Assembly: GCA_035946615.1 (NCBI GenBank)
Contig: DASYZB010000009.1
Location: 1-64,000, forward strand
Direction of reading: 5' to 3'
Source of the DNA: Verrucomicrobiia bacterium
Lineage (GTDB): Bacteria > Verrucomicrobiota > Verrucomicrobiia > Limisphaerales > UBA8199
Length of the DNA: 64,000 nucleotides
Shown here in pieces: positions 1-64,000 of this stretch. A program made the position numbers and the translations under genes. Every line of letters starts with the position of its first letter. Within the stretch, counting starts at the first letter, position 1. The notes below the pieces were generated by a model that had not been told where the DNA came from, did no database searches, and saw only the letters and a program-made list of their open reading frames with translations.

Positions 1-1005
1 CGCTATTACCTTGCCGCCGGCGCCGGCGGCGTGGCTGTTGGCGCGCACACGACCCAATTCGAAATTCGCGATAAAAAGGCGGGCCTGCTTAAACCCGTTT
101 TTGAATTGATGGCCGAGGAACTGGCCCGGGCCGCGGTTCCAGCTCCCTTAAACCAATTTGGGCGCGGCGGGGTCAAAGCTCACGCTTCCGCAAAGGCACA
201 AGAAAGCCGTGCGGTGCGGATTGCCGGTCTCTGTGGCGCCACACGCCAGGCGGTCGCCGAAGCTACTCTGGCTCGCGAATTGGGCTACGACGCCGGCTTG
301 CTTAGCTTGAGCGCCTTGCGCCAGGCGACTGAAGAACAACTGCTCGCCCATTGCCAAGCCGTGGCGGAAATCATCCCGGTCTTCGGTTTCTATTTGCAGC
401 CGGCAGTCGGTGGCCGATTGCTGTCGTTTTCCTTTTGGGGTCGCTTCGCCGAGATCGAAAACGTCGTGGCGGTCAAAATCGCACCCTTTAACCGATACCA
501 AACCCTTGACGTCGTGCGCGCGGTGGCGGAAGCGGGCCGGGATGATATCGCTTTGTACACCGGCAACGATGATTCCATCGTGCTTGATTTGCTTACACCT
601 TATCGTATCCGAACGAGTGGGCGCGTGGTCGAACGCCGGATTGTAGGCGGATTGCTGGGGCATTGGGCAGTTTGGACTCGACGTGCGGTGGAATTACAAG
701 CCGAGTGCCGCCGAGTCGCCCTTAGCGGCCAAGCGGTTCCGCCGCAACTTCTCCAACGCGCTGTGGAGGTCACCGACTGCAACGCTGCATTCTTCGATGC
801 GGCGCATCAGTTCGCTGGTTGCATCCCGGGCATCCACGAAGTGCTTCGCCGCCAGGGTTTGTTGGCCGGCCTGTGGTGTCTCAATTCCAGCGAGACTCTC
901 AGTCCGGGTCAAGGCGAGGCGATTGACAGGGTCTATAAAGCTTACCCGCACCTGAATGATGACCCGTTCGTGGTCCGCAATCGGGACGAATGGCTGCGCG
1001 GCTGA
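1..1005 (+). CDS. Dihydrodipicolinate synthase family protein (5' end outside window)
   Basis: The frame is open from base 1, so the true start lies before the window. The first visible residues (RYYLAAGAGG, then VGAHTTQFEIR) match the internal glycine-rich part of DapA-like (beta/alpha)8 aldolases. The likely Schiff-base lysine is in VAVKIAPFNRY (codon at 475-477), where this superfamily keeps its catalytic Lys. The family condenses or cleaves pyruvate-type keto acids. The substrate cannot be told, and this divergent branch is probably not the biosynthetic DapA itself. It ends with GGC TGA and overlaps the next gene by 16 bases, which suggests co-translation. Confidence 0.8.
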   Translation, partial: RYYLAAGAGGVAVGAHTTQFEIRDKKAGLLKPVFELMAEELARAAVPAPLNQFGRGGVKAHASAKAQESRAVRIAGLCGATRQAVAEATLARELGYDAGLLSLSALRQATEEQLLAHCQAVAEIIPVFGFYLQPAVGGRLLSFSFWGRFAEIENVVAVKIAPFNRYQTLDVVRAVAEAGRDDIALYTGNDDSIVLDLLTPYRIRTSGRVVERRIVGGLLGHWAVWTRRAVELQAECRRVALSGQAVPPQLLQRAVEVTDCNAAFFDAAHQFAGCIPGIHEVLRRQGLLAGLWCLNSSETLSPGQGEAIDRVYKAYPHLNDDPFVVRNRDEWLRG

Positions 1006-1907
1006 AAAGTTCAAGGCAAATGGAATCCACTCGACCAGCCTTATGCCTGCGCAAGCTGACCTCGGCAGACCTGGCCTTCGCCGATTCTATTCGCGCACTC
1101 GCCGGTTGGAACCAAACCTTGGCAGACTGGGAGCGCTTCCTGGCAACGGACCCGGATGGCTGTTTCCTGGCGGAATGGAGAGGAACACCCGCCGGCACAG
1201 CCACGACTACCATCTACGGGGCGCAATTAGCCTGGATCGGCATGGTCCTGGTGCACCCGGATTTCCGCCGGCGCGGGATTGGTCGCGCGCTGCTGCAACA
1301 CGCCATTGCATATCTGCACAACCGCGGCGTGCGCTGTATCAAACTGGACGCTACGCCCGAAGGCAAGCTGGTCTATGACGCACTTGGTTTTCGCACCGAG
1401 TGGACCCTCAAACGCTGGGCCGGCCGTCCTGGGGCGGCCAAGCGGGCCACCCCCGCGCCTGAACTCAGAGCGTGGCGGCCTGCGGACGCAGCATTCGTCG
1501 AACCGCTGGATACGGCGGCATTCGGCGTCTGGCGCCGGTCATTGTGGGTCACATTGGGAAGCGCCGGAGGCGTGGGTTTGGTGACTGAATCCAAAAATGG
1601 CGGCTTGGCCGGATTGGGCTTCGTCCGCCCTGGTTCGCAGGCGCTCCACCTTGGACCCGTGATAGCAAACTCGCCCGAGGTTGGCCTCGACCTGATCGAA
1701 GGGCTCATGGTCCGCGCGATGGAGGCGCGCAACCCCGGCGATACAATCTTTTGGGATATCCCCGATCCGAATGAGAGGGCAGTGTCGTGGGCGCAAGGCC
1801 ACGTGCTCAGTGTCCAACGCCCTTTGATCCGAATGTTTCTTGGCGAGAACGCCACCCTGGGCGACCCACGCCGGCAGTTCGCCATCGGTGGTCCGGAGGT
1901 TGGCTGA
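990..1907 (+). CDS. GNAT family N-acetyltransferase with second C-terminal GNAT-like domain
   Basis: About 305 residues. The N-terminal half carries a standard acetyl-CoA binding motif, VHPDFRRRGIGRALLQHA (R/Q-x-x-G-x-G/A type), followed by a beta strand and YDALGFR, typical of GNAT enzymes. The C-terminal half, from about residue 150, resembles the extra acetyltransferase-like domain found in YitH-type two-domain GNATs. The start overlaps the upstream aldolase gene; an alternative start is the Met at 1020. The acceptor is unknown, and an amine or amino-acid derivative made by the neighbouring gene is only a guess. Confidence 0.8.
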   Translation: MAARLKSSRQMESTRPALCLRKLTSADLAFADSIRALAGWNQTLADWERFLATDPDGCFLAEWRGTPAGTATTTIYGAQLAWIGMVLVHPDFRRRGIGRALLQHAIAYLHNRGVRCIKLDATPEGKLVYDALGFRTEWTLKRWAGRPGAAKRATPAPELRAWRPADAAFVEPLDTAAFGVWRRSLWVTLGSAGGVGLVTESKNGGLAGLGFVRPGSQALHLGPVIANSPEVGLDLIEGLMVRAMEARNPGDTIFWDIPDPNERAVSWAQGHVLSVQRPLIRMFLGENATLGDPRRQFAIGGPEVG

Positions 1908-1996
1908 TTATCAGCTTGCGGGCTGGCCTGGGGTTTGCGTGGTGCGATGGGCAAATCATGAAACCTTTTGGAGGGGATTAACGTCTTTGATTATGT

Positions 1997-3474
1997 ATGT
2001 TGCAGGCTTTGTCAAGGGATCGGTGGAATTTCACCACGGCGTCGCACCTGCTGAACCGCGCCGGTTTTGGGGGCACGCCGGGAGAGATTGAGAGGCTGGT
2101 GGCGCTGGGGCCGGAGAAAGCGGTTTCGTGGTTTGTGGATTATGAATCCACGCCGGATACGACGCCCAATCCCGAGTGGGCCAAGCCTGACCCGGAGCGT
2201 TTCGAGCGGCTGCGCGCGGCGCGGATGGCAGGACCTGAAGAGCGGCGGAAAATTCAACAGGCCGAGCAAAAGGGGCAGCGGGATCATTTTATCGAGTTGA
2301 AGGGTTGGTGGCTGGAGCGAATGGCCAAAGGCCCGAGGCCATTCCAGGAGAGGATGGTTCTTTTCTGGCACGGCCACTTCGCGACGAGCATGCAGAAGGT
2401 GCGGGATGCCTACCTGATGTGGCGTCAGAATGATTTGTTTCGCCGGCTGGCGACGGGCAAATGGCTCGAGCTGCTCACCGCCATGGGAAAGGACCCGGCG
2501 ATGCTGATCTGGCTGGACGAGGCCCAAAGCCGCAAGGAGCATCCCAACGAGAATTTCGCGCGGGAGTTGATGGAGTTGTTCACCCTGGGCGAAGGCAATT
2601 ACACGGAAAAGGATGTGACCGAAGCGGCGCGGGCCCTGACGGGTTGGTCGTACAACCGACGCGAGCAGGAGTTTATCGAGCGGCCATACTGGCATGACAA
2701 CGGGCAGAAGACCATTTTCGGCCAGCAAGGGAATTTCAATGGGGACGATCTCCTGCGTTTGATTGCAGCGCGGGCAGAGTCCGCCCGATTTATTACCGGC
2801 AAATTGTGGACCTTCTTTGCCGGGTCGGAGCCCTCGGGGAGTTTGAACGAGGCGCTGGCGGCGGAGTTCAGGAATAAAGGAAACGAATTCAAGCCGCTGA
2901 TGCGGACGCTGTTTCTTTCTGAAGAGTTTTATGCGGCGTCGATCATCCGCAACCAGGTCAAGAGCCCGGTCCAATGGCTGGTGGGCAGCGCGCGCATGCT
3001 CGAACGGGAGTTGCCCCCGCCGCTGGTTTGTTTCGGATTGACCCGCAACCTGGGCCAGGACCTGTTGGCGCCGCCCAACGTGAAAGGGTGGGATGGGGGA
3101 CTGAGCTGGATAACGACCAACACGCTGCTGGCGCGGTATAACGAGGCAGCCATACTGGTCTGGTGCAGGGAGACAAGTCGATGCTGGCGGGGGGGCTGGC
3201 CAATCGTCCGGGGCTTGACCGGGCCATGAGACGCCGGTTCGCCCAATCCAGCGTGGGCGGGGTGGATGTGCGCAAATTGTTCTCCGACCAGGAGCTTGCC
3301 AGCCAGGATGGCCTGGTCGCGGCGCTCGAACGGCGCCTGCTGCAATCCAAACTCAAAGCCAAACAGGAGAAGGCGCTGCGCGATTACCTGGACGGCGAAG
3401 GCGAGCTGAACGACCAGACGGTTTTGAATGCCATTCGGCTGGTCATGGCGACACCGGAATACCAATTGACTTAA
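1997..3474 (+). pseudogene. DUF1800 domain protein, interrupted by one frameshift
   Basis: The frame beginning at the ATG at 1997 (a stop at 1988 rules out an earlier start) gives a typical DUF1800 N-terminus, HLLNRAGFGGTPGEIERL, then MVLFWHGHFATS and a long conserved core with NFARELMELFTLG. It runs to LLARYNEAAILV and then into unrelated residues that stop at 3229. The rest of the family (GDKSMLAGG to MATPEYQLT) continues in another frame from about 3163 to 3474. The shift, near 3150-3165, equals one missing base. DUF1800 genes normally sit directly before a DUF1501 gene, as here (3 bases before 3478). Function is unknown; the pair is generally exported. This may be a real mutation or a base-calling error. 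Confidence 0.85.
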
Positions 3475-3477
3475 ATT

Positions 3478-4812
3478 ATGAAAACCGAGCCGACTTTCCA
3501 AACCCGGCGTGATTTCCTGCGCGCCACGCTCCTGGGCGGGGCCTTTAGCTGGACGATTCCAACGTTCCTGGCCAACACGCTTTCTGCGCTGCAGGCCGAA
3601 GCCGCCGATAAAGCGACGCAGGCGGTTACCGGGCGGGACGGACCGATCCTGGTGGTCTTGCAAATGGCCGGGGGTAATGACGGCTTGAATACAGTCGTGC
3701 CCTACACGAACGATTACTATCATCGCGCCCGTCCACGGATCGGGTTGAAAGGGGAGGGATTGCTCAAGCTCAATGACGAGTTGGCTCTGCATCCGCACCT
3801 GACCGGGTTCAAAGAACTGTATGACGCCGGGCGCCTGGCCATCGTGCAGGGCGCCGGCTACCCCAATCCCAACCGGTCGCATTTTCGTTCGACCGAAATT
3901 TGGCAGACGGCCAGCGACTCGAATCGGTTCGAGCGTTACGGATGGTTGGGGCGCTACTTCGATAATGCCTGCGCCGGGTGCGACCCGACTGTAGGGGTGA
4001 GCGTCGGGCGGCAGACGCCCCAGGCTTTTTTTGCCAAAGACCCGATGGGCATCAGCCTGGAAAACCCGCAGAACTATCGATTTCTGCCGCCGCGCGGCGA
4101 AGGGGCGCATGAGGCGCAAATGGTTGATGAATCTTTTCAAAAACTGAACCAGGCGGATGGGGATGTCTCGGCCAATTCCGGCGGGAGCATAGGGTCGATT
4201 CACGGGGCGGGGCGATTGAGCGGCGGCTCGGCGCTGGATTTTCTGGAACGCACCGCCCTGGAGGCGCGAGTGAGTTCCGACACGATTCGGGAGATAGCAA
4301 GCCGGAGCGAAACGCAAGGGGTCTATCCGGCGTCGCCGCTGGGGAATTCTTTGAAGCTGACGGCCAAGCTCATTGGAGGGGGGCTGCAGGCGCGGGTGTT
4401 TTATCTCTCGCAAGGGGGTTACGACACGCATACCAACCAGGTTGCGACGCAAAATCGGTTGCTGCAGGATTTGGGGGATTCGGTAAGAGCGTTTGTGGAT
4501 GATATGGAAAAGCAAGGGAATCTCTCGCGGGTGCTGGTGATGACGTTCAGCGAGTTCGGCCGGCGCGTAGCGGAGAACGCCAGCGGGGGCACCGATCACG
4601 GGGCGGCGGCGCCGTTGTTTATGATTGGAAAGAAGCTCCAGGCGGGGTTGCTGGGGACATTCCCGAGCCTGGCTCCGGGGGACCTTTTCCAAGGAGATAT
4701 CAGGTACACCGTGGATTTCCGGTCGGTGTATGCGTCGGTTTTGGAGAACTGGCTCAAGACGCCGAGTGTTCCGATATTGGGGAGGCAATTCCCTTTGCTG
4801 CACGTGGTGTAG
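3478..4812 (+). CDS. DUF1501 domain-containing protein, Tat-exported
   Basis: 444 residues. The N-terminus has a twin-arginine signal, QTRRDFLRATLLGG, followed by a hydrophobic stretch, so export in a folded state is likely. The mature part opens with the DUF1501 hallmark VVLQMAGGNDGLNTVVPY and keeps the later SHFRSTEIWQT, GGYDTHTNQ and FSEFGRRVAENASGGTDHG segments, which resemble the alkaline-phosphatase/sulfatase fold. The family's biochemical role is not established. It follows the frameshifted DUF1800 gene at once, in the usual two-gene arrangement. Confidence 0.92.
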   Translation: MKTEPTFQTRRDFLRATLLGGAFSWTIPTFLANTLSALQAEAADKATQAVTGRDGPILVVLQMAGGNDGLNTVVPYTNDYYHRARPRIGLKGEGLLKLNDELALHPHLTGFKELYDAGRLAIVQGAGYPNPNRSHFRSTEIWQTASDSNRFERYGWLGRYFDNACAGCDPTVGVSVGRQTPQAFFAKDPMGISLENPQNYRFLPPRGEGAHEAQMVDESFQKLNQADGDVSANSGGSIGSIHGAGRLSGGSALDFLERTALEARVSSDTIREIASRSETQGVYPASPLGNSLKLTAKLIGGGLQARVFYLSQGGYDTHTNQVATQNRLLQDLGDSVRAFVDDMEKQGNLSRVLVMTFSEFGRRVAENASGGTDHGAAAPLFMIGKKLQAGLLGTFPSLAPGDLFQGDIRYTVDFRSVYASVLENWLKTPSVPILGRQFPLLHVV

Positions 4813-4863
4813 GTAAGTTAAGTTTCCGACAAAGGGGTGAGATCGTTAGGGACTGCTCAATAT

Positions 4864-7800
4864 TTAAGGGGGGGGAGGGGAGTTGGTGTGAGAGAGGCCG
4901 GGTTCTTCGGGCAGCAGGCCTTTCAAGCCGCGCAAGGGATGAAAGGGCAGGAGCATGAGTTTGGGCAGGATAAACACCGGCTCGCTCTTGGGGTCGTGGA
5001 GGGTGCCGGTCACTTTGTATTCGAACATTTTGGTCACCGGCCAAAAGACGGTGCTAACAATGGGGCCGACGAGCCACATATCGCGCAGGAGGGCGGCTTC
5101 GACTCGAGCGTTGAGCCGGCTTTGCAAATCGACAGTTCCGCGGTAATCCAGGCGCACGGGTGGAGAGCGGATTTCGAGGTCGTCGGAGCGCAGGACGCCG
5201 TTGGTGGCGACAAAGGTGCAGGTGGCGGCGGTGGCACGGCTGCTGCCCAAGCCGGGGGCGATGCCGTTGAGCACCGGGCTGAAGATGCCGAATAAGGGGA
5301 TGTCCCAAATGACGCCGTCGCGCAGGTCCAGGGAGCCGTAGCCGAACACCGACTGCCAGTTCTCTGTATCGCCCTGGGTGACCGACAGGTTGCCGCTGAG
5401 GCGGCCTTCGAGGTGGTTGGTTCCGGGAGAGAGGTCGGCGGCGAGGAATTGCAAGAGGGCATTAGTGGCGCTGAGAGAGAACTGCAGAGCGGCGGGTTGG
5501 TTGGGATGGAAACGGAAGTTGGCGCTGCCCCAGGCGGCGCCGTCATAGAAATCAGCGCGGACGCCGCTCAAAGCCAGTTGGAGTCCCGCCCAATGGACGT
5601 GGCCGGTGATGTGGGGAGAGGCCAGCTTCCACCAATGAAACGGGCCTCCGTCGAGGTCAAACTCCAGATCGGCGCCTTCCTCGCCTTCCATTGGAATGAT
5701 GCCGTGGACATGGGCGACGGGAGGGTGGTCGAAGTGATAGGGTTCGATGGCGCGAGCGATATGAGGACCGATGGCGCGAGCGACGAGCAAGGGGTCAGCG
5801 GTGCTAAAGCCGTTGGTGAGATAAACCAGGTGGACGTTAAAATCGGCGGCCAAGCCGTCGGCGCGCAAGAGTTGGGGGCCGAGCTGGACGAGAGGAGCGA
5901 GGCATTGGAGCACTCGATTGGTATATTGGAGGGCGGTTTGGAGGGAAGTTGCCGATGCGCCGCGCAAGGAAAAATTGGTTAAGGCAACGCGGGCTTTGAA
6001 GCCGGTGCGCTGTGGGTCGTGAAAGCGGCCCCAAACCTCCGCATCCAGAAGAGGCGGTTGGGAGAAGGAGATGAGATCGAAGGCGCGTTGTTGGGGTTGA
6101 TCGAGCAAGGGTCGCAGGATGCGGGGATCGATGGAGCTGGAGAAGTGCCAATAGAAATCGTGGGTTAGGTCGCTGGCGTGGAGGAGGGCCTCGATGCGGC
6201 CCTCGGGGCGGGTGAGAGTGAGGTCTGGCAAAGACCAGGAGAGATTGGAATAGGCGAAATGGGAGCGGGCGGAGGCAACGGGGATGGTATTGAAAGAGCC
6301 GCCGTGTTCGAGAGAGAATTGGCCGTGGATTTGGAACGAGGGGCGGATCTCGGCGCGCCAATCCGGTTGGAGGTTGGTCCAGGCGGGCAAAGTGAGGGCG
6401 AGGTCGGCAGAGAGGCGAGGGGGTTGGTCCCAGGCGAGGGGTTGGAGAAAGCGGCGGCCACCTTCGGTGAGGAGGGCGTGGATTTTATGGGGGTCGAAAT
6501 CGGAGGAAAGGGAAGCGTGTGCCAGGCGGGAAGCGACATTGAGGCCGGCGTGGGCGTTGAGGCTGCCTTGATAGAGGCGTGCTTCGAGGTTGGTGATGGT
6601 CAACAGCGGGGCGCGCCACTTGCCCGCGCAAGTGATTTCATCGACGACGATTTTTGGGGACTGGAAATCGGAGAGATGGCAGCGCCAATCGAGGAGGAAA
6701 GGCTGGAGGTTGGTCCAGAGCCCCCAGGCGGGGTCGGAGGCGGGAGGCAGATTGGTTGAGAGGAGGCGGTCCATGCTGCCGCTGAAATCCAGTTGAGCGG
6801 CGCTGCCCCAGCGGGATTGGACGAAGCCGCACTGGAAATGGCCCTGACCAGAAAGAGGGACGGGGTTGGTAATTGAGTGGACCCACTGAGCGGTGAACAA
6901 GGCATTGGTGCCTTGTGCCCACTGGGTATGGGCCTGGTCGGCGGAGAGGCGCAAGTCTGCGGTGACAAGATTGGTGGAGCCGGGGAGCGAGACGAGGTGG
7001 ATGAGGAGGGCGAAATTGGTAATGGCGGCCCACCGGCTTTTGGCTTGGGCTGCTTCGAGGTTCAATTGGGCGCGCAAGGAGCCGTTGGTATCTGCGGGAA
7101 AGAGTTTTGCGGTGAAGCGGCCCTGGGAGACAGCGCCCCAAGGGGTATCGGCGCCGGGTGCGGTGAGGGCGATGCGGGCGGTGAAACTCTCGGGTGAGCG
7201 GGCATCGCCGGAGAGGTCCAGGCGCAGTTCGGGCGAGGCGGAGAAATGGATGCGGTCGAGAGTTTCGGCGAGGCGCCGGAGGCGGTTGGGCCAGACCTCG
7301 AGTGAAGGGCGAGCGTGGCCGGCAGGATGAAGGACCTTCCAATGGCGGAGAGCGGAGGCGTTGGTGATGATGCCTGAGAGTTGGATATGAGCGCCGGCGA
7401 AGGAGGCGCTGAAATCGTCCAAAGCCCATTGGTCATTGGGAAGGAAGCGGAGGTAAGTTTGGATGTGCTGGACAGAGAGGGCGTTGTCGGGCGGGTAGTC
7501 CGGCAGGGGCCAGGTCAACTGGCCGCGCTGCAAGACGAGGGCATCGATCTGGAAATGGAGGTGAGCCAAGGCGCGGAAGTTGAGCAGGAGGCGGACCTCG
7601 TTGACGAGGAGGTGAGGGCTGAGAGGCTGTCCGGCCTGGCCGAAGCGGACATTATCAGCGACGAAGCCCTGGTAAAAGCGGAGGCGCAGGCGAGAGAACT
7701 GGAGGTCGAGTCCGCGAGCCTGGAGGCGCTGGACTAGAGGGCGAGAAATCCAGGAAGGGAGGCCGACCTGGTTGAGATAGATAATGGAAGCCAGGAGGAG

Positions 7801-7887
7801 GAAGATGAGGAACCAGAGGGCAATACGGCAGCGCCTGAAGCAGAGGAAGCAGAGTCGCCAGAAGGGTCTGTGATGAGGATGGCCCAT
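4864..7887 (-). CDS. Large AsmA-like membrane-anchored protein
   Basis: 1007 residues. A basic N-terminus is followed by one membrane segment (about residues 22-40, ALWFLIFLLLASIIYL), then a long beta-rich region with repeated short strands. The C-terminal part reads YRGTVDLQSRLNARVEAALL, then VSTVFWPVTKMFEYKVTGTLHDP, which is the end found in AsmA/DUF3971/TamB-like proteins that bridge or organise the envelope. This suggests a periplasmic repeating beta-groove protein for lipid transfer or outer-membrane homeostasis. It is last in a minus-strand run: only 12 bases separate it from the DUF4340 gene, so it is probably co-transcribed with the ABC module. No recognisable Shine-Dalgarno precedes the ATG. 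Confidence 0.75.
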   Translation of the reverse strand: MGHPHHRPFWRLCFLCFRRCRIALWFLIFLLLASIIYLNQVGLPSWISRPLVQRLQARGLDLQFSRLRLRFYQGFVADNVRFGQAGQPLSPHLLVNEVRLLLNFRALAHLHFQIDALVLQRGQLTWPLPDYPPDNALSVQHIQTYLRFLPNDQWALDDFSASFAGAHIQLSGIITNASALRHWKVLHPAGHARPSLEVWPNRLRRLAETLDRIHFSASPELRLDLSGDARSPESFTARIALTAPGADTPWGAVSQGRFTAKLFPADTNGSLRAQLNLEAAQAKSRWAAITNFALLIHLVSLPGSTNLVTADLRLSADQAHTQWAQGTNALFTAQWVHSITNPVPLSGQGHFQCGFVQSRWGSAAQLDFSGSMDRLLSTNLPPASDPAWGLWTNLQPFLLDWRCHLSDFQSPKIVVDEITCAGKWRAPLLTITNLEARLYQGSLNAHAGLNVASRLAHASLSSDFDPHKIHALLTEGGRRFLQPLAWDQPPRLSADLALTLPAWTNLQPDWRAEIRPSFQIHGQFSLEHGGSFNTIPVASARSHFAYSNLSWSLPDLTLTRPEGRIEALLHASDLTHDFYWHFSSSIDPRILRPLLDQPQQRAFDLISFSQPPLLDAEVWGRFHDPQRTGFKARVALTNFSLRGASATSLQTALQYTNRVLQCLAPLVQLGPQLLRADGLAADFNVHLVYLTNGFSTADPLLVARAIGPHIARAIEPYHFDHPPVAHVHGIIPMEGEEGADLEFDLDGGPFHWWKLASPHITGHVHWAGLQLALSGVRADFYDGAAWGSANFRFHPNQPAALQFSLSATNALLQFLAADLSPGTNHLEGRLSGNLSVTQGDTENWQSVFGYGSLDLRDGVIWDIPLFGIFSPVLNGIAPGLGSSRATAATCTFVATNGVLRSDDLEIRSPPVRLDYRGTVDLQSRLNARVEAALLRDMWLVGPIVSTVFWPVTKMFEYKVTGTLHDPKSEPVFILPKLMLLPFHPLRGLKGLLPEEPGLSHTNSPPPP

Positions 7888-7899
7888 TGGAGGAGAGGT

Positions 7900-9690
7900 T
7901 CACGGGGCCGCGAGGTAGGCAGCGATGTCGCGGTAGAGGAGCCAAGGCAGTTCGAGGAACCAGGGTTGGCCGTCGAAGGAGACGGCGGCGTAGCGGTTGC
8001 CGGAGGGGGCATCGCCGCCGAATTGGATGGAGGCTTTCTGTCCATTCTTGAGGTCGAAGGTAACTTCGTAGGGAGGGTTGGTGAAGCCGAAGCGGGAAAA
8101 GTTAGTGGGGCCGAAGCCGGCCCAGTCGGCGGCGGTGGCCTGGCAGAGGCCACGAACGGTTTCCTCAAGAGGGATATCATCAACGACGCCCTGAGAACCC
8201 GGTGCGAGGGACCATTTGTAGGCCTCGGCGCGGAGGATGGAGCGTATTTTGCCGGCCTGGTGGATGGTGATGCCGGCGATGTCGTTGGTAGAGAAGGACC
8301 AAAGCTTACGTTCACGCAACTGGTAGGGGGCGTAAGGGAGTTTGGCGAAATCATCCGGGCTGACGGCATAGACGGACGTTTCGTCGGCGCGTCGGGCATA
8401 AACGCGGTTGGGCTGGTTGGTGGCGAAACCGAAATAGAGGTCAGCCAGGAGGGTATTGGTAGTGGAAGAAGGGCCGGGGGCGGCTTTGAGGATGTAACGG
8501 CGGGCGGGGGGGTCCAGGCCATATTTGGGCCAATCCGGGGCATTGACGACGTCTTTAGCAAAATCGATGATTTTGAGGTTGCCCATGAGAGAGAGGCAAT
8601 CCTGTACAGCGGTGGCATCGGCGGGGAAATTTTCGGGCAAGACGCGCCAGGAATCGTTGGTTGGGTTAGCGACGAGAGAGAAGGGGTGGTCCTGGGCATG
8701 GACTTCGAGCGTCTGGACGGGTTCGGTGAGGGTCAGGAGGTGCGGGTCGCGGAAATCATTAGCGGAGATCCCGCGCCATGGGGCCAGGGCATTGGTGGTG
8801 ACGGTGACGATGGTATTTTGATCGGCGCGCCGGGCATAGATTTGTGAGGGGTCGTTGGTGGCGATTTTGCCGAACTGGAGGAGGACGGGCGGGTTGGTGC
8901 CGTGGGCCAGGGCGAGTTGGGTATCCGGGTTGGCGAGGCCAAAGGAATCGAGGTCGGCTTTAGGGTCATCGGAAACGAACTGGCGAACGCGGAGGGCGTG
9001 GAGGCGGCGGAGGGAATCCTCGATGCGGGCGTTGTCAGCGCGAGCTGGGAAGGGATCGACGACGCGCCAGAGGAGGTTGGGGTCCCGGCGGAGGACGAAG
9101 GCCTTGGAGTTATTGGTGACGGCGATGCGGTCGAAGGGTGCGTCGAGGTTAAGCAGGGTGGTATCGCGCCAGTCGTTGGCGGAGCGGGGGATGAGTTTGA
9201 GGAGAGAGGCGTCCACGACGAAGGCGCCTTCGTGTCCAACGACCTCAAGGAAGAGCTGGTCACCGGGGGGAGTTTTATCGCCCAGGAGGACGTGGATGAG
9301 GTAATCGCCCTGTTGAATGAGGATGGAGGCCTGTGGGGAAGCGAAGCCGAACTCTTCATCGGCGTTGGTATGGGCGCGGAGTTCGGACTCGGAGATGGAG
9401 GCGGCGGCGGTGAGGTTGAGGAGGCCTTTGAGGAGGTCGTCGATGGAGGCGGCCTGGGCAGGGTAAACCAAGGGCTCGGTCAACTGCCAGGCGGCATTGG
9501 TGCGGCAGGCGCGGATTTCGAGTTGGCCGGGGCCGGGGCGAACCTGGATGGAAGTGACATCGGCAGGGGCGAGGTTGGGGAGGATTTTTAGGGCGCCCGA
9601 GGCATGATGGAAGTTGCGCTGGAAGAAGAAGATGAAAGCAAAGAGGCCAGAGGCGACGAGGAGCCAGAGCCAGGTATTTTTGAAACTCAT
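7900..9690 (-). CDS. DUF4340 domain-containing protein
   Basis: 596 residues. One N-terminal membrane segment (about residues 7-23, WLWLLVASGLFAFIFFF) precedes an extracytoplasmic region with internally repeated blocks of the type NxxWxLxxPxxxxAxxxxIxxLLxxLxxL, the signature of DUF4340. Asn-Asp-rich beta motifs recur about every 150-180 residues, which suggests two to three tandem copies. The family has no known activity but is almost always found directly after a GldG-type ABC auxiliary gene, exactly as here (9-base gap). A role as a substrate-facing or envelope-tethered part of the transporter is inferred from context. Confidence 0.88.
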   Translation of the reverse strand: MSFKNTWLWLLVASGLFAFIFFFQRNFHHASGALKILPNLAPADVTSIQVRPGPGQLEIRACRTNAAWQLTEPLVYPAQAASIDDLLKGLLNLTAAASISESELRAHTNADEEFGFASPQASILIQQGDYLIHVLLGDKTPPGDQLFLEVVGHEGAFVVDASLLKLIPRSANDWRDTTLLNLDAPFDRIAVTNNSKAFVLRRDPNLLWRVVDPFPARADNARIEDSLRRLHALRVRQFVSDDPKADLDSFGLANPDTQLALAHGTNPPVLLQFGKIATNDPSQIYARRADQNTIVTVTTNALAPWRGISANDFRDPHLLTLTEPVQTLEVHAQDHPFSLVANPTNDSWRVLPENFPADATAVQDCLSLMGNLKIIDFAKDVVNAPDWPKYGLDPPARRYILKAAPGPSSTTNTLLADLYFGFATNQPNRVYARRADETSVYAVSPDDFAKLPYAPYQLRERKLWSFSTNDIAGITIHQAGKIRSILRAEAYKWSLAPGSQGVVDDIPLEETVRGLCQATAADWAGFGPTNFSRFGFTNPPYEVTFDLKNGQKASIQFGGDAPSGNRYAAVSFDGQPWFLELPWLLYRDIAAYLAAP

Positions 9691-9699
9691 GCCGGGGCT

Positions 9700-11205
9700 T
9701 TATCTTCTGCGGCGCAACCAGACGAGAGAGCCGAGGCCGAGGATGGAGCCGGGCATGGCGGCGAGGAGAATCCATTGGGCGCCCTGGAGTTGGGAGCGGG
9801 TCATGAGGAGTTTGTATTCGGTGACAGGGCGCGGGCCGACGCCTTCGAGGAGTTGTGGGCGGTCGAGGAGCCAATTGGCGGCCAGGACGCCGAAGTCCCG
9901 ATTGGCTGCGGAGTCGATTTGGTGGTTAGCGAGGAAGATGGAATCACCGGAAACGACGATACGGGTGGTGCCGCGCTCGGTGGTGAGGCCTTTGATGTCG
10001 CCTTTCTCGACAGCGACGATGAGCGGGAAGGCCTGATGGTCACGGGGGTTGGTGTCTTTGATGAAGGAATTGGGGCTGGAGAAGGCGAGTTCCTCGACGT
10101 GCGGCGCATCGGGAGCTTGGGAGCGGGAGTGGATTTTGCCGATGGAGCGAGGGAGGATAAGCTGGAGGCGGAGGTCCTGGAGTGGGTTGACGATAGGATG
10201 ATTGCCGAAAGTATCGACGATAACATCGGAGCCGGCGATGGAGTGGTCGGGGTGTTCGGAGATGATGTTGGTGGTGACGTTGACACCCCATTTGGCGAGC
10301 AGGGGCTCGAGGCCGGTATCGCCATTTTTGAGGGAAAGGACGCTGAACAGGGCAAAGAGGCGCCCGCCCTGGTTAAGGTATTGATCGATGCGGGCCAGTT
10401 CGGAGGGTTCGAGTTTGGAATTGGGGCCGGCGATGACCAGGAGGTTGCAATGCTGGGGGTCGAGAGGGGCGTTGGTGCCCAGGAGATTGACGGGGAGTGG
10501 TTGAATATAATTCTCGCGGAGGGCGGAGGCGAACTTGACGTAACCGACGCTGTCATCGCCGTCGTCGATCTGGTGTTCGCCGTGGCCGATGAGGAACCAG
10601 GTCTGGAAGGGGGCCGGGTTGCTGACAAAGATGAGAGCGGAATCGAAGGCGCGTTCGCCGGCAAAGGCGACGGGCTTGCGGCGGAACTCGCGCTGGGTTT
10701 CGTTGGGGACGCGTTCGAGGGCGTATTGGGCGATAGCGGCGCCATCGACGGGTTTGACGCGGCCCTGACCGGCGTCAAAGATGATGAGGCTTTTGGCGGT
10801 GGGCGAGGCGAGGAAGCGGTATTTGAGTTTAAGCTGCTGAGCGGCGCCTGGGTCGCGGTTATAGTCGATGATTTGTATGGAGAGGTTGCGATTGACGGCG
10901 CGGTATTCGTTGAGGAGATCGACGATGGGTGTGAAGAAGGGGTCGTCGCGGTCATAATAGACGGTGACCTTGACCTGGTTTGTGAGGGAATGGAGGAACT
11001 GAACGGTGCGCGGTGCGAGGGTGGTTTTGGCGTTGGAATTGACATGCCAGCGGTGGAAATAATCGTGGCTGAGGTAATTGACCATGACGACCACGGCGAG
11101 GACAACAAGGACGACCAGGACGACGTTGAAGCCGATGGCCCACCTGCGGAACGGGGAGAAGCTGGGGGGGGCTTTACTGGGAGGGCGGTGGGATGGAATG
11201 CTCAT
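9700..11205 (-). CDS. GldG-like ABC transporter auxiliary protein
   Basis: About 501 residues from the ATG at 11203-11205 (MSIPSHRPP). A longer open frame reaches 11265 but runs into a low-complexity repeat, so I do not use it. A membrane helix (FNVVLVVLVVLAVVVMVNYL) is followed by the ABC_transp_aux/GldG region, including VTVYYDRDDPFFTPIVDLLNEY, WFLIGHGEHQIDDGDDSVGY and LLVIAGPNSKLEPSELARID, and a second helix near the C-terminus (ILLAAMPGSILGLGSLVWL). GldG partners GldA/GldF in gliding Bacteroidetes; outside that phylum the role is unknown. The start codon and its AAGAGG-like ribosome site lie inside a duplicated repeat. Confidence 0.88.
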   Translation of the reverse strand: MSIPSHRPPSKAPPSFSPFRRWAIGFNVVLVVLVVLAVVVMVNYLSHDYFHRWHVNSNAKTTLAPRTVQFLHSLTNQVKVTVYYDRDDPFFTPIVDLLNEYRAVNRNLSIQIIDYNRDPGAAQQLKLKYRFLASPTAKSLIIFDAGQGRVKPVDGAAIAQYALERVPNETQREFRRKPVAFAGERAFDSALIFVSNPAPFQTWFLIGHGEHQIDDGDDSVGYVKFASALRENYIQPLPVNLLGTNAPLDPQHCNLLVIAGPNSKLEPSELARIDQYLNQGGRLFALFSVLSLKNGDTGLEPLLAKWGVNVTTNIISEHPDHSIAGSDVIVDTFGNHPIVNPLQDLRLQLILPRSIGKIHSRSQAPDAPHVEELAFSSPNSFIKDTNPRDHQAFPLIVAVEKGDIKGLTTERGTTRIVVSGDSIFLANHQIDSAANRDFGVLAANWLLDRPQLLEGVGPRPVTEYKLLMTRSQLQGAQWILLAAMPGSILGLGSLVWLRRRR

Positions 11206-11346
11206 AGAGGAGGCCTCTTCCCGGCCCTCGCCCCCTGGGAAGGGGAGAGGGAGAAACATCGGCATATTAGAGGTGATGGAATGCTCACAGAGAACCCTCT
11301 CCCCTGCCCTCTTCCCTTGGGAAGGGGAGAGGGAGAGGCATGGGCG
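11192..11346. repeat. Two direct copies of a ~72-bp palindromic repeat
   Basis: Copy 1 (11192-11263) and copy 2 (11275-11346) share GATGGAATGCTCA, then AGAG, C/T-rich text, TGGGAAGGGGAGAGGGAGA and a CAT-GGCG end, offset by 83 bases. Inside each copy a CCCTCTCCCC-like arm faces a GGGGAGAGGG arm, so each can fold. Copy 1 contains the gldG start codon (CAT at 11203-11205 on the plus strand); the same place in copy 2 reads CAC, i.e. GTG on the gene strand. Confidence 0.8.
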
Positions 11347-11370
11347 AATTGAAGGTGTGGTTCATGTATG

Positions 11371-12123
11371 CTATTTCCAGCGGCGGCTCTCGACTACGCG
11401 GAGGGTCAGGAACAGGAAAAAAAGCGTCAGGGAGACATAGAGCACGACGGGCCGGCTATCGATGACACCGCGGGCGAAGTCGTGCATTTGGTCGAAAAAG
11501 TTCAAGGATGACAGGACCTGAGTTTGCCAGGTGGCCTGGAGGGGGATATGGGAGGCCAGGACACTGACGAGAAAGAGGCTGCCGCCGAAGACGAGGGAAA
11601 TCATGGCGGCGGCGACCTGGCTGCGGGTGAGAGCGGAGGCGCAGAGGCCGAGGGAAACAAAGAGGCAGCCCAACAAGACGATGCCCAGGAACGTGCTGGC
11701 GAGGGTGCCGGGGTCCAGAGCGGCGGGGTCGGAGGTATAATGGCGCACGACGAGGAGGCAGAGGAGGAGGGGGAGCCACATCAGGAGGAAGAAGACGATG
11801 CCGGCGGTGAACTTGGCCAGAACGACCTGGAGATCGCTGACGGGGGTAGTCATGAGGGTTTCGAACGTGCCGGTAAACTTTTCCAGGGCAAAGAGGCGCA
11901 TGGTAATGACCGGGGTGGCCAGGAGGAGGATGAGCCAAAAGAAGGGAGTGATATAAAAGACCTCGGTGATGGGCATGGTGGTGGGTTCCTGCTGGAGGTT
12001 GACCAGGAGGACGACAAAGCTCAGGCCCAGGAGGAAGACAGAGGCGGCGATAATGAGGTAGCCGGTGATGGAAAAGAAATAACCGGCCAACTCGCGGCGT
12101 GTGAGGGTGCAAAAGGCCTGCAT
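11371..12123 (-). CDS. ABC transporter permease, GldF-like
   Basis: 250 residues with about six membrane segments: GYLIIAASVFLLGLSFVVLLV, FFWLILLLATPVITMRLF, IVFFLLMWLPLLLCLLVV, FLGIVLLGCLFVSLGLCAS, MISLVFGGSLFLVSVLA and VVLYVSLTLFFLFLTL. The N-terminal TRRELAGYFFSITGYLI and the motif EKFTGTFETLMTTPVSDLQVVLAKF are typical of ABC-2/GldF permeases. Its ATG overlaps the stop of the ATPase gene (ATGA), so translation is likely coupled. It would form the membrane channel with the ATPase and the GldG-like protein; cargo unknown. Confidence 0.9.
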   Translation of the reverse strand: MQAFCTLTRRELAGYFFSITGYLIIAASVFLLGLSFVVLLVNLQQEPTTMPITEVFYITPFFWLILLLATPVITMRLFALEKFTGTFETLMTTPVSDLQVVLAKFTAGIVFFLLMWLPLLLCLLVVRHYTSDPAALDPGTLASTFLGIVLLGCLFVSLGLCASALTRSQVAAAMISLVFGGSLFLVSVLASHIPLQATWQTQVLSSLNFFDQMHDFARGVIDSRPVVLYVSLTLFFLFLTLRVVESRRWK

Positions 12124-13082
12124 CAGTGGTCCTCCTCGTCGGGGCGAGTGACCTGGAGGTAGATGTCTTCGAGGGAATGGCTTTTGCGGGTCAGTTCGCG
12201 GAGGGGCCAGCCGCGTTCGCGGGCGAGGGCAAAGACGCGGGGGCGCAGGTCCAAGCCGTTGCGCGGGGTGAGGGCGCAGCGGAAGAAATCGCCCTCGGCG
12301 GCGGAGACATCAAATTGTTCGATTTCGGGCATTTCGAGCCAGCATTGGCGGAGGTCGGCCAGGGGGGCGGCGATTTCGGCGAGGACCTGGCTGTTGCTGC
12401 TCATGAGGCGCTGGAGGTTTTCGGGGGTGTCGGCGGCGAGGATTTTGCCTTCATACATGATGACCATGCGGTTGCAGGTCATTTCGGCCTCGGGCAGGAT
12501 GTGGGTGGAGATGAGGACGGTATGGGCCTGGGCGAGGCCCTTGATGAGCTGGCGCACGGAGCGGATTTGGTGCGGGTCCAGGCCGATAGTGGGTTCATCG
12601 AGGATGATGAGTTCGGGTTCATGGACGAGGGCATCGGCCAGGCCGACGCGCTGGCGGTAGCCTTTGGAGAGCTGGCCGATGATGCGGCGCGAGACCTCGG
12701 TGAGGCTGCATTGTTCCATGACACAATCGACGCGGCGCCGGGAGGACTTGACGTCCAGCCCCTTGAGACGGGCCCTGAACTTGAGGTATTCGCGCACGCG
12801 CATGTCGGCATGGAGCGGGTTGTTTTCGGGCATGTAACCGATGCGGCGGCGCACTTCGTTGGAGTGGTGAAAGACATCGAGTCCGGCGACGCGCACGGTG
12901 CCGGAGGTGGCAGGGAGGTAGCAGGAGAGGATGCGCATGGTGGTGCTCTTGCCGGCCCCATTGGGGCCCAGCAGGCCTACAACTTCTCCGCGCCTGACCG
13001 TAAACGAGATGTTCGACACAGCGGTTTGACCGGCATACCGTTTGGTCAGGTTCGCCACTTCGATCATCAATTCATCGTTCAT
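12123..13082 (-). CDS. ABC transporter ATP-binding protein, GldA-like
   Basis: 319 residues. Walker A is GPNGAGKST (about residues 38-46), the signature stretch is SKGYRQRVGLADAL, Walker B is ELIILDEPTIGLDP and the H-loop is HTVLISTHILPEAE. The C-terminal 90 residues match the extension of the CcmA/NatA/GldA subgroup. It is first in the five-gene minus-strand run. The start chosen (MNDELMIEVANLTKRY) gives the standard N-terminus of the family. It energises the GldF-like permease. Confidence 0.93.
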   Translation of the reverse strand: MNDELMIEVANLTKRYAGQTAVSNISFTVRRGEVVGLLGPNGAGKSTTMRILSCYLPATSGTVRVAGLDVFHHSNEVRRRIGYMPENNPLHADMRVREYLKFRARLKGLDVKSSRRRVDCVMEQCSLTEVSRRIIGQLSKGYRQRVGLADALVHEPELIILDEPTIGLDPHQIRSVRQLIKGLAQAHTVLISTHILPEAEMTCNRMVIMYEGKILAADTPENLQRLMSSNSQVLAEIAAPLADLRQCWLEMPEIEQFDVSAAEGDFFRCALTPRNGLDLRPRVFALARERGWPLRELTRKSHSLEDIYLQVTRPDEEDH

Positions 13083-13386
13083 GGATGCAACCCAATCTCA
13101 ATTGTAAGCAGGAACGGGCTGGGTGAGCCAACACAAAATGAAAGAGGGGAAGAATTCACATAGATAACAAATCTTCAATGCTCAATTTTTGGCGCCTGGT
13201 GACCCGGGGAGAGGGGTCCCTCTTTACAGTCCATCCAACGGTCCTCCCGGTAATGCTCGATGATCGATGCTCATTCATTGAGCATTGAGAATTGAGCATT
13301 TTTTATTTTTCATTTCGGCCCTTTTTCACCCGAAACTCAACCCACTCCATACAAAGCTCATTGACATAAACGGCCACAGGAGGCAC
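13083..13386. repeat. Intergenic region with AATGCTCAATT inverted/direct repeats
   Basis: This 304-base gap separates the divergent ABC and DUF2851 genes. AATGCTCAATT at 13177-13187 is matched in inverted orientation by AATTGAGCATT at 13290-13300, and the core ATTGAGCATT occurs twice in a row (13277-13286 and 13291-13300). The T/A-rich ends after each arm look like a small interspersed repeat (REP/MITE-like) rather than a promoter. A clear AGGAGG ribosome site for the plus-strand gene lies at about 13378-13383. Confidence 0.6.
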
Positions 13387-14928
13387 ATGATTGGCCCGGT
13401 GAGGCTGATGCTGGACAACTTTTACGCCGAGGCCCGCGTGCGGTGTGGCGCGGTGCTCGTGCTGCAGGAGGACGCCCAATCCCCGCCGGAGCGGCTCTTG
13501 CAAAGGATTTGGCAACATCAACGTTTGCTGCGCGATCAATTGAAGACCTTGGACGGCCAGCCGCTGCGCATTCTTCATCCGGGCTTTCATAACGTCGAGA
13601 GCGGGCCGGATTTCCGTGGAGCGGTGGTGCAGTTTGGGGACGAGCCAGCCCGTTCGGGCGATGTCGAGTTGGATTTGCGCGCAAATGGGTGGCATGCGCA
13701 TGGCCATGACCGCAACCCGGCTTTCGCAAATGTAATTCTGCATGTGGTATGGGACGCCGACCCGCCCGCAGGCCCCAGTAGCGGTCGGCCAGTATTGCTG
13801 CTGCGCCAGGTCCTGGATGCTCCTCTAGGCGAGCTGAGCTTGTGGCTGGGCGGAGAGGCCAGTTCGGGGCTGCCGGAGCAATGGCGTGGCCGTTGTTGCG
13901 CGCCTTTGGGGGGATTGAAGCCGGCCGAGCAACTCGAACTGCTGCACCAGGCGGCCCAGGTGCGGCTGCGGAGCAAGGCGGCGCAATTCCAGGCGCGAGC
14001 GAGGCAGGAGGGCTGGGAACAAGCGCTCTGGGAGGGGCTGTTTCGAGGGCTGGGGTACAAGCATAATGTGTGGCCGATGCAACGGCTGGCGGAGCTGCGC
14101 CCACGCTGGGGGTTGATTGCGGGTGAGGAAGCAGGCCGCCTGGGGCGGGACCGGGTTTCGGGCAGGGGCGGAGGAGGCGGAGAGGGCGGCAATCCGGGCA
14201 GGGCACAGGTGATGCAGGCGCGTCTGCTGGGTTTGAGCGGGTTATTGCCGGTGGAGTTAAAGGGTGGCCAGGCAGGCACGGACCGATATGTGCGCGGGCT
14301 TTGGGACAGTTGGTGGCGTGAACGGGATGGGTTTGCCGAGGCGATTCTGCCGCGGGGGTTGTGGCATTTGCACGGGATGCGTCCGGCGAATCATCCGCAA
14401 CGTCGGCTGGCCTTGGCGTCGGGGTGGGCGGCGGGGGGATGTGTGGCGTCGAGGCTGGAGGGATGGTGCGCGCAAGAGGGGCCGGAGAGGGCGGTGGGGC
14501 AAAAGCTGCACGAGTTGCTGGAGTTGGCCCCGGACGAGTTTTGGTCGTATCATTGGACGCTGAGTTCGCGGCGACTCAGGAAGGCCCAGCCGCTGCTGGG
14601 GGCGAGTCGGGTAACGGACCTGGCGGTGAATGTGGTATTGCCGTGGCTGTGGGCGCGGGCGTTGGAAGGCAAAGCGGGCGGGGTACAGGAGGGGCTGGAG
14701 GGGCGGTTTATGCGGTGGCGGGCGGCGCAGGACAATTCGGTGCTGCGTCTGGCGCGTGAGCGGCTTTTAGGGGGCGCGGGGCTGCAGTCGTTGCCGGGGG
14801 CGGCGGCGCAGCAGGGGTTGATGCAAATTGTGCGGGATTTTTGCGAGCACTCGAACGCGGTGTGCGACAATTGCAAGCTGCCGGCGCTGGTGAAGGAGAT
14901 GTTTGCAGGGAAAGGGAAAAGGGATTGA
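13387..14928 (+). CDS. DUF2851 family protein
   Basis: About 513 residues from the ATG at 13387, chosen because AGGAGG sits 4-9 bases upstream and because the upstream open frame has no conserved text. The N-terminal part shows the DUF2851 pattern: YAEAR, then ILHPGFHNVESGPDFRGAVV and GDVELDLRANGWHAHGH, then NVILHVVWDAD. The C-terminus carries four cysteines in CEHSNAVCDNCKLPALV that could bind a metal. The function of the family is unknown. It is cytoplasmic by appearance (no signal or membrane segment) and lies ahead of thiE, separated by 114 bases. Confidence 0.88.
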   Translation: MIGPVRLMLDNFYAEARVRCGAVLVLQEDAQSPPERLLQRIWQHQRLLRDQLKTLDGQPLRILHPGFHNVESGPDFRGAVVQFGDEPARSGDVELDLRANGWHAHGHDRNPAFANVILHVVWDADPPAGPSSGRPVLLLRQVLDAPLGELSLWLGGEASSGLPEQWRGRCCAPLGGLKPAEQLELLHQAAQVRLRSKAAQFQARARQEGWEQALWEGLFRGLGYKHNVWPMQRLAELRPRWGLIAGEEAGRLGRDRVSGRGGGGGEGGNPGRAQVMQARLLGLSGLLPVELKGGQAGTDRYVRGLWDSWWRERDGFAEAILPRGLWHLHGMRPANHPQRRLALASGWAAGGCVASRLEGWCAQEGPERAVGQKLHELLELAPDEFWSYHWTLSSRRLRKAQPLLGASRVTDLAVNVVLPWLWARALEGKAGGVQEGLEGRFMRWRAAQDNSVLRLARERLLGGAGLQSLPGAAAQQGLMQIVRDFCEHSNAVCDNCKLPALVKEMFAGKGKRD

Positions 14929-14965
14929 TTAGCCGCAAAAGAACGCAAGGAACGCAAAGCCAAGG
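14929..14965. repeat. AACGCAAGGAACGCAAAG short repeat motif
   Basis: Directly after the DUF2851 stop the text AGCCGCAAAAGAACGCAAGGAACGCAAAGCC contains a GAACGCAA unit repeated twice at 9-base spacing. Motifs of this type are common as interspersed intergenic repeats in soil bacteria. No gene or terminator is visible in the rest of this 114-base gap. Confidence 0.4.
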
Positions 14966-15042
14966 GTCCTCAACGCTACACACCCTGTTTCCTACGGTCT
15001 TGCCGCCGAGCGCGCTTCTGACTACAACTGCCTCTGTTTTGG

Positions 15043-15720
15043 ATGAAACCGCTCCAGGAATGCAGGCTTTATGCGTTTGTTGATACGAGCTACCTCCATG
15101 GCCGGAGGCCCCAACAAATCGCCGCGCAGCTTTGCGCAGGGGGCGCCGACCTGATTCAGTTGCGGGCCAAAGGGGCTTCCAAAGATGAAGTCCGGCAGAT
15201 GGCCGAGGCGATTCTGCCCGTGACCCGCCGGGCGAATGTGGGTCTTATCATCAACGATCACCTCGATATAGCGATTGAAACCGGGGCGGATGGTTGTCAC
15301 CTGGGCCAGGAGGATTTCTTCGGGGGGGGCCACACCCGGGTTTCTGAATTATTTGCCGGGCAAGCGGGCAAATCGTTTCCGAACTCCAAGGTGCGCATCG
15401 GCCTGAGCACCCATTCGCCCGGACAGGCGCTCGAGGCGCATGGTGCAGGGGCGGATTATTTAGGGATCGGGCCGGTCTATTCCACCGGGACCAAGCCGCA
15501 GGCCAAACCTGTCACGCTCCAATACGTCCGCTGGGCTGCAGGGCATTTACTGGCAACCATTCCCTGGTTCGCCATTGGGGGAATCGATTTAGGCAACCTC
15601 GATGACGTGCTGGCGGCGGGAGCGACACGGATTTGTGTGGTGTCCGCAATCCTGAACGCTGAAGATTTGACAGCGGCCTGCCGGGCCTTTAAAGAGCGGT
15701 TGTGTTTTCCTAAACTTTAG
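15043..15720 (+). CDS. thiE: Thiamine phosphate synthase
   Basis: 225 residues, normal length. It joins the HMP-diphosphate and thiazole-phosphate moieties to make thiamine phosphate. Visible motifs are IQLRAKGASKDEV (phosphate/Lys segment), LIINDHLDIAIETGADGCHLGQEDF, GLSTHSPGQALEA, ADYLGIGPVYSTGTKP and FAIGGIDLGNLDDVLAAGATRICVVSAIL, in the usual (beta/alpha)8 order. The PfkB kinase gene follows after 21 bases and may be co-transcribed. No thiamine (THI-box) leader was recognised upstream and no ribosome site is obvious. Confidence 0.92.
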   Translation: MKPLQECRLYAFVDTSYLHGRRPQQIAAQLCAGGADLIQLRAKGASKDEVRQMAEAILPVTRRANVGLIINDHLDIAIETGADGCHLGQEDFFGGGHTRVSELFAGQAGKSFPNSKVRIGLSTHSPGQALEAHGAGADYLGIGPVYSTGTKPQAKPVTLQYVRWAAGHLLATIPWFAIGGIDLGNLDDVLAAGATRICVVSAILNAEDLTAACRAFKERLCFPKL

Positions 15721-15741
15721 AAGACAGATGGACTTGAACCT

Positions 15742-16641
15742 ATGAGTGTTTTGATTGTCGGCTCGACAGCGCTTGATTCGATTAAGACTCCGACCGCCGA
15801 AAACCCGCGTCTGCTGGGCGGCTCGGCCAGCCACGCGGCGGTGGCCGCCAGCTTCTTCAGCCCGGTCAGGCTGGTTGGAGTTGTTGGGGAAGATTTTCCA
15901 AAACGGTATTTGCAGGTCTATCGCCGGAACAAAATCGATCTGAAAGCCCTGCAGATTCTGCCCGGTAAAACCTTTCATTGGTCGGGGGAATACGAGGCCA
16001 ATATGAACAACCGGCGCACGCTCCTGACCGAATTGGGGGTCTTCGAAACCTTCAGCCCGACCCTGCCCAATTCGCATCAGAAGGCCCCGTTTGTGTTGCT
16101 GGCCAATATCGCGCCGGGGCTTCAACTGCACGTTCTGGACCAAATGCGGCACCCCCGATTTGTGGCTGCCGATACGATGGACCTCTGGCTCAATATAGCC
16201 CTGCCGGACTTATTGAAGCTGCTGAAGCGATTGGACGCCTTTGTCCTCAACGACAGCGAAGCTCACCAACTCACCCAGGAGGAGAACCTCTTCGGGGCAT
16301 TAAAGAAAATCCATAAGCTCGGGCCCAGGTACGTAGTGATTAAAAAGGGTTCGCACGGTTCGCTGCTCTCTGGTCCGCAGGGATTGTTCATTTGCCCGGC
16401 GTACCCCTTGCGCAAGGTTGTCGATCCAACCGGAGCGGGCGACTCGTTCGTTGGGGGGATGATGGGGTATCTTTCCAGTTGCGCAGGCTCAGTGGAGCGG
16501 AACATCCGGCGCGCGATGATCTACGGAACAGTCGTGGCCTCCTTCTGCTGCGAAGGCTTTGGGCTGACGCGCACAATGCGCATCACTCGCCGCCACATCG
16601 AAAAGCGCGTCAAGGAGTTGGAGGCCCTGACAAGATTCTAG
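15742..16641 (+). CDS. PfkB family carbohydrate kinase
   Basis: 299 residues. It opens with LIVGSTALDSIKTP and LLGGSASHAAVAASFF (the N-terminal GGxxxN-like region in a variant form) and ends with the PfkB signature DPTGAGDSFVGGMMGYL, where the Asp of GAGDS is the catalytic base. YVVIKKGSHGSLL is the ATP-side strand. The family phosphorylates sugars or nucleosides; substrate unknown. HMP kinases belong to a related fold, but the sequence looks closer to ribokinase/adenosine-kinase types, so a role in thiamine synthesis is not supported beyond adjacency to thiE. Confidence 0.88.
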   Translation: MSVLIVGSTALDSIKTPTAENPRLLGGSASHAAVAASFFSPVRLVGVVGEDFPKRYLQVYRRNKIDLKALQILPGKTFHWSGEYEANMNNRRTLLTELGVFETFSPTLPNSHQKAPFVLLANIAPGLQLHVLDQMRHPRFVAADTMDLWLNIALPDLLKLLKRLDAFVLNDSEAHQLTQEENLFGALKKIHKLGPRYVVIKKGSHGSLLSGPQGLFICPAYPLRKVVDPTGAGDSFVGGMMGYLSSCAGSVERNIRRAMIYGTVVASFCCEGFGLTRTMRITRRHIEKRVKELEALTRF

Positions 16642-16648
16642 CCTGAAG

Positions 16649-16678
16649 GCCAAAGGCCTCCTCTATGCCAGCCCAGGG
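16649..16678. repeat. Interspersed repeat, partial copy (matches 25957-25986)
   Basis: Thirty bases beginning GCCAAAGGCCTC and ending CCAGCCCAGGG match 26 of 30 positions in the intergenic element at 25957-25986. The two sites are 9 kb apart and both lie outside genes, which marks a dispersed repeat family. Confidence 0.7.
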
Positions 16679-16771
16679 TGTTTCGGTTGAAAGCCGTTTA
16701 GGCCCTTTTACCCCGCCTTGCAAACTCTCTGTGTGGCCTATATTGTGCTGCCAGACTGATTGAAGTTTTTT

Positions 16772-18106
16772 ATGAAACGACGAGTAATTTACGGGGTGGT
16801 GTTGGTGGTTCTGAGCATCAATTTGATTATCGGAGCGCGCGTCTATTTCAGCACCGCCCAAGCCGCTGAGAAGGATTCGCCCTATCCGAGTTTGGAGCTT
16901 TTCTCCTTCGTGATGGAGAAAGTGCGCAAGGACTACGTTGATGGCAAGAATCTGACCTATCAAGACCTGGTGTATGGAGCGCTTAAGGGGATGCTCAATA
17001 CCCTGGACCCACACAGCGAATTCATGGAACCTGAACAGTACAAGGAACTTCAGAATGATACCCAGGGCGCCTTTGGCGGTTTGGGCATCGTAGTCTCGAT
17101 GCGAGACAACTTCATTACTGTCGTCGCCCCGATGGATGACAGTCCCGGCTTTAAGGCCGGCATTATGTCCGGTGACAGGATTATTCGGGTGGACGGGAAA
17201 AGCACAGAAAAGTTGGGGCTGCAAGAGACGGTAAAGACGCTGCGGGGGGACCCTGGGACCGACGTGCGACTGACTATTTTTCGGCCTTCAACCAGCCAGG
17301 TCAAGGAGTACAAATTGACGCGCTCGGTCATTAATGTCGATATGGCCAAAGACATCAATGGGAAAAAGGAGTTTCCATTAGGCGAGAACAAGATCGGCTA
17401 TGTGCGCCTGGTTCAGTTTGGAGAGAAGACCAGCGACGAACTCGAGGCGGCGTTGAATAAGCTCAAGTCCGAACATATGCAGGGCTTGATCCTGGATTTA
17501 CGATGGAATCCCGGCGGATTGCTCGAACAGGCGGTGGATGTATGCGAGAAGTTCCTCCCCCGAGGCACCCTGATTGTAACAACCGAAGGCCGTAACCCTG
17601 CCCAGGATTCAGAACACCGCGCCACCGGGAGCGGAGATGAGTTGCACGATATGCCGATGGTTGTGCTGGTGAACGGGTACAGCGCCAGCGCCTCGGAAAT
17701 TGTGGCGGGCTGCCTCCAAGACCTCAAACGCGGCATTATCCTGGGCGAGAAGACCTTCGGCAAAGGGTCCGTGCAAAGCATCATGCCATTGAAAGACGGT
17801 TCGGCATTGCGCCTGACCACCGCAAAGTATTACACCCCAAGTCACAAAGTCATTCATGAACGCGGCATTACTCCCGACATCATCGTGCCAGTCACCGACG
17901 AGCAGGACCGCGATATGCAACTCCAGCGGGCGCCGGGCGGTTTGCAAAGCCTGGAGCAACCCGAGCGTGATCGGCTAGAGCACCTGCAGGACCCTCAGAT
18001 CGATCGGGCAATGGACCTGCTGAAGGGCATCACCCTGTTCACGCAGCGGACACCCCTGGCGGACAAACGGGTAGCCAGAAACGAAAAGGTGCCTGTCCCG
18101 CAGTAA
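16772..18106 (+). CDS. S41 family C-terminal processing peptidase
   Basis: About 444 residues from the ATG at 16772; a TTG four codons earlier is possible. A basic start and a hydrophobic segment (VIYGVVLVVLSINLIIGA) form a signal anchor, placing the protease in the periplasm. A PDZ domain (AFGGLGIVVSMRDNFITVVAPM to SGDRIIRVDGKST) is followed by the protease core with LDLRWNPGGLLEQAVDV, the catalytic Ser in NGYSASASEIVAG and the catalytic Lys in GEKTFGKGSVQS. It trims protein C-termini. Its TAA overlaps the ATG of tsaD (TAATG), so the two are translationally coupled. Confidence 0.94.
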   Translation: MKRRVIYGVVLVVLSINLIIGARVYFSTAQAAEKDSPYPSLELFSFVMEKVRKDYVDGKNLTYQDLVYGALKGMLNTLDPHSEFMEPEQYKELQNDTQGAFGGLGIVVSMRDNFITVVAPMDDSPGFKAGIMSGDRIIRVDGKSTEKLGLQETVKTLRGDPGTDVRLTIFRPSTSQVKEYKLTRSVINVDMAKDINGKKEFPLGENKIGYVRLVQFGEKTSDELEAALNKLKSEHMQGLILDLRWNPGGLLEQAVDVCEKFLPRGTLIVTTEGRNPAQDSEHRATGSGDELHDMPMVVLVNGYSASASEIVAGCLQDLKRGIILGEKTFGKGSVQSIMPLKDGSALRLTTAKYYTPSHKVIHERGITPDIIVPVTDEQDRDMQLQRAPGGLQSLEQPERDRLEHLQDPQIDRAMDLLKGITLFTQRTPLADKRVARNEKVPVPQ

Positions 18107-19128
18107 TGCTGCTGGCATTCGAGACTTCCTGCGATGAGACCAGCGCGGCGCTCATCCAGGGAGGACGTGTGCTGGCTAACATGGTCTCATCCCAAGTCGG
18201 CCTGCACGCCGAATATGGCGGGGTCGTGCCGGAGTTGGCAGCGCGCGAGCATCTGCGCAACCTCCTTCCCCTCTCCGCCGCAGTGCTGAAGCAGGCCGGT
18301 GCCGGGCCTGAACAGTTGGATGCAGTCGCCGCGACGCAAGGCCCGGGTCTTCCCAGCGCTCTGTTAGTGGGCTTGAAAGCGGCCCAGGCCCTCGCATTTT
18401 CTTTACGCCGTCCATTCCTGGGCGTTCATCATCACGAGGCTCACCTCTATTCCCCCTGGCTGCAAGGCACCCCGCCCGTCGCGCGCTTTGAAGAACTCGA
18501 GCCCAATGTGTCGCTCGTTGTGAGCGGAGGCCACACCTTGCTGGTGCAGGTCTGCGGTGAATTGGACCATCGCCTGCTGGGCTCGACGGTCGATGACGCC
18601 GCCGGTGAGTGCTTCGATAAAACTGGCAAGCTGATGGGTTTGGCCTACCCGGCGGGGCCGGAAATTGACCGGCTGGCTGAGAAGGGAAACCCGAAGGCCT
18701 TTGAGTTTCCGCGTCCGATGATTCATGAAAGCAACGATGATTTCAGCTTTAGTGGTTTGAAAACCTCGGTTCGATATTTCTTGCGCGATAATCCCGGCCT
18801 GCTGCGCGAAGACCAAGGATTGCGGGACCTGTGCGCCAGCGTGCAGAAGGCGATTGTGGATGTATTGGTGAGCAAGACGATGCGCGCTGCCAGACGGTTA
18901 GGCGTCAGATGGATCACCGCCTCCGGGGGGGTGACGTGCAACCGTGCATTGCGCCAGGAGCTGACCGCCGCTTGCGAGCGCGAAGGTTTTAAGCTCCTCC
19001 TGGCTCAACGCGCGCTGTGCACCGATAACGCCGCGATGATTGGGGTATTGGCTGAACGACGCCTATTGCGCCAACCGGCTGGCACGTCGTTGGACCAAGA
19101 CATTCGTCCCAACTGGGGAATTGACTGA
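18106..19128 (+). CDS. tsaD: tRNA N6-adenosine threonylcarbamoyltransferase
   Basis: 340 residues, full length. It transfers threonylcarbamoyl from TC-AMP to A37 of ANN-decoding tRNAs, as part of the TsaB/TsaD/TsaE set. The metal site HHHEAH (VHHHEAHLYSPWL) and the N-terminal FETSCDETSAALI, GGVVPELAAREH, VATQGPG-like text and VSGGHTLLVQV are all present, as is the late ASGGVTCNRALR. It overlaps the upstream protease gene by one base. tsaB and tsaE are not in the window. Confidence 0.96.
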   Translation: MLLAFETSCDETSAALIQGGRVLANMVSSQVGLHAEYGGVVPELAAREHLRNLLPLSAAVLKQAGAGPEQLDAVAATQGPGLPSALLVGLKAAQALAFSLRRPFLGVHHHEAHLYSPWLQGTPPVARFEELEPNVSLVVSGGHTLLVQVCGELDHRLLGSTVDDAAGECFDKTGKLMGLAYPAGPEIDRLAEKGNPKAFEFPRPMIHESNDDFSFSGLKTSVRYFLRDNPGLLREDQGLRDLCASVQKAIVDVLVSKTMRAARRLGVRWITASGGVTCNRALRQELTAACEREGFKLLLAQRALCTDNAAMIGVLAERRLLRQPAGTSLDQDIRPNWGID

Positions 19129-19129
19129 G

Positions 19130-19156
19130 CGCCTAAGCGGGCTGCGCTTTCAGGCG
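19130..19156. terminator. Hairpin between convergent tsaD and receiver gene
   Basis: CGCCTAAGCG (19130-19139) faces CGCTT-TC-AGGCG (19145-19156) around a GGCTG loop, giving a 10-pair stem with one small bulge. It sits just after the tsaD stop and overlaps the end of the opposing gene. It has no U tract on either side, so it would be an imperfect or Rho-assisted bidirectional terminator. Confidence 0.45.
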
Positions 19157-19593
19157 TGAGAAGCTACTGGATTGGGATGGCCCAGGTAAGCCGTCGTGAA
19201 ATTGCGGTCAGTGATCCTCTGGGTTCGAACCGATTCGGGTTCGGCAAGCAACTCCCCAATGGTTTGCAACAGTAATTGCAAATCCAGGGGCTTTTCCATC
19301 AACGCATCAATCCCGCGCTCGACGGCATTTCCATATTGGTTGGGCCAAGCGGTGATGGCAACTAACGGGACCAGGCTATTGAAGCGGCTGATTTGCTCGA
19401 ATGCCTCCCAGCCGTGGTGGTCCGGGCTCCTCAAATCCAGCAACACCAGGTCTGGTTCAGCGGCGCGGAATTTGGAAACCGCTTCGCTCCCTCCGCCGGA
19501 GCGCAGGGTCATGTAACCGGCCACTTCCAGCACGCGCCCAATCATCTGGCGCACCGAAGGGTCGTCGTCCCCTATCAGAATCTTCTTTTTCAT
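19150..19593 (-). CDS. Stand-alone response regulator receiver protein
   Basis: 147 residues from the ATG at 19591-19593, which gives the canonical receiver start MKKKILIGDDDPSVRQMI. Acidic residues D9-D11, phospho-acceptor D53 in VLLDLRSPDHHG, Thr/Ala in VAITAWPNQYG and Lys in LMEKPLD complete the site. There is no output domain; about 25 residues follow the receiver fold. The same frame is open for 63 more codons upstream, but that text forms strong hairpins and has no receiver homology, so I treat it as a leader. No partner kinase is adjacent. Confidence 0.88.
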   Translation of the reverse strand: MKKKILIGDDDPSVRQMIGRVLEVAGYMTLRSGGGSEAVSKFRAAEPDLVLLDLRSPDHHGWEAFEQISRFNSLVPLVAITAWPNQYGNAVERGIDALMEKPLDLQLLLQTIGELLAEPESVRTQRITDRNFTTAYLGHPNPVASHA

Positions 19594-19830
19594 CGCAAAA
19601 AAAACCCCTGTGGCCGGTCGCGGGCGTGAGCCGAGCCACAGGGAGCGGTGGGTCGCCGCTAAATTCTTTTCTCCTACGGCAGCCGAACATCTCGGACTGA
19701 CTGACCTGAGTTCCTTCCGCAGGTTCGGGTTCTCGGTCTGCGCTCGAAGAACCCGGCAACCTCTTAGCCTAAACCATGCCAAAGTTTCTTACCTTCTTTT
19801 TTGCGGCTTTTCGCCTCTTTTCCTGTGATT
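19594..19830 (-). promoter_or_regulatory. Structured 5' leader with terminator-like hairpin (attenuator or riboswitch candidate)
   Basis: Read on the gene strand, the leader contains four stems in a row: GGGTTCT/AGAACCC, CCTG/CAGG around CGGAAGGAACT, CAG-CCGA/TCGG-CTG, and finally CCCTGTGGC/GCCACAGGG followed by eight U residues, ending only three bases before the ATG of the receiver gene. The last stem has every feature of an intrinsic terminator but lies at the start codon, where it could stop transcription or hide the ribosome site (AGGGG is in its 3' arm). A further GGC-GAAAA-GCC hairpin lies upstream, near 19803-19813. I could not match it to a known riboswitch class. Confidence 0.6.
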
Positions 19831-20194
19831 CCAGCCCACAAACCCCCATCCATGCGATAAGTTTCTTTCCAGGTATGGTAACTCAGTTATCCGTCGAGCG
19901 CATCGAGCTGGTGTGGTGGTTGATAAGCGGCCCGGACCCCAGCTTCGTCCAGAAAATAATCAGGAGAAAAGGCCGAAATCATTTTGTCGATGGCTGAGGG
20001 CGTCAGTTGAATAACAAAAGCTAGATCGTGTGTGGTGCGTGGGACTGACCTCCTGAAATGCCATTCAGGGCAAAGTCACACACCGGTTTTCAAACGATAA
20101 GCCGAAAGTCAGCGTTCGCCTGTTCTCGCCCTGAATAAAACATTGTGCGCTGGGCTTAAGCCCTTTCGAAGGGACCCGGAGTGGCTTTTCTGCC
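19831..20194. other. Non-coding gap with one small hairpin
   Basis: No convincing gene. A plus-strand open frame at 19776-19997 has no ribosome site and no recognisable protein pattern. A hairpin CCTGAA-ATGCCA-TTCAGG lies at 20052-20069. The part nearest the leader (to about 19890) may hold the promoter of the receiver gene; no -35/-10 pair stood out. Confidence 0.4.
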
Positions 20195-20596
20195 TTAAGG
20201 CGTCAGTATCTCGATGTCCGGCGCCACATGGTGAAAATGGGAGGGGTTCCGTGTGACGATCTGGAATGCCCTTTTGCGGCGGGCAAAGCTCGCGTGCAAG
20301 GAATCGTAAATTCCCCCGCCCATTACCCCCCGGCTACGTGCCTCCCGAATCGATGCTTCGTAGTCCGCTAACGCCAATGGTTCGACCTCAATTGAAGTAC
20401 GAAGCCCCAGAGTCAAATCGGCTGCAGCCTCCGTCGGGACCTTGTAAAACCCCGTTAGAGTTGCGAAGGTTTCGGCCAACGCATGAGCATTCGAGAACGG
20501 CTGTTCCGAATCCTCCAGTGCCGAGAGGCAGGCCATATGTTCTGGATGCGACTCCAATACGGCTCCGACTATGATACCGGTATCAAGAAAGGTCAT
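20195..20596 (-). CDS. vapC: PIN domain toxin, VapC-like
   Basis: 133 residues. A PIN fold with the early acidic residue in MTFLDTGIIVGAVL, the central Glu in NAHALAETFATLTGF and the later Asp in GGIYDSLHASFAR; the C-terminal strand FQIVTRNPSHF matches the family. PIN toxins are Mg-dependent RNases that cut tRNA or rRNA. The ATG overlaps the antitoxin stop (bases 20593-20596), the classical antitoxin-first operon order. The window gives no proof of activity, but all expected acidic residues are present. Confidence 0.9.
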   Translation of the reverse strand: MTFLDTGIIVGAVLESHPEHMACLSALEDSEQPFSNAHALAETFATLTGFYKVPTEAAADLTLGLRTSIEVEPLALADYEASIREARSRGVMGGGIYDSLHASFARRKRAFQIVTRNPSHFHHVAPDIEILTP

Positions 20597-20841
20597 CGAG
20601 TGTAATGCCGTGATTGGTTAACCGCCTCCTCGATTGGTGTAGTGGGCACTGCACCGGTCCAAACCTTGAGCTTCCCGCGTCTAATAATGCGCCCGGGAGC
20701 ATTGTTCTCCATTTCCAACACGATCCGCCCCGGCGTTGCCGAAACGATAAGTTTCTGCCTTTGCGGGATTCCGGCTGCGCGCCGCAAGTCACGAGAAAGC
20801 ACGATCCGGTTGGATGCGTCGAGTTCAACGGTTGTTTTCAT
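20593..20841 (-). CDS. vapB: AbrB/MazE-type antitoxin, VapB-like
   Basis: 82 residues from the ATG at 20839-20841 (MKTTVELDASNRIVLSRDLR), chosen because the SpoVT/AbrB swapped-hairpin fold starts here. The N-terminal half (LRRAAGIPQRQKLIVSATPGRIVLE) is the DNA-binding beta domain. The basic tail (RRGKLKVWTG) would wrap the toxin. It likely represses its own promoter together with VapC, as is known for this type. It is the first gene of the pair and overlaps vapC by 4 bases. Confidence 0.88.
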   Translation of the reverse strand: MKTTVELDASNRIVLSRDLRRAAGIPQRQKLIVSATPGRIVLEMENNAPGRIIRRGKLKVWTGAVPTTPIEEAVNQSRHYTR

Positions 20842-20892
20842 GCCATTAGTATGGCGTTGTTGTGGCGTATTTGCAAGCTTCACGAGCGGTCC

Positions 20893-20956
20893 TCCTTCGC
20901 TAAAGCTTTGAAGGACACCATCCTTCGCCCTCTGCTGCGCTGCGGGCGAGCGAAGG
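20893..20956. repeat. Double-hairpin REP-like repeat
   Basis: TCCTTC (20893-20898) pairs with GAAGGA (20910-20915), and CCTTCGC (20922-20928) pairs with GCGAAGG (20950-20956). The two adjacent imperfect palindromes, with a G/C-rich second loop, look like a dispersed extragenic repeat. The parD remnant starts immediately after it. Confidence 0.6.
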
Positions 20957-21056
20957 GCTGAACGAACTCAACGACGAAAAGGGCATTCCGGGAGAGCTGG
21001 CCGAAGCGGAATTAAAAGCCATTAGCAAAGCATTTCGAGCTCGAAAGCCGAAATGA
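20957..21056 (+). pseudogene. Antitoxin C-terminal remnant (ParD-like)
   Basis: From 20961 the frame reads NELNDEKGIPGELAEAELKA and then a basic end (FRARKPK) to TGA at 21054-21056, which overlaps the toxin ATG (ATGA). The helical, charged text and coupling to a ParE-like start fit the C-terminal part of a ParD-type antitoxin. The N-terminal DNA-binding half is missing and replaced by a palindromic repeat. Confidence 0.4.
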
Positions 21057-21175
21057 GCCAATTCCTATTAGCGCCAGCCGCCAGGTCGGACATCTTCGAA
21101 ATTTGGAATTACTACGTCTCCGAGGTTGGCAACGCGGAATTGGAGTTTCAGAGTGCCGTCAGCCGCGGCGGCTGA
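21053..21175 (+). pseudogene. ParE-type toxin, truncated after ~31 residues
   Basis: The ATG at 21053 opens MSQFLLAPAARSDIFEIWNY and continues YVSEVGNAELE, the first helices of a RelE/ParE toxin (A-A-R-x-D-I-x-E-I-W-x-Y pattern). Homology then ends and the frame stops at 21175 inside a perfect palindrome (21158-21176). About two thirds of the toxin is gone, so it cannot be functional. Confidence 0.6.
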
Positions 21176-21176
21176 C
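21158..21176. repeat. Perfect 9-bp-arm palindrome at the parE break
   Basis: GTCAGCCGC and GCGGCTGAC face each other around a single central G. It lies exactly where the ParE-like reading ends and provides the stop codon of the remnant. Confidence 0.7.
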
Positions 21177-21201
21177 TCGGCATTGGGGCTACTAATTCGA
21201 G

Positions 21202-21519
21202 TTATGCCGCCTCGGGCAGATTGGCTAACTGGAGTGAGGCCGGGAATTCTCCCTGCTGCGCCGCCGAGATTTCATCGGCGGTCAATTCCCGGCTTAGGTG
21301 ATGCCGGAGGGCAGAAAGAAGCGCATTATCCTGGTGGCCCACGCCAAAGATTTGGTCGGCCAGCGCCTCCAGGTTCCTTTTGAGGACTTCGGTGCGGTGG
21401 AGCGCGAGGTGCAACGCGTGCGCGCGGCCGTCCGATTGGTCGTGGCCGGATATGGCTTGCCGGAGTGCGGCTGCCTCAGCCAAATTGAGCCCCCCCATGA
21501 ACCCGGAAAGCCTCAACAT
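21202..21519 (-). CDS. Hypothetical protein (doubtful)
   Basis: A minus-strand frame from the ATG at 21517-21519 encodes about 105 residues with protein-like composition (LKRNLEALADQIFGVGHQDN, then ALLSALRHHLSRELTADEIS), mostly helical. A weak AGAG lies about 9 bases upstream. I recognise no family. It could be a small regulator or a chance frame; it lies head to head with gnd, within 70 bases. Confidence 0.35.
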   Translation of the reverse strand: MLRLSGFMGGLNLAEAAALRQAISGHDQSDGRAHALHLALHRTEVLKRNLEALADQIFGVGHQDNALLSALRHHLSRELTADEISAAQQGEFPASLQLANLPEAA

Positions 21520-21586
21520 GGCGATTTCTCTGGCGGATGAGCCCCGTTTTTGTATGGTGCCGCCTTTGATAGGAAAGGACTGATTT

Positions 21587-23041
21587 ATGGAACCAAGAGC
21601 TGATATCGCCCTTATCGGGCTGGCCGTCATGGGCCAGAACCTCATCTTAAACATGAACGACCACGGCTTCACCGTCGCGGCCTTTAACCGGACGGTGTCG
21701 AAGGTTGATGATTTCCTGAACAAGGAAGCCAAAGGCACTCAGGTGATCGGAGCCCATTCGCTCGAAGAGATGGTTGGTCTTCTCAAGAAACCGCGCCGCG
21801 TGATGTTGATGGTCAAAGCCGGAAAACCTGTGGACGAGTTTATCGAGCAACTATTGCCGCTGCTTGAAGCGGGCGACATCATCATTGACGGCGGCAATTC
21901 GCTATTCGAAGACACCATTCGCCGGGCGCAGCACGTCGAATCCAAGGGCCTGCTGTACGTCGGCACGGGAGTTTCTGGCGGCGAAGAGGGGGCGAGGCAT
22001 GGTCCGAGCATCATGCCGGGCGGTTCGCCGACGGCCTGGCCGCATGTGAAGGACATTTTTCAGAAGATAGCTGCAAAAGTGGATGATGGCGCGCCCTGCT
22101 GCGATTGGGTGGGAGAAAACGGTGCAGGCCATTACGTCAAAATGGTGCATAACGGCATCGAATACGGCGACATGCAGCTCATCTGCGAGGCCTACAACCT
22201 GATGAAAATGGGCCTGGGCCTGAGCGCACCGGAAATGCATGACGTCTTTGCCCAGTGGCAGCAAGGCGAACTCAACTCGTACCTCATCGAAATCACCCGC
22301 GACATCCTTGCCTTCAAGGACAGCGACGGCCAGCCGCTGGTAGATAAAATCCTCGATACGGCCGGGCAGAAAGGCACGGGCAAATGGACGGTGATTTCAT
22401 CGCAGGACCTGGCCACGCCCATTACGTTGATTGCCGAGGCGGTCTATGCGCGGATGTTATCGGCCCTGAAAGAGGAGCGCGTGATTGCAGCCAAAAAGCT
22501 GCGCGGCCCCAAGCCGGCCATCAAAGGCGAGCGCGCCCGGATTATTGAGGAAATCCGCCAGGCGCTCTATGCTTCGAAGATCATCTCCTACGCGCAGGGC
22601 TACATGCTGATGCGAGCGGCGGCCCAGCAGTATCATTGGAAACTCAACTACGGCGGCGTGGCCCTGATGTGGCGCGGGGGTTGCATTATTCGCAGCGTGT
22701 TTCTGGGCAAGATTAAAGAGGCCTTTGACAAACATCCAAAATTGACCAACCTGATGCTCGACCCGTTCTTTCGCAAAGCCCTCAATGGCTCCCACCGCGC
22801 CTGGCGCAATGCCGTGGCGGCTGCGGTCAAGAAGGGCATCCCCGTGCCGGCTTTCAGCACCGCCTTGTCTTTCTATGACGGTTATCGAAGCGAACGATTG
22901 CCGGCAAACCTGCTTCAGGCCCAGCGCGATTATTTCGGCGCCCACACTTACGAGCGTCTCGATCAACCGCGCGGCCAGTTCTTCCATAGCAACTGGACCG
23001 GACACGGAGGGGCCGTGTCGTCGGGAAGCTATACGGCTTAG
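21587..23041 (+). CDS. gnd: 6-phosphogluconate dehydrogenase, decarboxylating
   Basis: 484 residues, full length. It oxidises 6-phosphogluconate to ribulose 5-phosphate with CO2 release in the oxidative pentose phosphate pathway. The NADP fold GLAVMGQNLILNMNDHGF comes first, then IIIDGGNS, GTGVSGGEEGARHGPSIMPGG, the active-site Lys/His region GAGHYVKMVHNGIEYGDMQLI and DTAGQKGTGKWTVISS. The ending (RGQFFHSNWTGHGG) is the conserved substrate-binding tail. AGGAAAGGA lies about 10 bases before the ATG. No glucose-6-phosphate dehydrogenase gene is nearby. Confidence 0.97.
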   Translation: MEPRADIALIGLAVMGQNLILNMNDHGFTVAAFNRTVSKVDDFLNKEAKGTQVIGAHSLEEMVGLLKKPRRVMLMVKAGKPVDEFIEQLLPLLEAGDIIIDGGNSLFEDTIRRAQHVESKGLLYVGTGVSGGEEGARHGPSIMPGGSPTAWPHVKDIFQKIAAKVDDGAPCCDWVGENGAGHYVKMVHNGIEYGDMQLICEAYNLMKMGLGLSAPEMHDVFAQWQQGELNSYLIEITRDILAFKDSDGQPLVDKILDTAGQKGTGKWTVISSQDLATPITLIAEAVYARMLSALKEERVIAAKKLRGPKPAIKGERARIIEEIRQALYASKIISYAQGYMLMRAAAQQYHWKLNYGGVALMWRGGCIIRSVFLGKIKEAFDKHPKLTNLMLDPFFRKALNGSHRAWRNAVAAAVKKGIPVPAFSTALSFYDGYRSERLPANLLQAQRDYFGAHTYERLDQPRGQFFHSNWTGHGGAVSSGSYTA

Positions 23042-23093
23042 ACCGTGACACGTTTGAGCCGGTTCCGGCGAGTTGTACGTGCCGTCGAAAGCT

Positions 23094-24680
23094 ATGGTCG
23101 GCAAAACCGAGTTCATTCTAATCTGTCTGGTCGCCGTTGGGTTACTGGCACTGGCGGCGCGAAAAATCCGGGTACCTTACCCGATACTGCTCACGGTGGG
23201 CGGTCTGGTGCTTGCTCTGATTCCGGGTGTTCCGGTGATACGCCTGGACCCCAGGTTGGTTTTCGACTTGTTTCTTCCGCCCCTGCTCTATCCGGCAGCC
23301 GTCTATACAACTTGGCGGGATTTCCGCGCCAACTTGCGCCCCATTCTGTTCCTGGCCATAGGATTGGTCCTGGCCACTATGACGGCCACGGCTTACTTGT
23401 TCCATTCTCTGACTGGTTTGCCCCTGGCGGCCGGTTTTGTCTTCGGCGCTATCATTTCTCCACCCGATGCCGTGGCGGCTCTGTCGGTGACGCAGCACTT
23501 GCGGGTGCCGCGCAGGATTGTTGTTATCCTGGAGGGTGAAAGCCTGGTCAATGACGCCACTTCGTTTATCTCGTTTCGGTTCGCGGTGGCGGCGGTGATG
23601 ACGGGGAGCTTCTCGCTGGCCGAGGCAACCACGCGATTTTTGATTGCGGCGGCAGGAGGCATCTGCGTGGGTTTGGCCACGGGCTGGCTGGCCACTCAGG
23701 TCCAACGGCGTTTGGATGATCCGCCCGTCCAAACGATGTTCTCCCTGTTGACACCTTATGTGGCCTATTTCGCCGGTGAACGGCTGCATGTTAGCGGAAT
23801 CCTGGCCGTGGTCATCGCCGGGATGGTCTATGGCTGGCACGCGCCCCGGGTGCTGCGGGGGCGGATGCGGCTGCAGGCCTTGCCGGTTTGGGAAACGGTT
23901 GTGTTCATTCTGAACGGAGTGCTGTTCATGCTCATCGGCCTGGAGTTGCCGGTGGTGGTTCGTTCTCTTCCTGCCCATTCGATGAGCCAATCGGCAAAGC
24001 TGGCCGTGCTCGTCCTGGCGGGGATAGTCCTGGTTCGCTTTGTCTGGATGTTTGGCTCGAGCTATGTATCTCGCCTGGTGAGCCGGACATTTCGGAAAGA
24101 AGCGGCTGCTCCCTGGCAGCACGCGGTCTTGATCGCCTGGACGGGCATGCGAGGGGCTGATTCGCTTGCCGGAGCGCTGGCCATTCCTTTCGCGCTGCCC
24201 AATGGCCAGCCGTTCCCCGGACGCAACCTCATCCTGTTGCTGACGTTCTGCGTCATCTTTGGAACGCTGGTGCTGCAAGGGCCAATGCTCTCGCCCCTGG
24301 TTCGCTGGTTAAAGGTGGTTGATGATCGGGTGTCGGAACGAGAGGAGAAGACTGCGCGACTCAAGGCCAATGAGGCAGCCTTGGCGCGTCTCGAAGAGAT
24401 GCGTTCGTCCAACCGCATCAGGCCCGAGACTGTTGAACGCCTTCGGGCTGAGTATGAGGACCGTATTCGCCAATTGCACAATGAGGTGCCGCATGAAGAA
24501 GGGGGCCCGCGCTTGTTCTCAGCGGATTTTGAGGAGTTAGCCCGGGGCGCTTTGGAGACGGAACGCCAGACGGTTATCCAACTGCGAAACGAGGAGAAAC
24601 TCGATAACAAGGCCTTCAGGCGAATCCAGCGGGATATTGATCTGGCCGAAGCTCGGTTGCAGCAGCGCCGTCTCGGTTGA
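23094..24680 (+). CDS. Na+/H+ antiporter, CPA1 (NhaP/NHE) type
   Basis: About 528 residues from the ATG at 23094. Roughly twelve membrane segments begin with FILICLVAVGLLALAARKI. The ion-site motif is GAIISPPDAVAALSV (the paired acidic/Asp-Pro region of CPA1 exchangers), followed by ILEGESLVNDATSFISFRFA, which is typical of NhaP. A cytoplasmic C-terminal coiled region (about residues 415-528, rich in E, R and A) may regulate activity. It lies 52 bases after gnd on the same strand. It would control pH and sodium at the inner membrane. Confidence 0.93.
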   Translation: MVGKTEFILICLVAVGLLALAARKIRVPYPILLTVGGLVLALIPGVPVIRLDPRLVFDLFLPPLLYPAAVYTTWRDFRANLRPILFLAIGLVLATMTATAYLFHSLTGLPLAAGFVFGAIISPPDAVAALSVTQHLRVPRRIVVILEGESLVNDATSFISFRFAVAAVMTGSFSLAEATTRFLIAAAGGICVGLATGWLATQVQRRLDDPPVQTMFSLLTPYVAYFAGERLHVSGILAVVIAGMVYGWHAPRVLRGRMRLQALPVWETVVFILNGVLFMLIGLELPVVVRSLPAHSMSQSAKLAVLVLAGIVLVRFVWMFGSSYVSRLVSRTFRKEAAAPWQHAVLIAWTGMRGADSLAGALAIPFALPNGQPFPGRNLILLLTFCVIFGTLVLQGPMLSPLVRWLKVVDDRVSEREEKTARLKANEAALARLEEMRSSNRIRPETVERLRAEYEDRIRQLHNEVPHEEGGPRLFSADFEELARGALETERQTVIQLRNEEKLDNKAFRRIQRDIDLAEARLQQRRLG

Positions 24681-24711
24681 CTTTCGTGCCGAGCAAGGCA
24701 ATGGTTCGGGC

Positions 24712-25773
24712 ATGATCTCACTCATTGTTTTACTGCTGACTCCAAATCGTTGCATGGGTTCCTTTGTCGCGTTATGCATTCTCACATTCTCGGCAATGGC
24801 CTCGATGATGTTCGCCACCCAAGCGACCGCCGCCGAAAGCCAGGGCCTGGTCCTGGTTTGCAATAAGGGCGACCGCGCGCTCGGCATTATTGATCCGGTT
24901 GCCGGAACCCAAATCGCCGCCGTCCCTGAAGATGGCGTCACCGGCCACGAAGTGGCGGCTTCGCCCGATGGCAAGCGGGCCTTTGTCCCCATTTACGGCA
25001 ACTCGGGCGTCGGCGGTGCTGGGACTGATGGACGCTTGATGCGCGTCATCGATCTCACGTCACGGCAGATCGTTGGCACGGTGGATTTCGGCAAAGGCGT
25101 CCGCCCCCACTGCGTCATGGTCGGCACCAAAGACGGCCTGCTGTACATCACAACGGAGTTGGAAAACGCTATAACCGTTGTGGACCCGAATTCGCTGAAA
25201 ATCCTCAGGAGCATTCCGACCGGCCAACCCGAGTCGCACATGCTGGCAATTACCAGCGATGGCCGGCGGGGTTATACAGCCAATGTTGGCCCCGGCACGG
25301 TCTCGGCCCTGGACCTGCAGGAGGGCAAGGTCCTGGCTGTGATTCCCGTCTCCCCTCACACCCAGCGTATCTCGCTCTCGGTGGACGACCGCTGGGCATT
25401 TACCTCGGACACAACCAAACCGCAACTGGCTGTCATCGATACCGCCTCCAACCAGGTCAGCAAATGGGTCCCTCTGCCCGGCACCGGTTACGGCAGCGCC
25501 CCGACCCCCGATGGGCGCTGGTTGCTGGTGGCTGTGCCCAGAGAACACCAGGTCGCGGTCGTCGATCTCAACACCATGAAGGTCGTGCGTTCGTTTGATG
25601 TGCCGCGTGCCCCGCAGGAAGTGCTGATGCGTCCCGATGGGGCCGTGGCATTTGTTTCATGCGACGCCAGTCGCCAGGTAGCCGTGCTCGACCTCAAAAA
25701 CTGGAAAGTGGACAAGCTAATCGATGCCGGGCGCGGCGCGGACGGACTGGCCTGGGCGCCCAAGTCAGAGTGA
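24712..25773 (+). CDS. Secreted YVTN-type beta-propeller protein
   Basis: About 353 residues from the ATG at 24712; the Met at 24754 is an alternative that leaves a cleaner signal (FVALCILTFSAMASMMFATQATA). Repeated blades of the type PDGKRAFVPIYGN, RVIDLTSRQIVGTVDFG, ITVVDPNSLKILRSIPTG and VAVVDLNTMKVVRSFDVP mark a seven-blade YVTN/40-residue propeller. No catalytic site is visible; such proteins usually bind partners or polysaccharide in the periplasm or at the cell surface. It overlaps nothing and follows the antiporter by 31 bases. Confidence 0.85.
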   Translation: MISLIVLLLTPNRCMGSFVALCILTFSAMASMMFATQATAAESQGLVLVCNKGDRALGIIDPVAGTQIAAVPEDGVTGHEVAASPDGKRAFVPIYGNSGVGGAGTDGRLMRVIDLTSRQIVGTVDFGKGVRPHCVMVGTKDGLLYITTELENAITVVDPNSLKILRSIPTGQPESHMLAITSDGRRGYTANVGPGTVSALDLQEGKVLAVIPVSPHTQRISLSVDDRWAFTSDTTKPQLAVIDTASNQVSKWVPLPGTGYGSAPTPDGRWLLVAVPREHQVAVVDLNTMKVVRSFDVPRAPQEVLMRPDGAVAFVSCDASRQVAVLDLKNWKVDKLIDAGRGADGLAWAPKSE

Positions 25774-26271
25774 GACCGTGCGAAGGTTGTGTGGGCGGAA
25801 ATGCGAAGCGCCGGAGCGCTTCCGTGGGCCGAGGCCCTTAGCATTGCCCACATCTGTCAGGCGTAGTTTTCAATTGGTCTCATGCAAAGTCGGAGACACG
25901 GCGACGGCGGGGACGGGGTCCAAGACTCGGCCTAGGCGCCAGAGCGGAGTCCCCAGGTCAAAGGCCTCGTTTATACCAGCCCAGGGCCAGCGCCGTGGGA
26001 AAAGAGGCCAAGACTGCATTCGCAGGCCAACGGTTTGCTTCATAGAATCCTCTATAAGGCAGGCCGTTGGCCTGCAAACCATCACTCACCCCATTTCCCA
26101 GGGCGTCGCCCGGGCGTTTGTCCTGGGACTGGTATGAGGGAGACGCCGTTGGCGTCGGCGCCTCAGCCACCCGCGCGCAGCAACCGATCGGCGTCAGATT
26201 GAACGCTTTAGAGTCAGTTTTGTTGAATCCCTTCGCACGCCCGAAAGAGGGAATTTGTCTTTGCAGATCCC
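25774..26271. repeat. Intergenic palindromic repeat element (core 25974-26134)
   Basis: The outer arms are TACCAGCCCAGGGC (25974-25987) and CCTGGGACTGGTA (26122-26134), inverted with a one-base difference in length. The inner arms are GCAGGCCAACGG (26022-26033) and CCGTTGGCCTGC (26063-26074), a perfect 12-base inverted pair. The left end extends to 25957 and matches 16649-16678. The element fills most of this 498-base gap between two converging genes. No coding frame with protein-like content was found. Confidence 0.7.
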
Positions 26272-29200
26272 TTAGAACTGGCGCACGCGATAAAACCGCT
26301 GCGGACCGGTGGCAGTCGTGTCCAATAGGTAATGCAAGGCGCCGTCCCCTTTAAGGGTGGTAAGCGAAATCCAGTTCGACGGGTTGAGTGAAGTGCTGTA
26401 TTCGAGCGCGTAATTGCTGCCCACCTGGGTCTGAACCAAAACGCTAAACTGATTGCCTGAACGGGTTGGACGCAGCAGATGTGGCAGGCCAAAGCGGTTG
26501 CCTTCCAGCAGCAGCGTATGGGCGCTACCGGCGGCGATGGCGACCACGTTCGAGGTGCCGGCCGGGAAATCGCACTGGCCATTCCAATCGTTGCCCCAGC
26601 AAAGGATGGTGCTATCGGCCTTCAGCACGACGGTATGCCCGCTGCCGCCCGCCGCGGCGATGGCATTGGTCAAAGGCTGCGGCGGCTGGCATTGGCCCTG
26701 AGAGTTATCGCCCCAGGCGACCAGAGTTCCATCGGCTTTGACGGCCAGACTGTGATACTCTCCCGCGCCGATGGCCACGACCTTGGCTAAACCGGCCGGA
26801 ACAATGGACTGACCCACGAAGTTCCCATTGGCATCCGTGTTTTCACCCCAGGCAACCACGGTTCCATCCGAGCGCAACGCGAGGCTGTGACTGCCTCCGG
26901 CAGCGATGGCGATGACATTGGCCAAGCCGGCGGGAGGAATCGCTTGGCCCAGGCTGTTATCGCCCCAGCCCACAACTGTGCCGTCTGAGCGCAAGGCCAG
27001 GCTGTGCCAGGTGCCGGCGGCAATGGCGATGACATTGGTCAATCCGGCGGGTGGCGTGGCCTGGCCGTCGTAATTGGCGCCCCAACCCACCACCGTTCCG
27101 TTGGCCTGCAGCGCCAGGCTGTGATAGCCGCCCCCGGCAAGGACCAGCGGGTTGACCAGGGTATTGGGAACGTTGCATTGGCCGTCATAATTCTCGCCCC
27201 AAGCCAGAATCGAGCTGTCGCCGCGAAGGAGCAGGCTATGCCAGGAGCCTGCGGCGATAGCGACGGCGTTGGTGGCCACGAGTGACACATTGAGTTGGCC
27301 CAGCGAATTGTCGCCGCGACCCACCAGCGGAACGATACCCAAATACGCGCCGGAACTGAGAAGCGATCCATAGGCGTTGCTGATGAGCACGGTGTAGGTG
27401 CCGCTATCCAGAACACCGGCATTAGGAATTGACAGGGAACTCGATGTGGCGCCAGGAATGTTCACGCCATTGAGCTGCCACTGATATGTCAGGACGGGCG
27501 TGCCATCGGCGACGACGCTGAAGGTGATGGGGCCGCCGGCAATGATGCTATTGCCGGTGGGTTGCCGGGTAATGAATGGGGCTGTGGGTCCAGCCACAAA
27601 GCTCACCTGGTCGAGCCACGCGGTATCGCTTCCGGCAGTGCCGGAACCGTTTTTGGCGTAAACCCACTGCAGGGTTTGAAGACCGGCCGGGAGATAAACC
27701 TGCTGCAAATTCCAATCGACTTCGCCGGAGATCGTCACGGCATTGTTCACGCCCGGGGCCACGTCACTAAATGTAAACGTATCCCCATTGGCTTGGGATG
27801 ACACCTTCCACCAAAATGAGAGTGTGCCGGGGCCGGTAACGGTTGTTGTCAGGGTGCTCCGCTGATTGTTGCCGATGAAATAGCTTCGGGCCGAAGCGAT
27901 ACCGTCATGCGAGACGGCGGCCTGGCCGAACCAAGGCGTTGTGCTGATGTCGGTGGTCCAGGTCAGGTTGCTGTTATCGAGTGCGAAAGGTAATGGCAAA
28001 GTTTGAATCACGGTCAGCGCGGCGACGGGGCTAAGGGCGGAGCCGTAGGAATTGGTGACCACTGCCGAATAAGCGCCGGCATCGTTGGTCGTAACGGCCG
28101 CAATGGAATACGAGCTGAGAGTCGCCCCGGCGATGTTGGCGCCGTTCTTGCGCCACTGATAGCTAAATGGGGCAATGCCCGTGACGTTGAGTGTAAAGGT
28201 CGCCGGTTGGCCATTGATTAACGTCAGGCTCGCAGGAACAACCCCGCTTACCGTGGGCGGTGGCAAGGTCGCGTTATAGGCGACTAGCGCGAAATCCTGG
28301 TCCAAGGGCGAGCCGTTGTTGGGCACGCCATCAGAGTTAATGTTGGCGGCTGTGACGGCTATTGTCACGAAGCCGGAATTGCCGGCAGGCAGAGACACGC
28401 TTTCCACGTTGTCCCTGAAGTCGGCGCTGCCACCGGTGACCGAGTAGCGGCCATTAAAGTTGTTCCCTTTGTAAACATTGTTTCCAACATAGACGGTGAG
28501 ATCGAGGTTGTTGTTATAGGCGTTGCCAGCCGTGTTGCCGGGCGCGTCCGTCCATGCGAGGGTGACCCGAAAGGGTTTGGTGGGGTCGGAAATCGCGTTG
28601 GTGAAATAACGCGCCTGGCCCGTTGCTGTGAAGAGGTCGGCCGGTAGTTCGTCACGCAAAACCCGCGGTGTGGCGTTATCGAAAGCCATGCTCAGGTTCA
28701 CCTCGCCCATGCCTTCGTTATCCGACCAGAGGGTATCATTGGCATTGAGGCCCGTCATATAGCGGGCAGTATTCATCAGAAAGGCCTTGGTCATGGCTGG
28801 GCTGGGCGGATTGGTGAAGTTATTGATGAAGTACTGGCGCACCAGGGCGGCGGAGCCGGCGGCCCCGGGCGTTGCCTGGCTGGTTCCCGAACAAGAGGTG
28901 TAGAATTGCTGACCGAGCGGCCAGAACAGCGAGTTGTTTGGGCCGCCAGATACCCGTGAGCCGTTAAAACAGGGATCGGCCGTACCCGTTGGGCCGGGAC
29001 TGGGCGCCTGGGCGACGCCGCCGCTAACGTGGGTGCCGGGGGACATGATGTCGGGCTTGTGCCGAAGGTCACTGCACGGACCGCGACTCGAGAAGAAAAT
29101 CACATCGTTGGCGCTGTCGGCGCCGGTATCGTCGATGCCGCCGCCGTCAGGTCCGCCGAAAGGCTGCACGTTTTCACCCGCCCCGACAGTGATGACGTTC

Positions 29201-30750
29201 TTCCCTGTCCCCGGAGAACTGACGGTTTGAGAGCCGAATTCACCGTCGTTTCCGGCGGCGAACACAATGCACATCTCCTGATTGCCAGGCGCCGAGATTG
29301 GGGCGCCGGAAGGTTGAGCGTCGCGGACCAGGGCATCATATTCCTGGGAGTCCACATTGTATTCGCCAGGAACGCCGCCGCCCCAACTATTAGCGCTGAC
29401 GCGCGCACCGTTCTGGTAGGCTGCCGATTGAACGGCTGTGAAGTCCGGGAAAGTGTAATTAACCGGATCGAAAATTACCGTGGAGCCGATTTTAACGAAC
29501 GGGCAGACACCGAGACCGTAATGGAAGCCGGAAGAATCCGTGAAGGGGAAGCCAATGGGCAAATCATTGTATCCGCCAATAATGTGGGCGTTTATGGTTC
29601 CATGGCCATCACAGCCAACAAGCGTACTATTTGGATTGGGAGTTCCTTCGAGCCGGTTGTAAATCACGCGGCTGTTCTGGGTCGTATCACCCTTGACATA
29701 GAGTCCTGGGTGATTCGGCGTCGTCGTCCCGTCATCGACGCCACTATCCGTAACATCCACCGCAAAGCCCGAGGTGGAAAATTGGCCCTGGGAGAACCCA
29801 ACACCCTGGAGCCAGTTGAGATAACCGGGGCCGCTGGGGACGTTCCCGGTCAGATTCCCGGCCAAAATCTGGTCCTGTCGTTCGCATAACTTTTTGGGGA
29901 CGAAATACGGCTGGATGGATAAGAGGTCGGGCTGTGCCGCAAGCTGGGTGAGGGTGGCGGGGTCGAGCCGCGCGATGACATTTAAATATCCAAGAACGGC
30001 GTTTTCCTTCTTGAGTGGTTCGAGTTTGAGCTGATCGATCAATTGTAACGTGGCCGCATTAGCGTTGTCAGCAACTAGTTGGATGGCAAAAAGGTCTGTC
30101 CCAATCTGGCGCGGATTGCCCTGGGCATCGATCGTTCGGGCAGCCGGGTGAATCTTATACTCGGCAAGAAAGGGGCCGTCCCATTGGACATGCGGGGCTG
30201 TGGCTGCCAAACTCTGGACCTTAGCGATAGCGCCAGAATCGCCATAAATCAAGTATGCATTTTCAGGGATATACGCGACGATTTGAACTCCAGCCGCAAC
30301 CAACTCATCGCGCCAGGCGGGTTGGACCGGCCCTGCAAATTGCACCAGGTGCAGATGTTTGCCGGAGAATGAGCCGGCTGTTTTGCGAAGGGCCTGGACC
30401 TCGGGCTTGCTGGTATCCAATGGGGCGGCGTGCAATTCAATAATGTTGTACTGGTCGCGCGACTCGATGCCGGGTTGATTCAGCACGTCTGGAGCAATCT
30501 GAGCCGCTTCATAGAGTTGGTAGCTGCCGTAATCGGCTATGAGCTTGGCGCCCTGAGCTTCCAACTTGGCGCGCAGGGCCGGGGTATGGACTTCGATCTT
30601 GTGAGTCGCGAGCGAGATTGGCTGACCCCCTCCGGCGGCGCCGCTCGCTGCCACACTGCTCGATAGCAGCACCCACAGACCCGCAGCGCAGAGGGAATGT
30701 TTGAAATACGTATAAGACCAGCCAAGGCAGGATAGTTGGACCTTTGACAT
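26272..30750 (-). CDS. Very large secreted S8 (subtilisin-like) serine peptidase with Ig-like and RCC1 repeats
   Basis: About 1492 residues from the ATG at 30748-30750 (a GTG six codons earlier is less likely). A signal segment (AAGLWVLLSSSVAA) is followed by a long pro-region, then an S8 core with Asp335 in FAVDVTDSGVD, His383 in CDGHGTINAHIIGG, oxyanion Asn501 in FAAGNDGEFG and Ser624 in SCSGTSQATPG. After it come a pro-protein-convertase-like beta domain, two Ig-like domains (PPTVSGVVPASLTL and the PTAPFITRQPTGN region) around a beta-sandwich domain, and seven RCC1-type repeats of the form VVAIAAGxxHSLALRxDGTVVAWGDN (about 26490-27330). It ends in a ~58-residue module shared with two other secreted proteins here. 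All catalytic residues are intact. Confidence 0.92.
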   Translation of the reverse strand: MSKVQLSCLGWSYTYFKHSLCAAGLWVLLSSSVAASGAAGGGQPISLATHKIEVHTPALRAKLEAQGAKLIADYGSYQLYEAAQIAPDVLNQPGIESRDQYNIIELHAAPLDTSKPEVQALRKTAGSFSGKHLHLVQFAGPVQPAWRDELVAAGVQIVAYIPENAYLIYGDSGAIAKVQSLAATAPHVQWDGPFLAEYKIHPAARTIDAQGNPRQIGTDLFAIQLVADNANAATLQLIDQLKLEPLKKENAVLGYLNVIARLDPATLTQLAAQPDLLSIQPYFVPKKLCERQDQILAGNLTGNVPSGPGYLNWLQGVGFSQGQFSTSGFAVDVTDSGVDDGTTTPNHPGLYVKGDTTQNSRVIYNRLEGTPNPNSTLVGCDGHGTINAHIIGGYNDLPIGFPFTDSSGFHYGLGVCPFVKIGSTVIFDPVNYTFPDFTAVQSAAYQNGARVSANSWGGGVPGEYNVDSQEYDALVRDAQPSGAPISAPGNQEMCIVFAAGNDGEFGSQTVSSPGTGKNVITVGAGENVQPFGGPDGGGIDDTGADSANDVIFFSSRGPCSDLRHKPDIMSPGTHVSGGVAQAPSPGPTGTADPCFNGSRVSGGPNNSLFWPLGQQFYTSCSGTSQATPGAAGSAALVRQYFINNFTNPPSPAMTKAFLMNTARYMTGLNANDTLWSDNEGMGEVNLSMAFDNATPRVLRDELPADLFTATGQARYFTNAISDPTKPFRVTLAWTDAPGNTAGNAYNNNLDLTVYVGNNVYKGNNFNGRYSVTGGSADFRDNVESVSLPAGNSGFVTIAVTAANINSDGVPNNGSPLDQDFALVAYNATLPPPTVSGVVPASLTLINGQPATFTLNVTGIAPFSYQWRKNGANIAGATLSSYSIAAVTTNDAGAYSAVVTNSYGSALSPVAALTVIQTLPLPFALDNSNLTWTTDISTTPWFGQAAVSHDGIASARSYFIGNNQRSTLTTTVTGPGTLSFWWKVSSQANGDTFTFSDVAPGVNNAVTISGEVDWNLQQVYLPAGLQTLQWVYAKNGSGTAGSDTAWLDQVSFVAGPTAPFITRQPTGNSIIAGGPITFSVVADGTPVLTYQWQLNGVNIPGATSSSLSIPNAGVLDSGTYTVLISNAYGSLLSSGAYLGIVPLVGRGDNSLGQLNVSLVATNAVAIAAGSWHSLLLRGDSSILAWGENYDGQCNVPNTLVNPLVLAGGGYHSLALQANGTVVGWGANYDGQATPPAGLTNVIAIAAGTWHSLALRSDGTVVGWGDNSLGQAIPPAGLANVIAIAAGGSHSLALRSDGTVVAWGENTDANGNFVGQSIVPAGLAKVVAIGAGEYHSLAVKADGTLVAWGDNSQGQCQPPQPLTNAIAAAGGSGHTVVLKADSTILCWGNDWNGQCDFPAGTSNVVAIAAGSAHTLLLEGNRFGLPHLLRPTRSGNQFSVLVQTQVGSNYALEYSTSLNPSNWISLTTLKGDGALHYLLDTTATGPQRFYRVRQF

Positions 30751-31145
30751 AAAAGCTTCTGTTTGCACGATGCGTAGAAGCAGCAGCGCTGCGGCCCCAC
30801 GCGCACTCTACTTAAAGGCCAGGGCGCGCACAGAAGCAAGCCAATTCGTTGACGCGGAGAAATTCCCTCGGTGTCCTTCGCCGCATGATTCAGCGACCTG
30901 GTGCATGGAGATAATGGCAAAAAGTCTCGGGTGCCGGACTCGTGGGTAGGGTCGAATTCCAGGAACCCTGATCAATTCAATTCCCGAGCAAAAACCGCAA
31001 GAATACGAGGACTCGCAGAAGGCTCGCTCGTCGCTCCGAAGTGGTAAGGAAAGCTGTTAAGGGAATGTACGGACTTGACCGTCTTTGCCGTGGACTATTT
31101 ACTTTACGGTCAGTATGCGGGCACAGACGAAGAAAGATCATTCGT
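30751..31145. promoter_or_regulatory. Divergent promoter region between two large secreted-protein genes
   Basis: This 395-base gap separates the subtilase (minus) and the Calx-beta protein (plus). On the plus strand TTGACC (31075-31080) with TTTACT 17 bases later (31098-31103) is a weak sigma70-like pair, about 40 bases before the start. GAAGAAAG is the best ribosome site. No coding frame is convincing. Confidence 0.35.
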
Positions 31146-33269
31146 ATGAAATCGAAACTGCATAAACTCTGGGCCTTGCACGGCAGCCATCTTTTTTTTG
31201 GGTTTTTTTTCGCAGGAGCGTTAGGCGCGTCGGCCCAAATAGCCACCAACTTTTCAATGCCCGTGGTCACGATCTGGGCAACGGATCCTTTGGCCTCGTG
31301 GGCGGGCAAGACCGGCACGTTCACCGCGGTGCGAGCGGGTCCAACCAACGCGACTTTGAATATCTACTACAGCATTGTGGGGACGGCGACGAATGGCGTG
31401 GACTATACCCAAATCGGGAACTGGGTGACCATACCCGCAGGAGAACGAACTAATTCGATAGCGATTGACCCGATTAATAACGGCCAAAGCGCCACGGAAA
31501 CGGTGAAGTTGCACCTGACGGCCTCGCCGTTGATGATACCGATTAACTATATCATCGGAGAGCCGGATACAGCGGTGGTCTATATCACACCCACGTTCAT
31601 GACCAATATTCCGCCGACGGTTGCCATCACCACACCGCCTGGCGGGGCGACCTTTGCCGCCCCGGCCAATATCCCGGTCTGCGCCTATGCGTTTGATCCG
31701 GATGGTTACGTTGCGACCGTCGAGTTCTTCGCCGGAACAACCAGCCTGGGGATTCGGACCAATAACCCGGCAAGCGCCAGCCCGGTGAACCCGTTCTGCC
31801 TGCTGTGGAGCAATGTCCCTCCCGGCAACTATAGTCTCACAGCCGTGGCAACGGATAATGGCGGCGCATCGACCACATCCGACCCGGTAAATGTCAGTGT
31901 CAAAACCGTTCCGCCGCCCACCAATGTTCCGCCTATCGTTAGCCTGATTTCTCCACAAAACGGCGCCACATTTTTTACTCCGGTTGATATTCGATTATTT
32001 GCCAAAGCAGCCGACCCGGACGGGTCTGTAAGCAATGTGGAGTTCTTTGCAGGAACTACCGATCTGGGGCCCGGCATGCCGTTAGTTCTGGACCCCCCGG
32101 GTGTGGATGGATACGACGGGCTGGTCTATGTCCTGGTTTGGTCTAATGTCCCGCCAAGCAATTACACACTCACGGCCGTGGCAACCGACAATGGGGGGGC
32201 ATCAACCACCTCTGCGGGGGTCAACATCTCGGTGCAGACCGGGCCGCCCCCGCCGCCCCCGACCAATTACCCGCCCTTGGTGCGCATCAGCAGCCCGCCC
32301 AATGGCGCGGTATTTAGGACGCCGGCAGATGTCCCGATCTTTGCCTACGCAAAGGACTCGGACGGCTCGGTGGCGTCGGTGGAGTTCTTTGCGGGCACTA
32401 ACGACCTCGGTGCGGGCCAGACCATCTGCCTTACGGCGAGCACACCCATGCTCTATTGCCCATCCAACGTGTTTTTCCTGGTCTGGTCCAACCCGCCAGT
32501 TGGACTGTACCCGCTGACGGCAGTGGCCACTGATAACGGGGGAGCCATGTCCACCTCTCCGCCGGTCAATATCACTATTCTTCCATCGCCGCCGCCGCCG
32601 ACCAATCGTCCGCCAATCGTGAGCATCGCGGCCACCGACCCGCTGGCGATTGAAGGGACCAATTGTTGGCCCTGGGTTGGGTTGACCAACCCGGCGCCCA
32701 CGTGGGGTAACTGGGCGACGGCCATCTCGTTCCGCCGGTTCTTTACCAATTGCGGGCCAAAGGATGCCACGTTTACGGTGCGCCGGTTCGGTGATACCAA
32801 TGACGATTTAGTCGTCAGTTATGATATCGGCGGCAGCGCCACCAACGGCGTGGATTATGTGCCGCTCGCCGGTTCGGTGACCATCCCGGCGGGCGAAAGG
32901 CGCGCTCAAATTACCGTGGTGCCCCTGGATGACGGCCCGCCGGATATCACCAGCACGGTGGTGCTCAAGCTCGCGCCCGGCACCAATTATCTGATGGGCT
33001 TCCCGACTGTGGCCGGAGCGGTCATTCTGGATAGCGGCTCCCCGCGCCCAATCACCGGGATGTTGCCTGGGGATTGTTTCAGTCTGAGCGCCGGAGGCCC
33101 GGATGGCGCCTGGTTCCATATCGAGTATTCGACGGACTTGTTGCGCTGGACACCGATCTGCACCAATCAGGTGGTGGATGGTTTGATCAATTTTGTCGAT
33201 CCGGACGCCGGCGCCGACTCCGCCCGTTTTTACCGGGCAGTGCCTGAGAGCGGGCCGCCGTCGGAGTAG
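31146..33269 (+). CDS. Secreted Calx-beta / Ig-like repeat protein
   Basis: About 707 residues from the ATG at 31146. A signal peptide (HLFFGFFFAGALGASA) leads into a Calx-beta-like domain (IVGTATNGVDYTQIGN...TIPAGERTNSIAIDPINNG), three tandem Ig-like domains each starting PPTVAI/PPIVSL/PPLVRI and containing DxDGxVxxVEFFAGTxxLG and YxLTAVATDNGGAxTTS, then a second Calx-beta domain (GGSATNGVDYVPLAG...TIPAGERRAQITVVPLDDG). Proline-rich linkers (PPPPPTN) separate domains. The last 63 residues match the C-terminal module of the subtilase and the 882-residue Ig-like protein. It is probably a surface or matrix protein; Calx-beta folds often bind Ca2+. Confidence 0.9.
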   Translation: MKSKLHKLWALHGSHLFFGFFFAGALGASAQIATNFSMPVVTIWATDPLASWAGKTGTFTAVRAGPTNATLNIYYSIVGTATNGVDYTQIGNWVTIPAGERTNSIAIDPINNGQSATETVKLHLTASPLMIPINYIIGEPDTAVVYITPTFMTNIPPTVAITTPPGGATFAAPANIPVCAYAFDPDGYVATVEFFAGTTSLGIRTNNPASASPVNPFCLLWSNVPPGNYSLTAVATDNGGASTTSDPVNVSVKTVPPPTNVPPIVSLISPQNGATFFTPVDIRLFAKAADPDGSVSNVEFFAGTTDLGPGMPLVLDPPGVDGYDGLVYVLVWSNVPPSNYTLTAVATDNGGASTTSAGVNISVQTGPPPPPPTNYPPLVRISSPPNGAVFRTPADVPIFAYAKDSDGSVASVEFFAGTNDLGAGQTICLTASTPMLYCPSNVFFLVWSNPPVGLYPLTAVATDNGGAMSTSPPVNITILPSPPPPTNRPPIVSIAATDPLAIEGTNCWPWVGLTNPAPTWGNWATAISFRRFFTNCGPKDATFTVRRFGDTNDDLVVSYDIGGSATNGVDYVPLAGSVTIPAGERRAQITVVPLDDGPPDITSTVVLKLAPGTNYLMGFPTVAGAVILDSGSPRPITGMLPGDCFSLSAGGPDGAWFHIEYSTDLLRWTPICTNQVVDGLINFVDPDAGADSARFYRAVPESGPPSE

Positions 33270-33322
33270 GGTTGCATTGGCGGACCTGCGTTCATGTTAC
33301 GGTGAACATGAACGCGGCGCTT

Positions 33323-34123
33323 TCAGAGCCGCCGCAGCCAGACATTGCGGAATCGCACCGGGCATCCGTGCCCGCCAAAGGCCAGAGGGCCTTCGCTGAT
33401 TTTGTGTTTATATTCGGGCAGGATGCGGTGGCCGGTCTCGCCATGAATCTCCTCGTTGAGTTGCACCAGGATGCCGTTATGGAAAACCGTCACGCGGGCG
33501 GGAGAAAGGAGTCTCTGGCCATCGAACTTCGGCGACAGAAACACGATGTCATAGGTTTGCCACTGTCCCGGCGGACGCGTGGCATTCACCAGGGGCGGTG
33601 TTTGGCCGTAGATGGCGGCGCAGGCGCCATCGGGATAGATTTTCTCATTATAGGAATCGAAGATTTGGATTTCATAGAGGCCCATGAGCATGACGCCGTT
33701 ATTGCCGCGGTTATACCAGGGGCCTTCAAAGCCGGCGGGCGCCATCCATTCGATGTGAAGCTGAATGTTGCCGAAGCTTTCCCTCGTCGCAAAGTGGCTG
33801 TTGCCTGAGATCAGGCAGCCATCGGCCACCTTCCAATCCCCGAGCGGTTCCCAACGCGAAACATCCTGGCCGTCAAAGAGCATGACGGCATCCGAAGGCA
33901 TTGGCGCGGGTGGCCCAGCCTGACCCGGGTCCACGCGCTTGGGATTGGGCCGGTCCGGGTCGTGGACCAGCCATTGGCACCAGGGAAGTTTGGGGGTGTC
34001 TTTATAGCCGTAAACACCCGAGCCATCTTTCGCATAAACCAAGTCGGCCCCAATTGCTGCCTGCGGGACAACCAACCAACTCACCGCGACGGCTGCCAAT
34101 GAGAAAAAGAGAGTCGCTTTCAT
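33323..34123 (-). CDS. DUF1080 / 3-keto-disaccharide hydrolase family protein, secreted
   Basis: About 266 residues from the ATG at 34121-34123 (MKATLFFSLAAVAVSWLVV), which gives a clean signal peptide; an in-frame extension to 34177 adds basic text only. The fold signature is VMLFDGQDVSRWEPLGDWKV, FGNIQLHIEWMAP, NRGNNGVMLMGLYEIQIFDSY and the C-terminal GHGCPVRFRNVWLRRL, i.e. a concanavalin-like jelly roll. Members act on 3-keto sugars or act as lectins. It lies 50 bases after the PilB-type gene and may share its transcript. Confidence 0.9.
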   Translation of the reverse strand: MKATLFFSLAAVAVSWLVVPQAAIGADLVYAKDGSGVYGYKDTPKLPWCQWLVHDPDRPNPKRVDPGQAGPPAPMPSDAVMLFDGQDVSRWEPLGDWKVADGCLISGNSHFATRESFGNIQLHIEWMAPAGFEGPWYNRGNNGVMLMGLYEIQIFDSYNEKIYPDGACAAIYGQTPPLVNATRPPGQWQTYDIVFLSPKFDGQRLLSPARVTVFHNGILVQLNEEIHGETGHRILPEYKHKISEGPLAFGGHGCPVRFRNVWLRRL

Positions 34124-34173
34124 CGCCCGAAGCTTGTGCCCAACGCGGCTGGCCTGGCCAGTCAAAAAGGGCC

Positions 34174-35391
34174 TCACATTAAATCAGCGGCCACGACCCG
34201 GATGATTTCCTCGAGTGTGGTCTGGCCGCTGAGGGCGCGGCGCAGGCCATTCTGCCAGAGGGTGCGCATGCCCTGTTGGACAGCGATTTCTTCAAGAGCG
34301 GAGGTGGGCATTTTTTTGAGGATGGCTTCTCGGAAAGGTTCGTTGGCCAGCAACAACTCGCTGACGGGCATGCGCCCGGCGAAGCCGGTGTTGTTGCATT
34401 GCTCGCATCCTGCCCCCTGGCGGAACTGGGCCTCTGCGACGAGTTCCTGCGGAGCCACTTTAAGCTGGCTTGGCGTGGGCTCGTAGGCCTGGAGGCAATT
34501 TGGACAGTTGCGCCGGACCAGGCGCAGGCCCATCACGGCCAGCACGCTGGAGGCGAGCATGAACGGCTCGATTTCCATGTTGATCAGGCGTGTAAAAGCA
34601 CCTGCCGAGACTCCCGAATGGATCGTGCTAATGACCAGGTGCCCTGTCAAACCGGCCTGCACCGCAATAGCCGCTGTTTCGGCATCACGAATTTCCCCGA
34701 CCATGATGACCTGTGGGTCCTGCCGCATGATACTCCGTAACGCCATCGCATAAGTAAATCCCTGGCTGGAGTTGATTTGGGTCTGGCTCACCATCGCGAG
34801 GTTGAATTCGACCGGGTCTTCGACGGTGTTGATGCTGACGCTTGCGCCGTCCCGCTGGATGATATAGCACAAAGCCGAGTACATCGTGCTGGTCTTGCCT
34901 GAACCGGTTGGGCCGGTAAACAGGAGCAGGCCGCTGGTGCGTTTGAGCACCCGCAGCAGCCCTTGAAGCGTCGATTCTTCGAAATCCAATGACCCCAAAT
35001 CAAACCGCCGGTCGCGCGGGTCGAACAGGCGCGCAACGATCTTCTCTCCACGGGTCGTCGGGAAAATAGAGACACGCAACTGCACCCCCTCCAGTTCCGG
35101 GCCGCCCAGGGCGGTCCCGTCCTGAGGCATGCCCACCTGATAGGTCACCAGGTTGGCCATGACCTTGAAACGGGTCGAGATTTTATCGAGCAACTCGAGT
35201 GGCAGATGGGCGATCTCAGTCAGCACTCCGTTGACTCGGGCCCGAACGGCAATCGAGTTCTCCCATGGTTCAATGTGCAGATCACTGGCGCTGAGCCGAA
35301 TCGCATCCTGGACCAGGCAATTGACCAGCGTGCTGACCTCGATTCCCTGGGCCGCTTCGTCCGATTGCAGATATTGAATCGTGTAGCTCAT
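34174..35391 (-). CDS. GspE/PilB-type secretion ATPase
   Basis: About 405 residues from the ATG at 35389-35391 with GAGGTG directly upstream. ASDLHIEPWENSIAVRARVNG is the N2 domain; Walker A is GPTGSGKTSTMYS, the Asp box NTVEDPVEFNL, Walker B RQDPQVIMVGEIRDAETAA and the His box LTGHLVISTIHSG. A C4 zinc site (CPNC ... CEQCNNTGFAGR) marks the GspE/PilB branch rather than PilT. The usual ~150-residue N1 domain (T2SSE_N) is absent, so it is a short form. It powers assembly of a type IV pilus or type II pseudopilus; no pilin or platform gene is adjacent. Confidence 0.92.
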   Translation of the reverse strand: MSYTIQYLQSDEAAQGIEVSTLVNCLVQDAIRLSASDLHIEPWENSIAVRARVNGVLTEIAHLPLELLDKISTRFKVMANLVTYQVGMPQDGTALGGPELEGVQLRVSIFPTTRGEKIVARLFDPRDRRFDLGSLDFEESTLQGLLRVLKRTSGLLLFTGPTGSGKTSTMYSALCYIIQRDGASVSINTVEDPVEFNLAMVSQTQINSSQGFTYAMALRSIMRQDPQVIMVGEIRDAETAAIAVQAGLTGHLVISTIHSGVSAGAFTRLINMEIEPFMLASSVLAVMGLRLVRRNCPNCLQAYEPTPSQLKVAPQELVAEAQFRQGAGCEQCNNTGFAGRMPVSELLLANEPFREAILKKMPTSALEEIAVQQGMRTLWQNGLRRALSGQTTLEEIIRVVAADLM

Positions 35392-35524
35392 AATCACCTC
35401 GCGTCTCCGTGGCCTGATGGGCTGGATTTCGCTCACAGGAGCATGGTCATGTAATCCAACCGATGCAAAGGCGAATTGTTGGCCAGGTTGGCAAGGAACT
35501 TGCGACATCGGATGGAAGCCAAAT

Positions 35525-36121
35525 ATGCTAGAGCTTTATTGGTTGAGTAGGAATTTGTGGCGAAAGGACGTGTTTCGCTGGCTTTTAATGGTCAGTTTGG
35601 CCGCGTTGGCAGGGATCGCCGCCGGTCATACCGTCATTGCGTCGGTTTCGGGGTCCGTTTCAGTCGTAGATGGCACCAGCATGGAGCCCACCTACGAGCC
35701 TGGCGCACGCATCTATACTGCACCCATCTCTGGCCCACTCCTTCGCGGCGACATCGTCCTGGTGGATGATGGCAACAAGGAATACGCTGTTAAGCGGATA
35801 GTCGGTTTGCCGGGAGAGACCTTGGAGATTTGGCGGGGGTATGTTTTCATTAATCGCAAGATGCTGATTGAAGGATACTTGCCAAAATATACATTCACCT
35901 TCCCTGACGAACGGAACCAAAGGTCTGTCTTTAAACTACGCCCAGGAGAGTACTTCGTTTTGGGTGATAACCGGCCATCGAGCGCTGATAGCCGGGAATA
36001 CGGCCCTATCAAACGTGAGAGCATCAAAAGCCGGGTGCCACTGCCCGAAACCACTCTGAGGGCGACTTTTGGCGATTTCGCGCTGCCAGCCCCCGGCAAA
36101 CGGACAATCCGTGCCCTTTAG
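35525..36121 (+). CDS. lepB: Signal peptidase I
   Basis: 198 residues from the ATG at 35525. One N-terminal membrane segment (FRWLLMVSLAALAGIAAGHTVI) precedes the S26 core: box B with catalytic Ser52 (DGTSMEPTYEPG), box D with general-base Lys90 (YAVKRIVGLPGE) and box E (YFVLGDNRPSSADSREYGP). It removes Sec signal peptides on the periplasmic face. It is divergent from the PilB-type gene, with 133 bases between them. The many large secreted proteins in this window are its likely substrates. Confidence 0.92.
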   Translation: MLELYWLSRNLWRKDVFRWLLMVSLAALAGIAAGHTVIASVSGSVSVVDGTSMEPTYEPGARIYTAPISGPLLRGDIVLVDDGNKEYAVKRIVGLPGETLEIWRGYVFINRKMLIEGYLPKYTFTFPDERNQRSVFKLRPGEYFVLGDNRPSSADSREYGPIKRESIKSRVPLPETTLRATFGDFALPAPGKRTIRAL

Positions 36122-36207
36122 GACAGCCCCTGCACGAGAATCGGCCACTCTTTGTCCAAATCCTGGCCATAGCGGTCTCCGCTGCTTTGCGGATAGACAG
36201 CGCATCA

Positions 36208-36513
36208 TTAGCCATTTCTTCGCTGCTCGTCAAACATAAACAGAGTTCGACCCGCCGATATGCAGTCGTGGTGGCGCAATTTAGTGGTCTGGGTGCTGCG
36301 CCGGCCATCGACCCAAGTCCCATTCTTTGAGTTCAGGTCTTTAAGAACGTAATCCGGCCCTTCTCGCGAAATAACAAAGTGACGCCTCGAGAGCGCCGCG
36401 TCGTTGATGGTCACATCGGCTGATGCATCACGGCCCACAGCCAATGACCCCTCGCCAAGGTCCCAGTGGCTGGCCATAATCCCGTCCTCGCCAAGCAAAC
36501 ACAGGCTTGCCAT
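36208..36513 (-). CDS. Single-domain FHA protein
   Basis: 101 residues made almost only of an FHA domain: the phospho-Thr binding loops are GRDASADVTIND, SRRHFVISREGPDYVLKDLNSKNGTWVDG and the final ILF/FMF strand. GAGGAG lies 5 bases before the ATG. FHA modules read Thr phosphorylation, often from Ser/Thr kinases that govern secretion systems; no kinase gene is in the window. It lies tail to tail with lepB (86 bases between the ends). Confidence 0.9.
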   Translation of the reverse strand: MASLCLLGEDGIMASHWDLGEGSLAVGRDASADVTINDAALSRRHFVISREGPDYVLKDLNSKNGTWVDGRRSTQTTKLRHHDCISAGRTLFMFDEQRRNG

Positions 36514-36575
36514 ATTACTCCTCTGTTAAAGACGAAGCAGCATCGTAGAGTATTCGATTGGAACGGGATGGTTGA

Positions 36576-37655
36576 ATGAATGAGAATCGAGAGGTGATCA
36601 CCAAATCTTCATCGCCGCGCGGTCGGGGAGCGCTCAGCAACCCACCAAACCGCTTTGAAACACTTCGACTCGAGCGCGATGAAGACTGGAATCCCGAGGA
36701 GGAGCCCTCCCCGAAGACACAATTTCTGCGGGACCTGTCGCAAACGATTATCACTTACAACGACAGTCCCGATATTCCGTTCAAGGCCAGCATTAATAGC
36801 TTCAGGGGATGTGAACACGGATGCTCCTATTGCTATGCACGGCCCACGCACGAGTACCTGGGCTTCTCAGCCGGCCTGGATTTCGAGCGCAAGATCATGG
36901 TCAAAGAGAATGCGCCCGAACTGCTGCGCAAAGAGCTCTCTTCACCCAAGTGGAAACCACAGGAGCTGGCAATGAGCGGCGTTACGGACTGTTACCAGCC
37001 GATCGAACGCAAGCTTCAAATCACCCGGCGCTGTCTGGCGGTGTTGGCCGAATTTCGCAACCCGGTTTCTATCATCACCAAGAATGCCCTGGTCACCCGC
37101 GACCTGGACCTTTTGAAAGAGTTGACGGCGCACCGAGCCGTGCATGTGAACATCTCCATTACGACGCTGGATTCGGAGTTGGCGCACAAACTGGAACCCC
37201 GGGCCGCCTCACCGAGGCAGCGCCTGGAAGCCATGGCAACCCTGGCCAAGGCCGGGGTGCCGGCGGGCGTATTGGTGGCGCCGGTGATCCCGGCGATCAA
37301 CGACCATGAAATTCCATCGGTCCTGGCCGCGGCCAAAGCAGCGGGAGCCAGTTGGGCCTACACCGAAGTCCTGCGCTTGCCGCTGACGGTAGCGCCGATA
37401 TTCCAGGAGTGGCTCGAGCGGAATTTTCCAGATCGGAAAGACAAAGTTCTGGGCCGCATCCGCGCGATCCGCGGCGGCAAGCTCAATGACCCCCGCTTCG
37501 GTTCCAGGATGCGAGGAGAGGGGATTTTCGCCGATCAGATCTCGCGAATGTTCCATGTCGCACGTCGCAAGGTTGGCTTGCCAGAGGAGGGGCCTGAATT
37601 GTCCACAGTGGCGTTCCGCCGGCCAGGAGGGCCACAGTTGGCCCTTAATCTCTGA
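36576..37655 (+). CDS. PA0069-type radical SAM protein
   Basis: 359 residues. The radical SAM cluster motif is CEHGCSYCYARP (C-x3-C-x2-C) after SINSFRGC. The leading NRFETLRLERDEDW is typical of the PA0069/SplB-like group. YTEVLRLPLTVAPIFQEWLE and the C-terminal region follow the family order. These proteins are annotated as DNA-repair-like photolyases by distant similarity, but the substrate is not known. It is divergent from the FHA gene, with a 62-base gap. Confidence 0.9.
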   Translation: MNENREVITKSSSPRGRGALSNPPNRFETLRLERDEDWNPEEEPSPKTQFLRDLSQTIITYNDSPDIPFKASINSFRGCEHGCSYCYARPTHEYLGFSAGLDFERKIMVKENAPELLRKELSSPKWKPQELAMSGVTDCYQPIERKLQITRRCLAVLAEFRNPVSIITKNALVTRDLDLLKELTAHRAVHVNISITTLDSELAHKLEPRAASPRQRLEAMATLAKAGVPAGVLVAPVIPAINDHEIPSVLAAAKAAGASWAYTEVLRLPLTVAPIFQEWLERNFPDRKDKVLGRIRAIRGGKLNDPRFGSRMRGEGIFADQISRMFHVARRKVGLPEEGPELSTVAFRRPGGPQLALNL

Positions 37656-37904
37656 GCTGACCCCTCATCCGGATGCGGGGGGCTCCAGATCCCAGATTCG
37701 CCTCGCTTTTCGCAGCCTCGCAGGGGAGGCTGCTCCCGTCTTGTTCTTGTGGAAGGGGTGCAGCCAGGTTAACCTTTGAACGTGAAACTCGAGTCTGTCA
37801 TTCATTCAGACCCCGACATCCTGGGCTGGCGGCTTTGTCATCTGTCCGGCCAGGGACCCTCGTAGTGGTAAGCTGAAATAGCTGGCTCGTTGTCCGCCGT
37901 TGGG
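37656..37904. other. Gap between convergent genes, nothing recognised
   Basis: About 249 bases between the radical SAM gene and the Ig-like gene. I see no gene, strong hairpin or repeat match. Confidence 0.4.
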
Positions 37905-40553
37905 CTATGGTCCAATTAAGATGCGGTAGAAGCGCTGTTGTCCCATCGGAGTTGTCGGGTCCACCAGAATGAATGAGTTGGCCGTTGGATTATTGGTTAC
38001 AAAAAGTGGCGACCAACCAGCCAGGTCGGTGGAGACTTCCAGGGTGTAATTCTGATTGGAGCCGCCCGTGATCTGCATCGAGAAGCGGCCCGCCAGCAAG
38101 GCCGGCTGACTAAGGACGGGCGCAGGGTTGATGGTGATGCCAACAACTTTATTGGTCATTGCGAAGTTTGCGTCCATGGCCTGGACTTTGAAATTGAATA
38201 ATCCGCTGGCCGTGGGCGTGCCGGAAATAAGGCCATTGGGATTGATCGATAATCCGGGCGGCGGATTAGCCGAGCCCAGGGCCAGAGACCACGTGTAAGG
38301 CGTTTGCCCGCCGGTCGCCCCGAGTTGAGCATTGTAAGCCGCGCCCACGTTGCCATTGGGCAATGAACCGGTGGTGATGACCACCGGCGGCAGCGGGGGA
38401 TTTACAATGGTAAGGGCTAACCCGTCCAGTTCGACGCGGTTCGCAGCGGCGTCGGTCAGCACCACGTCAAAATAGGTGGTGCCCGTGATGATAGGCGTGC
38501 CGGAAAGAACGCCGTTGGCCGCCAACGTCAGATTCGGTGGCAACGGAGCGGAAAAGCTCGGGATAGACCAATTATACGGGGCCGTTCCGCCCGTGGCTTG
38601 GAATGACTGGCTGTAAAAGACGTTGTTGGTGCCGTTGGGCAGGAAGCCCGTGAGAATCTGTAGTGGGCCGCCGCTGATGTTCAACAAAAGGCCTTGGTTT
38701 GCCGTGTGGCCGTTGCCGTCGTCGGCATGCACGCTAAAATTGTAGGTCCCGGACGTGTTCGGATTGCCGTAAATTTCGCCGTTGGGAGCAAAGCTCAAGT
38801 TGGGGGGGAAATTCTGAGGGTCATTTAAGGACCAGTTGACGTTACCGTTGCAACTCGAAGCGGCCAGGTACACATCGTAATAGGTCCCGACCTGTGCACC
38901 GGGCAATGACGTGGTATCGATTTGAATTCCATTGCAGAGTTGAACGTTGAAATTAGCAGTCGCGTTGTTGTTATTAATCGAGACGTTTTGATTGCTAGGG
39001 CATTGAAAATTACCGTTGCCCAGAAGGGTATCCAGGCTGTCACTGCCGCCGCCGCAATTGACACCGACAGACCAACTTCCATTGCCCAAAGTAAATGAGT
39101 AATTTCCGTTGGCATCGGTATCCGTATAGAGGTTAAAACTGGCGCCATTAATGGTCGCATAGGCATAGACCCCTACGCCTACGATATTCACCCCATTGGC
39201 CTGCACGTTGCCAGTGAGGTAATTGGTCGCCAGAAGGGCGGTGAAGTTGGCCTGCACAGCCGTCCCGGAGTTAATGTTTGTTCCGCCATTTTGATCAAAG
39301 CTCGGTTGTGAAAACATATAATTGGTGGGACCCGTGTCGCTGCTGACTGAAATCCACCATGGATCATTGACGCCCAGCCCACCCACCACCGCCGCGACAT
39401 AATTGCCGTTTGCGTCGGCGTAGCCGTCGGTTTCATACAAGTAGTTGTTGTTGTCATTGGCGTACATATCAATACCGGGCAGGGCAATCCCCAGACTGTC
39501 TTTCACGCTGCCATAAAAGAGCGCCGTTGCCTTGGGCAAGCCGAGGTTAACCCCGGTCTGGCCGGCACTGGCGGTAGTACTATTCTGAAGCACGGCATAT
39601 CCGTGCACGAGCAGGCTCGTGCTATCGGCCTTGATACCCCAAACGCCGGATTGCACGCCGACTGTGAAATTGCCATTAGTATCGGTAAAGCTGACCCCGA
39701 GGAGGCCGTTGCCTTGGGCCGGCAAGAGAACGCCCGGCAGTCCAATGCTGGCATTATTGGCATCCGTCAGTTTGCCTGAGATGCTGGTTGTCGCCTTCAG
39801 GATTGTCAGATTCGTGGTGATGGTTTGACCACTGTTCAAGGTAAGGACTGGTGGCGCGGCGAAGTTGGCCAGATAATTACTCCTGAAGGCCACGGGCATG
39901 TAAGTCCCCGGTGGCGCTGGGATGCTATAGCCGCCCGAATTGTTCGCCACTACTCCGGCCAGTGGCGAGCCGCCCGGCCCATTTTTGCCTGCCCGCGGCG
40001 GCGGGAACAAGAGGACAACCGCATTAGGCAAGGTGGCACTGGTGCTGTTGCTAACCACGTTGCCAGTGAACTTTTGCGCATACGGCACATTGGTGACGCT
40101 GAGAAGATTGGTGATCGGCGAAAAATGGCCGCCCGGGCTGGACAGCTTGAACGCATATTTCCCGGCGATGTTCTGCATAAAGTCGCCGTTGCGGAAATTC
40201 AACCTGGCGGTGATTTGCCCTGCCGTCGCATCAGTGTCACCGGGGACGTTGAAATTCGTGATGCCACCGATCACCATGCCCGCCTGACCGTCAGTGAGAC
40301 TGAACTGCTGCACAAGCCAATCGCTGGCATCGACCACGCCATTGGTGTTGACGTCGAGGAATTTCTGCACGGTCACCGTTTCGGTGTTGGTCAAACCGCT
40401 CACCAGCAAGGTGATGGGTCCGTTGTAGGTGTTGCTGACGATGGCGGGGGTGACGGTGAAGGTGACCGCTGCGTGCAATGTTGGGCACAAGAGCAACCCG
40501 ATTTGGCACATGGCCAGAGTCAGGGCGTTTCGGAAGGATGATGTGTGTTTCAT
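37905..40553 (-). CDS. Secreted carboxypeptidase-regulatory-like / putative Ig (He_PIG) repeat protein
   Basis: About 882 residues from the ATG at 40551-40553 (MKHTSSFRNALTLAMCQIGLLL), a good signal peptide. The N-terminal part has a dockerin-like phrase FLDVNTNGVVDASDWLVQQF (Asp/Asn-rich, possible Ca2+ site). The middle has repeated carboxypeptidase-regulatory-like folds (TSISGKLTDANNASIG ... FTDTNGNFTVGV). The C-terminal third has three tandem He_PIG-type domains (LPNGNVGAAYNAQLGATGGQTPYTWS ... GLSINPNGLISGTPTASG). It ends with the module ending QQRFYRILIGP, shared with the subtilase and the Calx-beta protein. Likely a surface or matrix protein. Confidence 0.9.
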   Translation of the reverse strand: MKHTSSFRNALTLAMCQIGLLLCPTLHAAVTFTVTPAIVSNTYNGPITLLVSGLTNTETVTVQKFLDVNTNGVVDASDWLVQQFSLTDGQAGMVIGGITNFNVPGDTDATAGQITARLNFRNGDFMQNIAGKYAFKLSSPGGHFSPITNLLSVTNVPYAQKFTGNVVSNSTSATLPNAVVLLFPPPRAGKNGPGGSPLAGVVANNSGGYSIPAPPGTYMPVAFRSNYLANFAAPPVLTLNSGQTITTNLTILKATTSISGKLTDANNASIGLPGVLLPAQGNGLLGVSFTDTNGNFTVGVQSGVWGIKADSTSLLVHGYAVLQNSTTASAGQTGVNLGLPKATALFYGSVKDSLGIALPGIDMYANDNNNYLYETDGYADANGNYVAAVVGGLGVNDPWWISVSSDTGPTNYMFSQPSFDQNGGTNINSGTAVQANFTALLATNYLTGNVQANGVNIVGVGVYAYATINGASFNLYTDTDANGNYSFTLGNGSWSVGVNCGGGSDSLDTLLGNGNFQCPSNQNVSINNNNATANFNVQLCNGIQIDTTSLPGAQVGTYYDVYLAASSCNGNVNWSLNDPQNFPPNLSFAPNGEIYGNPNTSGTYNFSVHADDGNGHTANQGLLLNISGGPLQILTGFLPNGTNNVFYSQSFQATGGTAPYNWSIPSFSAPLPPNLTLAANGVLSGTPIITGTTYFDVVLTDAAANRVELDGLALTIVNPPLPPVVITTGSLPNGNVGAAYNAQLGATGGQTPYTWSLALGSANPPPGLSINPNGLISGTPTASGLFNFKVQAMDANFAMTNKVVGITINPAPVLSQPALLAGRFSMQITGGSNQNYTLEVSTDLAGWSPLFVTNNPTANSFILVDPTTPMGQQRFYRILIGP

Positions 40554-40987
40554 AAAGGTGGTTAGGCTGTCGGATTCGGAATCTCGGCGGCGTGAGAGTG
40601 GGGTATAGCGACAATCCCACACAATAGCACGAAGCCGAGGCCAAAACCGCACCTCTGCTTCGAAACTGGCGCGCCTGTTCGCCCTTTTTTGGGCAGCAAT
40701 TTCAACTCGCTGTCAATTGGAGCGCAGAAAATGTCTTTAGTCGAGCATTTTTGAGTTATTTATTGCGTCTGGGCTCGAATAAAGAAGAGAGATAAACGGC
40801 GAAACATACGAAATTACGCGGAAACCGCCTGATTCTTACGCGTATTTCGCGTACTTCGCGGTTTAAAAAAACCCTTTAAACAAGGTATTGAGACTAGATT
40901 AGAGGACTGGGGCAGTCCTAACCGCTCGGCGCGGACCTGAGTTGTCCGCGCTTGGCGATTAAGCCTGCTTGAGCCCGAGACAGCCGG
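40554..40987. other. Intergenic region with hairpins and a short repeat
   Basis: 434 bases between two minus-strand genes. A perfect stem GCGCGGAC/GTCCGCGC (40929-40951) lies just downstream of pnp and could end its transcript, although no U tract follows. TTACGCGTATTTCGCGTACTTCGCGG near 40837-40862 is a repetitive CGCGTA/TTTCGCG motif of the interspersed type. TGTCAATT around 40713 is TTGACA on the minus strand but no matching -10 was seen. No gene found. Confidence 0.45.
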
Positions 40988-43339
40988 TTAGTGAGGCCCC
41001 GGTTGACCTGAATGTGAGTGCTCGCGGTTGCGATCCCCGCGATCCGGCGGGCGATCACCGCGGCCTCCGCGATCCCCCCCGCGGCCGCCGCGGTCCCCCC
41101 CACGGTCTCTGCGCTCGCCTCGTTGCTCACTACGCTCCCCACGATGCTCCGGGCTCTGGCCGTGATCGCCTGACTCCGGGCGCTCTCCGGCGCCCTCCGG
41201 GGTTTGGCCGGCCTCGCCGCCCATTTGCTGATCGCGTTCGGCCATGGCTGCTTTGCGCGAGAGCCGCACCCGGCCCTTTTCATCCACGCCGAGGCATTTG
41301 ACCCAAATCTCGTCGCCCATCTTGACGATATCTTCGGTCTGTTTAACCCGGAAATTGGCCAATTCGCTGATGTGCACCAGCCCGTCTTTGCCCGGCAGGA
41401 ATTCCACAAACGCGCCGAAATCCTTAATCGTGACGACCTTGCCCCGATAGATTTTCCCAATCTCGGCTTCAGCGGTCATCCCCGCAATGGCGTCGCGGGC
41501 AATCTTCATCCCTTCCTCGGACACGGAGTAAATATTGACTGTGCCGTCGTCTTCGATGTTGATTTCGCACCCGGATTCCTCGACCAGTTTTTTGATATTC
41601 TTGCCGCCAGGCCCGATCAGCAATCCAATCTTCTCGGGGTTGATCTTGAGCGTTTCGATACGCGGGGCGTATTTGCTGATTTCCTTGCGCGGGGCGTCCA
41701 GGACCTTGGCCATCTCGGCCAGGATGTGCAGGCGGGCAACGCGCGCCTTCTCGACCGCTTCAGTCATCAAACTGTGCGGGATGCCGCGCAGTTTCAAATC
41801 AAGCTGAAAGCCGGTAATCCCTTTTTCCGTTCCGGCGATCTTGCAATCCATGTCGCAAAAGGCGTCTTCCCATCCGATGATATCGGTCAGCAATTTGTAC
41901 TGGGAGATTTTGTCCTGCTCATCGTGCTCGGTGCATAAGCCGATGCTGATGCCGCCCACGGGCCGGGTCATCGGCACGCCGGCGTCCATCAGCGCCAGGC
42001 AGCCGCCGCAAACCGATGCCATCGAGGTGGACCCATTGGATTCCATGATCTCACTGGTGATGCGGATCGAATACGGGTAAGCCTCAATCGGCACCATCGG
42101 CTCCAATGAGCGCTCCGCAAGGGCCCCGTGCCCAATCTCACGCCGCCCCGGGCCGCTGATGCGCCCGGTCTCGCCGACGGAGAAATTGGGGAAATTATAA
42201 TGCAGGATGAATTTCTTTTCGCTGGCCCCTCCCGTGTAGGAGTCAAATTCCTGCGCGTCTTCCCCGGTGCCCAGCGTGCAAAGCGCGACCGCTTGGGTCT
42301 CGCCGCGCTGGAACAAGGCCGAGCCGTGTGCCCGGGGCAGAACCCCCACTTCCCCTTGGATGGGGCGAACGGTATCGAAATCGCGGCCATCCAGCCGTTT
42401 ATTGTGGTTCATGATCAAACCGCGCACGGCCTCTTTTTGGATGTAATAAAAGGCGTCCTTCAGCACGAATTCGGTCACCTTTTCTCCGCCGAATTTTTCA
42501 ATCAGCTTCTTGCTGATTTCGTCAGTGATTTCGGAAACTGCCGCTTCGCGTTCGAGTTTTTTGGGCGTCAGCAAGGCCGTCACGATGCGGTCACCCGCAA
42601 GGGCTTTGGCTTCCTTAAGAATTTCGTCCGGGACGATATTCAGGGTAATTTTGCGTTTGGCTTTGCCGGCGCGGGCGACGAGGTCCTTTTGCGCGGCGAT
42701 AGTCGGCTGGATGGCCTCCTGAGCGAACTTGAGGGCGGCGTTAAAATCAGCCTCCGGCATTTCCTTGGCGGAGCCTTCGAACATGACAAGGTCGGTTTCG
42801 TTGCCGACGTAAACCAGGTCCAGGTCGCTCTCGAGCATCTCGGTATGCGTTGGGTTGGCAATAAGCCGGCCTTTGACACGCCCGACGCGGACCGCCCCGA
42901 TGGGACCGGCCCAGGGGATGTCGCTGACCATGAGGGCCGCCGAGGCGCCTAACAGGGCCAGCATGTCCGGGTCATTCTCGCCATCGGCGCTCAACACAAT
43001 GCTTTGGACCTGGACCTCATTGTACCAGCCGCGCGGGAAGAGCGGGCGAATAGGCCGGTCAATCAGGCGCGAGGTGAGAATCTCCTTTTCGGTGGGGCGC
43101 CCTTCGCGTTTGAAGTAGCCGCCGGGAAACTTGCCCGCTGCAGCGGCCTTTTCCCGGTAATCGACGGTGAGCGGGAAGAAATCCTGGCCTTCCTTGGCTT
43201 TGGCGGCGCCGACTGCGGCAACGATGACAATCGTTTCGCCTAATTGAACTGTAACAGCGCCGTCGGCCTGTTTGGCGAGTTTTCCTGTTTCAATAATGAT
43301 CTGCTTGTCCCCTATTGGGGCGGTGGCTTTCTCTGACAT
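40988..43339 (-). CDS. pnp: Polyribonucleotide nucleotidyltransferase (PNPase)
   Basis: 783 residues. It degrades RNA phosphorolytically and is part of the RNA-decay machinery. Domain order is RNase PH-like 1, helical linker, RNase PH-like 2 (with [26 protein letters not shown] and [17 protein letters not shown]), KH ([20 protein letters not shown]) and S1 ([21 protein letters not shown] ... [10 protein letters not shown]). The last ~80 residues form a hydrophilic tail rich in Arg, Gly, Glu and Asp ([20 protein letters not shown]), longer than in E. coli PNPase and likely disordered and RNA-binding. It lies downstream of rpsO, the conserved rpsO-pnp order. Confidence 0.97.
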
Positions 43340-43548
43340 GATGTTCTTTCCATCCCAGCGCCACCGAGAAACTTCAGTGAACTCCGAATTCGTTCGGAGC
43401 TGAATGAAATTACCCAGCGCACTGGAACCTTTTTGTTCGCGAACTTTTTGATATGGTAAACCGAGCCGCTCGCGTTTTACGGGCTCAGTTCAATCGAAAA
43501 TCGTTCCCAGCCCCTCCGTTTTGAGGAGTGAGCACCCTGGGGCAGGTC
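43340..43548 (-). promoter_or_regulatory. pnp leader between rpsO and pnp, with two hairpins
   Basis: On the minus strand CTCCGAA-CGAA-TTCGGAG lies about 40-60 bases before the pnp start, and CTCC-TCAAAAC-GGAG follows the rpsO end. In E. coli a hairpin in this leader is the RNase III site through which PNPase controls its own mRNA; the same use here is inference. Confidence 0.45.
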
Positions 43549-43806
43549 CTATTTCCGCAACTTCAACTTCTTGGTGACGGCCTGATAGCGGTTCACGTCG
43601 GTGGTTTGGAGATAATCCAACAACCGGCGGCGTTGACCCACCATCATCAGCAAGCCGCGGCGAGAGCTGTGGTCTTTCTTGTTCTTTTGCAGGTGCTCAG
43701 TCAAGTGGTTGATGCGCTGCGTCAGGAGCGCAATCTGCACATCCGCCGAACCCGTATCCCGCTCGTGCAGCTTGAAATCACTTATCGTCTTGGCTTTGGC
43801 TTGCAT
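43549..43806 (-). CDS. rpsO: Ribosomal protein S15
   Basis: 85 residues, slightly short of the usual 88-89. It has the standard text [54 protein letters not shown] and a basic end. S15 binds the 16S central domain early in 30S assembly. Its place before pnp is widely conserved. Confidence 0.97.
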
Positions 43807-43921
43807 GCTTTTGCTTAATCAAAACAATCTTCTATTAATATAATCTCTCCACCTTAGAATTCCCAGCAGCCCCTGTAAAGAACTTTCGGCAATCCGCCGG
43901 GTATCGGCTATGCTCCCTTTT

Positions 43922-44794
43922 ATGCGGATTCTGATCATCGGCTGCGGGTATGTGGGATTGCGGGTTGGGGCGGAGTTGGCCGGCCAGGGCCATGAGGTTA
44001 CCGGGATGCGCCGGGGCGCAACAAACAGGGCGGAAATCGAGGCGGCTGGGATTCGACACATCACGGCGGACATTACCAAGCCGGAGACCTTGCCCCCGCT
44101 GGAACGGTACGATTGGGTAGTTCATTGCGTTTCATCCTCACGCGGAGGAGCGGAGGATTACAACCGCGTTTATGTGGAAGGGACGCGGAATTTGATCAAA
44201 TGGCTTGCAGAAACGGCGCCACAAAAGCTGGTTTATACGAGCAGCACAGGGGTTTACGCGCAGAAGGATGCGGCTTGGGTCGATGAGACCAGTGTTACGG
44301 AACCGACCACCACGGGAAAGGTCCTTCTGGAAACGGAGAAACTGCTGCTCGAAGCGGCAGCGGGCAAAATCCCGGCTATCATCCTGCGAGTAGCAGGGAT
44401 TTATGGCCCGGGCCGCACGTACTGGCTTAACCAGCTCTTGAGCGGTGAAGCGCGCCTCAGTGTAGAGGGGCAGCGGATGATGAATATGATTCATCGCGAT
44501 GATGTGGCTGGGGCCGTGATTGCCTGTTTGCGCAGAGGTGAACCGGGGCGCGCCTATAATGCGGTCGATGATGCGCCGGTAAGCCAATTGGAATTCTTTC
44601 AATGGTTATCCGCCAGACTAGGCCGCGCTTTGCCCCCAGTGACGGCTGAACCGGAAGAAGGAAAACGCGCCGTCACAAACAAGAGGGTTTCAAACCGGCG
44701 ACTTAAACAAGATCTGAGGTACGATTTCAAGTACCCCACCTTTCGCGAAGGGTATGAGGCGGAGATACAGCGGCTGGGACTAGCCCCAGGATAA
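43922..44794 (+). CDS. SDR family NAD(P)-dependent epimerase/oxidoreductase
   Basis: About 290 residues from the ATG at 43922 (MRILIIGCGYVGLRVGAEL); an ATG four codons earlier is in frame but breaks the normal nucleotide-fold start. The Rossmann motif is GCGYVG, with HCVSSSRGG and LVYTSSTGVYAQKDA (active-site Ser region) and LRVAGIYGPGR after it. The pattern resembles YeeZ-like atypical SDRs rather than GalE. Substrate unknown. It is divergent from rpsO. Confidence 0.87.
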   Translation: MRILIIGCGYVGLRVGAELAGQGHEVTGMRRGATNRAEIEAAGIRHITADITKPETLPPLERYDWVVHCVSSSRGGAEDYNRVYVEGTRNLIKWLAETAPQKLVYTSSTGVYAQKDAAWVDETSVTEPTTTGKVLLETEKLLLEAAAGKIPAIILRVAGIYGPGRTYWLNQLLSGEARLSVEGQRMMNMIHRDDVAGAVIACLRRGEPGRAYNAVDDAPVSQLEFFQWLSARLGRALPPVTAEPEEGKRAVTNKRVSNRRLKQDLRYDFKYPTFREGYEAEIQRLGLAPG

Positions 44795-44805
44795 TTGAGA
44801 CGGAA

Positions 44806-45213
44806 TCATCCCACCCGGAAGGAAATCTTGGCGATTAGGTCGCGGCCAAACGCGTGCTGGAGGCGTTCGATAATTTCCTTCCGGCGGTACCGGACGATTT
44901 CGCCCAACCAGACGCTGCTGTCCACATTCACAAAGAGCGTGCCGCGGTTGATGCCGGTGGGCTGGGCATGGGCCACAATGTTGGGGTCCAGCAGGTTGTT
45001 CCAGGCGCGCAGGATTTCAGCCTCGCTGCGGCGCCGGTCCATGCGCAAGTCGGTGAGGACGTTTGGCAGCACGCTGGTCATCGGGCGGGCGCTCGAGGCC
45101 TGCGCCTTTTCGATGGGCGCCAGGTCAACCCCGCGCCATTGGGCCAGGACCTGCCGGCGCGCGCTGGATTTGCCCGGACCCCGCGGCGGGATGCTCTTGA
45201 ACGGAAAAACCAT
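44806..45213 (-). CDS. dciA: DUF721 / DciA-like protein
   Basis: 135 residues with the DUF721 core AEILRAWNNLLDPNIVAHAQP, LFVNVDSSVWLGEIVRYRRKEIIERLQ. DciA loads the replicative helicase DnaB in most bacteria that lack DnaC, and the K/R-rich N-terminus would bind DNA. It follows the GH42 gene's stop by only 8 bases on the minus strand. The assignment to DciA rests on family pattern, not context. Confidence 0.8.
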   Translation of the reverse strand: MVFPFKSIPPRGPGKSSARRQVLAQWRGVDLAPIEKAQASSARPMTSVLPNVLTDLRMDRRRSEAEILRAWNNLLDPNIVAHAQPTGINRGTLFVNVDSSVWLGEIVRYRRKEIIERLQHAFGRDLIAKISFRVG

Positions 45214-45221
45214 TCGAGGAG

Positions 45222-47294
45222 TTAAGCGACTGCGACCGGCTTGGGCGTGGCGTGTTCGTCCAGAACGAGAACGCCGTGGGGTTGGAGGTCGTAATTACCT
45301 GAGAAGTTGTTGCCGGTGAGGAAATCGTGCATGGGTTTATAGAATTGGATGCGCAACGGCGAGGTGTGGTGGTTGAGCAGGAAATAAATCTTGGTCTCCT
45401 CTTTCTGGCGCATGCTCACCTCGATATTATCGGGGACCTTGAGCAGCGGATGGAGATTGCACATCTGGCGCAGCCAAATGATCAAATCGTTATAAAAATG
45501 CTGGTGGCTCATGGTGCCGATATAAACGGCCTTGCCTAACCCATACGTGTGCAGCGTCATGGCGGGGCGGCCAGAATAGAAATCTTTCGAATACGTGGCC
45601 AGAATTTGGCAGTCCTTCGGCTCGATAATGTCGCACCAGAGCCTGGCGGGATGCAGATGGCTGGTCGGGAAAGTGCCTTTAAAGGTGAGGTGATTCTCTT
45701 CGCCCGGGGGCAACTGATCGAATTCAACGACTTCGAGCCCGAACAGGTCGGTCAAGTCGTGGGGATAGCCGGTATCGGGCGCCATGTTGTGTTCATCGAC
45801 CAGACCCGTATTGAAGGTGGCCACCAGCGTCCCGCCGTTTTGAACATAAAGCTTGAGCCGGTCGGCTTCGCCGCCTGAGAGCAGGTGCAGCGAGGGAGCC
45901 AGGACGAGCTTGTATTGGGAAAGGTCGTCGGCCGGGCGCGCGAAATCGACAGCGATATTGCGGTCGTGCAGCGCGGAGTAGAAAAGTTGGATGTGTTCGC
46001 GGAGGTTGAAGAATTTATTGGGCTGGTTGGGTTGCTGGAGCGCCCATTCGTTGTCATGGCTGTAGAGAATGCATACCTCGGCTCGCACGGCAGTGCCCTT
46101 CAATGAAGGCGCCAGCAGTTTCATCTCATCGCCCAACTGCGCTATCTCTTTAAAAACCCGCCCATCCGCCCGCGCGCTGTGGCCCAGGACCGCGCCGTGG
46201 AATTTTTCGGTGCCGAATCGGGGCTGGCGCCACCTGAAAAAGACGATGGCCGTTGCGCCCCTTGAAATCAATTGGTAGGTGAACATCCGCAACACGCCGG
46301 GCCGGACCAAAGAATTGACCTCCTGCCAGGTGACGTTTCCGGCCTTTTGCTCCATCACCCAGAACCCGTTGTCACCGTCCGGGGTGCGAACGCCGGTTTT
46401 CTTAAGCGAGCGGAGCATGTCGATTTCGCACGCCAATTCGGCGGATTTGGCCTTGATAGCGGCGGTGCTCTCGATGGAGACAAAGTCAATGGCCTCAGCT
46501 AAATCGAAGTGATCGAATCGATGCAGGAGAGGGCGCAGGTTGGTGGTGACGGGGCACTTGGGGGTTAATTCGCGCAGGATGTCCGCCTGCATTCGGGCGA
46601 ATTGCACGATGGTATCGCTGCAAAAGCGGCACCAATCCAGCACCAGGGCAGGGTTATGGAAGGTCGGGGCGGCCATGGGCATGGGGACGTGGTCGAAGCT
46701 CGAGACGACCTGGCCCCAGTGGCGCAGGCCCATCAACTCGTTCAGCCGCTCGACCGTCTGGTATTTGGCCTCGAGCCAGCCGTGCCAGTCACGCCGCGTG
46801 TCCTCATTGAAAGATGCCTCGGTGAAATTGCCGCCCAGGCCATTGTCGATCTGCCAGGCGATGAGCTGTGGATGTTGTCCCAATGCTGCAGCCATTTGCT
46901 GCACAATGCGCTTCGAACAATTCCAAAAATTATCGCTGTTAAGACAAACCGCCCGGCGTGTGCCTTCGTGTTTCCTGAGCCCCTGTTCGTCAATTGGCAG
47001 GATTTCAGGGTACTTCCGCGCCATCCAGAGGGGAGGGGCCGCAGTGGGCGTGGCCAGGACGACTTTGATGTCCGCTTTGGCCAGGATATCCATCACGCGT
47101 TTGAGCCATGCGAAATCATACTTGCCCTCCTGCGGCTCGCACAGACCCCACGTGAATTCCCCGATGCGCACGACGTTTATCCCGGCGCTTTGCATAAGGG
47201 CCACATCACGCTGCCACGTCAGCTCAGGATTGTCTGCGGTGCCTCCGTAGGGGTAAACCCATTGTTCGGGATGATAATCGACGCCGAAATACAT
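45222..47294 (-). CDS. GH42-type beta-galactosidase-like protein with altered acid/base position
   Basis: About 690 residues from the ATG at 47292-47294 (MYFGVDYHPEQWVYPYGG), the conserved GH42 opening. The barrel continues INVVRIGEFTWGLCEPQEGKYDF and LIAWQIDNGLGG; in characterised GH42 enzymes the last Asn is followed by the acid/base Glu, here Gly152. The nucleophile is kept (Glu315 in FWVMEQKAG). A trimerisation domain (KLVLAPSLHLLSGGEADRLKLYVQNGGTLV) and a C-terminal beta domain follow. There is no signal peptide, so it is cytoplasmic. It precedes dciA and is divergent from a lactonase-type gene. It may be a distinct GH42 subgroup. Confidence 0.88.
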   Translation of the reverse strand: MYFGVDYHPEQWVYPYGGTADNPELTWQRDVALMQSAGINVVRIGEFTWGLCEPQEGKYDFAWLKRVMDILAKADIKVVLATPTAAPPLWMARKYPEILPIDEQGLRKHEGTRRAVCLNSDNFWNCSKRIVQQMAAALGQHPQLIAWQIDNGLGGNFTEASFNEDTRRDWHGWLEAKYQTVERLNELMGLRHWGQVVSSFDHVPMPMAAPTFHNPALVLDWCRFCSDTIVQFARMQADILRELTPKCPVTTNLRPLLHRFDHFDLAEAIDFVSIESTAAIKAKSAELACEIDMLRSLKKTGVRTPDGDNGFWVMEQKAGNVTWQEVNSLVRPGVLRMFTYQLISRGATAIVFFRWRQPRFGTEKFHGAVLGHSARADGRVFKEIAQLGDEMKLLAPSLKGTAVRAEVCILYSHDNEWALQQPNQPNKFFNLREHIQLFYSALHDRNIAVDFARPADDLSQYKLVLAPSLHLLSGGEADRLKLYVQNGGTLVATFNTGLVDEHNMAPDTGYPHDLTDLFGLEVVEFDQLPPGEENHLTFKGTFPTSHLHPARLWCDIIEPKDCQILATYSKDFYSGRPAMTLHTYGLGKAVYIGTMSHQHFYNDLIIWLRQMCNLHPLLKVPDNIEVSMRQKEETKIYFLLNHHTSPLRIQFYKPMHDFLTGNNFSGNYDLQPHGVLVLDEHATPKPVAVA

Positions 47295-47405
47295 AGCTCT
47301 GTTCTTTCGCGTGCGGCCTTGTTCTAATGTAAATTGAATTCCGCTCTCCTGCAATGCAAAACTTGCGCGCTTGAAAAAAGATTGGGAATCGGGTCTTTTG
47401 CAGGG

Positions 47406-48578
47406 GTGAACACTTCGCGAGCACTTTGCCGGCTTTGCCTTGTGGCGGCCGCCCTCTTAATCCACTGTGAGATCGTGGAAGCACAATCCGGCGGTTCTGA
47501 GTTGGTTTTTATCGGCACCTACACCGGCGCCAAAAGTCAGGGCATTTATTTAACTCACCTCGACCCGGCCTCCGGCAGGTTGGGCCCCCTGGAATTGGCC
47601 GCAAAAACCGAGAATCCCACTTTCCTGGCGCTGCATCCCAACCGGCGATTTCTTTACGCTGCAAATGAAATTGATAATTTTGGCGGCCAACGCTCCGGTG
47701 CGGTCAGCGGATTCCGCATCGACCCGCAGAGTGGGAAGCTGACACTGCTGGGCCAGCAACCTTCGGGTGGGGGCGGGCCTTGTCATTTGGCGGTCGATGG
47801 TGCAGGCCGCTGCGTGCTGGTGGCCAATTATGGCAGCGGGAGCCTGGCCGTTCTTGGATTGGGTGATGATGGCAGCCTGGACCCGCCCAGCAGCGTCCTC
47901 CAACACCACGGTTCGAGCGTCAACCCCCAACGCCAGGCCGGGCCGCATGCCCATTTCATCACCACCGACCCTGCCAACCGCTTTGCGCTCGCTTGCGACC
48001 TGGGGTTGGATAAGGTCTTTATTTATCGGCTTAACATTCCTGCGGCTGATGGCACTCCTGGACTGACTACGAATGATCCCCCTTGGCTGCAGGTTAAACC
48101 CGGGTCTGGTCCACGGCATTTGGCTTTTCACCCGAACGGAAGGTTTGTGTATCTCATCAGCGAGCTGGGCTGCACGCTGACGGCGTGTTCTTACGATGCA
48201 AAGCGAGGGGCGCTCGATAAGGTGCAGGTCGTCTCGACCCTTCCGGAGGGATTCAAAGGAGACAACATCTCCGCAGAAGTGCAGGTCCATCCTTCCGGTC
48301 GATTCGTCTATGGGTCGAACCGAGGCGATGACAGCATCGTGGTATTTGCCATCGACCCAAACAGCGGCAAGTTGAGCTTCATTCAGCGAGTATCGACCCA
48401 GGGCAAGACACCACGCCATTTTGCCTTCGACACCACCGGCCAATGGTTGCTGTGCGAAGACCAGGATTCGGACCGGGTGGTTGAATTCGCGGTCGATGCC
48501 GCAACGGGGCGCCTGACGCCCACCGGCCAAACCCTGCAGGTGGGTGCGCCGGTTTGCGCGGTATTCCTTTCAGAGTAG
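47406..48578 (+). CDS. Lactonase family (YkgB/PGL-like) beta-propeller, probably exported
   Basis: About 390 residues from the GTG at 47406, which yields a signal-like segment (LCRLCLVAAALLIHCEIVEA); a TTG at 47334 is a less likely start. The propeller has the lactonase family text VFIGTYTGAKSQGIYLTHLDPASG, NPTFLALHPNRRFLYAANE, GGGPCHLAVDGAGRCVLVANYGSGSL, QAGPHAHFITTDPANRFAL and RHFAFDTTGQWLLCEDQDSD. Relatives hydrolyse 6-phosphogluconolactone, but with export predicted it is more likely to act on other sugar lactones. It is divergent from the GH42 gene (111 bases). Confidence 0.88.
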   Translation: MNTSRALCRLCLVAAALLIHCEIVEAQSGGSELVFIGTYTGAKSQGIYLTHLDPASGRLGPLELAAKTENPTFLALHPNRRFLYAANEIDNFGGQRSGAVSGFRIDPQSGKLTLLGQQPSGGGGPCHLAVDGAGRCVLVANYGSGSLAVLGLGDDGSLDPPSSVLQHHGSSVNPQRQAGPHAHFITTDPANRFALACDLGLDKVFIYRLNIPAADGTPGLTTNDPPWLQVKPGSGPRHLAFHPNGRFVYLISELGCTLTACSYDAKRGALDKVQVVSTLPEGFKGDNISAEVQVHPSGRFVYGSNRGDDSIVVFAIDPNSGKLSFIQRVSTQGKTPRHFAFDTTGQWLLCEDQDSDRVVEFAVDAATGRLTPTGQTLQVGAPVCAVFLSE

Positions 48579-48648
48579 GCTATGCGAGCCTCTTTTTTTT
48601 CGTCCGTTGCTCAATATTGAGTTGGAGCGCGAAACGCGAGCATTCCTC

Positions 48649-50025
48649 ATGCGAATAACCAACCTCAATCCAGCCAGCGACATCGGCGCTTCGGGGTGGT
48701 TAGTCGAGTTCGAGGGCCACCGCTTGCTGATGGATGCCGGGGTGCATCCAAAACGCGAGGGCCGAGCCAGCCTCCCCTTGTATGACCTGGCCAAAAACCA
48801 GGAACTGGACGCCATCGCTATCTCCCATTGCCACCACGATCACGTCGGCTCACTGCCAGTTGCTCTGCGTTACTTTCCCCATGCCCATGTGATGATGAGC
48901 GAGCTGAGCTATTTCCTCGCCGACCGCGTTTTACACAACTCGGTCAATGTCATGACCCGCCAGCGCGATGAGCTTGGGATAAAGGAATACCCGCTCTTCA
49001 GCCACGACGAGGTGGACGACATTGAGCCGCTATTCCAAGGGTTCAAATACAATCGGGAAATCGATTGGGCCGCCTTTCACAAATTCCGCGCCGGATTCCT
49101 CTCGCCCACAGTTGAATTCTTCGATGCAGGCCACGCCCTCGGTTCGGCCGGTCTGATGGTCCGCGGCCAAAAAGAATCTCTCTTTTACACTGGAGATGTC
49201 TGTTTTCATGACCAGACGATCTTAAAGGCGGCGCGGTTTGAGGATGTAAAGGCCGGCGTGCTGTTAATGGAAACGACGCGTGGGAGCCGTTCCGTGCCTC
49301 CGGGCTTCACACGCGCGGGCGAGGTCGAGCGGCTCACTCGGTCCATCCAGAGGGTCTTGGCCAGAAGGGGGTCGGTCCTCATGCCGACCTTTGCCCTGGG
49401 GCGCACCCAGGAAATTCTGGCGCTGTTGGCGCTGTTGATGGGCGAAGGCAAACTCAAGCCCCAACCGATTTATATTGGCGGGTTGGGCCGGGTCTTCACC
49501 GAGATTTACGATTTGGAATCGCACCGCACACACCGGCAGTACCCCAACCTGCAATTGCGCGAGGCGCTTAACCTCGTCGTGCTCGAACAAGGCCAAGCCC
49601 AGAAAATGCGCTTGGGCGGCGGCAGGATTTTCGTCATCACTGCCGGGATGATGAGCGAAAACACGGCTGCCCACGATCTAGCCTTGCGCATGATTGGCGA
49701 TGAGCAACAGGCGATTCTCTTCGTCGGCTACGCGGACCCGGACACACCTGCTGGCCGGCTGCGCGCAGCCAAACAGGGCGAGACTTTCCTGTTCAGTCCA
49801 AGTGGCGGCGAGGTCACCAGGCGCTGCGAGGTCGAGGACTTTGACCTGACCGCCCACGCTAATCGCGAGGAATTGCTCGATTTTGTCGGCCAAGTCGAGC
49901 CCCATGCGGTGCTTTTGTGCCATGGCGAAGATGATTCGCGCGCCTGGTTCGAGGAACAAATCCGGCAGCGTTCCCCAAAAATCCAAGTGTTCCAACCGAA
50001 ACCCGGCGAAACAATCGAGGTTTGA
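48649..50025 (+). CDS. Beta-CASP metallo-beta-lactamase fold RNase-like protein
   Basis: About 458 residues from the ATG at 48649. The metal motif is HCHHDH (residues 60-65, in AISHCHHDHVGSLP); later metal ligands lie in DAGHALGSAGLMV and YTGDVCFHDQ. The beta-CASP insert has RGSVLMPTFALGRTQEILALL and VITAGMMSE, followed by LTAHANREELLDFV and the final His in AVLLCHGEDD. This arrangement matches CPSF73/RNase J-like RNA-processing nucleases; no KH domain is fused. It follows the lactonase gene by 70 bases. Confidence 0.92.
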   Translation: MRITNLNPASDIGASGWLVEFEGHRLLMDAGVHPKREGRASLPLYDLAKNQELDAIAISHCHHDHVGSLPVALRYFPHAHVMMSELSYFLADRVLHNSVNVMTRQRDELGIKEYPLFSHDEVDDIEPLFQGFKYNREIDWAAFHKFRAGFLSPTVEFFDAGHALGSAGLMVRGQKESLFYTGDVCFHDQTILKAARFEDVKAGVLLMETTRGSRSVPPGFTRAGEVERLTRSIQRVLARRGSVLMPTFALGRTQEILALLALLMGEGKLKPQPIYIGGLGRVFTEIYDLESHRTHRQYPNLQLREALNLVVLEQGQAQKMRLGGGRIFVITAGMMSENTAAHDLALRMIGDEQQAILFVGYADPDTPAGRLRAAKQGETFLFSPSGGEVTRRCEVEDFDLTAHANREELLDFVGQVEPHAVLLCHGEDDSRAWFEEQIRQRSPKIQVFQPKPGETIEV

Positions 50026-50033
50026 ATCCCGCG

Positions 50034-50486
50034 CTATGCCTGGCCGCCGAAGGAAACAAAGTCGTCCAGGTCCAGCAGGTCGAACCAGGTCACAATATCC
50101 TCCCGCTTCGGACCGGCTTTAGCCTGGATGCCCTGAAAGAATTCTCTCGATTCCGTATCACCCGGCGCGCGCTGCTCGACGTACTCCGTCCAGGCCCTGA
50201 TTTCCGCCTCGGTCCTTTTGATCCGGGCGCTCTTCTGAATCCATTCGAGGATTTCCCCGTCTCCTTTGCCGGCGGCGAGTTGCTCCTTGAGTTGGTCCGG
50301 ATCGATGCCGGCATACTCGAGGAATCTTTGGTCGCTCGGGCAATTGTAATGGTACTCCCCATTCTTCCCCGCGATGGTCGCTCGCCCTTTATCGAGCATC
50401 CGAGGCAGAATAGCGTAACCGCCCAGTCTCACGCGCGGACTCCGCGGGGGTTTCTGTGTTAAATCAGGAGCATTCTTCAAAGCCAT
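50034..50486 (-). CDS. DUF5069 domain-containing protein
   Basis: About 150 residues from the ATG at 50484-50486 (MALKNAPDLTQKPPRSPRVRLGGYAILPRML), the conserved start of DUF5069; a longer open frame upstream lacks family text. GGAAAGGG lies 8-15 bases before the ATG. Further core text is KGRATIAGKNGEYHYNCPSDQRFLEYAGID. No known activity. It overlaps nothing and lies tail to tail with the beta-CASP gene, 8 bases apart. Confidence 0.9.
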   Translation of the reverse strand: MALKNAPDLTQKPPRSPRVRLGGYAILPRMLDKGRATIAGKNGEYHYNCPSDQRFLEYAGIDPDQLKEQLAAGKGDGEILEWIQKSARIKRTEAEIRAWTEYVEQRAPGDTESREFFQGIQAKAGPKREDIVTWFDLLDLDDFVSFGGQA

Positions 50487-50687
50487 AGTTTTTCCCTTTC
50501 CAGTGTAACGGCCATTAGTGTTCATTTCCGGCCCGCGCCGGAAATAATCCCGTAAAATGCAGTCTGCCCGGCAAAATGCAAGTGACTGCAGAAGGATTTT
50601 GGAGTGCGCCGGCGAAGCGCAGCGACGAGTCAGATTTGCTGCTAACCCAAAGCGGCGTCGTGCTTCCCTTGCCGCCACACTTCAAAC
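50487..50687. repeat. Intergenic hairpin and GGAGTGCGCC repeat-like motif
   Basis: A perfect stem TTTCCGGC/GCCGGAAA (50525-50544) lies upstream of the DUF5069 start. ATTTTGGAGTGCGCCGGCGAAGC near 50594-50616 resembles a motif that recurs in intergenic DNA of this bacterial group. No gene is seen in the 201 bases. Confidence 0.45.
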
Positions 50688-53009
50688 TCACTCGTAGATT
50701 TCGTAAATAACGCCGTCCAAAACAAATTGGAGGTTTTGCCCCAACGCCAGCCAGGACGCCGCTTGCGGGTGGTTGCCCAGAAAATCAAAATATTCACGGG
50801 ACCCGAATTGGAGCCGGATATGCCGCGCCTGGGGAAAGTTTTGAACGATGGAATCGACCCAGCCGCTCTCGTTTCGGAAGAAGGTCCTGCCGGCGACAAA
50901 TCGGCTCTGTTGAGCAGAGTCAACCCGCGGCGTCTGGCTGGAATCTGCGGTTGAACTGAGAGCCGGTCCTCCCGGAGCAAGCCCATACCGGCGTTGGAAT
51001 GCTTGTCCTGCGAGCATTTGGGCAGGGGCGGCGGCATCGGCCATTTTAAGGGCCAGACTGGACTGAGCGCTGGCGACACCCGCATCGCCGCTTTGCTCTC
51101 GTGTGAACGTCTGCCAACTCCGCGCCGCATCCTGGCGCGCTTCAGGGTCCTTGCCAAACTCCTGCAGCAAGCGCAGCGGTGAGGGGACATCACGGCGGCT
51201 TTCATCTTCTGCTATCAAGTAGGCCGTATAAGGCGTAACGATTCCATACTTGCGCGCCAATTGCGTCACCTCATCCCGCAACTCGGAATTCTCGCCGTGA
51301 AGCCGAATCTCATCGAGCAAATAACCAACGCGGCGGGTCGCCCATAGGCGTGGAATGAAATCATTGCCGGAATTCTCTTGCGGGAAATTGCCTTCATAAG
51401 TGAATTTCCGCACCGCGCCATTGACAGTCCCTTCGAGGAGCATGGCTGAATCGCCATGGCCTGAGTAGCGCCCCACCAGAACCAGTTGCTCGCCTTTGAA
51501 CAGGTCAGGCAATGGTGACGGATAAAGCTGTTTGGTCTGCAGGCCGCCCGTGAACTGCAGCGCCGGGTTGGTCAGCACCGGTTCCTTTACCTTTTCAAAA
51601 AATGCCGACAGTTTGAATTCCAGGTCTTCCTCGGGCAGGACGTACTGGCTGGCGCCGCGCGTTTCCTCGGTTATCTGATCGAGCAAATGCGCATTCACGT
51701 CCGTCCCAATTCCGAAACAAAAAATGCGCGCCTTACCGGTGTCTTCGTCTTTGACATTGGTCAGGATTTGCCCTTCGTCGGTCGTCCCGATGGTGGGCCG
51801 GCCATCGGTCAGGAAGATCACCCTGAACGGGCGGTCTCCGGCGCCCTTGCTCGATTGCAGGCCAAGCGCTTGCTTCAGGGCGTCATCGATGTCCGTCGCC
51901 CCGATGGCTTTGAGGTCTTTGACAAACTCTTCTGCTCGCGTCCGGTTTTTCGCGTTCGCTTCGACCAACGAATTAAACAGCGGCTCAATGTCTGTCGAAA
52001 ATCGGATGAGTTCGAATCGATCACCGTCGTTGAGGTTTTCGACGCAGAATTCGAGGGCCTTTTTTGCCTGCTCGATCTTTTTGCCGGCCATTGAGCCGGA
52101 GGTGTCGAGCGCAAACACCACATCCTTGTTCACAATGCGTCTGTCTTTGGTATCGATGCCGGGCGAGGCCAGCAGCAGAAAATAGCCGTCCTCTCCTGCG
52201 CACTTATGAGTCAGCAAATTCAAGCCCAGTTCACCCCTCTCCGGCGCAAAGTAGAGGGCCAAATCAGCTTCGGGGAGCACATCGGTGGCCTCATACCCCA
52301 CCGTCGCGCGGTTAGGTCCGTTTCGTTTCACCTCGATCTTGTGGCTGGGTGAATAGACGGTTTTCAGCGGGCGCCTGGTCTCCAAATCCACCTTCACGCT
52401 GACCGTTGGAATGGGGCGGCAGGAGAACTTGTCCGCGCTCAGTGGCAGCAGAAAACTGACCAGGCCGTTGTCGGACTTCAATAGTTGTGTGTACGAGAGG
52501 GTAATGCGCTTTTTACTGTTCGGCTCGATTGGGAAGATGCGGACCTTAAAGACGTCCTGGTTGGCATATTCGAGCAGGGCGGGGTCACGCAGTTTGCGCA
52601 CAATCTCCTCGTAAATGTGTCGGGCCTTGCCGGCGGGCAGGAGTTCGGCTTCGACCTGTCTGCCATCAATTTCCATGGTAAACTTGTCAAGCTGCGCTCC
52701 CTTGGGGATTGGGAATACAAATGTGCCTTCGAGTCGCGCGTTATTGGGGTTATAAAACTCCTCATCCACTATCGTGACGGCGACCTGGTCGATGATGTGA
52801 GTGTTGGCCTTCACATAATCCACTTGCAGTGGCGCAAACACGTGCGGCTGCGGCCAATGCCACGGCGGCGAGGGAGGGGGAAGAGGGTGTGGCGGGACGG
52901 GTCCCGGCCACAAGGAGGAGTCCTCGATTATGATCAGGCCGGCGGCCAATGACGCGGTAATCGCGCACAGAAACCCGACCAGAACAGAAAATAGAATGCA
53001 CCGTTTCAT
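50688..53009 (-). CDS. VIT and von Willebrand factor A domain protein, exported
   Basis: 773 residues. A signal peptide (ILFSVLVGFLCAITASLAAG) and a proline-rich stretch precede the VIT domain (VTIVDEEFYNPNNARLEGTFVFPIPKGAQLDKF ... VRIFPIEPNSKKRITLSYTQLL), then a vWA domain with the MIDAS start DVVFALDTSGSMAGKK, the Thr in AIGATDIDDA and the Asp in FLTDGRPTIG. About 270 more residues follow, partly helical. Such proteins bind metals and partners at the cell surface; inter-alpha-trypsin-inhibitor heavy-chain-like architecture. It precedes the DUF5069 gene on the minus strand. Confidence 0.92.
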   Translation of the reverse strand: MKRCILFSVLVGFLCAITASLAAGLIIIEDSSLWPGPVPPHPLPPPSPPWHWPQPHVFAPLQVDYVKANTHIIDQVAVTIVDEEFYNPNNARLEGTFVFPIPKGAQLDKFTMEIDGRQVEAELLPAGKARHIYEEIVRKLRDPALLEYANQDVFKVRIFPIEPNSKKRITLSYTQLLKSDNGLVSFLLPLSADKFSCRPIPTVSVKVDLETRRPLKTVYSPSHKIEVKRNGPNRATVGYEATDVLPEADLALYFAPERGELGLNLLTHKCAGEDGYFLLLASPGIDTKDRRIVNKDVVFALDTSGSMAGKKIEQAKKALEFCVENLNDGDRFELIRFSTDIEPLFNSLVEANAKNRTRAEEFVKDLKAIGATDIDDALKQALGLQSSKGAGDRPFRVIFLTDGRPTIGTTDEGQILTNVKDEDTGKARIFCFGIGTDVNAHLLDQITEETRGASQYVLPEEDLEFKLSAFFEKVKEPVLTNPALQFTGGLQTKQLYPSPLPDLFKGEQLVLVGRYSGHGDSAMLLEGTVNGAVRKFTYEGNFPQENSGNDFIPRLWATRRVGYLLDEIRLHGENSELRDEVTQLARKYGIVTPYTAYLIAEDESRRDVPSPLRLLQEFGKDPEARQDAARSWQTFTREQSGDAGVASAQSSLALKMADAAAPAQMLAGQAFQRRYGLAPGGPALSSTADSSQTPRVDSAQQSRFVAGRTFFRNESGWVDSIVQNFPQARHIRLQFGSREYFDFLGNHPQAASWLALGQNLQFVLDGVIYEIYE

Positions 53010-53182
53010 ACCCGATTAGACGGAAGTCCTCAATTATTGCTCCCGTTCTTCCGCGCGGCCAGGACCTTGCCTCCACCCTCTGGCGCCGACACCCGCGCTC
53101 CTTTGCCATGCGCCACGCCCGGCGGTGGTGAAGTTTGCCTCTGGACAGTTGCGCCCGGAATTTGAATATTATGAGGCTGGCA

Positions 53183-54130
53183 ATGGCTACTACCTCCTTT
53201 ACGAAAAAAACGCTTGGGTTGGAAACCGCCGAGCCGGCGGTCACTCCGCCGCCGGCCACCAGCAATGCCGGGTTTGCGAAAAAACCCAAACTTGCTGCCG
53301 CCAAATCAAAAAAACGCGAAATCCCGGAAGGTCTGTGGACTAAATGTCCCAAGTGCAGCACGATGGTTTTCGACAAGGAATTGGACGAGAACCTCAAGGT
53401 CTGTACCCATTGCCAGCATCATTTCCCCATCAGCTCGCGCGAGCGCATCCATTCCCTGGTCGAGACCTGCACGTTCGAAGAAATGGACGCGGACATGACC
53501 AGCGTGGACGTTTTAAACTTTACCGGTGTGGCCTCCTATACGGTGAAGCTTGAGGAATATCAGAAATCGACCGGGCTCAAAGATGCCATCATCACGGGCC
53601 TGGGCAAGATTGGGGAGCAGCGGGTTGGGCTGGGGGTGATGGATTTCAGTTTTCTGGGCGGCTCAATGGGCTCGGTGGTTGGCGAGAAACTGGCCCGTCT
53701 GATCGAGCGGGCGACCGAAAAGGGCCTGCCGCTGATCATCACATCCACCAGCGGCGGGGCTCGCATGTATGAAGGAATGTTCAGCCTGATGCAGATGGCC
53801 AAAACCTGTGCCGCCCTGGCTTATCATGCCAGCGCTCGGCTTCCCTATATCAGTGTCTTGACCCACCCCACAACCGCAGGCGTGATGGCCAGCTACGCCA
53901 GCGTGGGGGACTTAATCCTGGCCGAGCCTGGGGCAATGATCGGCTTTGCCGGCCCGCGAGTGATTAAGGACACGACCCAGGCAGAACTGCCTCCTGGATT
54001 TCAGACGGCGGAATTCCTGCTTGAACACGGCCTCATTGACGCCATTGTGCCCCGCAAAGAGCTTAAGGCGCGCCTTGTCGAATACCTGAGCTACCTGACC
54101 AGCGGCCAAAAGCGTGCAGCCGCCGGTTAG
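53183..54130 (+). CDS. accD: Acetyl-CoA carboxylase, carboxyltransferase subunit beta
   Basis: About 315 residues from the ATG at 53183 (MATTSFTKKTLGLETAEP); Met13 of the longer frame is also possible. A zinc ribbon has C55-C58 (CPKC) and C74-C77 (CTHC). The carboxyltransferase core follows: AIITGLGKIGEQRVGLGVMDFSFLGGSMGSVVGEKL, ITSTSGGARMYEGMFSLMQM and TTAGVMASYASVGDLILAEPGAMIGFAGPRVI. It works with AccA to transfer CO2 to acetyl-CoA for fatty-acid synthesis. accA is not nearby. The A/P/K-rich first 45 residues are longer than usual and look disordered. Confidence 0.96.
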   Translation: MATTSFTKKTLGLETAEPAVTPPPATSNAGFAKKPKLAAAKSKKREIPEGLWTKCPKCSTMVFDKELDENLKVCTHCQHHFPISSRERIHSLVETCTFEEMDADMTSVDVLNFTGVASYTVKLEEYQKSTGLKDAIITGLGKIGEQRVGLGVMDFSFLGGSMGSVVGEKLARLIERATEKGLPLIITSTSGGARMYEGMFSLMQMAKTCAALAYHASARLPYISVLTHPTTAGVMASYASVGDLILAEPGAMIGFAGPRVIKDTTQAELPPGFQTAEFLLEHGLIDAIVPRKELKARLVEYLSYLTSGQKRAAAG

Positions 54131-54364
54131 TTGGAATAAAACCGAGCGAGGCGTGGCCTCAGACCGTGGCTCGGGCATCTTGCCCGAGTCCCCACGCGAG
54201 ATGCAGGTGCCACGGCCAAAACTTGACCTGACAGCAATGACTTTCATTGTTCAAGGAGCCTAGGTAAGGTAAGAACCCCATAGAGAAAACGGCTGTTGCG
54301 GGGTTCGTTGATGCGGGACAAGGAGGCAACCGGCGGTGCTGTCTAAACTCAAGGAGACAAGCGT
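54131..54364. repeat. Intergenic region with palindromic repeat and leader hairpin
   Basis: CTCGGGC-ATCTT-GCCCGAG (54171-54189) is a perfect 7-pair hairpin inside a wider CCGTGGC/GCCACGG inverted pair, typical of dispersed repeats in this group. Further on GAACCCC (54273-54279) pairs with GGGGTTC (54300-54306). AAGGAG lies 9 bases before the ATG at 54365. Confidence 0.55.
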
Positions 54365-55006
54365 ATGAAAAAGTTCCTTTCTTTAGCCGTTATTTTTGCT
54401 GCAGGGGCGGCTTGGGCACAGACGGTTTTCGTCCCCGGCACGGGAGGCAGTGCATTCATGCCGCTTGACGGCCTGGTTTTCACCAATGCGCTGGGAAATC
54501 GTTTTAGTGTAAATAACCTGGCGCAGGCGCTCGAATCCATGCAGACCAATCTGAGCGCCGCGCTGCCCTCAGTTGCTGCCTTCAACGATAGTTTTGATTT
54601 CGTCAATATCGGCCTTGTGAGCGGCGTGCCCGCAACAACCCCCGCCCCAGCCGGCGCCACAATTTCAAATAACTTGGCTGCTGGTTTCGGCGCTAATGTC
54701 GTCCTCCCTCCAGGCGCCACGGCAGGCAGCGGCACGGTCCTGCCAGGGACTGCCGGCCCCACCGGGTTTGCCAACTTGCCGCTGACTCGCGACAGCCTTC
54801 GCGCGTTGCTGATTCTGCAAAATCACATGGAGCAAATGCTGGGCCTCCTGGCTGAATTGAACGGGACCAGTTCAAACGCGTTGGCTGCGTCCAGTATTGT
54901 TCAAAGCAATGCGTTGACCCCTGGTTCCAATCCGTTTACAGGCGCTTTTTTCATTGCTCCCGCCGTCACGCCCCCAGCGCCTCCTCTCACGCCAACCGGC
55001 CGCTGA
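54365..55006 (+). CDS. Small secreted protein of unknown function
   Basis: 213 residues. A clear signal peptide, MKKFLSLAVIFAAGAAWA, would be cut before Gln. The mature part has no Cys, is rich in Ala, Gly, Asn, Pro and Thr, and contains a helical segment ALLILQNHMEQMLGLLAELN after LPLTRDSLR. A Pro/Thr tail ends the protein. AAGGAG at good spacing supports expression. No family recognised; it could be a fibre subunit or matrix component, but nothing in the sequence decides this. Confidence 0.75.
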   Translation: MKKFLSLAVIFAAGAAWAQTVFVPGTGGSAFMPLDGLVFTNALGNRFSVNNLAQALESMQTNLSAALPSVAAFNDSFDFVNIGLVSGVPATTPAPAGATISNNLAAGFGANVVLPPGATAGSGTVLPGTAGPTGFANLPLTRDSLRALLILQNHMEQMLGLLAELNGTSSNALAASSIVQSNALTPGSNPFTGAFFIAPAVTPPAPPLTPTGR

Positions 55007-55049
55007 ACCTGCTTTCGTAGGCCGCAGAGAGGGTGTAAGCTGGTGGTTG

Positions 55050-58000
55050 ATGGCCTCAGTCCATTTCCATCCCGTGATTGCCCGCTGGTTCGAGCAGAAG
55101 TTCGGATCCCCCACTGAGCCGCAACAGCGCGGCTGGCCCGCCATTGAGTCGGGGGCACACACCTTGATCGCCGCGCCCACGGGGTCGGGCAAGACGCTGG
55201 CGGCCTTTCTTGCCGCTCTAGACCAGTTGTTTAGCGAGGGCCTTGCCGGAGAGCTCAAAGATGAGTTGCGCGTTGTGTATGTGTCTCCCTTAAAAGCCCT
55301 CAGCAACGACATCCACAAGAATCTCGAAGAACCGCTGGCTGGGATTCGCGAAGCGTTTCTCGCTGCCGAGGCCCGCTCCATCGATGTCCGCGCGGCGGCG
55401 CGCACCGGGGACACATTGGCATCGAAGAGGCAAGCCATGATACGCAAGCCGCCGCATATCCTGGTGACCACGCCCGAATCGCTCTACCTGCTTTTAACCT
55501 CCGCATCGGGCCGCAAGCTCTTGGGGAACGTCCGCACACTGGTTATCGATGAGATTCACGCGCTGGTCGGGAACCGTCGTGGCTCGCACCTGGCCATCAG
55601 CATGGAGCGCCTGGCGGCCTTGACCGGCAATCGAGTTCAGCGGATTGGTCTATCGGCGACTCAGAAGCCGATAGGCGAGGTGGCGCGGTTCCTTGTGGGA
55701 GGGTGCAAGGCGCCTGAGCAAGCGCCCGGTTCGGCGCCAGATCCATCCGCTGCCGGCCAAGGCGCTCAGGCTGCCCCTGAGAGCCTGCAGGCCCAATGCG
55801 CCATCATCGATTGCGGTTATGCCCGGGAGATGGATGTGGCAATCGAACTGCCCGGCTCGGCGTTGGAAGCGGTCATGTCGAACGAGGTCTGGACCGAGGT
55901 GTACCATAAGCTTGCGGACTTGATCGAGGCGCACCAGACGACCTTGGTCTTTGTCAATACGCGCCGGCTTGCCGAACGAGTCACGCGCCATCTTTGCGAA
56001 CTGCTGGGCGCGGACAAAGTCGCTTCGCATCATGGGAGTCTCTCGGCCAAGCTGCGGCTGGAGGCGGAGGCTCGGCTTAAGCGCGGCGAGTTGAAGGCGC
56101 TGGTGGCCACCGCGTCGTTGGAACTGGGTATTGATATTGGGTCGATTGATCTGGTTTGCCAGCTTGGCCCGACGCGCTCGATTGCCACCTTGCTGCAGCG
56201 CGTGGGGCGCGCCAGGCATCAGCGCGCAGGTTTGCCCAAGGGCCGGCTGTTTCCACTGAGCCGTGATGAATTGGTCGAGTGCGCGGCAATGCTTCGCAGC
56301 GTGCGGGCGGGCGAGTTGGATTGTCTCGAAATGCCGCAAAAGCCGCTGGATGTGCTGGCCCAGCAGATGGTGGCGTGCGCGGCGAGCGAAGAGTGGCAGG
56401 AACAGGCCCTGTTCGACTTAATGCGGGCCGCCTATCCGTATCGAAATCTGACGTGGCAGGAGTTCGATCAGGTCCTTGCCATGCTTGCCGAAGGGTTCAG
56501 CACCAAACGTGGGCGGCGCGGGGCGCTGGTGCACCATGACGCCATCAATCGGCGCGTCCGGGGCCGGCGCGGGGCCCGCCTAGTAGCCCTCACATCCGGC
56601 GGCGCTATTCCGGATGCGGGCGATTACCGCGTGGTTCTCGAACCCAACGAGACCTTCATCGGCACGGTGAATGAGGACTTCGCAGTCGAGAGTCTGGCCG
56701 GCGATATTTTTCAACTGGGCAACGCCTCCTGGCGTATCTTGCGCATCAACTCGGGGACCGTCCGCGTTGAAGACGCCCACGGGCACCCGCCCAATATCCC
56801 ATTCTGGCTCGGTGAAGCACCGGGGCGCACCGCTGAATTATCCAAGGCGGTCTCGGATTTGCGCGTCGAGTTCGAAAAAAGGCTCGACCCGGTTCCTAAC
56901 GGAAATTCGGCAACCGGCAATGGAACACCTGCCGCAGAGCCGCCGGCCGCCTCGCCGTCTGCTCCTTTGGTCATGGACTGGCTCACTCGTCAAACCGGTC
57001 TTAGCTGTCCGGCGGCGCGCCAATTGTGGGACTATTTCGCCCACGCCCACCAGGTCCTTGGGGTCATCCCGTCACAAAGGAAATTGGTGCTCGAGCGGTT
57101 TTTCGACGAGTCGGGCGGGATGCAGTTGGTCATGCATTCCCCTTTCGGCATTCGGATTAACCGTGCCTGGGGCCTGGCGCTGCGAAAGAGGTTTTGCCGT
57201 TCATTCAATTTCGAATTGCAAGCAGCCGCGACGGATGAGGCGATTGTGTTGTCGTTGGGCACCCAACACTCGTTTCCACTCGATGAAGTCTTTCGTTACC
57301 TCAACAGCAAGACTGTGCGCGACCTGCTCATTCAGGCGCTGCTGGATGCCCCCATGTTCCCGGTTCGCTGGCGCTGGAATGCGACCCGCGCGCTGGCCTT
57401 GCCGCGCCAAAGGGGTGGGCGCAAGGTCCCCGCCCCCTTGCAACGGATGGAATCGGAGAACCTGCTGGCAGCAGTTTTCCCCGATCAACTGGCCTGCCTC
57501 GAGAATATCGTGGGAGACCGCCAAATCCCCCAACATCCACTCGTCTTTCAGACCATCGAAGATTGCCTCAATGAGGCGATGGACGTTGATGGCCTAATCG
57601 CTCTGCTCCGGCAGATCGAAAGCGGCGAGGTGGAATGCATTGCCCGCGACCTGCCGGAGCCTTCGCTCCTCGCCCATGAGATCCTCAATGCGCGTCCTTA
57701 CGCATTTCTGGATAACGCGCCATTGGAGGAGAGGCGGACTCAGGCGGTGTACACGCGGCGTGCCGGGGAGTCCTCGTCTGACACGCGCCTGGGCATCCTC
57801 GACGCGGCAGCCATCGCCAAAGTGATCGAGGAAGCCTGGCCGCAAGCGACAAATCCAGATGAACTGCATGAGGCCTTGATGCTGGCCGGTGCGATGACCG
57901 AACTGGAACTCCCGCGCGTATCGGCCCATGCGCCGGCGTGGCTGGAGTCGTTGGCAACCCAGAAACGCGCCGGACGGCTGTTTAGGACGCCTGAGCTTTC

Positions 58001-59792
58001 TCATTCCCGAGCGACAGGAGCAGGTTTATCCCCAAACGGAGAAAGAACCTACTCAGCCAGCCGCCCGTTTTCGTCGCAAGCAATGGAAGGCAAGATGTCC
58101 GCCCTGATTTGCGCGGCGGAGCGGCTTCGTCCTTTAGAGGCAATTTATCCAGGGTCGCAACTCGAACCGCCGTTGACGCCGCCTCCTCAAGAACGCCAAC
58201 GGCTATGGGAGAGAGAGGACGCGCTCCGGGAACTGGTGCGAGGTCGTATGGAAATCACCGGCCCGACGACTGCGGGCGCGTTAGCCGAGGTGTTTGGCAT
58301 CCCAAGCAGTGAGATTGAGGCGGCCTTAATCGGCCTCGAAACAGAAGGCTTTATTCTTCGTGGCAGATTTCTTTCACGAAATCGCGGTTCGGCTAAAGAC
58401 CCTGGGGTTAGCCAAGGGTCCGAAACGGAGACGAATAGCATTCACCCCCGCGCGGTTGCCAGGAGTGAGGCTGTTGCTGGCGAACTGGAATGGTGTGAAC
58501 GCCGGCTTCTGGCGCGGATTCACCGGCTGACCATCAACCGGTTGCGAGCCGAAATTCAACCCGTCTCGTTGGCGGAATTCCAGCGGTTCCTGGTGGCTTG
58601 GCAACGGGCTGAACCGGCTCGGCGCGCCGAAGGTCCTGAGGGTCTGGCGGCAATACTGCAACTGCTCGATGGCTACGAAGTGCCCGCGGCGGCCTGGGAA
58701 CCGGACGTGCTTGCGTTGCGCATAAAAGATTACTCGCCCCAGTGGCTCGATCAGCTCTGTTTCACCGGGCGCATCGGCTGGGGCCGGTTAATGCCTCCCC
58801 AAACACCGAACGGACGCCACTTCGCCCCGATTCGTTGCAGCCCCATTTCAATTTTCTCCCGCGAACAACTGCGCAATTGGCTAAGCCTCTCGACTGCGGG
58901 GCGGGCTGGGGAGTTCTCTCCGGACGCAGCGCAGGTGCTCGAGGGGCTGGAACAGCATGGGGCTTTGTTCTTCAATGAGATTGCGCAACTGAAAGGTCTT
59001 TTACCCTCGCACGTCGAGCAGGCCCTGGGAGAACTGGTCACCCAAGGCTGGGTCACGGCTGATAGTTTCGAAGGGATGCGGGCCTTGCTCCTGCCACAGG
59101 AAAAGAGGGCGCCTTTCGGCGACCCGCAGCGGCGGCGCCGGCACAAAACGGTCACCAGCCTCGAGTTTGCCGGACGCTGGTCGCTATTGCGGCGTCCTGT
59201 GAAGCCAGCCTCGGGTGCAAACGCCCTCGAACGAGTGGCTTCAGCTACTGCGACTGTACAGCCCACTAACCTCAACCGATTTGGAGCGGTTTTGCAACCT
59301 GACGGCTTGGAGAACGCCATCGAAGCGTTCGCAAGAACCCTGCTTCGCCGTTACGGGGTGGTTTTCCGACGGCTCATCGAGCGGGAGTCTTTGCGCGTTT
59401 CCTGGTATGAGTTGGGGCGCATTTACCGGCGGCTGGAGGCGCGTGGGGAAATTCGAGAGGGTTATTTTGTCGGCGGCGTGAGCGGCGAGCAGTTCGCGCT
59501 GCCGGAAGCCATCGGCCTGCTGCGCTGGATACGCAAGGAGCCGGCGCGGCGTGAGTTGGTGGTGATCAGCGGGGCCGATCCGTTGAACCTTGCCGGCATC
59601 CTGGGTCCTGGGCGGCGCGTAGCGGCAATTGGAGCCAACCGCCTCCTGCTGCGGGATGGACTGCCAATTGCCGCCTTGGAAGCCGGAGAGATTGCGCGTC
59701 TCGACCCCGCGCCCGAGGAAGCCGGGAACCTGATTGAGCGAGCGCTGAGAGTTGCCACCTTGCCCGTGAACTTGCGCGGATATTATGGATGA
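55050..59792 (+). CDS. lhr: Lhr-type DEAD/DEAH helicase, full length
   Basis: About 1580 residues from the ATG at 55050 (MASVHFHPVIARWFEQKFGSP), with GGTGG 4-8 bases upstream. Motifs: Q-motif PQQRGWPAIESG, Walker A AAPTGSGKTLAAF, TSPEAL-type VTTPESLYLLLT, DEIH in VIDEIHALVGNRRG, SATQ, SHHGSLSAKLR, ATASLELGIDIGSIDLV and QRVGRARHQRAG. After the helicase core come the DEAD-associated winged-helix region and the long Lhr C-terminal domain, including the AlkZ/YcaQ-like part. It unwinds DNA-RNA hybrids and acts in repair. The 3' end overlaps the convergent kinase gene by 10 bases. Confidence 0.95.
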   Translation: MASVHFHPVIARWFEQKFGSPTEPQQRGWPAIESGAHTLIAAPTGSGKTLAAFLAALDQLFSEGLAGELKDELRVVYVSPLKALSNDIHKNLEEPLAGIREAFLAAEARSIDVRAAARTGDTLASKRQAMIRKPPHILVTTPESLYLLLTSASGRKLLGNVRTLVIDEIHALVGNRRGSHLAISMERLAALTGNRVQRIGLSATQKPIGEVARFLVGGCKAPEQAPGSAPDPSAAGQGAQAAPESLQAQCAIIDCGYAREMDVAIELPGSALEAVMSNEVWTEVYHKLADLIEAHQTTLVFVNTRRLAERVTRHLCELLGADKVASHHGSLSAKLRLEAEARLKRGELKALVATASLELGIDIGSIDLVCQLGPTRSIATLLQRVGRARHQRAGLPKGRLFPLSRDELVECAAMLRSVRAGELDCLEMPQKPLDVLAQQMVACAASEEWQEQALFDLMRAAYPYRNLTWQEFDQVLAMLAEGFSTKRGRRGALVHHDAINRRVRGRRGARLVALTSGGAIPDAGDYRVVLEPNETFIGTVNEDFAVESLAGDIFQLGNASWRILRINSGTVRVEDAHGHPPNIPFWLGEAPGRTAELSKAVSDLRVEFEKRLDPVPNGNSATGNGTPAAEPPAASPSAPLVMDWLTRQTGLSCPAARQLWDYFAHAHQVLGVIPSQRKLVLERFFDESGGMQLVMHSPFGIRINRAWGLALRKRFCRSFNFELQAAATDEAIVLSLGTQHSFPLDEVFRYLNSKTVRDLLIQALLDAPMFPVRWRWNATRALALPRQRGGRKVPAPLQRMESENLLAAVFPDQLACLENIVGDRQIPQHPLVFQTIEDCLNEAMDVDGLIALLRQIESGEVECIARDLPEPSLLAHEILNARPYAFLDNAPLEERRTQAVYTRRAGESSSDTRLGILDAAAIAKVIEEAWPQATNPDELHEALMLAGAMTELELPRVSAHAPAWLESLATQKRAGRLFRTPELSHSRATGAGLSPNGERTYSASRPFSSQAMEGKMSALICAAERLRPLEAIYPGSQLEPPLTPPPQERQRLWEREDALRELVRGRMEITGPTTAGALAEVFGIPSSEIEAALIGLETEGFILRGRFLSRNRGSAKDPGVSQGSETETNSIHPRAVARSEAVAGELEWCERRLLARIHRLTINRLRAEIQPVSLAEFQRFLVAWQRAEPARRAEGPEGLAAILQLLDGYEVPAAAWEPDVLALRIKDYSPQWLDQLCFTGRIGWGRLMPPQTPNGRHFAPIRCSPISIFSREQLRNWLSLSTAGRAGEFSPDAAQVLEGLEQHGALFFNEIAQLKGLLPSHVEQALGELVTQGWVTADSFEGMRALLLPQEKRAPFGDPQRRRRHKTVTSLEFAGRWSLLRRPVKPASGANALERVASATATVQPTNLNRFGAVLQPDGLENAIEAFARTLLRRYGVVFRRLIERESLRVSWYELGRIYRRLEARGEIREGYFVGGVSGEQFALPEAIGLLRWIRKEPARRELVVISGADPLNLAGILGPGRRVAAIGANRLLLRDGLPIAALEAGEIARLDPAPEEAGNLIERALRVATLPVNLRGYYG

Positions 59793-61834
59793 GCCTTCTT
59801 GCCCTCCAACGGCAGGGCACAGGTCACAAGAGTGCCTCGCGAGCCGCTCGCCTTAATCTCCAGAGAAGCGCCAATCAGGCTGGCTCGATAATTCATTATC
59901 CGCAAACCCATCCCCGTCGAATGGCTGCGCAGATCGGGAAAAGGCAGGCCGTTGTTCTGAATCGTGAGCACCAGGCGGTCTGAGCCGTTGGAAAGGACGA
60001 TGCCGACACGCTTGGCTTTGCCGTGTTTGATGGCGTTGGTAACGGCCTCCTGGGCGATTTTATAGAGTTGCATCACCACGTGCGGTTCGAGCGAGGGGAT
60101 GCTCCCGGTTGGGTTGAAACGGCAGGTGATCCGGAACAGTTCGCGGGCGCGGGCGGCGAGGTCTTCGAGGGCATCAGGGAGTTCTTTCTTTGCGACATCG
60201 AGGGTGGCGAGGTCGTGGGCCAGATCGCTGGCGTGGCTCATGGCCTGCTGCACCAATTCATGGATTTTGGCAGCGTCCTTCGCCGCATCGGTTTGCTGTT
60301 TAGCCAGCTTGAGTTCGAGCCCTTTGGTCATCAGCGCAATGCCGGAGAGTTTCTGGCCCAGGTCATCGTGAAGGTCCAAAGCGATGCGCCGGCGCTCTTT
60401 TTCCGTGATTTCGAGCAACTCATTTTCAAGCCGTTTGCGTTCGGCGATCGCGGCGTGGAGTTTGGAATTGGCCGTTTTGAGCTCGGCAGTGCGGTGCTGG
60501 ACGCGGACCTCCAATTCATCATGCGCCCGCCGGAGGGCTTCCTCCGCATTGCGCCGGTGAATGAACTGCCCGATTTCGCTGCCAATTGCCGTCATCATGT
60601 TGAGCAGGGGGAGGTCATAACTCATCCGGCGCACACTGAAAAACTCGAGCACACCGAACAGCGCCCCGGCCCCCTGGACGGGAAAGGCCACAGCGCCGTG
60701 GAGGCCGGCCTGGGCAGCGGGCACGCTCCTCTCGAAATGAGGCTCGGCGCTAAAATCGGCAAACCAGACGGGACGGCGCTCCTGCCACACTCGGCCCGGG
60801 AGACTCTCCGTGGGCTTGAGTATTGTGTTACGGGTGATTTCGGCGAAGGCCTCCAACCCCGGCGAGTGCTCATGCAACTCAACAACAGAAGCGCGCAGGA
60901 GCTTTTGTTCGGCATCGGGGAGCCACAGCGCGCCCAGATCGACTTCCAGGCTGTCGAGCAGCGCCCCTAGAATGCCTGGGGCCGCATCATTCAGAGAGGG
61001 CGCATTGGCCAGCAGCCGGGTTATCGAGTGTTCGGCAGCCAGCCGTCCTTCGGCCCGCTTCCGTTCGGTGATGTCGGACACCGCGCTGACCCAGCCTGTA
61101 ATATTGCCAAACGGGTCGCGAAGCGGGGTGACCTGAACCAGCACGTCGATTCGTTCCTCGGTACGCCGGCGGAAACGCAATTCGATCCCCCCGGCCGGAG
61201 CGCTGTCTTGGACAACTTTGCTCAGAGAATCAGTAATGGAATGAATTCGTTCAGGCGCCCAATAGACGAAAGGGGGCCGGGCGCCCAGGAGTTCTTGTTC
61301 CGGCCAGCCCACCAGGGCGCAAAAGGCGGGGTTGACGTAGGTTTGCCGGCCATCGAGATCCACCGCCGCGATGCCGGCGGGAACAGAATTCTCTATCGCC
61401 TGACGGAAGACCTGCTCGACCTTGAGTTTCTCATCCGCCCGCCGGCGCTCGCGCCGCATTTCAGCCTCGCGCAACTCGCGCTGCACGGCAGGGCCGAGGC
61501 GGGCGAGGTTATCCTTCATGACATAGTCATGAGCGCCGGCCTTCATGGCGGCGACGGCCGTATCATCGCTGATATGGCCCGAGACGATGATGAAGGGAAG
61601 ATCGAGGCCCTGGCCCTTGACCAGAGCCAGTGCTTCAAGCCCATTGAAGCGGGGCATCAAGTAATCGGCGATGACCAGATGCCAGCCCTGGCGGGCCAGC
61701 GCGTCCGCCATGGCCTCCCCGGTATCGACGCGGTGGCAAATCGGTTCGTAACCGGCCCGCTCGAGCTCGATTTGGAGCAATGCGGCGTCGTTCTCCGAAT
61801 CTTCAACAATGAGTACTTGCAACGGATTACTCAC
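59783..61834 (-). CDS. Hybrid sensor histidine kinase: receiver + PAS + GAF + HisKA_3
   Basis: 683 residues. The N-terminal receiver has VEDSENDAALL (acidic pair) and phospho-acceptor Asp in LVIADYLMPRFNG with Lys in DYVMKDN. A PAS domain (AIENSVPAGIAAVDLDGRQTYVNPAFCALVGWPEQELLG) with PAC, then a GAF domain (SLPGRVWQERRPVWFADFSAEP), a coiled coil and a NarL-family dimerisation site with His in RRRIALDLHDDLGQKLSGIALM follow. The ATPase has QEAVTNAIKHGKAKRV and STGMGLRIMNYRAS. There is no membrane segment, so it is cytoplasmic. It starts 46 bases after the upstream kinase and probably shares its transcript. Confidence 0.94.
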   Translation of the reverse strand: MSNPLQVLIVEDSENDAALLQIELERAGYEPICHRVDTGEAMADALARQGWHLVIADYLMPRFNGLEALALVKGQGLDLPFIIVSGHISDDTAVAAMKAGAHDYVMKDNLARLGPAVQRELREAEMRRERRRADEKLKVEQVFRQAIENSVPAGIAAVDLDGRQTYVNPAFCALVGWPEQELLGARPPFVYWAPERIHSITDSLSKVVQDSAPAGGIELRFRRRTEERIDVLVQVTPLRDPFGNITGWVSAVSDITERKRAEGRLAAEHSITRLLANAPSLNDAAPGILGALLDSLEVDLGALWLPDAEQKLLRASVVELHEHSPGLEAFAEITRNTILKPTESLPGRVWQERRPVWFADFSAEPHFERSVPAAQAGLHGAVAFPVQGAGALFGVLEFFSVRRMSYDLPLLNMMTAIGSEIGQFIHRRNAEEALRRAHDELEVRVQHRTAELKTANSKLHAAIAERKRLENELLEITEKERRRIALDLHDDLGQKLSGIALMTKGLELKLAKQQTDAAKDAAKIHELVQQAMSHASDLAHDLATLDVAKKELPDALEDLAARARELFRITCRFNPTGSIPSLEPHVVMQLYKIAQEAVTNAIKHGKAKRVGIVLSNGSDRLVLTIQNNGLPFPDLRSHSTGMGLRIMNYRASLIGASLEIKASGSRGTLVTCALPLEGKKAHP

Positions 61835-61880
61835 GATGTCGTTGGACAGGACGTCAGACTAATCATAACCGAAAAGCTGC

Positions 61881-64000
61881 TCATTTTCCAGGGAGTGTAA
61901 AAAAGAATGTGGCGCCTTGATTGGTGGCCGCTTCGACCCAGATACGCCCGCGATGGCGATTAATGATGCGCTGGACGGTAGCCAGGCCCACGCCTGTGCC
62001 TGGGAATTCGGCGGTCGAGTGGAGCCGCTGAAAAACCCCAAACAACTTGCCGGCATATGCCATATCGAACCCGGCGCCATTGTCGCGCACGAAGAAGGCC
62101 GGGTCGGGTCCGGAGAGTTGGCCAAACTCGATGCAGGCGGGGGTTTGTTTGGCCGTAAACTTCCAGGCATTGCGCAGCAGGTTATCTAACAGCACCCGCA
62201 GGAGCCGTTCGTCACCCTTCGCAAGCAAGGCCGGGGCAATGGAAGTTCTTACTGGGCGGCCAGGGTCGTCTTCCTGGAGTCCGGCGAGAATATCGACCGC
62301 CAGGGCGCTTAAGTTCACCGTCTGGGGCTGGAGTTCGCAGCGGCTAACACGTGAGAGTTGCAGGAGCGCCTCGATGAGTTTATCCATGTGCCGGCTGGAT
62401 TCGCAGGAGCGCCGCAAAAACTCCTGGCCACGCCCGTCGAGTTTGGAGGTATAACGTTCCAGGAGAACTTCGCTGAACCCGCGGATGCTGCGCAAGGGGG
62501 CGCGTAAATCATGCGAAACCGAATAGGAGAAGGCCTCGAGTTCCTTGTTAATTGCCTCCAGTTGGGCGGTGCGTTCCAGGACGCGGCGCTCGAGTTCCTC
62601 GTTCAATCTAAGAATCTCCTGGGCGCGCTCCTGAAGCGCGGCTTCAGCCCTCTTGCGTTCGCTAAGATCGACCAAAACTCCCAAGCTCCCGCGGACCCGC
62701 CCCGTCTCATCATAAAGAGGGGAGGCCGACACCAACGAATTGATGACAAGGCCGTCTTCAAAAACGAGATCGATTTCCTCGCCGCGGACCGGGATGCCAT
62801 GGCGGGCGGCAAATTGCATGGGTAACTCGCCCGCGGGAACCTCGCGGCCCCGGCGCAGGATGCGCGGGGTGGGGCCGTTTCCTTGAGCGCCGTTTTGGGA
62901 AAGGACCGACTGCCCACGCAAGAGGGCCTGGCACGCCGGGTTGCCAGTGATGACCCGGCAATCGGGGTCGCGGGCCACAGCCAGGCCCACGGGGGCAACG
63001 TCAAAGATGGTTTGGAGTTCTTCCAGGTGCCGGCGCAGTTGGCGATTGAGCCGTTGAATCTCCTCCTGCGCGCGGATGCGCTCCAGCGCCCCGCCGCAAT
63101 GATCAGCCAGAGACTGCAGCAGGCGCAGGTCCGTTTCGGTGTAGGCATTGGCTTTGTAGCTCTGTATCGAGAAGATGCCTATGGCAGACTCGCCCGCCCG
63201 CAACGGGACATACATCAGGGAGCGGGAGGGCCGCGCCGCGTCCCCGAAAGGAACGGTCTCAGAGTCAAAAGTGGCGGCTTCGGGTCGAAGCACGAGCCGA
63301 GCGCCGCTCTTGAGGACATTCCGGGCAAACGCTCCGGGCGGAGCCGAGGGCAAGGGGACTTCTGTGCGCTGTCCATTAATGGTATCTACACAGAAAACCG
63401 TTTCGATGACAGAATGCCCGACCAAAGAGAGGTCCAGCACACAGGCGTCCCATCCGAAGAGGGTGTCGGCGATTTCCACGATAATTCGCGCGGCGTCTTT
63501 CGGCTTGGAAGCTGCGCTGAGGCGCCGGCCCAGCTCCGATAGGGCGCGGTAACGCTGCTCAGAGGCGCGCAAACCGGCCTGTGTCTCACGCCCGTTCTCG
63601 ACCTCGGCGGCAAGGAGCAGGCAAAGCACCGTGACGACGATGATGAAATTCTGCAAGAGCAACAGCGAAGTGTTCGGGTTGGGAACCGCAAAGGGCCCGT
63701 TGCCGTGAAAAGTAGATACCACAGCGAAACAAACCGCTATGAAGCTCGCGGTTGTCGTTCCACGCCGGCCAAAACGCAGGGCAATCCAGACCAGTACCGG
63801 CGCCAGCAGAATCGGCAAGTGAATGCCCTCAAGTCCAGAAGCCAGCCACCCCCCGAATACAACCTGGCACGCCACTATCAGAACAGAGAATAACGCGGCA
63901 GCTTCCCAACGCTTGCGGCGCGCCAAAGGCCGCCAGCGGGTTGTCCACGCAAGAATCAACGGCGCGATGAGGATAATGCTGACCGCATCGCCAAACCACC
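61881..64000 (-). CDS. MASE1-like sensor histidine kinase with GAF and PAS (5' end outside window)
   Basis: The frame remains open to the window end: the text before residue 1 of the first visible start reads WFGDAVSIILIAPLILAW, a MASE1 membrane signature, so the protein begins beyond 64000. Several membrane segments are followed by a GAF domain (ALSELGRRLSAASKPKDAARIIVEIADTLFG), a PAS domain (IFDVAPVGLAVARDPDCRVITG), a coiled coil and a HisKA site with His in FSYSVSHDLRAPLRSIRGFSEVLL. The ATPase has LLDNLLRNAWKFT, FFVRDNGAGFDMAYAGKLF and GTGVGLATVQRIINRH. No response regulator with an output domain is linked. Confidence 0.92.
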   Translation of the reverse strand, partial: WFGDAVSIILIAPLILAWTTRWRPLARRKRWEAAALFSVLIVACQVVFGGWLASGLEGIHLPILLAPVLVWIALRFGRRGTTTASFIAVCFAVVSTFHGNGPFAVPNPNTSLLLLQNFIIVVTVLCLLLAAEVENGRETQAGLRASEQRYRALSELGRRLSAASKPKDAARIIVEIADTLFGWDACVLDLSLVGHSVIETVFCVDTINGQRTEVPLPSAPPGAFARNVLKSGARLVLRPEAATFDSETVPFGDAARPSRSLMYVPLRAGESAIGIFSIQSYKANAYTETDLRLLQSLADHCGGALERIRAQEEIQRLNRQLRRHLEELQTIFDVAPVGLAVARDPDCRVITGNPACQALLRGQSVLSQNGAQGNGPTPRILRRGREVPAGELPMQFAARHGIPVRGEEIDLVFEDGLVINSLVSASPLYDETGRVRGSLGVLVDLSERKRAEAALQERAQEILRLNEELERRVLERTAQLEAINKELEAFSYSVSHDLRAPLRSIRGFSEVLLERYTSKLDGRGQEFLRRSCESSRHMDKLIEALLQLSRVSRCELQPQTVNLSALAVDILAGLQEDDPGRPVRTSIAPALLAKGDERLLRVLLDNLLRNAWKFTAKQTPACIEFGQLSGPDPAFFVRDNGAGFDMAYAGKLFGVFQRLHSTAEFPGTGVGLATVQRIINRHRGRIWVEAATNQGATFFFTLPGK

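Follow-up and report, generated by a model that had tools for sequence, protein, structure and literature searches.

The C-terminal module shared by three proteins of the window, which is the whole stretch of 64,000 nucleotides of DNA from a Verrucomicrobiia bacterium analysed here, is a good candidate for an undescribed sorting or anchoring tag, because it is found on more than 100 otherwise unrelated, mostly secreted proteins, sits almost exactly at the stop codon and usually ends in a proline. It may well represent an undescribed C-terminal sorting or surface-anchoring domain family of Verrucomicrobiota, a reading to which our analysis gives about an even chance. An earlier sequence-only reading of the same DNA had suggested a tag of this kind or a small adhesive beta domain, and its interpretation as a whole is partly supported. 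Little has been described of how Verrucomicrobiota export and retain their numerous extracellular enzymes. If the proposal is true, a module which sits on more than 100 proteins in a genome and is unnamed in the libraries would be a main address label of the exoproteome of the phylum.

The module in three window proteins

The sequence-only reading reported a terminal pattern common to three ORFs, and the ORFs and their alignment confirm both the pattern and its location (Table 1). In the three-way alignment of the last ~72 residues 12 columns are invariant (P, F-S, E, S-T, L, W and R-F-Y-R), and leave-one-out profiles regained the third window module at E values of 1e-4, 2e-3 and 6e-8. To avoid circularity a further profile was restricted to 70 modules from other genomes; it matches the three ORFs of Table 1 and none other of the 880 in the window, in each case at the C-terminus. 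The domains upstream differ as had been stated: Pfam finds an S8 peptidase with Ig and RCC1 domains in the first protein, Big_7 and Calx-beta in the second and carboxypeptidase-regulatory-like repeats in the third. The He_PIG domain ascribed to the third protein is not scored by Pfam; its repeats resemble He_PIG by eye.

Table 1. Modules and host ORFs in the window (E values are for the profile built from modules of other genomes).
Feature	Positions	Strand	Description
C-terminal module of subtilase/Ig/RCC1 protein	26275..26490	-	72 aa; tail ...RFYRVRQF, stop; E 1.9e-18
Subtilase/Ig/RCC1 host ORF	26275..30768	-	Signal-peptide-like N-terminus (heuristic), Peptidase_S8, Ig_3, RCC1 repeats (Pfam), module
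C-terminal module of Big_7/Calx-beta protein	33039..33266	+	76 aa including 7 extra residues; tail ...RFYRAVPESGPPSE; E 2.6e-15
Big_7/Calx-beta host ORF	31041..33266	+	Signal-peptide-like N-terminus (heuristic), 3 Big_7, Calx-beta (Pfam), module
C-terminal module of CarboxypepD_reg/He_PIG-like protein	37908..38123	-	72 aa; tail ...RFYRILIGP, terminal Pro; E 8.5e-16; AlphaFold2 models
CarboxypepD_reg/He_PIG-like host ORF	37908..40652	-	Signal-peptide-like N-terminus (heuristic), CarboxypepD_reg repeats (Pfam), Ig-like repeats, module

The conserved pattern of the module is Y-x-[VIL]-E-x-S-T-[ND]-L...W...D...RFYR. The W is kept in 99% of the copies and the Y in 71%, and besides the W the best-conserved stretch is RFYR. 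Hydropathy over 147 modules gives no transmembrane segment (the median maximal 17-residue value is 0.87, and values above 1.6 occur in only five), so the claim that the module has no membrane helix stands. The companion claim of no Cys fails for the Calx-beta protein, which has two Cys inside its module; Cys occurs in 30 of the 147 modules, in no conserved column.

Extent and distribution

The phenomenon is much larger than first reported. Searched with a profile of the three window sequences, the genome from which the window comes (5.6 Mb, 161 contigs) gives 67 matches, and with a 31-sequence profile it gives 110 at E ≤ 0.1. A scan of the Genome_contigs set with the three-sequence alignment gave two loci only. 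Across the phylum the module is present in 99 of 289 sampled genomes and in 62 of 153 genera (E ≤ 1e-5). The copy number in positive genomes begins at 1 and reaches 20 or more; these numbers are lower bounds, since scoring was limited to 20 candidates per genome. Another two genomes, to which L031 and L032 led (L032 carries the label Verrucomicrobia), contain 44 and 49 modules. No module was found in plasmids by tblastn of a consensus, and an alignment search in viral contigs gave no relatives.

That the module has no named domain is borne out, as none of 31 members matches Pfam or NCBIfam at E 0.1. A sequence search of the PDB gave nothing convincing (best E 0.08), and we found no published description of the module in the openly accessible literature.

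Position at the stop codon and the last residue

The copies end 0-6 residues ahead of the stop codon in 77 of the 86 cases read in the own genome and at most nine residues from it in all 72 cases from other genomes, both samples being biased toward high-scoring copies. Of 138 copies, 105 have 4 or 5 residues between FYR and the stop. The C-terminal enrichment predicted for a tag is therefore strong. This upholds the description of the module as short, strictly C-terminal and carried by many unrelated proteins, most of them exported as judged by a signal-peptide heuristic.

The remaining nine own-genome copies are internal or broken. At least two of the internal ones (L117 in G000:C21 and L128 in G000:C34) lie directly ahead of a domain resembling SUMF1/formylglycine-generating enzyme, in which the motif ...PGTFTMGSP can be read by eye, an arrangement which is the reverse of the C-terminal rule. 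These copies indicate that the module need not stand at the free end. The internal hits that the sequence-only reading associated with a plain structural repeat thus exist in the own genome, while among the 72 copies of other genomes there are none. One open frame of 553 codons is closed by a tandem pair of modules (G289:C32:6081-6518).

According to the main rival explanation the module is no more than a small beta domain of the adhesive or structural kind, binding carbohydrate or matrix or serving as a cap, which has been shuffled mostly to protein ends and needs no sorting machinery. We regard this as possible, with clearly less than an even chance. The internal and broken copies fit it, as do the W and Y, of a kind that many binding domains have; the absence of internal copies in other genomes does not, and the narrow spacing to the stop together with the conserved terminal proline would be unexpected for a shuffled binding domain.

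The preference for certain terminal residues is a feature that the sequence-only reading did not list. Proline is the last residue in 39 of 76 own copies (51%) and in 17 of 258 other long ORFs of this genome (6.6%; Fisher 5e-17), and for glutamine the counts are 15 of 76 and 12 of 258 (Fisher 1e-4), p-values which overstate independence because the copies share a common ancestry. A final proline occurs in 8 of 87 other signal-peptide-like proteins of the own genome and, outside this genome, in 42 of 71 module copies (59%). All four proline codons are in use, which indicates that the preference, or selection, acts at the protein level. The terminal residue persists although the rest of the copies diverges, with identities of mostly 20-35% outside this residue.

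Carrier proteins

A signal-peptide-like start was seen in 46 of 68 carriers and in 87 of 258 control ORFs, by a crude heuristic and with membrane proteins included among the controls. The carriers comprise enzymes (subtilase, GH18, GH9, kumamolisin-like, redoxin, arylsulfotransferase-like and glucose/sorbosone-dehydrogenase-like proteins), a multihaem-cytochrome-like protein, propellers (PQQ, RCC1, PD40, DUF5122) and LRR, Ig and cadherin-like proteins. The last three groups would suit an adhesive domain. It is difficult to reconcile that explanation with the redoxin, the peptidases, the propellers and the multihaem-cytochrome-like protein, for which there is no common ligand.

Multihaem cytochromes of the latter type usually act outside the outer membrane; the protein in question (L155, G000:C124) has MtrC/C7 domains and a C-terminal module. 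Two tandem PQQ-propeller paralogues (L101 and L105, G000:C55:80340-83417) are each closed by a near-identical module.

In the GH18 carrier the module follows directly after the catalytic part (...RDPLLQTIKQALATP followed by QLLSV...). A 42%-identical homologue from another genome of the class stops at this very junction (...RDPLLQTVRSAASVSR, stop) and has no module. Judged by this pair of sequences, the module appears as a clean suffix in one GH18 protein; suffix behaviour of this sort has been reported for PEP-CTERM (PMC3237569).

Predicted fold

AlphaFold2 models rest on 7-9 sequences. The isolated module of the protein at 37908-40652 was predicted with six strands at pLDDT 78 and pTM 0.63 (seven sequences), and a 164-residue construct which includes the preceding Ig-like domain kept the same strand order, although most of its module residues have a pLDDT of 62-77. 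In structural alignments FN3 and FN3-like domains rank first, with Z up to 7.9 and an rmsd of 2.3-2.5 over 68 residues, and several FN3 structures reach Z 6.5-7.5 over 64-68 residues. The matched ranges, residues 4-76 of 93 in TENCON and 8-79 in tissue factor, end at what we take to be FN3 strand F, which means that FN3 strand G has no counterpart in the module. The module is accordingly predicted to be a six-stranded beta domain with an FN3-like arrangement that stops after strand F.

Foldseek gave no match below E 0.05, HHalign against a small FN3 profile found no sequence relation (probability 1.7% over 13 columns), and none of the 31 members has an FN3 match in Pfam. With Z below 8, Foldseek above E 0.05 and a negative HHalign, the description "FN3-like without strand G" is a structural reading and not a statement of homology; such Z and E values can reflect a common arrangement. 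The module also differs from FN3 in being terminal rather than tandem. The all-beta fold with its FN3-like arrangement is a point in favour of a plain adhesive or structural domain.

The predicted fold leads to another explanation, in which the module is a donor-strand acceptor: the open RFYRV edge left by the missing strand G would be filled by a strand from a partner, so that the carriers are joined into a surface layer or to an anchor. We consider this unlikely, and likewise its further element that the terminal proline meanwhile keeps the edge from aggregating. Its attraction is that the fold seems to be without its last strand and has an edge-breaking proline at the end. Both AlphaFold2 models stop at the strand corresponding to FN3 F, as the structural matches do, and the conservation of RFYR and the enrichment of proline fall where the hypothesis needs them. 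The structural scores are nevertheless in the range of a common arrangement, there is no sequence relation to FN3, the models are shallow, and either strand A or the linker ahead of the module could complete the sheet. Chaperone-usher pilins offer a parallel, in that an Ig-type sandwich without the final strand would leave an edge open to a donor strand; the carriers of the module are instead enzymes and propellers, and the likeness is limited to the missing last strand in the predicted fold. We know of no donor protein for the module.

Comparison with known C-terminal tags

The substrates of T9SS, many unrelated proteins exported by Sec, end in folded beta domains of ~70-80 residues, which occur in many copies per genome and have no membrane helix. 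The module resembles them in being a predicted beta domain which closes many unrelated, mostly signal-peptide-like proteins. None of the 31 members has a profile match to Por_Secre_tail (PF18962, TIGR04183) or the gliding-associated tail (TIGR04131) at E 0.1, and the conserved pattern of the module differs. T9SS C-terminal domain structures are absent among the structure matches listed, which carries no weight against a likeness. In the own genome no Por_Secre_tail was found at E 0.1, and SprA_N was not found either, the SprA control being silent as well.

PEP-CTERM is likewise a lineage-specific homology domain at the C-terminus of many unrelated proteins with signal peptides, and it likewise behaves as a suffix. 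PEP-CTERM consists of a short PEP motif, a membrane helix and a basic cluster, whereas the module is a helix-free predicted beta domain of ~65 residues. The first PEP-CTERM sequences were recognised in Verrucomicrobium spinosum, where there are 65 (PMC1569441).

Two other tags were considered and rejected. For LPXTG/sortase there is no profile match, no helix and no LPXTG in the alignments. The architecture of GlyGly-CTERM/rhombosortase tags, a Gly-rich motif with a helix and a basic tail, is absent. The own genome has four rhomboid-like matches, every one under the TIGR03902 cut-off; three proteins that resemble rhombosortase below the family cut-off are located at G000:C132:78607, C35:41843 and C143:40319. 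As far as sequences can tell, the module is not PEP-CTERM, GlyGly-CTERM or LPXTG by architecture and not a known T9SS domain by profile.

The sequence-only reading would take a processing gene co-distributed with the module as support, and the exosortase gene (PF09721) was examined as a candidate. Exosortase is present in 214 of the 289 genomes (74%), among them all 99 with the module and also 115 of the 190 without it. The association gives Fisher values of 4e-17 by genome, 4e-10 by genus and 3e-4 within the class, and it is confounded by lineage, genome size and lifestyle. It is the point in favour of the hypothesis that exosortase or some other known C-terminal protease, of the PEP-CTERM, GlyGly-CTERM or LPXTG type, recognises the module as a substrate signal. 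This hypothesis is already largely refuted by architecture and we find it very improbable: the module has neither the transmembrane helix that defines such signals nor a PEP or LPXTG motif, exosortase occurs in many genomes without it, and the own genome has separate PEP-CTERM proteins, only seven of them above cut-off. Exosortase was rejected as the processing enzyme because the module does not have the parts that exosortase cuts. Secretin (PF00263) is uninformative as a partner since it is nearly universal (282 of 289 genomes). No cognate gene was identified among exosortase, secretin, T9SS markers and rhombosortase.

Proposed role

Against the sorting or anchoring function proposed here stand the internal or broken own-genome copies and the fact that no machine was found. 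If the proposal is right, the carrier would pass the inner membrane via Sec and the module would fold in the periplasm. A common partner in the outer membrane or at the cell surface would read the folded module, its final strand (RFYRV) and exposed carboxy end included, and the carrier would then be exported and/or kept on the surface. The logic would be that of the T9SS C-terminal domain and not that of a cleaved transmembrane tag.

That Verrucomicrobiota possess an export or surface-assembly system of their own, in which a G-strand-less FN3-like domain with a Pro/Gln end addresses at least 100 proteins per genome and a putative partner supplies a strand or reads the carboxy end, is rather doubtful, though conceivable. 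The patchy distribution of the module allows phylogenetic profiling for a cognate machine, as was done for exosortase, and the module directly marks candidate surface proteins.

Other genes in the window

A VIT + VWA protein is encoded at window positions 50691-53009 (minus strand), its C-terminus carrying neither the module nor an obvious tag; across other bacteria the C-terminal tags of this family swap for one another (PMC3237569). Between the module proteins, at 34177-36118, the genes for a T2SSE (type II/IV secretion ATPase) and a signal peptidase S26 lie head to head.
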